33,606 bases of DNA from a virus. This document shows positions 1 to 33,606 of this stretch, in pieces. The notes beneath the pieces were generated by a model. The model ran no database searches. It was given only the letters and a program-made list of their open reading frames with translations, and was not told the DNA's origin. How positions within the stretch are numbered: the first letter of the stretch is position 1; each line of letters starts with the position of its first letter. The stretch spans positions 1 through 33,606 of IMG/VR virus record IMGVR_UViG_3300042090_003226. The stretch is one strand, 5' to 3'. Made by a program: the position numbers and the translations under genes.

Positions 1-672
1 GATGTTGACCTTTCCGTCCATATCGAGCCACCAGAGCATATTGTTCCCACGCACGATGCGGTCCAGTTCCTTGTCGGGCGACCCGAACCACGTGAATCCT
101 CGAGACATCGGCTTCGTGCTCAGGTTCGGGGAGATCGTTCCCGGTTGGAGACCGAGGGACTCGATCATCTTGATGACGACATCGTACTGGCTGCTCCCCG
201 CTCCGTAGTTTGCGCTGATCGTATTTCCAGATATGGCCGATTCCAGACTCAAGATGCAGCGCAGCGTGATCTTGTAATCGACTACATTCTCTCGTACCCA
301 AAGCGGTTGAAAGACTGGACCTTGCCAAATAATGTTATTCTCCGGCCCTCCAATGTATCCGGCCCGCAGAACAGCAATCATGCCTTGCGATATGTTCGAC
401 GAGGCTTGGAGTATCGCGGTAGTCGTGGCTGTATCTGCGTTGTAGATCACGATATCTGCGAACCAGTAATTGCTTTGAAGTCCGACTTGCTGCGTGTCGA
501 ACGTGATCCTCAAGGCCTCCGGCTCCCACGAAGAGTCAGTAACCGTCAGGACGTTCGTGCCTTCTCCGCTCGGCGCCAGGAGTTGCAGGCTGTACTTCCT
601 CTGGTAAAGAGGGAGACCGCTCGAAGGCGTGGCTTGCGTCGTCCCCGTTCCGACTACGGGCAGCGTGCTCAC
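1..672 (-). CDS. Baseplate hub protein (partial, runs off left edge)
   Basis: An open frame of 224 codons starts at GTG 672 and reaches the left edge without a stop. The GTG overlaps the TGA of the plug gene (GTGA), the usual junction in this operon. The order tape measure, Dit-like, plug, then this gene matches Pam3-type baseplates, where the next protein is the gp27-like hub that forms the central ring under the tail tube. Residues such as NNIIWQGPVFQPLW, NYGAGSSQYDVV and RGFTWFGSPDKELDRI have the look of hub/cell-puncturing-complex proteins. The function rests on position and general resemblance; the C-terminus is not visible. Confidence 0.7.
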   Translation of the reverse strand, partial: MSTLPVVGTGTTQATPSSGLPLYQRKYSLQLLAPSGEGTNVLTVTDSSWEPEALRITFDTQQVGLQSNYWFADIVIYNADTATTTAILQASSNISQGMIAVLRAGYIGGPENNIIWQGPVFQPLWVRENVVDYKITLRCILSLESAISGNTISANYGAGSSQYDVVIKMIESLGLQPGTISPNLSTKPMSRGFTWFGSPDKELDRIVRGNNMLWWLDMDGKVNI

Positions 673-1010
673 GGAGTGTCACCCCAAATTAGCTGAAAGC
701 CCGTCCCTAGATTGGTATTGTCCGGATAGTTCGGAGTCGTGCTCCCCGTCTGGTTGATGACGTAGATAGAACCGATTTCCAAAAAACTGAACTGACGCAG
801 GAGATTGCAAGCGGGATCGTTACCCGTGACCAAAGGAAGCGAATCCACGAGCAGGTTCCCATTCTGGTCGGATATCGTCATCACCCAATATGTCGCGATC
901 TCGTTGTAGTGAAGCTCGATCTGGAGCGTCAGCGGCGCTCCGTCTACCTGCAAAGTTGCAGTAAACGTCTGGTTCGGAGCGTTGGAAACTGGCAGAACCT
1001 GCTGAGACAC
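669..1010 (-). CDS. Baseplate plug protein, Pam3 gp18-like
   Basis: This 113-residue protein resembles the cyanophage Pam3 baseplate plug family: an N-terminal LPVSNAPNQTFTATL segment, a central HYNEIATYWVMTISDQNGN segment, then NLLRQFSFLEIGSIYVIN and a C-terminal NLGTGFQLIWGD. Family members are short all-beta proteins that seal the tube end within the hub. It sits between the Dit-like gene (2-bp gap) and the hub (4-bp overlap), the order expected for these baseplates. One copy of the 14-bp dyad found across this genome (948-961) lies in its coding sequence, encoding Leu-Gln-Val. Confidence 0.8.
   Translation of the reverse strand: MSQQVLPVSNAPNQTFTATLQVDGAPLTLQIELHYNEIATYWVMTISDQNGNLLVDSLPLVTGNDPACNLLRQFSFLEIGSIYVINQTGSTTPNYPDNTNLGTGFQLIWGDTP
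948..961. repeat. 14-bp dyad motif, copy 1 (one-base variant)
   Basis: CTGCAAAGTTGCAG, one base from the perfect dyad CTGCAAATTTGCAG seen four times elsewhere in the window. It lies early in the plug coding sequence. Confidence 0.6.
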
Positions 1011-1012
1011 TT

Positions 1013-1750
1013 TCAGTCCGCCATGCCAACTGGATCGCTCGACCAGTTGGGGTTAGGGTTGGGAATGTTCGGGGCCGACGGGGGAGGAGCGGCGTTCAGA
1101 GTGCTGGTATGGCTGCTCAGTAGACTCGGAGGAACGTAATTCGATTGCGTTTGGTTTCCGCTCGTGGTCTGGGATTGGTTCGGCCTGCTGCTCGTCGTCG
1201 TCGGGGCAGTCGTAGCCAGAATGATCTGCTTGAATACGACCGTCATCGGGACCGAAGTAAACGAGCGGTAAGTCTTCGGGACGCGGATGCTCTCGATTTG
1301 CATGTTCGTGTACGTCTTCAATTGCGTGGCGAGAGTCAAGGGCTGGCGTCCGTCCTTGATAGACAGTAATTGCAGATAGGCGTTCGTGGACTTGGACCCC
1401 GAGCCGCTGGAATACTGACCGTTCTGGTAGCTGTCCATGGCGTCCGAGAACACGCCTTCAATCACCACGCGGGAAGGCATAGCGTAGATGTGATCCACGA
1501 TGGAAGCCCCGGACTGTACCGGATGCTGCGTGAAGACGGACTGGTCGTAGTGGTCGCTCGACATCACGCCGTCGAAGAAGTACGTCGTGCTTCCCCCTGG
1601 AGTCGTAGTACCACCGGAGGAAGACGAGCCGCCAATCGCGGTTCCGTCCGTGTCCGTGATCGTCGTCTGCACGTTCGTAGTCGGATTCGGGACGGTCACT
1701 GAATACAACTGCGTTCCCGTGCCCCACTGTGGAGGTCGCCAACTGCTCAC
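1013..1750 (-). CDS. Dit-like baseplate/distal tail protein
   Basis: The 245-residue product has a low-complexity Ser/Gly/Thr segment near residues 35-55, then a Dit-like N-terminal domain: YFFDGVMSSDHYDQSVFTQHPVQ, GASIVDHIYAMPSRVVIEGVFSD, a segment ending in KTYTNMQIESIRVPKTY, and SVPMTVVFKQIILA. This alternation is typical of Dit-like proteins that form the ring between tube and baseplate hub. The C-terminal 70 residues are Pro/Ser/Asn/Gln-rich and probably disordered. The start is GTG overlapping the TGA of the tape measure gene by four bases. Family level is fairly clear; its exact place in the baseplate is inferred from gene order. Confidence 0.72.
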   Translation of the reverse strand: MSSWRPPQWGTGTQLYSVTVPNPTTNVQTTITDTDGTAIGGSSSSGGTTTPGGSTTYFFDGVMSSDHYDQSVFTQHPVQSGASIVDHIYAMPSRVVIEGVFSDAMDSYQNGQYSSGSGSKSTNAYLQLLSIKDGRQPLTLATQLKTYTNMQIESIRVPKTYRSFTSVPMTVVFKQIILATTAPTTTSSRPNQSQTTSGNQTQSNYVPPSLLSSHTSTLNAAPPPSAPNIPNPNPNWSSDPVGMAD

Positions 1751-3222
1751 GAGAACTGCACCGATCCTCTCCCCTGGACTATCTGGCGCTGCGCCATGTT
1801 CTTGAGAGTCGATTGGACGTGCTCGGCGATCACGTGCGGGTCGGCGTTCGTCTGCGCGTAGACGTTCACCGTCACGCTCCCGAACATCGACTCTCTCTGC
1901 ATTACGTCTCTCGCGTAGGCCTCTGCCTTCGGACCGCTTCCGTTATAGGATCGAGCCATCGCGTACTCGTTCCCTCCGTACTGGTCCTGCAAGTGACGAA
2001 GGTAGTTCATCGACGCCATGAGATTGTTTTGGAAGTCTCCGGGGTCGCCCGACCCGTAAGCCGCGAACGTCTGCGGCATCATCTGCATCATCCCGTACTC
2101 CCCGGCATCCCCTCGGGGTGCGTTCGGGTTCATGCCCGATTCCTTGCTGGCGATCGCGAGAGCGAGAGCGGGATTAATGCCAGCGTTCTGAGCCGCTGCG
2201 ATGATGGCTGCGCGAACGTCTGGACTGCCTGCCGGCGCTCCGCTTGGCGTTGCGCCGGGAACGTTCAATGCGCTTTCCGAAGTACTGAATGTAGGACCTG
2301 GTCCTTTCCCCACCAGCCACGGAAAGAACTTGTAAGGGTCTTGCGCGAAGTTCAGAGCCTCGGCTATGTTCCTTGCGTGGTCGACGACCCATTTCAGGTC
2401 GTCCACGATCTCTCGCGTCTCCTTAGCTACGAGCGAGAACGCTCGCCCAAGATTCTTGATGCTGACTTCTCCGCGCTTCAATCCTTCGTCGTTGTAGAGA
2501 TCGCCGATGAATTGCAAGACTAGACTCGTAGCTTCGCGCCCGATGTCTACAAAATCGCGCCACATTGCCGCCACGTCGCGGAGTCCGGGGGCGAGAGAGT
2601 TAGCCAGTTCGTTCGCCAGTTTCGGAATGTTGTCGATCAGCCATTTATTCCATCCCTTAAGTTTCTCGATGATACCGTTCTCGTCTCCCGTAAGAGCCTT
2701 GCTCAGGGACTGGACAAAGCCGACTACGAACAGTCCCGCCTCGACCCTCATGCGCGTAAACTGGAATTCCAAGTCCCTGATCTTACGCATCTGCATCTCG
2801 ACGTCAGTCCAGCCGAGCCCCGCCATCAACTGCTTCTGATCGGCAATCAGTTGCTGGTAGCGTTCCCTCAGTTCCGGAGGCCCCCAGACTACGTCCTCCA
2901 GGCTCACGCCGAGCGCGTCCGTCGCCGTCTTCATCTGCCTCGCCGCTTCCGAGGTCATGTACATCCGGCGTGCTAACAGTTGAAATTGCAGATCGCTCCG
3001 CGCCGTCTCTACTGCGAGAGCTAGCGTTCCCCCGGCTACGGCAGTCAGAGCCGTCACAACAGCCGCCCCTGCCTCAATGAACGACTTCGCCATCCCTCCC
3101 GTGAACTGTTCGATGGTCTGCGTAGCTCCGCGCAGAACTTCATTGAGCTTGTTAAGTTCCGGCTGCGATACGTCGAAACCGAGCGACACGAGATACGACT
3201 TGATTACGTCTTGGCTAGCCAC
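1747..3222 (-). CDS. Tape measure protein with lytic transglycosylase domain
   Basis: This 491-residue protein has a helical N-terminal part with a hydrophobic Ala/Val/Leu segment at about residues 50-72, then amphipathic helical sequence as in tape measure proteins. About residues 335-440 form a soluble-lytic-transglycosylase-like domain: the putative catalytic Glu in ASKESGMNPNA, then GEYGMMQMMPQTF and a MARSYNGSG motif. Such a domain would cleave peptidoglycan during DNA entry. It is short for a tape measure, suggesting a short tail. It starts at GTG inside the end of the tail chaperone extension and ends overlapping the Dit-like start, which fits the role. Confidence 0.88.
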   Translation of the reverse strand: MASQDVIKSYLVSLGFDVSQPELNKLNEVLRGATQTIEQFTGGMAKSFIEAGAAVVTALTAVAGGTLALAVETARSDLQFQLLARRMYMTSEAARQMKTATDALGVSLEDVVWGPPELRERYQQLIADQKQLMAGLGWTDVEMQMRKIRDLEFQFTRMRVEAGLFVVGFVQSLSKALTGDENGIIEKLKGWNKWLIDNIPKLANELANSLAPGLRDVAAMWRDFVDIGREATSLVLQFIGDLYNDEGLKRGEVSIKNLGRAFSLVAKETREIVDDLKWVVDHARNIAEALNFAQDPYKFFPWLVGKGPGPTFSTSESALNVPGATPSGAPAGSPDVRAAIIAAAQNAGINPALALAIASKESGMNPNAPRGDAGEYGMMQMMPQTFAAYGSGDPGDFQNNLMASMNYLRHLQDQYGGNEYAMARSYNGSGPKAEAYARDVMQRESMFGSVTVNVYAQTNADPHVIAEHVQSTLKNMAQRQIVQGRGSVQFS

Positions 3223-3400
3223 GGGCTTTCATTTCGTCGATCATAATCAGCAAACTGTTAATGTCCAGCAAGTCCTCAAAGCTGTAATCTCCGTTCCAGA
3301 GTTCTTTCTGCTTCCACTGCCCTACGAGCACCGGACGCCACTGGTCGATCAGCGCGAGGCAACGGCTGGCGCGGAAGCCATCTTTACCGCGCCCCCTTGA
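3215..3400 (-). CDS. Tail assembly chaperone, -1 frameshift extension
   Basis: Just before the stop of the chaperone gene (3349), the -1 frame is open for 61 codons and ends with TAG at 3217-3215, overlapping the tape measure start. The encoded sequence (LIDQWRPVLVGQWKQKE then DLLDINSLLIMIDEM) looks like a real protein and resembles the T domain of G/GT-type chaperones. The minus-strand run GCTTTTTCAAGGGGGC (3406-3391) provides homopolymer runs where a -1 slip could occur on the TTT at 3402-3400 or the G run. It is not a canonical XXXYYYZ heptamer, so the exact site is uncertain. An internal GTG start is an alternative. Confidence 0.6.
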   Translation of the reverse strand, partial: SRGRGKDGFRASRCLALIDQWRPVLVGQWKQKELWNGDYSFEDLLDINSLLIMIDEMKARG

Positions 3401-3771
3401 AAAAGCGATGACAGATTGAACATCATGGCGTGCGTAGTCAGAGCCAAAGCGGTCGACACGTCCATCTCCGGGTCAGAGAACCTTCCGTCCGCCATCAGCA
3501 CCGGAATCGGCGGAGCATCGGCGCTCGTGTACTCGAAGCACAGCCGGAGGCAGTGATCTTGCAGATTCTTGAAGTCCGCCTCCGACAGTTCCGGTTTCTG
3601 CCCCGCTCCTACAGGCAACCCCATATCGGACACGAGGGAATCCACGATCCAGGCGGGAAGAGCCTTCGTCATGAGCAGGAAAGCGACCCAGGAGCCGTCG
3701 CGAGGATTGAACCTCCCGACGCGGTAGCGCTTCCCGCCCACTTCGACGTCCTTCGTCTTTTCGTTAGGCAT
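3349..3771 (-). CDS. Tail assembly chaperone (G-like)
   Basis: A 140-residue protein between tail tube and tape measure, the invariant place of tail assembly chaperones, which coat the tape measure during tube polymerisation. It begins MPNEKTKDVEVGGKRYRVGRF and contains a helical region with ADFKNLQDHCLRLCFEY and ALALTTHAMMFNLSSLFQGG. The ATG overlaps the end of the tube gene. Its last 15 codons overlap an open -1 frame that continues to the tape measure gene, so it is probably the short product of a frameshifted pair. Confidence 0.75.
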   Translation of the reverse strand: MPNEKTKDVEVGGKRYRVGRFNPRDGSWVAFLLMTKALPAWIVDSLVSDMGLPVGAGQKPELSEADFKNLQDHCLRLCFEYTSADAPPIPVLMADGRFSDPEMDVSTALALTTHAMMFNLSSLFQGGAVKMASAPAVASR

Positions 3772-4204
3772 TGCTCACGTCCCCAGCCATCAGCGTCCAA
3801 GTCACGTTCTGACCCTGCGCCCCGTAGGGGTAGTCGGGGAACTTCGATGGACACACTCCCGTAAGGACGTGCGTCCTCCCCGTCGTGACGTTCCGGGCGC
3901 TGACCGTCATCGTCGCCCAATTGCTCACGTCCCCGTTATCCCGCGCCGTAGTTACGGCGTTGAGCCATCCGAGCAGGTAGGAGTGAAGGTCGCTCGTCTG
4001 CTGAGCTTCGATGGCGACGTGACCGCTCCGGCCGGCAGCAGCCGTAATCATGACGTTGCCGTCGGCAGCGGTTGCCAGTGTGGAGAGTTCCGTCGTCATC
4101 GCCACGGTCAGTTGGCCGAAGCCGAGTTCTCCAGCCGCCGAGAACGGACCGGCTACGGGATGATCGATGGCAAGCGAGAGATCCTTGAAACTGTAGATAT
4201 CGAT
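3764..4204 (-). CDS. Tail tube protein (DUF3277-like) with non-standard start
   Basis: The product matches contractile-tail tube proteins of the DUF3277 type: YSFKDLSLAIDHPVAGPF, ELGFGQLTVAM, ATAADGNVMITAAAGRSG, IEAQQTSDLHSYLLGWLN, DVSNWATMTV and a C-terminal QNVTWTLMAGDV. The conserved N-terminus is encoded from about 4204, but the frame back to the TAG at 4225-4223 has no ATG, GTG or TTG. The first standard start is GTG 4105, which would delete about 33 conserved residues. A strong Shine-Dalgarno sequence (AGGGAGG) lies five bases before an ATC at 4204, so I set the start there; AUC initiation, a mutation or an assembly error are all possible. An HNH gene lies just upstream, between sheath and tube. 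Confidence 0.75.
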   Translation of the reverse strand: MDIYSFKDLSLAIDHPVAGPFSAAGELGFGQLTVAMTTELSTLATAADGNVMITAAAGRSGHVAIEAQQTSDLHSYLLGWLNAVTTARDNGDVSNWATMTVSARNVTTGRTHVLTGVCPSKFPDYPYGAQGQNVTWTLMAGDVSNA

Positions 4205-4206
4205 AA

Positions 4207-4683
4207 CTACCTCCCTGCAGTTCTATAATCACGAACTGCTGTGCTTAGAATTTCTTCCGCTGTCCATCCACGCCTATGACGCGATTCTACAGTCGGTATC
4301 TTTAATGACAATTTCTTAGCCCATTCACGGAGAGTAAGTTCCTCCCCTTCAAACTTCAATAGAACTCGGTCATAACGCGGAGACCGATTGTTCGCTTGTT
4401 CCTTTCTTGTTGCCCACCTACAGTTGCTCGGCTCATAGTTCCCATTGTTGTCATTTCTTTCAAGAGTCAACCCGGCCTTGCATTCTCCCATATCTTTCAA
4501 AAAGTTAGGGAATGAATGCCGCCAACGTTCGCACACAACGATCCCGCGACCTCCATAGCGATCATAAGACTTTTGGGATGAGGAATAGCAACGGAGATTC
4601 ATTGATGCCCACGCCATGTAAGTCGGAGTCCATTTTCCACCAACCGTATGACCATGCTTTGTATTCCCATGTTTGTTTGTCAT
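4207..4683 (-). CDS. HNH homing endonuclease, free-standing
   Basis: The 158-residue protein has the phage HNH pattern: YMAWASMNLRCYSSSQKSYDRYGGRGIVVCERW, then FLKDMGECKAGLTLERNDNNGNYEPSNCRWATRKEQANN, which contains the metal-binding and catalytic region, and a C-terminal NUMOD-like helical segment (ELTLREWAKKLSLKIPTVESRHRRGW). Such enzymes nick or cleave related genomes lacking the gene and so spread it. It sits between sheath and tube with 44 bases upstream and its TAG two bases before the presumed tube start. Its coding sequence fills nearly the whole insert, so there is little room for a group I intron. Its codon use looks more AT-rich than the flanking structural genes. Confidence 0.85.
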   Translation of the reverse strand: MTNKHGNTKHGHTVGGKWTPTYMAWASMNLRCYSSSQKSYDRYGGRGIVVCERWRHSFPNFLKDMGECKAGLTLERNDNNGNYEPSNCRWATRKEQANNRSPRYDRVLLKFEGEELTLREWAKKLSLKIPTVESRHRRGWTAEEILSTAVRDYRTAGR

Positions 4684-4727
4684 GCATACGATTTTACCTT
4701 AAATGAACGTGTCACATTTCAAAAATC

Positions 4728-6182
4728 CTACTGCTGTACGTAGAGTCCGATGGAGATCGAGATTGCCGCCTCGGTCATAAGCAAAGCCACGATGATCGGC
4801 TGCAATTGGCGTGCAGCTCGAGCCGTCGCGCTCAATTGCGCGATGGGGTAGGCCTGAGCGAGATACCCGGCGGGTATCGACTGACCCGCCGTAAGTTGCA
4901 CCGGAGGAGCGAAGTTAGCGCCCTCCCAGATTCCCCCGCTCAGCGCTCCGATCTGGGAAATGTACTGGCAAGCCTCGTTGACTTGGTGAATGGCCCGCTG
5001 TTCCCCTGCGTCGGTGATCGAGTATGCCCCGTTTTCCGTGATGTCATTCATGATGTTGTATTCCATCTGGTACGTCAGGACATCGAGGAACAAGATCACG
5101 GAAGTCACGATTCCGTTGCTCATCACGCCCGTCGTGAATACCGGGAACGGCCCGAAGTAGGCATACACATTGCAGTTCTTACCCGTCAGGTAATTGAACT
5201 GGTTCTGACTGATAGGTTCCGGCGTGATGCCGATCAGTTGCCGCCCAAACTTCACGAACCACGAAGAAGGGAGCCCGGTATTCAAGCCCAACTCCATGCC
5301 CATCGAGGCTGAGGCCGCGTAGGCGTTCCCTGGTGCCGCGCCTCCCTGAGTCGTCGAGTACAGCATATCGACGCGCTCGTAATTGTTTGTCTTCATGTAG
5401 CTAGCCACGTCCGACGTCGAGGATGTCGGAATCGTGGCAGTAGCCGAAGCGTAATAGAGCTTCATCACGGGCTGCGCCGACTGAGCGAACAGGGCCATCG
5501 CTTCGGCGTCCGTATCGGTCGCAGTCGTAGAAACGTATCCGTACCAAGTCGGAAGATTCACGCCGCCAATTTGCTGATTGAAGGCGCGGCAGTTCTCCAA
5601 GGCTACAAGCGGCGACTCACCCACGGCAGTCAGGGTAACGGTCAATCCAGCAGCAGCCGAGTTCGCCACCTGAACGTGAGTCGTAGCCAGCCCAGTAGCC
5701 GAAGTCGTGCTGTACCCCGTTCCGCTGGACAGAGGGACGACTGCGGTGGTGAGCACCGCCCCAGTAGAAGGATTCGTCGTGAGAACCTGAATCTCTCCGC
5801 CCGAAGCGCTCCCCTGCGTCACGCCCAAGATGTCTCCAGGCGTGTAGTTCGTGCCTCCCGCGTCTACTGACGTGGCCCCGGTAGCGCTCGACAGCGAAGT
5901 CAGGTCTTGAAACCCGACCCAGAGAAAGTTAGGCGAAGGCTTCTGCGCGAAGTAGGCGAGCGCATGAAGATATTCCGGGCTGCTCGTCGTGTAGCCTAGT
6001 GCCAGCATCGACGATGCAGAAGTAACCTGCACCATCCGGTTCGCGTGCGTCGGACCTCCGCTGGACGCCACGGTAGTGCCTACAATCGCACCTTGATTGG
6101 GAAACGGCGCAGCAATCGCCGCCGGAGAAAGCAGAATCTGGATGTTTACGATATCTGAGATGGGCAGCGGGGACGTGGACAT
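4728..6182 (-). CDS. Tail sheath protein (DUF3383 family)
   Basis: This 484-residue protein matches the DUF3383 sheath family of contractile tails. It starts MSTSPLPISDIVNIQILLSP, carries FLWVGFQDL and PTWYGYVSTTATDTDAEA segments, then FVKFGRQLIGITPEPISQNQF, NVYAYFGPFPVFTTGVMSNG and a C-terminal ISISIGLYVQQ. The sheath contracts around the tube to drive it through the envelope. A repetitive Gly/Thr/Ser-rich insertion at about residues 95-185 looks like an outward-facing domain. Upstream is the neck terminator gene (2-bp gap), downstream the inserted HNH gene and the tube. Confidence 0.93.
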   Translation of the reverse strand: MSTSPLPISDIVNIQILLSPAAIAAPFPNQGAIVGTTVASSGGPTHANRMVQVTSASSMLALGYTTSSPEYLHALAYFAQKPSPNFLWVGFQDLTSLSSATGATSVDAGGTNYTPGDILGVTQGSASGGEIQVLTTNPSTGAVLTTAVVPLSSGTGYSTTSATGLATTHVQVANSAAAGLTVTLTAVGESPLVALENCRAFNQQIGGVNLPTWYGYVSTTATDTDAEAMALFAQSAQPVMKLYYASATATIPTSSTSDVASYMKTNNYERVDMLYSTTQGGAAPGNAYAASASMGMELGLNTGLPSSWFVKFGRQLIGITPEPISQNQFNYLTGKNCNVYAYFGPFPVFTTGVMSNGIVTSVILFLDVLTYQMEYNIMNDITENGAYSITDAGEQRAIHQVNEACQYISQIGALSGGIWEGANFAPPVQLTAGQSIPAGYLAQAYPIAQLSATARAARQLQPIIVALLMTEAAISISIGLYVQQ

Positions 6183-6184
6183 TA

Positions 6185-6814
6185 TTAATCTCCTTGAAGC
6201 GGAACCGTGAAGTCTGAAAGTTTCCCGTACTTCGTGTACTCCTGAATCTCTACGCTGGCAGCAAGCGGAATCACGATTACTTCGCTGACCAGTTCATTGA
6301 ACCTTGCCTCAAAATCAACTCTCTCCCACCATTGCCCGTCAGAGTAGTAAGGCACTCTCTGCGGACATGCGGAATCGGGCACCCAATACAGTGACAGTCC
6401 GAGCGTGGCGAACGTGTCGTGAACTGCCTGAGTGAAGAATGCCGAGTGAACCTTGCGCGCCCGGTCGAAGTCGTTTGGCCCGTAAAACTCCCAGAACGTC
6501 TGCCAGACGCGCATGTACGTGAACAGTTGAATCACCGACTGCGGAGGATCATTCGTGTCTGCCGGGTTGGGGAGAATCTGCGAGTCCCTTTGCCTGTTGA
6601 CTTCCGGCGCGTCTACCGTCACGCATCTGAGATAAGCAACGTCCTGATTGATGAACTGCGCTGGCTGCCCTAGTTGCTGCCATCCAATCCTCACAGCCGA
6701 ATAAACTGGATCAGTCGGACTAGAAGGATTCGGCAAGCCGAGCGAATTGATGGTCAGGAGTTGCATCGCCGCCTGGACCGAGTTCGGAGTCAGCGGAGTA
6801 GGGTAGGCGCTCAC
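6185..6814 (-). CDS. Neck / tail terminator protein (Pam3 gp12-like, LIC_12616 family)
   Basis: A 209-residue protein with the features of the phage neck terminator family: DPVYSAVRIGWQQLGQPAQF, a DVAYLRCVTVD segment, YMRVWQTFWEFYGPNDFDRARKV, and a C-terminal YTKYGKLSDFTVPLQ. These proteins cap the tail and join it to the head. I place the start at GTG 6814, encoding MSAYPTPLTP, because it overlaps the TGA of the upstream small gene as GTGA; an in-frame GTG at 6829 would overlap that gene by 19 bases. It lies directly before the sheath gene, as in related phages. Confidence 0.8.
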   Translation of the reverse strand: MSAYPTPLTPNSVQAAMQLLTINSLGLPNPSSPTDPVYSAVRIGWQQLGQPAQFINQDVAYLRCVTVDAPEVNRQRDSQILPNPADTNDPPQSVIQLFTYMRVWQTFWEFYGPNDFDRARKVHSAFFTQAVHDTFATLGLSLYWVPDSACPQRVPYYSDGQWWERVDFEARFNELVSEVIVIPLAASVEIQEYTKYGKLSDFTVPLQGD

Positions 6815-6981
6815 CGCATCCTCTCGCACATAGTCTTAGTCGCTTCACCGAGAGACTTGAAACTTTCGGTAATAGCTTCCCAAAATCGCTCCGATTCATA
6901 GTCGCGCTCGAAGAACATCCATCTCCAGAACTTCTCGGACCAGAGCACCCAACGGCGCTTCTTGTAATGATTCTCACTCAT
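6811..6981 (-). CDS. Small basic/aromatic hypothetical protein
   Basis: A 56-residue frame starting MSENHYKKRRWVLWSEKFW, rich in Trp, Arg and Lys, with helical FWEAITESFKSLGEATKTM. The ATG overlaps the TGA of the 41-residue upstream gene (ATGA), and its own TGA overlaps the GTG of the neck terminator. The double overlap is the main evidence for it being real. No family is recognised. Its place among neck genes suggests a virion assembly role, which is inference only. Confidence 0.6.
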   Translation of the reverse strand: MSENHYKKRRWVLWSEKFWRWMFFERDYESERFWEAITESFKSLGEATKTMCERMR

Positions 6982-7103
6982 AGAGTCGTAAAACACCCTT
7001 GCAGGACGGCAGGAACGGGCCTAGGAGCTACAGTCATCCTCGGGGTAGTGCTTAGCACTAGAAAACTGCTCCCAAACAGTCCTAGGACATTGTAGGCGGT
7101 CAC
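6978..7103 (-). CDS. Small hydrophobic hypothetical protein
   Basis: A 41-codon frame starting at GTG overlapping the stop of the upstream neck gene and ending in a TGA that overlaps the next ATG. The N-terminal VLGLFGSSFLVLSTT is hydrophobic but short for a membrane span. The stretch contains a palindrome (TAGTGCTTAGCACTA) and two CCTAGG sites, so part of it may have another role. No family is recognised. Confidence 0.45.
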   Translation of the reverse strand: MTAYNVLGLFGSSFLVLSTTPRMTVAPRPVPAVLQGCFTTL

Positions 7104-7690
7104 TTCGTCTTTTCCCCGATCACCCACGTGATCGCGTCTCGCATCGCTCCGGAATCCACCAAAGGTTGAGACGAACCTTTGCGCTTGATCGTCGACGGCG
7201 CATTCGGTGGCCAGTGATTCCTTGGATCGTAGAACCAATTCTTCACGCGATTCACCGCCTCTTGTCCCGCCCGCTTCATCCCTCGCACGGCTCCCGTCCT
7301 ATCACCGGACAATTGCTTCTGCGCCGCGTCTTTCAGTTCCGCAGTGATCGCCGCCTTGTTGTCCGCTGCCTCAATCGCAGGCTCGATGATGGGACGCCTC
7401 GGAATCGCGAGAGCCATCGAACCCTTGCTCCGCGTGTAGAGTTCCGCAGCCGCTTGATAACTGATGCCACGGTTCAGCATCATGGCACCCATCTGCCTGC
7501 GAACGTCCACGGTCCTGACTCCTCTTGTGTGGAGAAAAACAAGCTGAGCGTTCGTTATCGCCCCCGACTTTCTCGCCGACGCCGCTTCGGGAATCCCAAC
7601 GTAAACTTCGAGATTGCCCAAGTCTTTCAGGTTCTTGATCGCCTTCACCGAGCCGTCTGTAACAACCGTCTTGATCTTCGGAGTCAACAT
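7100..7690 (-). CDS. HK97 gp10-like neck / tail completion protein
   Basis: This 196-residue protein has the pattern of HK97-gp10-like and related tail completion proteins: LGNLEVYVGIPEAASARK, then LVFLHTRGVRTVDVRRQM, IPRRPIIEPAIEA, and a C-terminal NAPSTIKRKGSSQPLVDSGAMRDAI. The last motif (T-I-x-x-K-G-S-x-x-P-L-x-D-S-G-x-M-R) is characteristic. These proteins act at the head-tail interface before tail joining. It starts at ATG immediately after the stop of the head-closure gene, and its TGA overlaps a small downstream frame. Confidence 0.75.
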   Translation of the reverse strand: MLTPKIKTVVTDGSVKAIKNLKDLGNLEVYVGIPEAASARKSGAITNAQLVFLHTRGVRTVDVRRQMGAMMLNRGISYQAAAELYTRSKGSMALAIPRRPIIEPAIEAADNKAAITAELKDAAQKQLSGDRTGAVRGMKRAGQEAVNRVKNWFYDPRNHWPPNAPSTIKRKGSSQPLVDSGAMRDAITWVIGEKTK

Positions 7691-8050
7691 CTATGCGCCT
7701 GCGAGTCTCGCGCCGATGGCCAAAACATAGCCTTGCTCCTGATATTGCTTGACCGCGCTCACTCGGTACTGACTTCCCTGCCAAGTGATGATGTCCGACG
7801 TGATCCCTTGCGCCGCGTCCGTAACGTACATCGGAGTCGTCGAGCGGAACGTCATCAACTCGTGTACCCTATCTGCTTCGGGAACCATCTCAATCTGTCT
7901 GCCTTGGAGATTTCTGACTGCACCATACGCCTGAATCGTCGTCACCTTCGTCGTCTGCCATCCGCCAGCAGCGTACTGCCCGTAGTTCCTTTGAACCGTC
8001 CAGGAGGAACAGAGGTCAGGATCGTTGAGCACCTCGATAACCTCGATCAC
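7691..8050 (-). CDS. Head-closure / head-tail joining protein
   Basis: A 119-residue beta-rich protein: VLNDPDLCSSWTVQRNYG, a WQTTKVTTIQAYGAVRNLQG segment, then STTPMYVTDAAQGITSDIITWQGSQYRVSAV and a C-terminal QEQGYVLAIGARL. This pattern (N-DPDL, tt-i-ayG-v, d-i-w-G-yrV) fits head-closure proteins between adaptor and tail terminator genes. I choose GTG 8050, which overlaps the TGA of a small upstream frame, over GTG 8134, because the extra residues are Arg-rich and do not fit the family. Function is inferred from pattern and position. Confidence 0.65.
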   Translation of the reverse strand: MIEVIEVLNDPDLCSSWTVQRNYGQYAAGGWQTTKVTTIQAYGAVRNLQGRQIEMVPEADRVHELMTFRSTTPMYVTDAAQGITSDIITWQGSQYRVSAVKQYQEQGYVLAIGARLAGA

Positions 8051-8181
8051 GAGCAGGCCTCTTGTGCGGAAGTTGGGCAACCTGCGCCATAGCGTTGCCC
8101 GTAGTCCGCTTTGCTTCGTCCGATTCGACTGCACCGCTCAGGCAGCAAACCAGCAACGGCAAAATTGACTGTCAATCTCAT
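8047..8181 (-). CDS. Possible small protein between adaptor and head-closure genes
   Basis: A 44-codon frame begins with ATG one base after the adaptor stop and ends in a TGA that overlaps the next GTG (GTGA). That fit to its neighbours is the only strong evidence. The start (MRLTVNFAVAGLLPERC) is mildly hydrophobic with a Cys at residue 17, but no clear signal peptide or family is recognised. It could instead be untranslated spacer, or the head-closure protein could start at 8134. Confidence 0.35.
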   Translation of the reverse strand: MRLTVNFAVAGLLPERCSRIGRSKADYGQRYGAGCPTSAQEACS

Positions 8182-8182
8182 C

Positions 8183-8731
8183 TCAGAAACCGGAAGGATT
8201 CGGGTAGTTGAACACTGGAGGACCCGAGTAACATCCACCGCTTGGCACGAACTGAAACCATCCCGGGGGCGCACACCCCACACCGACCTGTCTCGGACCA
8301 GCGCCCATCATCCGGATGTAGCGGATCAGACGCATCCCCCAGATCGTGAAGTTCCAGTGCTCCGCATCCGTCGCCAGAACGCCTTGATTGTTGTACGTAA
8401 CGCTGACATCCCCGGCGGACTTCGCTGCAATCATCCCCTTGGCGATTCCAGGCACGTTCTGAGGACCACCCAGCGTAGCCCACGCCTCCAACGCGAGATT
8501 GTGCGCCGCGAACAGTTCCACGGCAGCGTAGTACATTGATCCCCACAATCCCTGATTCAATACCAACTGTGCGAAATTGAGCCAGTACTGAATCGCCGCA
8601 GGACTGAACTGCAAGGCCGGAGCCACAGAAACCGTCGTGTTGAATTCAGGAAAATCTGCCAAGAACTGAGCGAGCGTCGGCGCGACCGTCGTGTTCCCGC
8701 TCGGGTTCGACTGCATCGGTGTCGTGCTCAT
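8183..8731 (-). CDS. Head-tail adaptor (DUF4054 family)
   Basis: The 182-residue product matches the DUF4054 head-tail adaptor family: FLADFPEFNTTVSVAPALQF, AAIQYWLNFAQLVLN, WGSMYYAAVELFAAHNLALEA, AKSAGDVSVTYN, and HWNFTIWGMRLIRYIRMMGAG. These proteins form a ring beneath the portal. The C-terminal 40 residues are Gly/Pro/aromatic-rich and extend past the usual domain. A weak AGAGGAA sequence precedes ATG 8731. Downstream come head-closure and terminator genes, upstream the capsid region. Confidence 0.85.
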   Translation of the reverse strand: MSTTPMQSNPSGNTTVAPTLAQFLADFPEFNTTVSVAPALQFSPAAIQYWLNFAQLVLNQGLWGSMYYAAVELFAAHNLALEAWATLGGPQNVPGIAKGMIAAKSAGDVSVTYNNQGVLATDAEHWNFTIWGMRLIRYIRMMGAGPRQVGVGCAPPGWFQFVPSGGCYSGPPVFNYPNPSGF

Positions 8732-8793
8732 TGATTCCTCTTTACTTTTTGACCAGTCGACACGCTAGCCAATCTATTCATATTCACTTCACT

Positions 8794-8825
8794 AGGGGAG
8801 CCGATCAGAAGTCGGCTCCTTTTTT
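8794..8825 (+). terminator. Stem-loop with T-tract on the plus strand
   Basis: GGAGCCGA (8797-8804) pairs with TCGGCTCC (8812-8819) around a 7-base loop and is followed by six T on the plus strand, as in a Rho-independent terminator for plus-strand transcripts. Flanking AGG/TTT can extend the stem. On the minus strand, in the direction of the genes, it directly follows the stop of the 8824-9330 gene but has an A-tract before it and no T-tract after it. It may instead be an mRNA-stabilising hairpin, or it may block antisense transcription. Confidence 0.55.
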
Positions 8826-9330
8826 ACGCTTCCGTTCCAGGAATTCCACCGTGTTCCCTGCTCAACAAGTTGTCCGAGCGACGATCAGGCGGGTCCGATT
8901 GAGTTGGTTCCAATTCGTCGAAAAATTGAGCATCGGCCATCCCGGCGTACACGCGAATGGGAGTTGGAGCCGTGTCCTGCTGTGGCAGTGACGAAGCATT
9001 TCCTTCCGGCGAGCCTACGTTCCCGTTCATCCCGTTCCAGAACTCCTCGCCCATCTTGCTGATGTCAGCGACCGAAACACCTACGGAACTGTAGGCCGCG
9101 TCGATGCCCATACCGGTTCCCTTCCCATAGGCACCCGCATTTACTTGGTGATCGTTTTTATGATTCGTAGGAGGGATCAACATGCTTTTAACTTTCAGAT
9201 TGGGGGGTTCATCGTCAAGCGCTGTATGTAAAGCAGCAGCGACCGCCTGCTTCTGCGGATGGCCGTGTTCCACCATCTCGGTAATGTTCTTGCTGATCGT
9301 TTCTTCGGCCGATCCTTTGGCTAATGGCAT
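8824..9330 (-). CDS. Phage protein with conserved N-terminal PQKQAVAAA motif
   Basis: A 168-residue protein beginning MPLAKGSAEETISKNITEM, then HGHPQKQAVAAALHTA. This N-terminal pattern (MPL-KG-S--TISKNI-E-----PQKQAVAIAL) occurs in many phage proteins encoded near capsid genes, but its role is not established. The remainder is polar, Gly/Asn/Asp-rich and probably partly disordered, with a segment IRVYAGMADAQFFDEL. It lies between capsid-region and adaptor genes. A stem-loop follows its stop. Confidence 0.6.
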   Translation of the reverse strand: MPLAKGSAEETISKNITEMVEHGHPQKQAVAAALHTALDDEPPNLKVKSMLIPPTNHKNDHQVNAGAYGKGTGMGIDAAYSSVGVSVADISKMGEEFWNGMNGNVGSPEGNASSLPQQDTAPTPIRVYAGMADAQFFDELEPTQSDPPDRRSDNLLSREHGGIPGTEA

Positions 9331-9339
9331 CGTCGCCTC

Positions 9340-9834
9340 CTACTTCTTGCCCTTCTTCTGCACAGGCGCTTCGTTCTCCTGCACTTCCGAATCGGCCTTG
9401 ATCTTCTCTTTCCACCACGTGTCTACCGACTGCAAGAATCCCGGACGCGCTACTGGCTCCATATTGTCGAAGTACAATTGTGCGTCTTGAAGTCCCGTAA
9501 CCTGATACCCGCGAGATTGCAGGTACATCAGTTCGCGCTCCGTCATCTTCTGAATCTGGTTCTCTTTCGCTGGATCGGCTACCGCACTCTTGCGTGCCTT
9601 CTGATCGTAGAAAGTCACGCCATTGTGACGCAGCCACCAGTGACGGGAAAGTTCGACGGGGACAGGCTGCACGCCCGGAAAGAACGTCACAGTCCCGGCC
9701 CCGTCGTCGAGTTGCAGTTTCACCGTCTTAGGAAAATTCATCATGACGGTTTCGCCATCCAGAAAATTGTCTGGCGTAAGACGCTGGTTCATCGGACTCC
9801 TTTGAACCAGAGGATGTGGTGCTTGTGTGGACAT
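9340..9834 (-). CDS. Hypothetical head-region protein
   Basis: A 164-residue protein with MMNFPKTVKLQLDDGAGTVTFFPGVQPVPVELSRHWWLRHNGV and a central YLQSRGYQV; the C-terminus is Lys-rich (QKKGKK). An AAAGGAG site lies just upstream of the ATG at 9834. It follows the major capsid gene and precedes the PQKQAVA-type protein. Similar conserved proteins follow the capsid gene in related phages, but I assign no function. A completion or cement role is possible but unsupported. Confidence 0.6.
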   Translation of the reverse strand: MSTQAPHPLVQRSPMNQRLTPDNFLDGETVMMNFPKTVKLQLDDGAGTVTFFPGVQPVPVELSRHWWLRHNGVTFYDQKARKSAVADPAKENQIQKMTERELMYLQSRGYQVTGLQDAQLYFDNMEPVARPGFLQSVDTWWKEKIKADSEVQENEAPVQKKGKK

Positions 9835-9886
9835 GAGCGGTTGATCTCCTTTCGGTTTTAAAATGCAGAGCGGTTAAGTCAGTCCA

Positions 9887-11077
9887 TCACGAAATTCCGT
9901 CGACGTACGCGACGCTCTCCGGATAGACCAACTCGATGCAGCCCAGCTTGCAGAAATAACTGGTTTTGTGCCAGATCGAGTCGTATTGCAGCGGCGTTCT
10001 CTGAAGCTCCGTCATCGGATACCGAACGCGGTCGTACGCCTTCGTGTAAGCGATCATGCGGTCATGCCCTGCTCCGCCCGTGCCCAGAGTCCCACCCGAA
10101 CCAGCGCCGTTCAACCATTTCAAGGGGAACACTTCCAGAGGACGCCCCGTGGAGCGCGTGTAGATGTTGTTCTCCTGAATGTACTTCATGATCGAAACGT
10201 TGCCAGCGGACGACACTTTCTGTTCGGTGATGAGCGAGTAATCCGCCGGAGGCAGAAGCACTCGTCCCGGAATCAACGCCCAGCCGGAAGCAGTCCAGGC
10301 GTTCGTGATCAGTGTGTTGACATCGGCAGTCACGGCATCATACAGACCAGCCGCGATCTTCGCTGCCCAGGTGGTCGCACTCGACACGGTAGCAGCGTTC
10401 GTCGGTGTCACCAGCGGGGAGTTGACGAGTCCGGTCGCGACTTGACCAGACGACACCTGAACCGTCGTGTCTCCGATGTACACCATCTCGTCGATGGCCA
10501 GTTGGTGATCCAACCTGAGACCTTCGAGTTTCTGCTCGTCGATTGGACGCCCAACCTTTGCCGCCGACTCCAGTTCTGGAATCGTGAACGCGATCTCACG
10601 CGCCCAGAGATTCAATGGCTGGGGAATCTTCGCGATATCAACGGACACGCCCGGAATCTGCGTGGTGTTCTTCGCGATCCAGCCCTTCTTGTTGCCAATC
10701 GACTGGCCTGCTCCCAAGCCACCGGGAGCGCCGAAGATCGACTTCGTGAAACTGCTGTAATCGTCGGCGATGGTGACATCTCCGCGCAGGTCGATGTCGC
10801 GTTGCCAACTTACCGATACTAGAGGTTTGTGAAGCGTTTGGTCCAGGCGCTCAAGCTCGCCCACGAGGAAAGCGCCCGTCGAGTCAACGGTTTTCCCATC
10901 GTGCGTGGTGAACGAGATGTTTCGCCCGCCGTTCGACATCAGCGGTTTGCCTGGATTGTCGTAGCCGCTCGCAACGATGCCGTGAGCCGCCAACGCCTGC
11001 ATCGAAGCAGCGTCGAAGGTCATCATCGAGTCCCGCGTTTTGAAGCGACCCAAGAATTTTTCGTTTTGTGTTTTCAT
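9887..11077 (-). CDS. Major capsid protein (DUF2184 family)
   Basis: The 396-residue protein matches DUF2184 capsid proteins (E217/Pam3 type). Segments include DRLDQ-like ELERLDQTLHKPLVSVSWQRDID, a REIAFTIPELESAAKVGRPID region, LDHQLAIDEMVYIGD, a NTLITNAWTASGWALIPGRVLLPP segment and the C-terminal YDSIWHKTSYFCKLGCIELVYPESVAYV. I place the start at ATG 11077 rather than an upstream in-frame codon at 11170, because the longer version would overlap the cement gene by over 70 bases; an AAGGA site lies about 11 bases upstream. Its N-terminal FLGRFKTRD echoes LLGRFQTQD in the cement protein. Confidence 0.9.
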   Translation of the reverse strand: MKTQNEKFLGRFKTRDSMMTFDAASMQALAAHGIVASGYDNPGKPLMSNGGRNISFTTHDGKTVDSTGAFLVGELERLDQTLHKPLVSVSWQRDIDLRGDVTIADDYSSFTKSIFGAPGGLGAGQSIGNKKGWIAKNTTQIPGVSVDIAKIPQPLNLWAREIAFTIPELESAAKVGRPIDEQKLEGLRLDHQLAIDEMVYIGDTTVQVSSGQVATGLVNSPLVTPTNAATVSSATTWAAKIAAGLYDAVTADVNTLITNAWTASGWALIPGRVLLPPADYSLITEQKVSSAGNVSIMKYIQENNIYTRSTGRPLEVFPLKWLNGAGSGGTLGTGGAGHDRMIAYTKAYDRVRYPMTELQRTPLQYDSIWHKTSYFCKLGCIELVYPESVAYVDGIS

Positions 11078-11093
11078 GTTAGTTGTTCGTTCC

Positions 11094-11780
11094 TTAACCA
11101 CGGAATTTGATTTCGCCAACGTTGTTCGCATCCCAGCCGCCTTGATACGAAGTGGAGGGAGTCGTCCCAATCGTCGCCGTCGTTCCGCTCGCCGTCTCCC
11201 ACAAGCCTTGCGTGTGAGGCGAAGAGGTTGTCCCGGTGTAGATGTACGGCTGAGCGCCTTTCACCGGAGCCGATCCCGAGTTGTTGAACTGGATCATGAT
11301 GCCTCCGATGGTCAGCACGTCGATGACTCCGAACGCCGGAGGCGTAGCGGAGTTGTTCGATGCCGACATGCCGCCGCTCGTCTGCTGAAGAGGATACGGC
11401 CTGACGGTGATGCCATAGATGTCCGTCACGCCCGAGTCGCCAGCAACCAGAGGCCGGACGCCTTCCGTCGAAGAATCGATGATCACGCCTTCGCCGTAGT
11501 ACAGCGGAGGCGAGACGCCATCGATCAAGCAAGGCCAGATCGAATCCGGGTGAAGACGTGTCGGCGTTCCCGGTGCCCCGCAAGGCAGCGCGAACGTGAT
11601 CGCCGTCGAAGTGTTGTCCTGCGTTTGAAAACGTCCCAGAAGACGACCGGGATTCTTCATGCGAAAGTCTCTCGCAATCGACGCGTATTTTTTAAGGTCC
11701 AGCGCCGACCGCTCAAGAACTTCCGGAGAATACCAGTGGTTCCCGGAGGCCAAAAGCTCTTTGAATTCATTCCATTTCAT
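11094..11780 (-). CDS. Capsid cement / structural protein
   Basis: A 228-residue protein directly upstream of the capsid gene. After a short N-terminal helical part it has LLGRFQTQDNTSTAITFALPCG, then a beta-rich GVIIDSSTEGVRPLVAG-type segment, ITVRPYPLQQTSGGMS, VIDVLTIGGIMIQFNNSG and GAQPYIYTGTTSS. The features and gene order (protease, cement, capsid) fit capsid-stabilising cement proteins of related myoviruses. The GRFQTQD motif shared with the capsid N-terminus may be a shared assembly signal; that is inference. Confidence 0.65.
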   Translation of the reverse strand: MKWNEFKELLASGNHWYSPEVLERSALDLKKYASIARDFRMKNPGRLLGRFQTQDNTSTAITFALPCGAPGTPTRLHPDSIWPCLIDGVSPPLYYGEGVIIDSSTEGVRPLVAGDSGVTDIYGITVRPYPLQQTSGGMSASNNSATPPAFGVIDVLTIGGIMIQFNNSGSAPVKGAQPYIYTGTTSSPHTQGLWETASGTTATIGTTPSTSYQGGWDANNVGEIKFRG

Positions 11781-11810
11781 TGTGTTTGTTCTCCTGTTCG
11801 TTGGCGCTGG

Positions 11811-13184
11811 TTACTTCTGGTTTGCGTAAAACTCTTCGTTCATCTTCTGCACGTCCGCAATCGTGACACGTTTCTTGACCACTTCCTGATGACGCGCTCC
11901 ACCCTTCTCGTCCCGGTTGTTCACGCTCATCGCGTACTGACCGCTGGCCTTGAAGATCGGACGCAATTGATCGCACGTGAGAGCCTTGATGTCCTTCCCT
12001 CCCAATAAGCCGTCGATAAACTGACGAAGTTCTGGCCGGTTCGCGCCGAGTTCGAGAGCCGTTCGACGGAAACTGCACATGCGGTCCAAGGTCTTCTTCG
12101 GACTGTCGGCAGCATCCATCGTGGACAGTTTCATGCCCGGAGCAAGAGCTTCGGCAAACGATGCCGTCTCCTGCCAAGCATCGACAAGGTAAGACGAGTC
12201 TTTCGCTTTCTTCGCCTTGTCGCCCGATCCCGGAGGCGCTTCCTCTTCCAATCGTCCTTCGGTTTCCTTTTCCTCTTTCGCTTCCTCTTCCTTCTCGGCA
12301 TCCTCGATTTTCTTCATGCGGCTGTCGAGATTCTTTACGCTGTCCTTGATCGTGCTCACATCGGCAGCAATCGAGTCCATCGTCTTCTTGTCCTTGCACT
12401 TCGCGCAGTCGCAGTCCTTCGGATGATCTTTCTTTTCTTCTTCCTCTTTCTCCGCGTCGCGCACCAGTTTCGCAACCGTGCGAACCTGATCCGTAGTGAG
12501 GGTTACAGGCCCCTCGTTGATCTCATCGAGAGCGGCTGTAAACCCGCGCTCGTCCTTGTCGGCGAAGAGTTTCTTCAACCGTTCTTTGATGGTCATCTGC
12601 TTTTCCTCCACTGTCTTCGAATCCCCAACCGTGCATCGGGGTCCACATCTCGCACTCTTTACGAGAGCAATATGATTGAAAATGATGTTGTACTGCTTGA
12701 CGTGTCCCGGCTCCATCTGGTCGTAAGCCGCATCGTACCCGCAAGACACTTCGAACGGCATCCCGGATTGCTGACGCTGACGTACTTCCGGGATCGCATC
12801 CTTGCTCGTGATGACTAAATCCGCCAGCAGCAAATCGTCCTGGAATCCAGTTCCGCGATGAGGATTGATTCCTACTCCAATCGCGATCTCGTTCCAGTTC
12901 TCCGGTGTCACCGCATCATCAGGATGATCCATAACGACAGGCTTGCCGGGAATACTTGAAAGCGACGTAGGATCGAACACATCCTCTGGAGCACGGTGAG
13001 CGTAGATGATCCCATCCGGGCCAGTAGGAACGATTCCATAACGCGAGTCTTGAAGTTCACCCGGACCATAGACCAAGACGCCTGTGCGAGCGATAGGCAC
13101 GTCCGTGATGACCAAGAATCCTTCCCGCGTGAATCCTTGATGCTCGCCGAGACGCTCAACGATGTGATAACGGTTTTCTTCCAT
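11811..13184 (-). CDS. Prohead protease (DUF2213) fused to scaffold
   Basis: About 457 residues. The N-terminal 190 residues match DUF2213 prohead proteases: RTGVLVYGPGELQD, IPGKPVVMDHPDDAVTPENW, a GVGINPHRGTGFQDDLLLADL segment, then MPFEVSCGYDAAYDQ and YNIIFNHIALVKSARCGPRC. The His in MDHP and the Ser in EVSCGY are candidate catalytic residues. The rest is a highly charged Glu/Lys-rich coiled-coil region (KEEEEKKDHPKDCDCAKC, DAEKEEEAKEEKE), typical of a scaffold removed by the protease during maturation. The start overlaps the portal stop (TGATG); GTG 13187 is an in-frame alternative. Confidence 0.85.
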   Translation of the reverse strand: MEENRYHIVERLGEHQGFTREGFLVITDVPIARTGVLVYGPGELQDSRYGIVPTGPDGIIYAHRAPEDVFDPTSLSSIPGKPVVMDHPDDAVTPENWNEIAIGVGINPHRGTGFQDDLLLADLVITSKDAIPEVRQRQQSGMPFEVSCGYDAAYDQMEPGHVKQYNIIFNHIALVKSARCGPRCTVGDSKTVEEKQMTIKERLKKLFADKDERGFTAALDEINEGPVTLTTDQVRTVAKLVRDAEKEEEEKKDHPKDCDCAKCKDKKTMDSIAADVSTIKDSVKNLDSRMKKIEDAEKEEEAKEEKETEGRLEEEAPPGSGDKAKKAKDSSYLVDAWQETASFAEALAPGMKLSTMDAADSPKKTLDRMCSFRRTALELGANRPELRQFIDGLLGGKDIKALTCDQLRPIFKASGQYAMSVNNRDEKGGARHQEVVKKRVTIADVQKMNEEFYANQK

Positions 13185-14719
13185 CACGCTGCCTTGCCGT
13201 TAGCTTTCCCGTTCGCTTTACCGCCCTGCTGCGAGATGTCTTGCTCGGCAGCAGTCATATTCAATTCGTGCGACTCGCCTTCGCGCTCGTGCTTCTCTTT
13301 CGTCATGTCCAACTGTGTTTCCATCATCTCTTGCTGGCGCTGTGATCCGGTTTCGTTCGAAGCAGCTTTGATATCGTCGTCGGTGATGTTCGTGCCCCGC
13401 CCCGTGATCTTGGACAATTGCTTTATTTCCTTGAGCGCCATCTGGTCCGAAATGATCCCAGCGTTGTATTCAGCGACGATGCCCTGTGAGTCTCTCGCCG
13501 CAATCTCCGACTTCGACTCTTCGCTCATCGACCACAAACTGCGGAACCCAAGCGAGAATCCCTCTGGCAACTTGATTCCTTCCGAGCGGGCAAGACACTG
13601 GTAGAACATCGTCACCGGAATTCTGAGTTGCAGTTCCTGCTGTTGCCCCAAACCGTCGTAATACATACGCAAATCAGATTCGCCAGTCGAGTTCATGCCC
13701 ACAGGAGATTGACCGAACAGCTTCGTCATCGGCATCTGGAGAGCGCCGCCACACTGCTGCCCTAACTGAATCAGAGCATCCGACAAGCCGGAGAACGATG
13801 GCGCTGGCATGACCACGGCATCGTCCTTCGCATCGATCATCGTGACGCCTTCAAGAGACTGAAAGCGCCTCATCATCTCAACCCACTTGTACAGATTCGC
13901 TTCTGCCGGTCCACCGGCAGCGACGATCTCGCGCATGTTGTCGATCTTCACCACGCGTAGATAAGCGCGGTAGATCAACTGCGCCACACCAGTAGTAGCC
14001 GAGTCGAAAGCGATGAGCCGATCATTGAGGCGCTCCAGTACCGAGATGCCCCACATGTTCTCCATCATCGCCTGGTAGTAAGGGAGTTCTACTCCTAGCA
14101 AGCGCATGCACCGCGAGTAGTGAATCTTCTTTCCCCTTAGAGCCGCCGCGTCTCCTACCACCTCGTAATACTTCGGCTGCCCAAGATGAGGACCGAACTC
14201 CGTCACCAAATCTCCAAGGGAGGGGTTAACCTGCCAGCGGTCAAGCACGTACAGTCCTTTGAATCTTCCCTTGCCGATAGTCTCGATCCTCAGGGGAGTA
14301 GAGACATCTTGACCATCGATCAGAGGCAGGCAGATGCACCCACCGTAGAGCCGTGACCACTTGATCGTCTGGTTGATCTTCGGCCAAATTTGCCAGCTTA
14401 CCGCTGCCCGCTCCATGTGTTGAATGTCGTCCGGGTCGAGTTCACCGAGGATGTCTACTCCGTTTCGCGTCATATCGTCGGCGATGACGTTCACGGCCAT
14501 CCCCGCCAGCCACGAACCCCGGTACATCCACTCCAGAAGGATGCGGATGCGCGAGATCGGATTGAAGCCATAGCCAGTCTGACTGGTAGCGTTGTCGGTA
14601 CCGATTCCGAAGTTGAGCGCAAAATTTTGGAGACTGTCCTTTGTCTTCGAGTCGATGGCAAACTTACCCTCGGCTCGCTGCGCTGTCTTCTGTGCTGATT
14701 TGATGGAAACGCGAGGCAT
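13184..14719 (-). CDS. Portal protein (DUF1073 family)
   Basis: The 511-residue protein matches DUF1073 portals: SRIRILLEWMYRGSWLAGMAV, DDMTRNGVDI, SRLYGGCICLPLIDGQDVSTPL, LDRWQVNPSL, IHYSRCMRLLGVELPYY, WGISVLERLNDRLIAFDSATTG, and KLFGQSPVGMNSTGESDLRMYYDGL. The portal is the dodecameric DNA channel and nucleates capsid assembly. I use ATG 14719, encoding MPRVSIKSAQ; an in-frame TTG at 14764 would run into a plus-strand gene and the repeat region between them. The C-terminal tail is polar with GKANGKANGKAA. No strong Shine-Dalgarno is visible before the ATG. Confidence 0.9.
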   Translation of the reverse strand: MPRVSIKSAQKTAQRAEGKFAIDSKTKDSLQNFALNFGIGTDNATSQTGYGFNPISRIRILLEWMYRGSWLAGMAVNVIADDMTRNGVDILGELDPDDIQHMERAAVSWQIWPKINQTIKWSRLYGGCICLPLIDGQDVSTPLRIETIGKGRFKGLYVLDRWQVNPSLGDLVTEFGPHLGQPKYYEVVGDAAALRGKKIHYSRCMRLLGVELPYYQAMMENMWGISVLERLNDRLIAFDSATTGVAQLIYRAYLRVVKIDNMREIVAAGGPAEANLYKWVEMMRRFQSLEGVTMIDAKDDAVVMPAPSFSGLSDALIQLGQQCGGALQMPMTKLFGQSPVGMNSTGESDLRMYYDGLGQQQELQLRIPVTMFYQCLARSEGIKLPEGFSLGFRSLWSMSEESKSEIAARDSQGIVAEYNAGIISDQMALKEIKQLSKITGRGTNITDDDIKAASNETGSQRQQEMMETQLDMTKEKHEREGESHELNMTAAEQDISQQGGKANGKANGKAA

Positions 14720-14729
14720 TAACTTATTA

Positions 14730-14763
14730 TGGTACTGTGCGCCAATTGTGGTACTCTGTACCA
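14730..14763. promoter_or_regulatory. Candidate divergent regulatory region with repeats
   Basis: Between the minus-strand portal start and the plus-strand zinc-ribbon gene are two near-identical 10-mers, TGGTACTGTG (14730-14739) and TGGTACTCTG (14749-14758), 19 bp apart, about two helical turns. The second is part of the inverted repeat GGTAC-TCT-GTACC. This layout suits an operator controlling one or both genes. No convincing -35/-10 pair is visible, so the promoter itself is not located. Confidence 0.45.
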
Positions 14764-15036
14764 ATGATAGAACTCATCACGCTGAACGCTTGGCATTGCA
14801 CCGAATGCGACTGGAAGTGGTTCGACCGCAAAAACGGAGAGAAACCGAAACGCTGCCCGAGAAGAAAATGCAGAGCATTGGCGGGAAACAAGATATCCGC
14901 GTTTAGAAACGCCGAACTGACGAGGGTATATCAAACTTTTCCAGATGTTCTTCCAAGCCTTGGGAAAACATGCGCTCACGGTTTCCAAACCTGCAACTCT
15001 TGTGGATTCAAGGATGGAGCCAAGATAAAGCATTAG
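14764..15036 (+). CDS. Plus-strand zinc-ribbon protein
   Basis: A 90-residue protein on the strand opposite to everything around it. It starts MIELITLNAWHCTECDWKW and continues FDRKNGEKPKRCPRRKC, a C-x2-C-x15-C-x4-C zinc ribbon, then has HGFQTCNSCGF near the C-terminus. Single zinc ribbons of this pattern occur in small DNA-binding or regulatory proteins. Its TAG (15034-15036) overlaps the TAA of the large terminase tail to tail, and it is divergent from the portal. The opposite-strand frame here codes for nothing recognisable. An in-frame GTG at 14737 is a possible earlier start. No Shine-Dalgarno is obvious. Confidence 0.6.
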   Translation: MIELITLNAWHCTECDWKWFDRKNGEKPKRCPRRKCRALAGNKISAFRNAELTRVYQTFPDVLPSLGKTCAHGFQTCNSCGFKDGAKIKH

Positions 15037-16310
15037 AGACGCGCCCATACCCCTACCCCTGTCCTAGTGATTAGCGGTTGCAAAGCATACCTGCAAGAGT
15101 CAAAGCAATGATTGTGAGCGTCCACGATCTCCGAGCGAACATCGCCAGTCAACTTGTCTACCTTGTACGAATACAGCCGAGCTTCGTCGGCCTGGCGCTC
15201 GCACCGAGGATGGATGACGATAGACTCAAAGCCTTTCAGGAAAGCGATCCCATCCTCCACCGACCCTGACCACTTTTCCGCTGCTTCGACCCTGAGAGCA
15301 CTGCTCGAACGAACGTGATTGATCGTCTCAGGACGAGATGAGTCAGCCCTGATAACGTGATCCGCACACTCAGGAATCCCACGTCTCCACTTCGGACCGA
15401 TGTCGTTCAACTCGACGCCTAATCCCCAAGACTCTTTCTCGATGAATAACTTCCCCATCGTCTTGCCCTTCTGGTAATCCTTGACCCACATCTTCATCAG
15501 CACGGTTGGATCACGAGAGAAGCCCCAGTCAGCCCCGAAGTACGGACCTTCCCACCCAGCGCTCTTGCGATCCGCCGGAGCCTTCGGAGGCTCGAAGGCC
15601 TCGACGGTGTACTTCCCGCGAAAGATTTGGCTGCTCGCATTGACGCGGCATTCACCACCCCAGACGTGAGCGGCAGTCTCAGGATCGACGCGGTAGAGAT
15701 AGTCTTTTTCCTTCCTGAGAATTTCAGGGAAGAATGGGTTGTCCTGCCAATTGAACTTCTTGACCCAAGCATCTGGAGGAGTGTTGACCACAAACCGCTG
15801 ATAGGTTGGGTCGGTCTCTTCGTCTGGATTGAAGGTGACCCAAATCTCACTGCCTTCCTTGCGAACTGTAGGAATGAGAACCTGCCAGCTGTTGTCGCTG
15901 ATTTTTTCTGCTTCTTCACACCAGCAGATGTCGATTCCTTCCGTTGACTTGATCTTGGTGACGTTGTTACGGATTCCGTAGAATATGAACTCCGAACCAT
16001 TGTGCTTCGCGTAAATGCCCTGCTGCTGAATCTCGAAAAACTCCAAAAGCCCCATGGCCTCGATTTGATCGGCCAGCAGTCTGTGGACAGACTCGGAAAT
16101 AGACGTTTGGAACTCTCTCGTACACAATATGCGTTGTGTCGACTCGTAAGCTCGAATAGCCAAGACGCGAGCGACCGTCCAAGACTTTGAAGAACCGCGC
16201 CCGCCATAAGGAACCTTGTAGCGGTGAGACTCAAACAGTCCTTCGTATCCTGGAGGGATGTAGACATCAAGCCGAGGCTGAGTCTCTTGTTCAATTAACT
16301 GAGGTGCCAT
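15033..16310 (-). CDS. terL: Terminase large subunit
   Basis: A 425-residue PBSX-type large terminase, the ATP-driven packaging motor and nuclease. Walker A is YGGRGSSKS (about residues 35-43); the Walker B region is IDICWCEEAEKI (about 126-137) and the coupling motif is in WVTFNPDEETD. The nuclease domain has PYFGADWGFSRDPTV (about 247-261) with the first metal-binding Asp, and IVDAHNHCFDSCRYAL (about 398-413) with the last. The start overlaps the small terminase end by 20 bases. It ends against the plus-strand zinc-ribbon gene. Confidence 0.95.
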   Translation of the reverse strand: MAPQLIEQETQPRLDVYIPPGYEGLFESHRYKVPYGGRGSSKSWTVARVLAIRAYESTQRILCTREFQTSISESVHRLLADQIEAMGLLEFFEIQQQGIYAKHNGSEFIFYGIRNNVTKIKSTEGIDICWCEEAEKISDNSWQVLIPTVRKEGSEIWVTFNPDEETDPTYQRFVVNTPPDAWVKKFNWQDNPFFPEILRKEKDYLYRVDPETAAHVWGGECRVNASSQIFRGKYTVEAFEPPKAPADRKSAGWEGPYFGADWGFSRDPTVLMKMWVKDYQKGKTMGKLFIEKESWGLGVELNDIGPKWRRGIPECADHVIRADSSRPETINHVRSSSALRVEAAEKWSGSVEDGIAFLKGFESIVIHPRCERQADEARLYSYKVDKLTGDVRSEIVDAHNHCFDSCRYALQPLITRTGVGVWARL

Positions 16311-16683
16311 CGCTTACCGGGGACTCATCGACCACAATCGGAGTTTCCGTTGGCGTCCTGAAATGCACGTGAACCACGGGACGCGCTGCGGTAATCAAAG
16401 GACGCTCTGGGTCTCCGGAAACCTCATTTTTGTCCCTTTGTCCAAGATACTGTTTACCTAGCCAAATCAACATCGTAGCGTTCCCAGTCATCGCCAATTC
16501 GTACTGCTTTTGCATCACGCTCCCGTTGCGCAATTCCCATCCTCGTTTTAATGTTTCCGCACAACGGCGAGAGAGAGTATCCACGGAACAATCGCACCAA
16601 GCTGCTATCTGCTCTTGTGTCAAGCCTTTAGAAGCCAATTCCTTGACTTTTTCAAGGTCGATTCTTTTGCGGGGGCGCCCCAT
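16291..16683 (-). CDS. terS: Terminase small subunit
   Basis: A 130-residue protein starting MGRPRKRIDLEKVKELASKG followed by a helix-turn-helix (LTQEQIAAWCDCSVDTLSRRC), then MTGNATMLIWLGKQYLGQRDK, typical of small terminases of the Terminase_2/PBSX-like group. It binds the packaging site and recruits the large subunit. Its ATG directly follows the TAA of the glycosyltransferase gene. A copy of the 14-bp dyad lies 22 bp upstream of the start. Confidence 0.85.
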   Translation of the reverse strand: MGRPRKRIDLEKVKELASKGLTQEQIAAWCDCSVDTLSRRCAETLKRGWELRNGSVMQKQYELAMTGNATMLIWLGKQYLGQRDKNEVSGDPERPLITAARPVVHVHFRTPTETPIVVDESPVSDGTSVN

Positions 16684-17367
16684 TTACTTAACTGCCATTT
16701 CTACCTGCAAATTTGCAGCCCTGCGGAATCCTTCAGGCAGATCGTCGATCTCTATGAATGGCCATCCCTGCGAGGTTCCGGCGTGCCATCTGTGAGCGTT
16801 CTGAGAGTGCATCGTAGCCACGAAGTTGTCCTTGCCATCGGAGCAGACGATCGTCTCGTGGTCCCTGGCATGACGCATGAACAGAGAATCTTCGGCGAAT
16901 GAACAGCCTTCGTCCCAAGGGTGAGCTAGAGCATATTCCCTCTTGTAAATCAGCGTGGCTCCCCAAGCTGTACCGTGGTAGTAGCTGGCCTTACCGTGAA
17001 CGAAGTCATACCAGAGTGCCTGGCCGTAGCCTCCAAGGTTCTTCGTCGGATTGGCAAGCATCAACTCAACCTGGTCGGTCACTCTGTGCGGTCCAGACCA
17101 GTCATCGGCGTCGAAATGAACGATGTACTCGCCGCTAGCTTCCCTAGCACCAAGGTTACGCTTTTGGCTGAGGTTCTGGGCTTCGAAGTTCAGATAAAGG
17201 CAATTCGGTACGTCTCGCACCGTTCCCCCGATGAACTGCTCGCCGTCGTCCACAACTATAAGCTCTTTTCCCCCAGTCCAATCTTGGTTGAGATAGCAAT
17301 CAATCGCTGTCTGGACTAGGTGCCGCATATTTCTGTGGCACAAGAGGACGCTGACCTTAGGCATCAT
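16684..17367 (-). CDS. Glycosyltransferase family 2
   Basis: A 227-residue GT-A enzyme: MMPKVSVLLCHRNMRHLVQ at the N-terminus, ELIVVDDGEQ, LSQKRNLGAREASGEYIVHFDADDW with the DxD-type metal/nucleotide-sugar site, then YKREYALAHPWDEGCSFAEDSLF. It probably transfers a sugar to a virion protein, host surface glycan or modified DNA base; the acceptor is unknown. The start is ATG 17367, overlapping the stop of a 51-residue upstream gene. A copy of the 14-bp dyad lies near the 3' end. It lies between a head protein gene and the terminase, an unusual site for a glycosyltransferase. Confidence 0.85.
   Translation of the reverse strand: MMPKVSVLLCHRNMRHLVQTAIDCYLNQDWTGGKELIVVDDGEQFIGGTVRDVPNCLYLNFEAQNLSQKRNLGAREASGEYIVHFDADDWSGPHRVTDQVELMLANPTKNLGGYGQALWYDFVHGKASYYHGTAWGATLIYKREYALAHPWDEGCSFAEDSLFMRHARDHETIVCSDGKDNFVATMHSQNAHRWHAGTSQGWPFIEIDDLPEGFRRAANLQVEMAVK
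16705..16718. repeat. 14-bp dyad motif, copy 2 (perfect)
   Basis: CTGCAAATTTGCAG, a perfect palindrome, near the 3' end of the GT2 gene and just upstream of the small terminase start. Confidence 0.75.
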
Positions 17368-17519
17368 GTAAGGCGAACGCCTTCCCATCCGCCTTGCAAC
17401 CAGATTCTAGGTTCTGGAGGGCAAAACTCCACCATAATCCCAGAAGTTTCATACCAAGGTCGAAACAAGTAACGTTCTGGTTCACGCGGAATCGGTTTAT
17501 AGATCCAGCCAGTAATCAT
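17364..17519 (-). CDS. Small Trp/Pro-rich hypothetical protein
   Basis: A 51-residue frame with a good ribosome binding site (GAGGGAAT before ATG 17519). It begins MITGWIYKPIPREPERYLF and contains PPEPRIWLQGGWEGV. Its TGA overlaps the start of the glycosyltransferase. The sequence looks like a folded aromatic-rich small protein; no family is recognised. It lies between the Mu F-like head protein and the glycosyltransferase. Confidence 0.7.
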   Translation of the reverse strand: MITGWIYKPIPREPERYLFRPWYETSGIMVEFCPPEPRIWLQGGWEGVRLT

Positions 17520-17528
17520 ATTCCCTCG

Positions 17529-18323
17529 CTAGGCTGCAATGCGGTCCTCGCGTCCAAGATTGTTCATCGCACGAAACGCGGATAGCGTCACAGAACGAAT
17601 CGCACCGTCGAGATAGCACCTGTGAGGCCACGATACCTGCGAAGTCCGTAAGAGCGGTTCTGCGAAACAACGGCAGTTAAAGATTCCACCAGGTGGATAT
17701 TTCCCGTAACTTCTTTCACCGACGAGAGCTTCTGGAGACGGCTGATCGGTCCATCGGAAGAGTACAGTCGCCATTTTCCTGTGGGAAAGTCGTACTCTTT
17801 CATCCTCACTCGTCCTCCAAACAGCCCAGTCGAGTCCTAACTCCTCGCTACGCGCTTGAGTCAGAGCCGTCTGAGCCTTTGCCGTCTCCGTTCGTGCGAT
17901 CCTTTGCGCCTGCCAGCGAGCGATGTACTTCAAAAGACTCGGCTCCGCGTAAGGCCTCTCGCCAGCCTGAGCGCGTCTCGCCTGTTCTTGTGCCGCCTGC
18001 TCCGCTACCTTCGATGGCAAGGTACGAATCAGTTGCGCGTTCTCCGCGATCAATTCGCGCACTCGCTCGCCAATCGGCCCCTGGAGTTCGTTCTGTAGCA
18101 GACTGTGAATGTACTGGCCTCGCATTACTTCACGAGATGCCTGTCTCCAGGTCCGGGCCGTATCATGAAGCCTCTGGAGCACCATCCGCTCTGAAATTTG
18201 CCAACTCCAGAGTTCGAGGAATCTTTCGCGGTCAACGAGCGGGAGGGCAAAGGACTTCTGAGCAATCTTGAAAAGTAGCCTTGCATACTCTTCTGCGACA
18301 CGCTTGCTTTGTTCCCAGTTCAT
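17529..18323 (-). CDS. Head morphogenesis protein (Mu gpF / SPP1 gp7-like)
   Basis: A 264-residue protein whose C-terminal half matches the Phage_Mu_F domain: YIARWQAQRIARTETAKAQTAL, LDWAVWRTSEDERVRLSHR, and YPPGGIFNCRCFAEPLL, with the conserved C-R-C motif. The N-terminal half is helical and Gln/Ala/Arg-rich. Such proteins are minor head components, some ejected with DNA. In most phages the gene follows the portal; here it lies upstream of the terminase, separated by a glycosyltransferase. The ATG overlaps the stop of the upstream 62-residue gene. Confidence 0.85.
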   Translation of the reverse strand: MNWEQSKRVAEEYARLLFKIAQKSFALPLVDRERFLELWSWQISERMVLQRLHDTARTWRQASREVMRGQYIHSLLQNELQGPIGERVRELIAENAQLIRTLPSKVAEQAAQEQARRAQAGERPYAEPSLLKYIARWQAQRIARTETAKAQTALTQARSEELGLDWAVWRTSEDERVRLSHRKMATVLFRWTDQPSPEALVGERSYGKYPPGGIFNCRCFAEPLLRTSQVSWPHRCYLDGAIRSVTLSAFRAMNNLGREDRIAA

Positions 18324-18508
18324 TGAGGAATCGGAGTTGTTTTGAAACCGATTGCATCCGCTTTAGCTTTCTCGGGTTGATTAGCGTCAACGAACACACT
18401 CTCAATTGGAGAGTCGGCTTCTTTTTGCAAGGCTTCAGCAACCGAGCGAGCCATTACTTTCTTTTGAATTACATATTGCTTTGGAGTAGTTTCAGGAGTC
18501 ATGTTCAT
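18320..18508 (-). CDS. Small hypothetical protein
   Basis: A 62-residue frame starting MNMTPETTPKQYVIQKKVM, followed by helical ARSVAEALQKEADSP and a terminal KADAIGFKTTPIPQ. Both ends overlap neighbours by ATGA. No family is recognised; the pattern (short basic beta segment, then a helix) could be a small regulatory or accessory protein. Confidence 0.65.
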   Translation of the reverse strand: MNMTPETTPKQYVIQKKVMARSVAEALQKEADSPIESVFVDANQPEKAKADAIGFKTTPIPQ

Positions 18509-18654
18509 TCTCCCCACTTCACGTGGATGCTCAGCAACCAGTAGATGTCGTCCTCTGTGATCTCCACGAGGTAGACCGGATTCTTGGGGTTGATCGTGAA
18601 GGTGTAGCTACTTACACAGTTCACCGGGCCGTCGCTGGAGAACTCAAAGATCAT
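18505..18654 (-). CDS. Small hypothetical protein
   Basis: A 49-residue frame beginning MIFEFSSDGPVNCVSSYTF, then NPKNPVYLVEITEDDIYWLL. The ATG at 18654 overlaps the TGA of the zinc-finger gene upstream, and the end overlaps the next gene. The beta-rich character and tight coupling support it. A longer in-frame version reaching 18786 would run antiparallel to good sequence in another frame and is less likely. No family is recognised. Confidence 0.6.
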   Translation of the reverse strand: MIFEFSSDGPVNCVSSYTFTINPKNPVYLVEITEDDIYWLLSIHVKWGE

Positions 18655-18815
18655 GCAGTTTGAAATGCAGTTTGAAGAATCTCCGTCAGGATCACTTCGG
18701 CCTTGACTGCCTTCAAATACTCTTCGCAGCGTTGATTCTCGCAATAGAACGTCGCTTGGTCCGTAGACTTCATCTGATGACCGCAAGCGCAGAAGATGGA
18801 AAGATGAGCGACCAC
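18651..18815 (-). CDS. Small zinc-finger protein
   Basis: A 54-residue protein from GTG 18815. It has CACGHQM followed by FYCENQRCEEYLK, giving four Cys in a C-x-C ... C-x4-C arrangement likely to bind zinc, and a helical C-terminus (AVKAEVILTEILQTAFQTA). The start is four bases after the previous stop and the end overlaps the next start by ATGA. A tandem 12-base repeat (TGCAGTTTGAAA/G) encodes the end. The role is unknown. Confidence 0.65.
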   Translation of the reverse strand: MVAHLSIFCACGHQMKSTDQATFYCENQRCEEYLKAVKAEVILTEILQTAFQTA

Positions 18816-18819
18816 AAAG

Positions 18820-19104
18820 TCACTTGATGATGCCGCGCCGCAATGCCTCAGCCACGGCCTGCGTCGTAGTCCTGCAATTCAGGAACTCGCGAATCTGAGC
18901 CAGCCTGTTCTTCCCCATCTGCTTGCTGTGGCCGACTTCCGTTACCCGCGATCCGTTGGCGAGCGCTTGCAAGTACAGAATGTGGACCGGAGCTAGGTGT
19001 GTGATCGGCCCTGTGCTTCCACTTCCATTGCTAGGCATCAGTTTCAAGGAACGGTCAACTACCCGGCCACGATACTCGGCCACATACCCCGTTCCGTATG
19101 GCAT
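18820..19104 (-). CDS. LuxR/GerE-type helix-turn-helix protein
   Basis: A 94-residue protein starting MPYGTGYVAEYRGRVVDR. Its C-terminal half follows the LuxR/GerE HTH pattern: APVHILYLQALANGSRVTEV, then the recognition-helix region and FLNCRTTTQAVAEALRRGII, which closely mirrors the last two helices of that domain. It is probably a small DNA-binding regulator without a receiver domain. The ATG overlaps the TAA of the FkbM/glycosyltransferase fusion (TAATG), so it is co-transcribed with the glycan genes. An in-frame upstream GTG at 19113 is unlikely. Confidence 0.7.
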   Translation of the reverse strand: MPYGTGYVAEYRGRVVDRSLKLMPSNGSGSTGPITHLAPVHILYLQALANGSRVTEVGHSKQMGKNRLAQIREFLNCRTTTQAVAEALRRGIIK

Positions 19105-20552
19105 TAGGCCCACACCCGATGACTGTTGATCCAGCTCCGATCCTGCCTCAGGACGCTCTGTCGCTGGCGAGCTTGAGCTGAGGCTTTATTGATGTCGATG
19201 CGGTAGGTCTCTTGCCCCGCATGAACGCGGTAGCGAGCCAGAGGAAGGGGGACGTAGGCTGTTCTTGCGTCGGCGTGGAAGCACCTCCACCAGAAGTCCC
19301 AATCGAACAGCGGGACGTCGGCCCAGCCTCCGACCTTCCGCCACATGCTCTTTCGGCACAGCGAGAACAGGGAAGCGATGTTGTGACGGTCAATCTCGTC
19401 AGACCAAGGCCGCGTGCGCTCTTGCCCGTAATGAGGGAGCGACAAGTCGCCGAAAAATTCGGTGTCGGTATAAACGATGTCTGCTCCACTGGACGCCATC
19501 AGAGCCACCGTCTTTTCGATGTACCCAGGAGCCAAAGCGTCATCGTCGCACAAGAGGATGAACGCGTCACAGTCGCTCTGCTCTATTGCTTGGTTAATGC
19601 GATGCGCGAGAGGGGCGTTCGTGATGATTCCTTGCCCGACGTTTCCCGTCACTGTCACCTGATCAGCCTTACGCGTCTGTTTGTCTAAAGATTCCAATGC
19701 TTCCGAGAGGAAGTCAAGTCGGTCGTGAGTCGGGACTACAACCAAGACTCTCAACTTGGGAACCGCCTGCGTCATCCAATAGCCGCCGAACTCAGTCGAG
19801 GATTCGGCCATCTCGTAGCCTAGTACCCTCAAGAGCGGTTCGACTACTTCCCGCGTCATCCTTCCGTCAGGAAGCGGGTGATTCGTGTCGATGGCGATAG
19901 GAATCAACTTCCCGCGCAACAGGTCTCGGGAGGTATCTAAGACTTCCACCTCTGCTCCTTCGATGTCGAGTTTGATGAAGTCCGGCACGCCGTAACGCTC
20001 GAAAGCGCTAGCCAAGGTGATCGTCTCTACCGTACTTATCCCGTCGAACGATGCGCGACCATTACACCTCGGCAGCGCTGAACCGGGCGTGCTCTCAGAG
20101 TTGAAAGTCTCCGTCCCGTTCTGGCCGGCAAGCGCGTAGGGGAGCACAGTGACGTTCTCGACCTTGTGGCGCACAAGATTCCTGACGAGCGCTGCGCGGT
20201 TCTTGCTGTCCGGCTCGAAGGCGAAAACGTGCTTCGCTCTCTTGGCGAAGTTTATGGTAGTCGCGCCGCAATATGCTCCGCAGTCGAACACCACGTCAGT
20301 CGGCTTGAGTTTGTAGTGAGCGAGATAGCCGTCGATAGCTTCTGGTTCTTCCGGCAAAGAACTGAACTCGAACTCCCCAAATCCGCGCAGTTTGTGAACC
20401 CTCGGCCAAGAGTAATCGACCACTAGCGCGTTTCCTTCTACGAAATACTCTGTGGCGTTGAAGAACATCTCGAAATGCTGGCGCACTTCGTCAGCGTACC
20501 CTGAGTGATTGCCAGCCAAGCGGATGATCCGGTTTCCTATTCTGATGTCCAT
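19104..20552 (-). CDS. FkbM-type methyltransferase fused to GT2 glycosyltransferase
   Basis: A 482-residue two-domain protein. Residues about 1-260 are an FkbM-type SAM methyltransferase: PTDVVFDCGAYCGATTINFA (motif I), HVFAFEPDSKNRAAL, and FIKLDIEGAEVEVL. Residues about 265-480 are a GT2 glycosyltransferase: LRVLVVVPTHDRLDFLSEALESL, FILLCDDDALAPGYIEKT (D-D-D metal site), and VGGWADVPLFDWDFWWRCF. Such a fusion would transfer and O-methylate sugars on one glycan. I start at ATG 20552, four bases after the stop of the previous small gene; upstream in-frame codons overlap that gene. The acceptor is unknown. Confidence 0.85.
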   Translation of the reverse strand: MDIRIGNRIIRLAGNHSGYADEVRQHFEMFFNATEYFVEGNALVVDYSWPRVHKLRGFGEFEFSSLPEEPEAIDGYLAHYKLKPTDVVFDCGAYCGATTINFAKRAKHVFAFEPDSKNRAALVRNLVRHKVENVTVLPYALAGQNGTETFNSESTPGSALPRCNGRASFDGISTVETITLASAFERYGVPDFIKLDIEGAEVEVLDTSRDLLRGKLIPIAIDTNHPLPDGRMTREVVEPLLRVLGYEMAESSTEFGGYWMTQAVPKLRVLVVVPTHDRLDFLSEALESLDKQTRKADQVTVTGNVGQGIITNAPLAHRINQAIEQSDCDAFILLCDDDALAPGYIEKTVALMASSGADIVYTDTEFFGDLSLPHYGQERTRPWSDEIDRHNIASLFSLCRKSMWRKVGGWADVPLFDWDFWWRCFHADARTAYVPLPLARYRVHAGQETYRIDINKASAQARQRQSVLRQDRSWINSHRVWA

Positions 20553-20556
20553 CGCG

Positions 20557-20721
20557 TTAAGACTTAACAGAGAGTTCCCGGTGAAGTTCCGCAACCCAAT
20601 CCATCTGCCATATTTCCAACGAGATAGGATCGAAGTGATGACGCTCCGGACTCTCCAGAACCGCATTGCACTTCTGAATCTCCGAGGCACAGTGGAGCAC
20701 GTTCTCAAGAGATGGCTTCAA
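20557..20721 (-). CDS. Small hypothetical protein (TTG start)
   Basis: A 54-residue frame from TTG 20721, which overlaps the TGA (20720-20718) ending the split gene upstream. It reads MKPSLENVLHCASEIQKC, then LEIWQMDWVAELHREL. It ends four bases before the FkbM fusion. The sequence is helical and charged with no recognised family. Its coupling to the upstream stop is evidence that the upstream reading frame was once translated through to that stop. Confidence 0.6.
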   Translation of the reverse strand: MKPSLENVLHCASEIQKCNAVLESPERHHFDPISLEIWQMDWVAELHRELSVKS

Positions 20722-20809
20722 GCGTCCTCCCGGCCGGCCAAAACACTCGCGTGGATCGACACCAGCAAGCGGTCGTCCTTGAACAAGTAGGCCCACTCTC
20801 CAAACAGAA

Positions 20810-20831
20810 GGGAACTATATATTTAACTCCC
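20810..20831. repeat. Cassette 1 left TIR
   Basis: Reads GGGAACTATATA, then T, then TTAACTCCC on the plus strand. Its last base is the last base of the cassette gene's TAG stop. Confidence 0.9.
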
Positions 20832-21124
20832 TAAGCTGTTTCTTTCTTTGAGCTATCTGGCACGAGCGCGACCCTCTTGAAAAGATCGGGATGGGTTTGC
20901 GCCAGAACGCCTTCCTGAGCGGGGAGCAGAGCCAGCACGTCCTCAAGATTCAGGCATTCTTTCAGGTTGGGGCACGGATCGTTCGGCTTTGTCACGGCGA
21001 TCTTGCCGTTGCAGTCGTCGTTTCCCGCCGTTGCGTCGTAGAGAATACCTATGACCGGGCCACCGTAGCCAAAATGCACAACTTTGTCTCCGTTCTTTGC
21101 TTCGCGTCCATTTGCGTAGTGCAT
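20831..21124 (-). CDS. Cassette 1 cargo: small SH3-like phage protein of unknown function
   Basis: A 97-residue protein: MHYANGREAKNGDKVVHFGYGGPVIGILYDATAGNDDCNG, then IAVTKPNDPCPNLKECLNLEDVLALL. The N-terminal YANGREAK-GDKVV pattern recurs in small phage proteins and looks like a small beta-barrel (KOW/SH3-like) fold, but no function is known to me. A GAGGAAT ribosome binding site precedes the ATG, which lies 22 bp inside the right inverted repeat. The TAG touches the left repeat. It is the sole cargo of cassette 1; by analogy with the methyltransferase cargos, a role against host defence is possible but speculative. Confidence 0.8.
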   Translation of the reverse strand: MHYANGREAKNGDKVVHFGYGGPVIGILYDATAGNDDCNGKIAVTKPNDPCPNLKECLNLEDVLALLPAQEGVLAQTHPDLFKRVALVPDSSKKETA

Positions 21125-21146
21125 ATTCCTCGCTTTCTTCCCCGAA

Positions 21147-21168
21147 GGGAGTTAACTATATAGTTCCC
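21147..21168. repeat. Cassette 1 right TIR
   Basis: Reads GGGAGTTAA, then C, then TATATAGTTCCC on the plus strand, the inverted copy of the left repeat. The direct repeat AAACAGAA follows at 21169-21176. Confidence 0.9.
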
Positions 21169-21254
21169 AAACAGAAGCATGTCGTCGAACATCTCGATCT
21201 GAGGCTGAGCGTACCGCATCGCCAAGCCCTGTTCGATTTCTCCGACGTTGAGGT

Positions 21255-21458
21255 CTACTCGCACTGGTTCAGCGCCCTTTCCAGTAGTTCTCTGAGGTTG
21301 TATCCGAGGGAGTCAATCTGGAGAGGGGCGCAATCGGGACAGTAACACTCAGCATCCTGGACGAACATCAGACATCCACACCGTTCGCATATTTTCGCAT
21401 GTACGACTATCGCGCATGCTGGAACTCTGTGATCGGCGAGTGCGAGTCCTGCGTACAT
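21255..21458 (-). CDS. Small zinc-ribbon protein
   Basis: A 67-residue protein with ICERCGCLMFVQDAECYCPDC, a C-x2-C-x-C ... C-x-C-x2-C cluster that should bind zinc, followed by a helical C-terminus (LGYNLRELLERALNQCE). It precedes and overlaps the gene split by cassette 1. Zinc-ribbon genes are frequent in this accessory region (14764, 18651, 24918, 29707, 32318). No function is assigned. Confidence 0.7.
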   Translation of the reverse strand: MYAGLALADHRVPACAIVVHAKICERCGCLMFVQDAECYCPDCAPLQIDSLGYNLRELLERALNQCE

Positions 21459-21478
21459 TTGGGATGGAGAACCTGTCC

Positions 21479-21751
21479 TCAGTCAGTAATGGATACAGCT
21501 AAACGACAACGCTCACGCAAAGATACGTCAGTTTCATATGTCTTGCCATCAAGAAGGCTAATAGTTCCGAGAGGGTCTCCATCGGCAAGAACTTTACGCT
21601 CCAAACCCCAAATAGAACAGAGACCATCTAAGGTCTGAAACATAGCTCCGAATCGTATTACTTCTTTCCAATTGACTACGCGCCATGGATATAACTTCCT
21701 GCAAATTTGCAGTCCTTCCCAAGCCGCCGTTTTTCTCTGCTGGCTTCTCAT
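21479..21751 (-). CDS. Hypothetical protein
   Basis: A 90-residue protein: MRSQQRKTAAWEGLQICRK at the N-terminus, then VVNWKEVIRFGAMFQTLDGL and a C-terminal LDGKTYETDVSLRERCRLAVS. The ATG at 21751 follows the TGA of the basic-protein gene by two bases; an in-frame ATG at 21772 overlaps that gene and is less likely. A perfect copy of the 14-bp dyad encodes Leu-Gln-Ile-Cys near the N-terminus. No family is recognised. Confidence 0.6.
   Translation of the reverse strand: MRSQQRKTAAWEGLQICRKLYPWRVVNWKEVIRFGAMFQTLDGLCSIWGLERKVLADGDPLGTISLLDGKTYETDVSLRERCRLAVSITD
21699..21712. repeat. 14-bp dyad motif, copy 3 (perfect)
   Basis: CTGCAAATTTGCAG within the start of the 90-residue gene, in a different reading frame from copies 2 and 5. 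Confidence 0.75.
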
Positions 21752-21753
21752 TA

Positions 21754-22014
21754 TCAGTCTCCGAATAGCCAAGCCCAGAAGCCGTGTTTCTTCGCTTGTG
21801 AAGCAGGCGCATCACCAACAGGAACGTCGTAGCCAGAGGGAGGCCATTGACCAACCGGTTCTGTCTCCAACTCTGCCGGCAACAACGGTAATGCCGGTGG
21901 AGGTTCCTCGGAATGAACGTGAAGCGTAACCTCGTGTACGTCCTGCTCGATGTGAGGAGTTACCTTGACTACTCGGACGTGCTTGTGATGCTTTTTCTTG
22001 TTGCTTTTCTTCAT
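21754..22014 (-). CDS. Small His/Lys-rich protein
   Basis: An 86-residue protein with a strongly basic start (MKKSNKKKHHKHVRVVKV), then an acidic/His segment, a Pro-rich stretch (EEPPPALPLLPAELETEP), and a terminal AKKHGFWAWLFGD. The aromatic C-terminus could associate with membranes. The ATG overlaps the TGA of the tiny hydrophobic gene upstream. The context of two tiny membrane proteins just before it could suggest a lysis- or membrane-related group; this is weak inference. Confidence 0.6.
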   Translation of the reverse strand: MKKSNKKKHHKHVRVVKVTPHIEQDVHEVTLHVHSEEPPPALPLLPAELETEPVGQWPPSGYDVPVGDAPASQAKKHGFWAWLFGD

Positions 22015-22088
22015 GATTTTTCGCGCCCTCTCGAAATCAGCAAAAACAAGAGCCCAAAACCGAACATGATCATTTCCGTGTGTGTCAA
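22011..22088 (-). CDS. Tiny membrane protein (25 residues)
   Basis: A 25-codon frame from TTG 22088, overlapping the TGA of the previous tiny gene (TTGA) and ending in a TGA overlapping the next ATG (ATGA). It has one hydrophobic stretch (MIMFGFGLLFLLI) followed by basic SRGREKS, as in a single-span membrane peptide. Size makes it uncertain, but the double overlap is suggestive. Confidence 0.4.
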   Translation of the reverse strand: MTHTEMIMFGFGLLFLLISRGREKS

Positions 22089-22180
22089 GGAATCACCCAA
22101 AAAAGGACCAAAGCGAAGCACAAAACAAACCCCACTGCTACGGAGAATACTATGAACTCCGCCTTGGTCAGTTCACCCAT
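22085..22180 (-). CDS. Tiny membrane protein (31 residues)
   Basis: A 31-codon frame whose ATG overlaps the TGA of the glycosyltransferase-sulfotransferase gene (TGATG) and whose TGA overlaps the TTG of the next tiny gene. After MGELTKAE it is almost wholly hydrophobic (FIVFSVAVGFVLCFALVLFW), a single transmembrane helix. No family is recognised. Confidence 0.45.
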   Translation of the reverse strand: MGELTKAEFIVFSVAVGFVLCFALVLFWVIP

Positions 22181-23553
22181 CAGGAGGATACCATTGCCAG
22201 TTCACGCTCTCGAGTCACGTGCTCAACTGGATACGGAATCGAAGGTTTGTCAGCGCCCAAGAATGGACAGATTCGATCCCAATTCGCTCCACAACCTGAA
22301 TCCATCCTCATCACCAGCAAGTCTTGCGGGCGATCCTCGAAGTATTCTTGAACTTCCGCATTGTGCCTTCGGTAACGTTCCAAGAACGTAATTGGATCGA
22401 AGTCCGAAGTCCCATAGAGTTCCCGGTGAATCTTGTGGCTGAACGGATAAACATCCCACATCCAGCGCGTCGGATTGTAGGCTGGATTCCAAAGCCTCTC
22501 GACGCTCTTGAGCCACTTTTCTTCGTCGCGGATCGTCAGAATAAACTTCGAACCGGGATAGGCTTTGTCCAATTCGCGGTAAAGCACAGGAATTGGAAGA
22601 TCACATGCAGCATAGAATTTTTCGAGAGTCTTCGAGCGCCCGGACTTCTTAATCTCGTGCCAGATCATCGGAGCTTCCCCGGTGCCCCAATGTAGGCTGT
22701 CGAAGCCAAGAATCTGAAAGGCTTTGTGAAGCGATGTCGTAGCCGTCTTGTGAAGTCCGATGCCGAATACTCTCGTCGGAACAGGCGCCAGTTCAATTGG
22801 TCTGGGATCGAAGTTGCGATAGACAGTTCCGCATCCAAACTTCCCATCGTTGACCACCGTGTCGTTCTCGTGGCCGTCGATCTTCCATCCACCAGGGGAT
22901 TCGTACTGACGCGCTTCCGGGTACTCCTTGAACCTAATGCTGGCCGGGTGAGGAATCGTCCCCAGATGACCATTGTCGATGTGTCGGGACGTGTACCCCA
23001 TGCGCCCCATACGAGCATTGAAGTCGATGTCCTCGCCACGCCAGGTAGCATAGACCTCGTTGTACCCTCCAGCCTTCACGAAATCCTGCGCCTTCACTGC
23101 GAGCCGGCCAGCGAAGCCGCGCAATGGGCGGTCACCCTTTCCCCACTCCATGCTTTGAATCTGAGTGTAGTTCGGAGTAAGAAATACTCCCGGTTCCTTG
23201 AACCGCTCGCATACAAACTGATCGAAGTCCTTCCCGGAGAAGTTATCGGCGTCCATCGTCACGAGAATTTCCGCGCCTTCTCGGATAGCGCAGCGAGCCG
23301 CCATGTTCTTAGCGTGAGCCACGTGAAAGGCTCCATTGGCCGGATGCTGGTAAAATACCAAACGCCCGCTGGCTATGTCTTTGGCGTGACTTTCCTTCGC
23401 ATAATCGACCAGTCCGTCTTGGCTGTTGTAGTCCAGCAGAACGAACCGAGCTTCTCGGTTCTCCGCAAGATTCCTTGGCAAAGTCTCTTTGACGTGCTGT
23501 GCTCGCCCTTTGCATGTCGTTGCGAATATGACTCTAAGATGGTGCCGGCTCAT
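22180..23553 (-). CDS. GT2 glycosyltransferase fused to sulfotransferase
   Basis: A 457-residue two-domain protein. Residues about 1-245 are a GT2 enzyme: LRVIFATTCKGRAQHVKETL, RFVLLDYNSQDGL, HAKNMAARCAIREGAEILVTMDADNFSG (DxD site), and YATWRGEDIDFNARMGRMG. Residues about 260-445 are a PAPS-dependent sulfotransferase: VFGIGLHKTATTSLHKAFQILGF is the 5'-phosphosulfate loop, KFILTIRDEEKWLKSVERLW the 3'-phosphate region, and the C-terminal ANWDRICPFLGADKPSIPYP the usual end. It would add a sugar and sulfate to one glycan. The acceptor is unknown. The start overlaps the upstream gene by 20 bases. Confidence 0.85.
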   Translation of the reverse strand: MSRHHLRVIFATTCKGRAQHVKETLPRNLAENREARFVLLDYNSQDGLVDYAKESHAKDIASGRLVFYQHPANGAFHVAHAKNMAARCAIREGAEILVTMDADNFSGKDFDQFVCERFKEPGVFLTPNYTQIQSMEWGKGDRPLRGFAGRLAVKAQDFVKAGGYNEVYATWRGEDIDFNARMGRMGYTSRHIDNGHLGTIPHPASIRFKEYPEARQYESPGGWKIDGHENDTVVNDGKFGCGTVYRNFDPRPIELAPVPTRVFGIGLHKTATTSLHKAFQILGFDSLHWGTGEAPMIWHEIKKSGRSKTLEKFYAACDLPIPVLYRELDKAYPGSKFILTIRDEEKWLKSVERLWNPAYNPTRWMWDVYPFSHKIHRELYGTSDFDPITFLERYRRHNAEVQEYFEDRPQDLLVMRMDSGCGANWDRICPFLGADKPSIPYPVEHVTRERELAMVSS

Positions 23554-23722
23554 GTCTCACGTCCTTATCACGATCATTCACGTTCAACAGCGCTCTCCGG
23601 CGAAGCAGGAGATCAGCCCCTTCGCGGATCATCGCGCAGGCTTTCTTTCCCTCCGCATCCTGCATATCTTTCTTTTCTTCGGCAGCCCAATTCGCCAACG
23701 CTGCAAGTTCCTGATTTGTCAT
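23534..23722 (-). CDS. Small helical hypothetical protein
   Basis: A 62-residue frame: MTNQELAALANWAAEEKKDM, then AMIREGADLLLRRRALLN. The pattern resembles short phage proteins that pair a helical core with a charged tail. The ATG overlaps the preceding TGA (ATGA) and the end overlaps the glycosyltransferase-sulfotransferase start. No function is assigned. Confidence 0.6.
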   Translation of the reverse strand: MTNQELAALANWAAEEKKDMQDAEGKKACAMIREGADLLLRRRALLNVNDRDKDVRHEPAPS

Positions 23723-24177
23723 GTTCTCGCTGCTTGACAGGCGGCCAGGAACGCCGCGTGGGGATGACGCGAGGATTCAAAAGATCGCGCGGGATAGCTC
23801 AAGTCTAGGTTCTCAGGCTGGCGCGGAGGTAAAAGTTTAGGCACCGGGCGGTGTCCTGACCTGAATTGCTCTTTCACCACAGCCCAGGAAACGCGGAACA
23901 TGAGCACAATCCCGGCGCGTGGGTTGCCTATCCTGACGTGACGCGCCCAACCGACGGTGACCAACAATGCCGCGAACGAAGGCGAAGTTCGGTGAGGGGG
24001 AACAGGGGGGAGGGGTGCGGACTTTTCGGGTAGGAGATAAACCGGGAGGCGATTGTTGGCCATTCTAGCTAGACGGAAATAGGGCTGAGATTCAAGTCTT
24101 GGTTGAACCACCAGCTTCACCGAAGCCGGAAAGTAATTGTCTTGCGGTACTCTCCTAAGTAGCATAATCACACGCAC
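23719..24177 (-). CDS. Pro/Arg-rich hypothetical protein
   Basis: A 152-residue frame starting at GTG 24177 or ATG 24165. It is rich in Pro, Arg and Ser (LLPEKSAPLPPVPPHRTSPS; HRPVPKLLPPRQPENL), with a hydrophobic middle (VGWARHVRIGNPRAGIVLMF). Its TGA overlaps the next start by ATGA, which is the best evidence that it is translated. No Shine-Dalgarno is clear. Cassette 2 lies 11 bp upstream of its start and probably separates it from its original leader. Confidence 0.45.
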   Translation of the reverse strand: MRVIMLLRRVPQDNYFPASVKLVVQPRLESQPYFRLARMANNRLPVYLLPEKSAPLPPVPPHRTSPSFAALLVTVGWARHVRIGNPRAGIVLMFRVSWAVVKEQFRSGHRPVPKLLPPRQPENLDLSYPARSFESSRHPHAAFLAACQAART

Positions 24178-24195
24178 TTGTACAGGGAAAAATAA

Positions 24196-24217
24196 GGGAA
24201 TTATATAGTTAACTCCC
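24196..24217. repeat. Cassette 2 left TIR
   Basis: Reads GGGAATTATATA, then G, then TTAACTCCC on the plus strand. On the minus strand it encodes the end of the methyltransferase (RELTI then TAA). Confidence 0.9.
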
Positions 24218-24851
24218 TAACGCCAATATGCTGAATGATTTGCAACCCGATAAACTCCGCGTATGCCGGCGGGATCGCTTCGCGCGTTTCGTGGCGACTC
24301 ATCCACTCGACACCCATTTCGTTCCGCCAGAGCTTTTCTGCGTCTTGGCGACCAAACTCCGCATAGATGCGCTCACGGCTCTTTGCGCTATGAGGGTTCA
24401 AGACGGGCTCCTTAGCAAAGCAGTCTGGAACGAGAGCGAACAGGCAAGAAGACTCGAAAAGACGGTGCCGATGTATCCTCAATCCGAACATAGTGCCGCA
24501 AAGCACGAGAGGATGGCGCAACGGGGCACCTACAACGTTTTCAATGACCCACGGTGCTCCGTTGGCTTCCAATCGCTCCCTGATGGCTTCTATTAGCATC
24601 GGCTGAGGGGTAGCCAAATGGCGCATTGCTGCCGAATAGGACTGGCACGGCGGACTTGCCCAAATGAAATCGTAACCGTCCATCGGGAACGTCATCGCAT
24701 CGTCTTGAAAAAAGGCGTCTCCGCAATATCGTGGCTGCGGTTTGATGTCAACTCCTGTGACGTGAAACCCAGCACGCTGCAAGCCTTTCGTGGCTCCGCC
24801 AGCACAGCAGAACAAGTCCAAAGCTCTCGGCTTGTGATCCATCGGCGTCAT
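24201..24851 (-). CDS. Cassette 2 cargo: DNA cytosine C5-methyltransferase
   Basis: A 216-residue compact C5 methyltransferase. Motif I is LDLFCCAGGATKGLQRAGF, motif IV is ASPPCQSYS with the catalytic Cys (about residue 70), motif VI is WVIENVVGAPL, motif VIII is RIHRHRLFESS, and the C-terminal EAIPPAYAEFIG is motif X. The target recognition region is very short, as in phage solo enzymes that protect DNA from restriction. GAGGTGA precedes ATG 24851, 19 bp inside the right repeat, so the cassette supplies its own translation start. It has no cognate nuclease nearby. Confidence 0.92.
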   Translation of the reverse strand: MTPMDHKPRALDLFCCAGGATKGLQRAGFHVTGVDIKPQPRYCGDAFFQDDAMTFPMDGYDFIWASPPCQSYSAAMRHLATPQPMLIEAIRERLEANGAPWVIENVVGAPLRHPLVLCGTMFGLRIHRHRLFESSCLFALVPDCFAKEPVLNPHSAKSRERIYAEFGRQDAEKLWRNEMGVEWMSRHETREAIPPAYAEFIGLQIIQHIGVRELTI

Positions 24852-24870
24852 TCGGTATCACCTCACAAAA

Positions 24871-24892
24871 GGGAGTTAAGTATATAGTTCCC
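24871..24892. repeat. Cassette 2 right TIR
   Basis: Reads GGGAGTTAA, then G, then TATATAGTTCCC on the plus strand. The direct repeat AAAAATAA follows at 24893-24900. Confidence 0.9.
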
Positions 24893-24917
24893 AAAAATAA
24901 AATGCCGCTACCATGGC

Positions 24918-25094
24918 TCAGTTCGACTGCAAACTTGCAGACTGCCGGAGAGCCAGATTCGGCCTGTACCGACTGTTGTTATCCCTCGCGCAAGCTCGGC
25001 AGGTATGCTTGTTCCCGACTCGATTCCACTCTCCCGGAGAAAATGCGTTGATGTTCTTCGGCTTCTTGCAGTAGCTACACCGTTTTTCTTCCAT
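24918..25094 (-). CDS. Small zinc-finger protein
   Basis: A 58-residue protein with CSYCKKPKNINAFSPGEW, then KHTCRACARDNNSRYR: two C-x2-C pairs 22 residues apart, a zinc finger like those found in small HNH-related or DNA-binding phage proteins, but without the His-Asn-His core. The ATG lies inside the end of the upstream 53-residue gene. The stop is 25 bp from cassette 2's right direct repeat. A variant of the 14-bp dyad lies near its 3' end. Confidence 0.7.
   Translation of the reverse strand: MEEKRCSYCKKPKNINAFSPGEWNRVGNKHTCRACARDNNSRYRPNLALRQSASLQSN
24927..24940. repeat. 14-bp dyad motif, copy 4 (one-base variant)
   Basis: CTGCAAACTTGCAG, one base from the perfect dyad, at the 3' end of the 58-residue gene. 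Confidence 0.6.
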
Positions 25095-25236
25095 CCGCGT
25101 CTCCCATTTTATCTTTCATCCGCTTCAAGTCCGACAGCCGCTTAACTTCGTGCCAAGCCTTGCCTTCGCGGACCCGGCGAGCGTGTTCTTCGCGCCCAAT
25201 CTTACCGAATCCGCTAGGCTTGGGTTTCTTCGTCAT
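25075..25236 (-). CDS. Small basic hypothetical protein
   Basis: A 53-residue frame starting MTKKPKPSGFGKIGREEHAR, then AWHEVKRLSDLKRMKDKMG. It is highly basic and helical. The ATG overlaps the TGA of the gene upstream (ATGA) and the 3' end overlaps the zinc-finger gene by 20 bases. No family is recognised; nucleic-acid binding is likely from charge alone. Confidence 0.6.
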   Translation of the reverse strand: MTKKPKPSGFGKIGREEHARRVREGKAWHEVKRLSDLKRMKDKMGDADGRKTV

Positions 25237-25982
25237 GCCGCTTTCTTTTCCGACTTCACTTCAATAAACTTCACGCCCGCCCACCCGGATTCCTGATAGG
25301 CTTGCCGAGCTTCACCGCTGAGATTCACGGCCAGGGATTTGCCCTTGAACTTCTCAAAAACTTCCAAGGGAATCGCATAGCCCTGATCCAGACGGCCCTT
25401 GACGCGAACCACGGCCGCAATCGCAACCGGAAGATCATTCGCCTTCGCGTAATCCTCAACCAGTCCGAGACGCCGTTCACTCACCCCGATGGATTCAAAC
25501 CGATGATCCGCCCCGCCTTCCCGGTTCCGTTCGGCATACGCCACCGCGTGCTTCTTGCCAAACAGATTCGCCGTGAACACATGCGGCTGTTCTTCGACTG
25601 ACTTGATCTCGACTTCACGCTCCAGTTCCGGCAACGGAATATCCGGGCGCGAAACTTTCTCGGCAGACGCTTTCTTGGCTTTCGGTGCCTTTGCAGCCTT
25701 TGGCGTCTTCTCCGCTTTCGGAGCCTTCGGCGTCTTGGCCTTCTTTTCTTTTTTCTCTTTCACTGGTGCTTCCTCCTCGAATACATCCGTGTTGAATTCC
25801 GTGCTCTTCCCGCCACGCAATACGTTCTCCAAGACGATATCGGCGCGGCCCTCTACGTCAGGATTGGCGAGCTTCGCCGCATGACGCCGGAAAAGCTCTT
25901 TCGCCTTTGCAATCGTTGTGTTTTTCGTTTCCTGAATCTTTCCACAGGCAACAAGGTCGGATTCCGTCAATTCGATGGGCAT
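25233..25982 (-). CDS. Two-domain protein with Lys/Ala/Pro linker, function unknown
   Basis: A 249-residue protein. Residues about 1-65 form a helical N-terminal domain (LTESDLVACGKIQETKNTTI; AKELFRRHAAKLANP). Residues about 75-105 are a repetitive histone-H1-like KAPKAEKTPKAAKAPKAKKA linker. Residues about 130-249 form a compact domain with HVFTANLFGKKHAVAYAERN, AIAAVVRVKGRLDQGYAIPL and SGWAGVKFIEVKSE. The last part vaguely recalls a small nuclease-like alpha/beta fold, but I see no secure catalytic motif. The stop overlaps the next start. Confidence 0.6.
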   Translation of the reverse strand: MPIELTESDLVACGKIQETKNTTIAKAKELFRRHAAKLANPDVEGRADIVLENVLRGGKSTEFNTDVFEEEAPVKEKKEKKAKTPKAPKAEKTPKAAKAPKAKKASAEKVSRPDIPLPELEREVEIKSVEEQPHVFTANLFGKKHAVAYAERNREGGADHRFESIGVSERRLGLVEDYAKANDLPVAIAAVVRVKGRLDQGYAIPLEVFEKFKGKSLAVNLSGEARQAYQESGWAGVKFIEVKSEKKAA

Positions 25983-25991
25983 ACTGTGTCC

Positions 25992-26132
25992 TCACTTTTT
26001 CAGGAATTCCCGTACCGCCATCACGATGAACTCAGCCAGGGTTTGATTCCGCTTGACCATTTCCAACTTGATCCGTCTCAGAATGGCGCTAGGGAAATTC
26101 CGTATTTGGAGTGTTTTGTTCAACGGGACCAC
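25992..26132 (-). CDS. Ribbon-helix-helix (Arc/CopG-like) regulator
   Basis: A 46-residue frame with TLQIRNFPSAILRRIKLEMV, then TLAEFIVMAVREFLKK, a ribbon-helix-helix fold: a short beta strand (TLQIRNF) that would insert in the major groove, then two helices. The start is uncertain: GTG 26132, or TTG 26123, which fits better with the strong promoter overlapping 26131-26159. It lies between the N4/N6 methyltransferase and the 249-residue gene. Direct GTATTRC repeats in the promoter suggest autoregulation. Confidence 0.7.
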   Translation of the reverse strand: MVPLNKTLQIRNFPSAILRRIKLEMVKRNQTLAEFIVMAVREFLKK

Positions 26133-26159
26133 TGTATTACTGGTATTGCGCCTTGTCAA
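26131..26159 (-). promoter_or_regulatory. Sigma70-like promoter with GTATTRC repeats
   Basis: On the minus strand TTGACA (26159-26154) is a consensus -35. A 17-bp spacer leads to TACAGT (26136-26131), or a 14-bp spacer to TAATAC. The TTGACA overlaps the methyltransferase stop codon. Plus-strand direct repeats GTATTAC (26134-26140) and GTATTGC (26143-26149), 9 bp apart, fit an Arc/CopG-type operator. It would drive the ribbon-helix-helix gene and genes after it. Confidence 0.5.
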
Positions 26160-27112
26160 CTACCTTTTTGGTCCTTGAACTCCGTGAACTCCTTGCGGAT
26201 GCTTTCGGGATTGCCTTTGAAAAAACACATAACGTACTGGTGCGCCGATCCCGCTTTGCGACCACGCGAGAATTGGCGGTTGATACGCAGCGGTAGGGAA
26301 CCAATTGGCGTGAGTAGGACGAAATCATTGTAGTGTCTAAAACCAGCTTCTAACATCGCGCTTTCCGTCGGCACACGCATATCCCGCAGGAAACCTTCAT
26401 CATCTCGGATGTTTCCGACTACCACGACAGCGAATCGTTGCTCTTTCAGGCGCAGCGCAGCCTTCCGCATGATGGTCTGATATTTCATGCAGAACTCAGT
26501 CCAGTTATCTAGTGTGCTCAGGTCGGCGGATAGATCGCTATATCGTTCAAGATTCCAATACGGCGGACAAGTGAAAAGAAGGTCGTATCCATCACCGCAC
26601 AATTCCTCAACCTTCGCGGCATCTCCGCAAATCCAATGCGGCTTAGGATCGCAGGGAATCGCGAGAGACTGCTTGACGTTCGCTTCTACCTGTTCACGAC
26701 GCAGTTCTATACCGTTGTACTGATAGCCGAGACGGGCAGCCACGATGCCCCGCACACTTCCACCCGCAAATGGGTCTAGGATGCCGAGCGTCAGCTTCTC
26801 AGGCATGAACCATGAGTAGATAAGTTCACAGAGCACAGGGTCAAAGATGCTCGTGCCCTGCGTATCCGTGGAACCACGAGTGCCTTCCTTGACGCGATAG
26901 TAATCGAACGATGCAGCCGCTCCCGAATAGGTCAGTTCACCGTTGCGACCAATCTCGCCTTCAATACCCAACGCGATCCAGTCTCTCTTTCGATCCTGCC
27001 ACCGTCCTGTTTTTTGATCGAAAGTAGTGAATGGCGGTTCAATGAACCTCTGGCACATTGCCCCGCCCGGTAGTTTGTCGTCCACTTGATGCCCGAATAG
27101 ATCAGTGTTCAC
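26156..27112 (-). CDS. DNA N4/N6 amino-methyltransferase
   Basis: A 318-residue amino-methyltransferase. LTLGILDPFAGGSVRGIVAA is motif I (about residues 106-125), and DLLFTCPPYWNLERYSD contains the catalytic (D/T)-C-P-P-Y motif IV (about 180-196). GNIRDDEGFLRDM and a C-terminal GRKAGSAHQYVMCFFKGNP follow. The TCPPYW form resembles enzymes of the ParB-associated/phage class of N6A or N4C methylases; which base is methylated is not determinable. It starts at ATG 27112 and its TGA overlaps the following promoter. It lies outside the TIR cassettes. Confidence 0.85.
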   Translation of the reverse strand: MNTDLFGHQVDDKLPGGAMCQRFIEPPFTTFDQKTGRWQDRKRDWIALGIEGEIGRNGELTYSGAAASFDYYRVKEGTRGSTDTQGTSIFDPVLCELIYSWFMPEKLTLGILDPFAGGSVRGIVAARLGYQYNGIELRREQVEANVKQSLAIPCDPKPHWICGDAAKVEELCGDGYDLLFTCPPYWNLERYSDLSADLSTLDNWTEFCMKYQTIMRKAALRLKEQRFAVVVVGNIRDDEGFLRDMRVPTESAMLEAGFRHYNDFVLLTPIGSLPLRINRQFSRGRKAGSAHQYVMCFFKGNPESIRKEFTEFKDQKGS

Positions 27113-27161
27113 GCTACGCCTCTTTCTAATAATTTAATCGCAGATTACCACCGCGTTATTT

Positions 27162-27518
27162 CTACAATATTCTTTTCGATCCCGCCGAACAATTGCAGTA
27201 CCAGCAGCTAGCCGCGTTTATGGGCCGTCCGTCGGAATCTGAGACCCTATCATCACGACGAGCGCTTCCCATTCCCCGTGTATCTGAATGGTCAAAAGTT
27301 GGCACCATGATCCTATGATCCCCTCGCCCACAAATCCAATTCTGACGTTCCGCCATGAGCAAGGTTCGACGCCTGTACTCCTCTTGACCGCGCTCGTTGT
27401 CTAATGTTACTTCGCGTCCGTCCGGGTAACGCCGGAAAGCATTATCGACAACTTCAAAGCGCAGCGATGTAGCCAGACCCTTGTACTTCTTTTTGATCCT
27501 ACCCATGAGTGTCATCAT
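27162..27518 (-). CDS. HNH-family endonuclease-like protein
   Basis: A 118-residue protein starting MMTLMGRIKKKYKGLATSLR. It has RRTLLMAERQNWICGRGDHR, then VPTFDHSDTRGMGSARRDD and the C-terminal AASCWYCNCSAGSKR, the form taken by small phage HNH proteins (tFDH-xx-RGmG--RDD ... N-AH-xCN--KGSR). The final His is replaced (S-C-W-Y), so activity is uncertain. I start at ATG 27518, which overlaps the TGA of the upstream gene; a longer frame to 27596 would overlap it by 80 bases. It may be a homing enzyme or a packaging-associated HNH. Confidence 0.65.
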   Translation of the reverse strand: MMTLMGRIKKKYKGLATSLRFEVVDNAFRRYPDGREVTLDNERGQEEYRRRTLLMAERQNWICGRGDHRIMVPTFDHSDTRGMGSARRDDRVSDSDGRPINAASCWYCNCSAGSKRIL

Positions 27519-28159
27519 TGCGGCCTGAATTGCTCCCAGCATTGACGTACTGTCACGCTCTGGTCTCCGCGCACGGCGAATACAGACTCCATCCATTCCG
27601 AGACGACAAATTCTACGAAGTCCGAAAGCGAACCCTTCTCATCCTTCAACCGCTTGAACGCTTCATACCCTTCCAGCACGTACTTCCCCTGGCTCTCTGC
27701 AAATTTGCAGTTGAGTTTGAACTCTTCTTCGATGTGCTGGGCTGGCAGGGCTTGCTTGAGTACCTTGACCGCTTTCTGCTTTGGGAGTTTCAGGGCTTCC
27801 AGGACTTCCGGCTTTGCTAGTTCCACGGGAGAGATGTTCCTGGCTTTGCTGGCCCAATCCGCTGTCTCTGGGGGCATAAGACGCAGCGAAGAATCAGGCA
27901 CCTTTGCCTCTTTTAGAGCTTTGTAGCGTCCCTTAATCGCAAAGCATAGCCGATGCGATACCGGAGCCTTGACCTGTGCCCAATCGTCAAAACTGGAATA
28001 GCCCATCTCCAGGAAGAGTTCGTCGCGTTCTACCTCAACGAGAATCATGGCAAGGTCAACCCAATTCCGACACGATGACTCGAATGTTTCCAGATACTCA
28101 GTACAGAACGCCGCTCGTGCTGCACGATCCTCAACTATCACGAGATTCTTTTTTCTCAA
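27515..28159 (-). CDS. Hypothetical helical protein
   Basis: A 214-residue protein from TTG 28159, which overlaps the TGA of an upstream remnant frame. It starts MRKKNLVIVEDRAARAAF and has YSSFDDWAQVKAPVSHRLCF, the G-Y-x-S-F-D-D-W pattern of phage proteins with a helical DNA-binding module. A long helical part follows (VLEALKLPKQKAVKVLKQAL). It could be a regulator or replication accessory. The 14-bp dyad at 27697-27710 encodes Asn-Cys-Lys-Phe in this gene. No secure family. Confidence 0.6.
   Translation of the reverse strand: MRKKNLVIVEDRAARAAFCTEYLETFESSCRNWVDLAMILVEVERDELFLEMGYSSFDDWAQVKAPVSHRLCFAIKGRYKALKEAKVPDSSLRLMPPETADWASKARNISPVELAKPEVLEALKLPKQKAVKVLKQALPAQHIEEEFKLNCKFAESQGKYVLEGYEAFKRLKDEKGSLSDFVEFVVSEWMESVFAVRGDQSVTVRQCWEQFRPQ
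27697..27710. repeat. 14-bp dyad motif, copy 5 (perfect)
   Basis: CTGCAAATTTGCAG inside the 214-residue gene. Confidence 0.75.
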
Positions 28160-28244
28160 GATTCCTCCAAGTCCGCTTCCCTGACTTCCCTCACCGCATA
28201 ATGACCTTCCGAGTCAACCAACTGCAGACTGGTAGTACTGCTCG
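28156..28244 (-). pseudogene. 3' remnants left of cassette 3
   Basis: From the direct repeat onward the minus strand first encodes FEQYYQSAVG then TGA (28216-28214), the continuation of the helicase frame on the other side of the cassette. In another frame it encodes LQLVDSEGHYAVREVREADL before a TGA overlapping the TTG of the 214-residue gene. That second frame looks like the tail of a protein without its beginning. A deletion with frame change after the YYQ motif would explain both. Confidence 0.5.
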
Positions 28245-28252
28245 AAACTGTG

Positions 28253-28274
28253 GGGACTTATATACTTGAGTCCC
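28253..28274. repeat. Cassette 3 left TIR
   Basis: Reads GGGACTTATATA, then C, then TTGAGTCCC on the plus strand, the most diverged copy. The changes create perfect outer pairing GGGACT/AGTCCC. Confidence 0.85.
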
Positions 28275-28287
28275 TTTTGTTAAGCGT

Positions 28288-29283
28288 TCATGCAAAAAGT
28301 CTTTCCTGCGCTGGCCGTAAGCAGTGTGGACTGAAATAAACACGCTCCTTTGAGGAGTTCTCGCGGGCTTGGTTCTCGCCCTGAGAACCATAGCCGCCCC
28401 GCGCCTTCCACTCCACCGTATCCCATGAATCGGGCATATCGTGTTCGCCCTCGTATCCGCAGAGCGCAATCCTGATTCTCGGGTCATCTCCCTGTGCGAT
28501 TGCCCACTCCCGTACCTCGTTAGCTACTGTAAGGCTGTCTGAGCTATATAGCGCGTCTGTGCGACCGTCAAGGTAAGGAGGATCGAGGAAGACTCCAGTG
28601 GTTCCGAGCTTGACCGTTGGCGTAGGGCCGCAGACTCTAGACCAATCGCCGCAGCACACCCGGACTCGGCGCAAGCGTTCGGCTAGTTCGTTCATGTACT
28701 GAAACAGGAACTCTCGCGTTCCCAAGGTGCGGGAGCTTTCCTCTTCTAAGCAAAGGGCACCGCCCTTGCCCGCGTCCCCAAGGTGCGGGCGCTTACGGTG
28801 TACGCCCGTGCCCGCGTCCCCAAGGTGCGGGCGTTGACGGTGTACGCCCTTGCCCGCGTCCCCAAGGTGCGGGAGTTGCACCGAACACCATCCCGAGCCA
28901 ATCCAAATACATTGTCCCCATACCCACCAGCCTGCAATCTTTGCATCGTAAAACTCCGGGTCTGTTTTCATGTTTTCGCGGAACTCTTCTTGTGAGACGA
29001 GCCACAAATGCCTTGCGTGTTGATCTGCCTCGTTTACCGGCCAATCGGCGGCATCGGCCACTGCATCGGGATCGTTTTGCAACGCACGCCAGAAGTTAGC
29101 CACCATGCAGTCGAGGTCATTTACCGTCTCGATACCTGCCTCTGTTGGCCGTCCGAGCAATACCGCGCCACTTCCAAAGAACGGCTCGACGTAATTCTGC
29201 ACGTGGCCGAAACGTTCCCAAACAAGAGGGGTAACCTTCGATTTTCCACCAAACCATGGAAACGGTGCTCTCAAATCAGTCAT
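28288..29283 (-). CDS. Cassette 3 cargo: Dam-like (D12 class) DNA adenine methyltransferase
   Basis: A 331-residue N6-adenine methyltransferase. The N-terminal APFPWFGGKSKVTPLVWERF is motif X-like, NYVEPFFGSGAVLL is motif I (about residues 31-44), and GVFLDPPYLDGRTDALY holds the catalytic DPPY motif IV (about 232-248). Between them (about 140-185) is an insertion with HLGDAGKGVHR-type repeats. GGAG precedes ATG 29283, 10 bp inside the right TIR. The stop is 13 bp before the left TIR. The target site is not predictable. It probably protects phage DNA from restriction. Confidence 0.9.
   Translation of the reverse strand: MTDLRAPFPWFGGKSKVTPLVWERFGHVQNYVEPFFGSGAVLLGRPTEAGIETVNDLDCMVANFWRALQNDPDAVADAADWPVNEADQHARHLWLVSQEEFRENMKTDPEFYDAKIAGWWVWGQCIWIGSGWCSVQLPHLGDAGKGVHRQRPHLGDAGTGVHRKRPHLGDAGKGGALCLEEESSRTLGTREFLFQYMNELAERLRRVRVCCGDWSRVCGPTPTVKLGTTGVFLDPPYLDGRTDALYSSDSLTVANEVREWAIAQGDDPRIRIALCGYEGEHDMPDSWDTVEWKARGGYGSQGENQARENSSKERVYFSPHCLRPAQERLFA
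28721..28873. repeat. 42-bp-period repeat inside the Dam gene
   Basis: The 13-mer CCCAAGGTGCGGG occurs at 28721, 28777, 28819 and 28861. The last three are 42 bp apart and in frame, encoding a 14-residue unit (HLGDAG-GVHR-RP). The first is 56 bp away and read in a different frame (SRTLGTRE). The array is more GC-rich than its surroundings. Similar in-frame repeats in Dam-like genes are, to my recollection, seen in other phages and metagenomes. Confidence 0.85.
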
Positions 29284-29707
29284 TTCGCTCCAGTGGAGTT
29301 AAGTATATAATTCCCAAACTTTGAGAGGCGAACGAAACGACGTGAGCGCAGTTCTGGAAGTTAAGGCCCCACGCTCCGATCTTCGGCTTTGTGATTAAGT
29401 CTTTGATCTTCCCCGAAGCGAACGCGGTGAATTTTTCTTCTTTCTCTTCGTCCGAATCCGCTCCGCTCACTTGTACCGAGCCTTTGATGATCTCTTCCAG
29501 CAAGTCGCATTCGTCGTTCAGGTGGCCCCAGATCAAAGCGGAGTGGCCGTCATCGACCAAAGCGGAGGTTACGAGGTCAGATTGGAAATCGAACAAGAAC
29601 GACGGCATAAACTTTGGAGCGAATCCGGAGTTGGTCCCGAGTTGCGTCTTTTCTTCGATGAAGTCTTTGTAACTGAGCGCCACTTTGTGCCCCGCTATTG
29701 TCGGCAT
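29276..29707 (-). pseudogene. SNF2-type phage helicase remnant, interrupted by cassette 3
   Basis: The N-terminal MPTIAGHKVALSYKDFIEE, then SGFAPKFMPSFLFDFQ, is typical of phage SNF2-like helicases. It jumps at about residue 50 straight to the C-terminal helicase domain: ALIWGHLNDECDLLEE, SVQVSGADSDEEKEEKF, LITKPKIGAWGLNFQNCAHV. Roughly 300 residues with Walker A and DEAD-type motifs are missing. The frame then enters cassette 3 after SFASQS and ends at 29276. Joined across the cassette it would continue SFEQYYQ, the expected motif, before stopping. The start is ATG 29707, overlapping the previous TGA (TGATG). Confidence 0.75.
29294..29315. repeat. Cassette 3 right TIR
   Basis: Reads TGGAGTTAA, then G, then TATATAATTCCC on the plus strand. 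AAACTTTG follows at 29316-29323. Confidence 0.87.
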
Positions 29708-29931
29708 CACAGTTTCCCTCGACACACTCCGCAGTTACCCACCGAAGCGTACCCGTGCGGACAGTCCGTTAAATTGATTGCCTGCGAAGGACCGTCAGAA
29801 GCCATCGAGCACGGACCCGCATGATTAAGTGGACGCTGGCAATAAGTCGTTATCATTCCATTGCTCCCATCTTTCGCGATGACGTTCCGACACAGAGCAT
29901 GAGTAGAAAAATCAAAAGGTATCCTCGTCAT
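29707..29931 (-). CDS. Small Cys-rich protein
   Basis: A 74-residue protein beginning MTRIPFDFSTHALCRNVIAK, with YCQRPLNHAGPCSM and the C-terminal DCPHGYASVGNCGVCRGKL. The paired Cys/His residues suggest one or two zinc sites. The ATG at 29931 overlaps the TGA of the HTH gene (ATGA), and its TGA overlaps the helicase remnant start. A longer in-frame version to 30027 is unlikely. Function unknown. Confidence 0.65.
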   Translation of the reverse strand: MTRIPFDFSTHALCRNVIAKDGSNGMITTYCQRPLNHAGPCSMASDGPSQAINLTDCPHGYASVGNCGVCRGKL

Positions 29932-30125
29932 GCTCTCACCTGACGAATAGAAACGATCCCGTCCCGCTCGAATCTTTCCACCGTCCGTAAGATGTCCGCT
30001 GGAGGCTTCCCATGGTACAGCCACCACGCCAATGTGTTCATGTCTACACCTAGCATCCCCGCAAACTCCGCTACCTGGATGCCACGCTCTTTACGGAACT
30101 TCTGTAGCATCTGACTTGGACTCAT
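29928..30125 (-). CDS. Small helix-turn-helix protein
   Basis: A 65-residue protein: MSPSQMLQKFRKERGIQVAE, then AGMLGVDMNTLAWWLYHGKPP, a Cro/CI-type HTH in which VAEFAGMLGV and MNTLAWWLYHG form the two DNA-contacting helices. It could be a phage regulator. The ATG at 30125 overlaps the TGA of the 53-residue gene (ATGA); the in-frame extension to 30299 corresponds to that gene's sequence in another frame and is unlikely. Confidence 0.7.
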   Translation of the reverse strand: MSPSQMLQKFRKERGIQVAEFAGMLGVDMNTLAWWLYHGKPPADILRTVERFERDGIVSIRQVRA

Positions 30126-30283
30126 TTTGATCTCGCTTTCTTCCGAAGATTTAAGATGTCTCCTACGTGTACCGGCTTCTTCTTCTCGATTTCCTTTGTC
30201 CACCATTCCTTGAGACTCCAGACCACCAGCAATCTTTCCTTCGGTCCCCAGATGTATTCCTTCTGCAAATTTGCAGTTTTCAG
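30122..30283 (-). CDS. Small Trp/Lys-rich protein, probable CTG start
   Basis: A 53-codon frame containing LQKEYIWGPKERLLVVWSLK, EWWTKEIEKKKPVHVGDIL and NLRKKARSK. It has no ATG, GTG or TTG at its 5' end except a TTG at 30268. A CTG at 30283 overlaps the TGA of the zinc primase-like gene (CTGA) and lies 7 bases after AAGGA, the best-placed ribosome binding site. The 3' end overlaps the HTH start by ATGA. The 14-bp dyad overlaps codons 4-8. No family is recognised. Confidence 0.5.
   Translation of the reverse strand: MKTANLQKEYIWGPKERLLVVWSLKEWWTKEIEKKKPVHVGDILNLRKKARSK
30263..30276. repeat. 14-bp dyad motif, copy 6 (perfect)
   Basis: CTGCAAATTTGCAG, a few bases after the end of the CHC2-type gene and within the start of the 53-residue frame. 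Confidence 0.75.
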
Positions 30284-30780
30284 GATGGGTTCCTTTCAAA
30301 GTACAACTCCCATAACCGATCCCATCCCCAGAGCTTCACGAAACGAGCCGTCTTCGCTTCCCGTTCTCGAATAGCTTTCAATCTTGGATCCAATGAAACG
30401 ATGCGACGGTCTAGGGAAGCAAGTACCCTGTCGAGTCGGTAATGATTGCCAGCTAGGTACGCGCCTGCCGGAGATATGAGTGCCCGTTTCAAGTCGCGCA
30501 AGGCGTGAAGCGTCTGCTCCCCTTGAAGCCTTCTGTAGGCCTCGGGAGTCATTCGATGCCTATCTTCCCCCATTAAATCTTTCCACGTCATCCCTAGCGC
30601 CCGCAGAACCTCACCCTGAGTACAGCCAGCCGACATACACTTGAACACTACTGGATGTTTTTTACCTTCACCTATCGACAACGATGGGTGCTTATCCGGA
30701 TGAGCTGGACATCGCGCTATCCAATGGCCTCGACGTAGACGTTTAGCTCCTACCAATGCAGCAAACTCTTCTGCTCTCAC
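30280..30780 (-). CDS. CHC2-type zinc-binding primase-like protein
   Basis: A 166-residue protein. HWIARCPAHPDKHPSLSI, then VVFKCMSAGCTQGEVLRALGM, gives the C-x2-H ... C-x4-C CHC2 zinc finger of DnaG-type primases. The C-terminal part is helical (RLQGEQTLHALRDLKRALIS) and no TOPRIM domain follows, so it is a zinc-binding module alone, perhaps helping template recognition in replication. I use GTG 30780, overlapping the helicase TGA (GTGA); the in-frame extension to 30879 runs into the helicase gene. Confidence 0.8.
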   Translation of the reverse strand: MRAEEFAALVGAKRLRRGHWIARCPAHPDKHPSLSIGEGKKHPVVFKCMSAGCTQGEVLRALGMTWKDLMGEDRHRMTPEAYRRLQGEQTLHALRDLKRALISPAGAYLAGNHYRLDRVLASLDRRIVSLDPRLKAIREREAKTARFVKLWGWDRLWELYFERNPS

Positions 30781-32321
30781 GCTTCCACCTGGGGCTGATT
30801 TTTCTCGTTGCGTTTCGACTTTGCCCACGAAATCCGTTTGTGTTTGTCGAACTGCCGAACCGCATACGTCGGCTCCCATGGCTGCTTTCTCAAACCATTA
30901 GGCCAGGTGCCAAAGTGATCCTTGAATCCGTGCGCGGCCCACCCCTCGCTGTAGCCGCGCTCGCGAGCGAGAAACAACATTCCAGAATAAAACTCCTGCT
31001 TTTCTTTTTGAGTGGGTTCGCTTTTCTTCTCGCGCTTTTTCTTCACTGCCTGATCGTATTCCCACTGCGTCATCTGAACGAGGAATGCCGGAACGAAATC
31101 TTTGGCCATTCCCTTTAGTTCAGGTGGAACTCCGCATCGTGGACAGATTGGGCGATTGTGCATGAACCCGCACTTCTGACAAGTGATTTGCACCCGTTCG
31201 ACTTTCTTGCGCTGCTCCTCCAAGTGCTCAACCTGTTCTTTCCCTTTAACTAATTCCCAATCGCGTGGCAGTTCCAAACGCCCGTGACGATACACATTGC
31301 CAGAGTGATCGTGATACTGGAGATTGGCCTTCCCTAAAAATGGCCGCATTCCGCGACCGCCCGATTGGAGGTATTTGATTATGCTCTTCGATGGAGCCGC
31401 ATCCACGATACAAGAAATGCAGGGAATATCTGTACCTTCCACATAAACCATCGCGTTGCAGATGACTTGTATTTCTCCGGAATTAATATCAGCAAACACG
31501 CGATCTCTGATCTCGTTGTCCGTGTCTCCGTCGATGTGGACCGCGTTCACCCCAGCTGCCTTGAACTGATTCATCAAGTGAATCGAGTGCGCCACGCCGG
31601 AAGCAAATACCATTGTTTTGCGATCAGCGGCATAGCGAGTCCAATTGTCAACGATGTCGCCGATCAGAACCGTAGCGTCCATCACTGCTTCCAACTGCGC
31701 TTTGTTGTAATCTCCGGCAGTCAACTTCACTCCGCTCACGTCGGGAATGATCCCAACTCGGTAATCGACCGGAACAAGATAACCATGTTCGATGAGCCAC
31801 GGCATATCTGGAGTTCTCACCATCCGGTCGAATATGTTTCCCAATCCAAAACCATCGTTTCGTATCGGCGTTGCCGTCAGTCCTAGAATCTTCGCCCCTT
31901 GCTTTTTATAGTGGTCGATCACTGCTAAGTGGCGCTCCGATCCGGCGCGGTGAACTTCATCGACAACGAGGAAATGAGCTTCCGGGAAAGACTGGTATTT
32001 CCTTCTCGCCCACAAAGTGTCAATCGAGGCTACTTGCACGTCGGCCCATTCCATCGGCGCGTGCTTTGCCATGATGATTCCGGTTTCGATCCCAGCATCT
32101 ATGAGTTTGCTCACAGTCTGCGCGACGATTTCTCTACGGTGAGCGAGAACTAACACTCTTTCCTGCGCGTGCTCTCGGCGCATAGCAATCAGGTGCGCTC
32201 CGCTGATCGTCTTTCCTGCCCCGGTCGGAGCCTGTAGCAAAACCGATTGAACACCCTCGTTGTACGCTCTCCAGACTTCCCGGTTCGTCGTCAGTTGGTA
32301 ATCCCTCAAAGATAGGCTCAT
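30777..32321 (-). CDS. SF2 DEAD/DEAH-type helicase with C-terminal zinc finger
   Basis: A 514-residue superfamily 2 helicase: LRDYQLTTNREVWRAY (Q-like motif), LLQAPTGAGKTISG (Walker A), FLVVDEVHRAGSE (DEVH box), ILGLTATPIR (motif III), VVHS-like VFADINSGEIQVICNAM, and LQSGGRGMRP (motif VI). Near the C-terminus is CQKCGFMHNRPICPRCG, a rubredoxin-like zinc ribbon. It probably acts in replication or recombination. ATG 32321 overlaps the TGA of the DnaJ-type zinc gene (ATGA); the in-frame ATG at 32357 is less likely. Confidence 0.92.
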   Translation of the reverse strand: MSLSLRDYQLTTNREVWRAYNEGVQSVLLQAPTGAGKTISGAHLIAMRREHAQERVLVLAHRREIVAQTVSKLIDAGIETGIIMAKHAPMEWADVQVASIDTLWARRKYQSFPEAHFLVVDEVHRAGSERHLAVIDHYKKQGAKILGLTATPIRNDGFGLGNIFDRMVRTPDMPWLIEHGYLVPVDYRVGIIPDVSGVKLTAGDYNKAQLEAVMDATVLIGDIVDNWTRYAADRKTMVFASGVAHSIHLMNQFKAAGVNAVHIDGDTDNEIRDRVFADINSGEIQVICNAMVYVEGTDIPCISCIVDAAPSKSIIKYLQSGGRGMRPFLGKANLQYHDHSGNVYRHGRLELPRDWELVKGKEQVEHLEEQRKKVERVQITCQKCGFMHNRPICPRCGVPPELKGMAKDFVPAFLVQMTQWEYDQAVKKKREKKSEPTQKEKQEFYSGMLFLARERGYSEGWAAHGFKDHFGTWPNGLRKQPWEPTYAVRQFDKHKRISWAKSKRNEKNQPQVEA

Positions 32322-32458
32322 ATCTCGAAGTACCCGTATCCGTCGCACTCCTCGCAATCAAAACCTTCGACCGAAACTCCAGTTCCACTGCAAGCGCGAC
32401 AAGGAATACAATCGTCCTCAAATCCTAGTTCAGCTTCGTCATTTTCAAATTCCGCCAT
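32318..32458 (-). CDS. Small DnaJ-type zinc-finger protein
   Basis: A 46-residue acidic protein: MAEFENDEAELGFEDDCIPC, then RACSGTGVSVEGFDCEECDGYG. The two C-x2-C-x-G-x-G motifs are those of the DnaJ cysteine-rich zinc domain. It starts at ATG 32458 with AGGG nearby, and its TGA overlaps the helicase ATG. Small phage proteins of this kind accompany helicase or replication genes; the role is unknown. Confidence 0.75.
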   Translation of the reverse strand: MAEFENDEAELGFEDDCIPCRACSGTGVSVEGFDCEECDGYGYFEI

Positions 32459-32576
32459 ATATACCCTATATACCTAAGAGCCTTTGACTTTGATCTTAAA
32501 GACTTTGCTATATGACGGTGGTTTTGACTTTTAGAGACGATCAGTATCTACGATACTGATAGAGTCATAATCACAA
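32459..32576. promoter_or_regulatory. Intergenic region with perfect palindrome
   Basis: At 32540-32560 the arms ATCAGTATC and GATACTGAT surround TAC, a perfect 21-bp inverted repeat that could be an operator or a hairpin. AAAGTC occurs three times on the minus strand between it and the DnaJ-type gene, and TATATA-rich sequence (32455-32472) just upstream of that gene could hold a -10. No complete promoter is convincing. Confidence 0.45.
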
Positions 32577-32969
32577 TCACACCCCCTGCAGATGCTTAGC
32601 ATCAGCATTGCATATTCTATTTCCGTTGCCATTCTCGCTGTTAAGTCTTTTCGTTCTAACAGATTCCCACATTTTCTTCGCTGCTCCGGCTCGTTTTGCG
32701 TATGATTTAGAGGCTCTTTCGCGCTCAAATTCGAGCCTCTTGTTTTTGCCTTTCGGGAAAAATTCACGCATTACTGCATCTACATTGCATCTGCTTTGCT
32801 GATCCATAGCAGATGCTATGCAGTAGCGTTCTTTGGAAGTTTTGGGGAGTGATCCTTTTTGCCAATAGTGCATGAGAAGCAGCAGGTACGCCCCGTGTTG
32901 CCCTTGATTGAGATGAGCGGTGTCCCCGAGGTAATCGCCGACATAAAGAGGCATCCATGCTTTACTCAT
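32577..32969 (-). CDS. DUF1376-family replication-associated protein
   Basis: A 130-residue protein matching DUF1376: MSKAWMPLYVGDYLGDTAHL, then GQHGAYLLLLMHYWQKGSLP, YCIASAM, and VMREFFPKGKNKRLEFERER, with a basic C-terminal tail (RAGAAKKMWESVRTKRLN). DUF1376 proteins resemble phage replication initiator N-terminal domains. It precedes the zinc protein and helicase genes, consistent with a replication role. The ATG overlaps the end of an 11-codon leader-like frame (CTATGAG). Confidence 0.85.
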   Translation of the reverse strand: MSKAWMPLYVGDYLGDTAHLNQGQHGAYLLLLMHYWQKGSLPKTSKERYCIASAMDQQSRCNVDAVMREFFPKGKNKRLEFERERASKSYAKRAGAAKKMWESVRTKRLNSENGNGNRICNADAKHLQGV

Positions 32970-33014
32970 AGGCGATCTCGCTCACTGATTTTCAATCTCA
33001 TTGTTCGCACCTAA

Positions 33015-33056
33015 GCTCTTGTCGGGCCACGGGTGCGAATCGTGGCCCGCAAGAGC
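33015..33056. other. Strong stem-loop upstream of the DUF1376 gene
   Basis: GCTCTTG and CGGGCCACG (33015-33031) pair with CGTGGCCCG and AAGAGC (33041-33056) around a 9-base loop GGTGCGAAT, with one small bulge. There is no T-tract on the minus strand. It may be an mRNA-stabilising or regulatory hairpin or a factor-dependent terminator between the two genes. Confidence 0.55.
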
Positions 33057-33088
33057 GTTTCAAAATCCTTCTGGCGAAGGCACTTGAA

Positions 33089-33117
33089 ATACTAAACAAT
33101 CGCAGTGAAACAGTAAA
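33089..33117 (-). promoter_or_regulatory. Possible sigma70-like promoter
   Basis: On the minus strand TTTACT (33117-33112) is followed after 17 bp by TAGTAT (33094-33089), a moderate match to a sigma70 promoter. It would transcribe the hairpin and the DUF1376 gene. The match is weak enough to be chance. Confidence 0.3.
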
Positions 33118-33130
33118 GAGCTAATTTCGG

Positions 33131-33147
33131 CCTGCAAACCTTGCAGG
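33131..33147. repeat. Dyad motif, copy 7 (expanded variant)
   Basis: CCTGCAA-ACC-TTGCAGG, the same arms as the 14-bp dyad with one extra central base, directly after the stop of the DUF7694 gene. Confidence 0.6.
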
Positions 33148-33606
33148 TCACTTCTTGAGGCTCGCTTCGAGTCGTTGCTGCTTTAGAACCTCGATAGCCT
33201 CAGTTGACATTCCTTCCATTTCGCTGTGCGTGACGCCAGAGATTCCGACAGTGATTTCAGGAGGCAATGGAATCTCGCAGTCGGTCGGACGCCACAGATG
33301 CAGGCAAAACTCGTGATTGTTGATCCACTTCGATTTCGGGGGATGGAGCTGCATCACGGTTTCTTCGTCGTCCCAGAAAAGAGATTTCACGAAGCACATC
33401 TCTTGCCAGTTCGGGCAGTGCTTGAACAGAGACACGCTGACGTGCTCCCAATTGATGCCGATAGAAGCGTCCCCGCTCGACGCGATAATGCGGAGTTCTC
33501 GCCCGCAAGGTCCGGGGACCAAGAACGCTCCGAAGTCTTCGCGTGGCTCCGAAGCATACGGACCAGTTCTGAATCGGTATTTCTCTAATGTCCGAGATAA
33601 TTTCAT
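33148..33606 (-). CDS. DUF7694-domain protein
   Basis: A 152-residue protein matching DUF7694: REDFGAFLVPGPCGRELRII, a WEHVSVSLFKHCPNWQEMCF segment, then FWDDEETVMQLHPPKSKWIN and CLHLWRPTDCEIPLPP. The family is widespread in phages and plasmids with unknown function. It starts at the ATG that ends exactly at the window edge (33606), so its ribosome binding site cannot be seen and a longer protein is possible. An EVLKQQRLEASLKK tail completes it. Confidence 0.75.
   Translation of the reverse strand: MKLSRTLEKYRFRTGPYASEPREDFGAFLVPGPCGRELRIIASSGDASIGINWEHVSVSLFKHCPNWQEMCFVKSLFWDDEETVMQLHPPKSKWINNHEFCLHLWRPTDCEIPLPPEITVGISGVTHSEMEGMSTEAIEVLKQQRLEASLKK

Follow-up and report, generated by a model that had tools for sequence, protein, structure and literature searches.

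Mobile insertion cassettes (MICs), such as IS231-MIC231 (De Palmenaer 2004), are covered in the ISsaga paper (PMC3129680), and those that we found described were located on bacterial plasmids and chromosomes and belonged to other insertion sequence (IS) families. Members of the IS1595 family that carry passenger genes are termed 'transporter IS' (Siguier 2009, as cited in PMC3129680 and PMC12561309), and one member, ISApl4, has 8-bp A/T-rich duplications according to PMC12561309. The MIC class and the IS1595 parent family are therefore already known (PMC3129680), and we found no report of IS1595 or MIC cassettes in phages in the open-access literature searched.

The window analyzed here, i.e., the whole 33,606-base virus record, carries the terminase, portal and other structural genes on its minus strand and holds six copies of one repeat, compared with 0 expected from shuffles. 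These copies pair into three cassettes, C1 (359 bp), C2 (697 bp) and C3 (1063 bp), whose ends are inverted repeats of 22-23 nt, mostly beginning GGGAA(C/T)TATATA and flanked on the outside by an 8-bp direct repeat. Given that these ends are common to elements with an IS1595 transposase, C1-C3 can be assigned to non-autonomous IS1595 mobile insertion cassettes; because they lack the IS1595 DDE transposase detected in 41 other elements, they are derivatives of IS1595 and not insertion sequences. No transposase was found anywhere in the window. We consider it highly probable that C2, like C1 and C3, is such a cassette, moved in trans and likely conferring an anti-restriction benefit. The cassettes resemble MICs in their IS ends, passenger gene, lack of a transposase and presumed activation by a cognate transposase, but differ from the described ones in their IS1595 affiliation, in their occurrence in phages, and in being mostly one compact gene with a stop often built into the end.

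Direct reading of the sequence placed C2 at exactly 697 bp (24196-24892) between two 8-bp duplications, with the following features:

24188-24195: left copy of the C2 target-site duplication, AAAAATAA, exact
24196-24218, plus strand: left terminal inverted repeat of C2, 23 nt, GGGAATTATATAGTTAACTCCCT, at the downstream end of the gene and encoding ELTI-stop on the minus strand
24201-24851, minus strand: C2 cargo, a phage-type C5 cytosine DNA methyltransferase of 216 aa (PF00145, 5.8e-6; phrog_363, 5.2e-33)
24870-24892, minus strand: right terminal inverted repeat of C2, 23 nt, AGGGAGTTAAGTATATAGTTCCC, upstream of the cargo gene
24893-24900: right copy of the C2 target-site duplication, AAAAATAA, exact

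The preliminary description of this locus had reported a complete C5 methyltransferase within 697 bp, an exact flanking duplication, and the fusion of cargo and ends into one unit. The first was confirmed by sequence reading and by the PF00145 and phrog_363 matches, the second by AAAAATAA on both sides, and the third is supported by the stop codon in the repeat together with that duplication. C2 has the properties of a MIC: its ends are those of a known IS, and the methyltransferase ORF, as passenger gene, alone fills the cassette, with no transposase match inside. The ORF terminates in ...GVRELTI-TAA, and the repeat, said earlier to supply RELTI and the stop, contains the E, L, T and I codons and the stop, whereas the R codon straddles its edge. 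Similarly, the right repeat had been read as leader sequence; the ATG indeed lies 18 nt inward of it, but the probable ribosome site (GAGGTGAT) belongs to the cassette interior, outside the repeat.

The SAM motif, PCQ catalytic loop and ENV motif of C5 cytosine DNA methyltransferases are all present in the C2 enzyme, and the DLFC, GGA, PPCQ and IENV motifs are invariant between it and its relatives in the alignment. Judged from its sequence, C2 encodes a predicted C5 cytosine DNA methyltransferase with an intact core, in which only the last residues differ from relatives. None of its 36 relatives without adjacent repeats (37-79% identical) ends in RELTI, in agreement with the proposal, made before this check was run, that the ELTI ending is restricted to repeat-bounded copies. 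The gene would have been captured in such a way that the repeat replaced its last residues with ELTI and provided the stop. The nearest methyltransferases of cultured phages are <60% identical (best matches about 45%) and do not help in dating the C2 insertion, and no solved PDB structure related by sequence to the enzyme was matched.

C2 is intergenic, lying 17 nt beyond the stop of a 58-codon ORF (24918-25094, minus strand). The ORF on its other side (23719-24177, 152 residues) has no Pfam or PHROG match and may be no real gene, so that the earlier placement in an intergenic site next to a 152-residue gene holds for the position between genes and is doubtful as to the neighbor. The insertion had also been called recent, for which the exact duplication provides the sole support; no empty C2 site was found. 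The neighboring 249-aa gene yielded one distant relative only and no uninterrupted site, a blastn comparison of the region with cultured phages gave as its sole match 99 bp of a DNA adenine methylase gene, which is not the C2 site, and the 58-aa neighbor had no match in L393 (L plus a number denotes a locus), the contig with the C1 empty site.

We scanned viral contigs (IMG/VR) and bacterial and archaeal genomes (GTDB), all of the sequences compared being metagenomic assemblies, for the end motif and then paired the nearest repeats. At least about 98 distinct elements with C2-type ends, 222-2695 bp in length, were detected in viral and bacterial DNA, and 93 of the 98 had an exact 8-bp duplication among the matches listed. 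Among the nearest repeat pairs in the matches listed (n = 96), a perfect 8-bp duplication occurred in 73 and a 9-bp duplication in none, and the end motif read backwards returned no elements under the same scan and pairing. The duplications of the elements listed were 85% A/T, compared with 46% in the flanks. A transposase was encoded in at least 41 elements and absent from at least 57 (among the matches listed, 42 from the viral pattern scan, 7 from cellular genomes, 5 found via cargo homology and the window's 3). The transposases of the 41 elements are about 305 aa long and matched PF12762 (5.6e-42), PF12760 and the IS1595 model NF033547 (7.6e-56). One gammaproteobacterial MAG carried a 1457-bp transposase-bearing element at many sites with differing duplications, and IS1595 transposases were scarce in cultured phage records (3 matches, <60% identity). 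In two viral contigs (L009 and L036), the IS1595 transposase gene has a long antisense ORF of about 450 codons, which an automatic gene caller might annotate in its place.

The elements are like the IS1595 family in their transposase domain, GGG-starting ends, 8-bp A/T-rich duplications and cargo genes. In contrast to that family, the three elements of the window lack a transposase, and transposase-less copies were commoner than full ones at viral loci found by pattern (42 vs. 24, among the matches listed). Like MITEs, the cassettes are short and non-autonomous, with inverted repeats and duplications; however, MITEs are non-coding, whereas most transposase-less elements here consist of one conserved ORF that typically fills 80-96% of the length and is under purifying selection where pairs are comparable (dN/dS 0.02-0.2). 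Mycobacteriophage mobile elements (MPME) are very small phage mobile elements with a small ORF, and the cassettes are similar to them by this description, not by sequence; we know of no methyltransferase cargo or IS1595 membership among MPME. MPME are mentioned in PMC3203893.

Movement is evident, from comparisons between loci, for both C1 and C3, which have empty target sites and cargo at other sites with other duplications. C1 occupies 20810-21168, with an exact duplication:

20802-20809: C1 target-site duplication, AAACAGAA
20810-20832, plus strand: left inverted repeat of C1, with its first base as the last letter of the cargo's TAG stop
20831-21124, minus strand: C1 cargo, a 97-aa protein with function unassigned, of a protein family present in at least 4 other cassettes
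21146-21168, minus strand: right inverted repeat of C1
21169-21176: C1 target-site duplication, AAACAGAA
21169-21264, minus strand: 5' part of a small gene split by C1; the 3' part lies at about 20718-20809, and L393 has the gene uninterrupted

Over its full length, C1 shares 328 of 359 nt (91%) with an element on a second viral contig (L025), whose flanks are unrelated and whose duplication differs. Three further cassettes (L236, L121 and L144), with three other duplications, encode members of the C1 protein family, which is also found elsewhere without repeats. The empty site in L393 reads through at 75% protein identity, with a coding match spanning the junction and one-sided synteny. C3 occupies 28253-29315, with 7 of 8 duplication positions matching:

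28245-28252: C3 target-site duplication, AAACTGTG, with one mismatch
28253-28275, plus strand: left inverted repeat of C3, a variant that recurs identically in a cassette from an acidobacterium (L390)
28288-29283, minus strand: C3 cargo, a D12/Dam-type N6-adenine methyltransferase of 331 aa (PF02086, 1.1e-9; phrog_56)
29293-29315, minus strand: right inverted repeat of C3
29316-29323: C3 target-site duplication, AAACTTTG
29316-29725, minus strand: part of an SNF2-type phage helicase gene that C3 interrupts, its reading resuming as HSFEQYYQ at 28252

The C3 cargo and that of L253/L254, at another site, are 97-99% identical (dS about 0.06), and L264 has a related gene at a third site. Four helicases (L306, L307, L309 and L315) read through the C3 target, e.g., as FPSHSFEQYYQ in L306. 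Cargo was likewise shared at different sites by the pairs L012/L092 and L033/L097.

Several other features were observed around C3 and in the window. The helicase split by C3 (28214-29725) apparently misses its N-terminal ATPase core and stops shortly past the C3 site (HSFEQYYQSAVG*), which suggests that the gene is decaying beyond the insertion itself. The C3 methyltransferase holds a 42-bp in-frame tandem repeat (RTLGTRARAYTV units, 28705-28886), and its length differs among relatives (317 aa in L254, 331 aa in the window and 373 aa in L253), which suggests variation in repeat number. Another N4/N6 methyltransferase (PF01555), free of repeats, is encoded at 26156-27112, so the phage has at least three methyltransferase genes. 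The palindrome CTGCAAATTTGCAG is dispersed over the window in six copies, four of them perfect (948-961, 16705-16718, 21699-21712, 24927-24940, 27697-27710 and 30263-30276), compared with 0 expected, and these are possibly repressor operators scattered along the genome.

Full and transposase-less copies were found together in several places. In an Acidobacteriaceae MAG, a full IS1595 copy (L066) was accompanied by a 328-bp cassette that has an exact target-site duplication (AAAAGGAA) and whose end has the same sequence as the variant left end of C3. Two viral loci (L041 and L142) had both kinds of element. Such co-occurrence fits mobilization in trans without proving it. The cassettes could alternatively be internally deleted IS1595 remnants, which kept the passenger, lost the transposase and are now immobile; we regard this as very improbable. 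Larger elements (L035, L056 and L066) hold a transposase plus extra ORFs, from which transposase loss could yield cassettes, and an origin by deletion is possible. Immobility, however, is not supported, as members of the same cassette families lie at several sites, their ends intact and their duplications exact, indicating that copies moved after transposase loss.

Even less credible is the proposal that the repeats act as regulatory sites, as a promoter/terminator or an operator, around 'morons', with genes swapped by homologous recombination between them. The repeat does contain a TATACT box (the -35 box of such a promoter would lie in the variable flank), a transcript leaving the gene could by inspection fold it into a hairpin, and the cargo is mostly oriented like its neighbors (13 of 16 cases with agreeing flanks, P = 0.02, based on a crude gene call). 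Nevertheless, the exact 8-bp duplications that adjoin the repeats and vary by site, insertions inside genes, and transposases within elements having the same ends all contradict this proposal. The duplications and the empty sites refute regulatory repeats as the cause of movement; the repeats may still have a regulatory side role. Spread via homing endonucleases or as integron gene cassettes can practically be dismissed: single-gene units with short leaders superficially resemble gene cassettes, and a free-standing HNH endonuclease gene, unrelated to the cassettes, lies among the structural genes of the window (4207-4683; phrog_3377, 3.3e-48), but no endonuclease appeared in the Pfam matches of cargo, and the cassettes have the same inverted repeat at both ends and short A/T-rich targets duplicated upon insertion.

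Under the preferred reading, that of IS1595 cassettes mobilized in trans, each unit would comprise one phage gene and the ribosome-binding site that serves it, set between ~22-bp ends recognized by an IS1595-type DDE transposase. This enzyme would come from a full IS1595 copy, carried by the host, by a prophage or by a co-infecting phage; it would insert the cassette at an 8-bp A/T-rich target and thereby duplicate the target, and the phage would likely gain DNA shielded from host restriction. Such tight capture may have arisen through a deletion within a larger passenger-bearing IS or through capture between two ends.

The fusion of gene and end is real in C2, but not specific to it. A typical cassette ORF has its own ribosome site (e.g., TTGGAGG) ahead of a start just inside one repeat, and it stops within or just ahead of the second. 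In 29 of the 57 transposase-less elements among the matches listed, the repeat supplies the stop, in three registers: (R)EL(T/S)I-stop, GS-stop, and TA plus the first G of the repeat. With half of these elements alike, the fusion appears to be a recurrent design. ELTI/ELSI or related endings were present in the repeat-bounded C2, L026, L033, L050 and L030, and the transposase of L036 ends in RELSI, so that the design is common to a full copy. A repeat-borne stop explains the odd C-termini (ELTI, ELSI, GS and DSSI) that recur in phage annotations.

DNA-modification genes were carried by 14 of the 49 transposase-less elements found by pattern alone (among the matches listed), including N4/N6, phage Dam, D12 and C5 methyltransferases and two Mom-type modification proteins; L011 was counted through its alignment to C2, without a Pfam assignment. 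No DNA-modification family was present in the best 25 of 38 families from 75 ORFs flanking pattern-found loci (cargo vs. flanking ORFs, Fisher P = 6e-7 at 0 controls; P = 0.001 supposing 5 overlooked). Other cassette proteins had no Pfam match where scanned (L012, 6336-6893; L092, 2244-2801; L033, 4926-5384; L097, 2897-3355; L018; L015), with strong purifying selection in L012/L092 and L033/L097, where pairs exist. Given the bias of cassette cargo to DNA modification, these proteins are candidates for counter-defence or DNA-modification functions.

What appears to be new, in that we did not find it in the open-access literature, is their presence in phages as a widespread pool of compact one-gene units, rich in modification genes and often with the stop in the end. 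Small accessory genes that jump between unrelated phages are usually explained by illegitimate or homologous recombination. Dozens of like cassettes in other phages and in bacteria, often with DNA-modification genes, point to an apparent way for phages to trade such genes. We suggest, with some reservation, that phages may share a dispersed pool of one-gene cassettes, enriched in modification genes, with standard IS1595 ends that provide an exit stop, shuffled by the transposases of hosts or other phages. If true, this pool, rich in anti-restriction genes, would be a transposon-based counterpart of integron cassettes. Single phage genes, often for DNA modification, have here a defined transposition route with visible scars (8-bp duplications and empty sites), which makes such gene movement traceable and testable.
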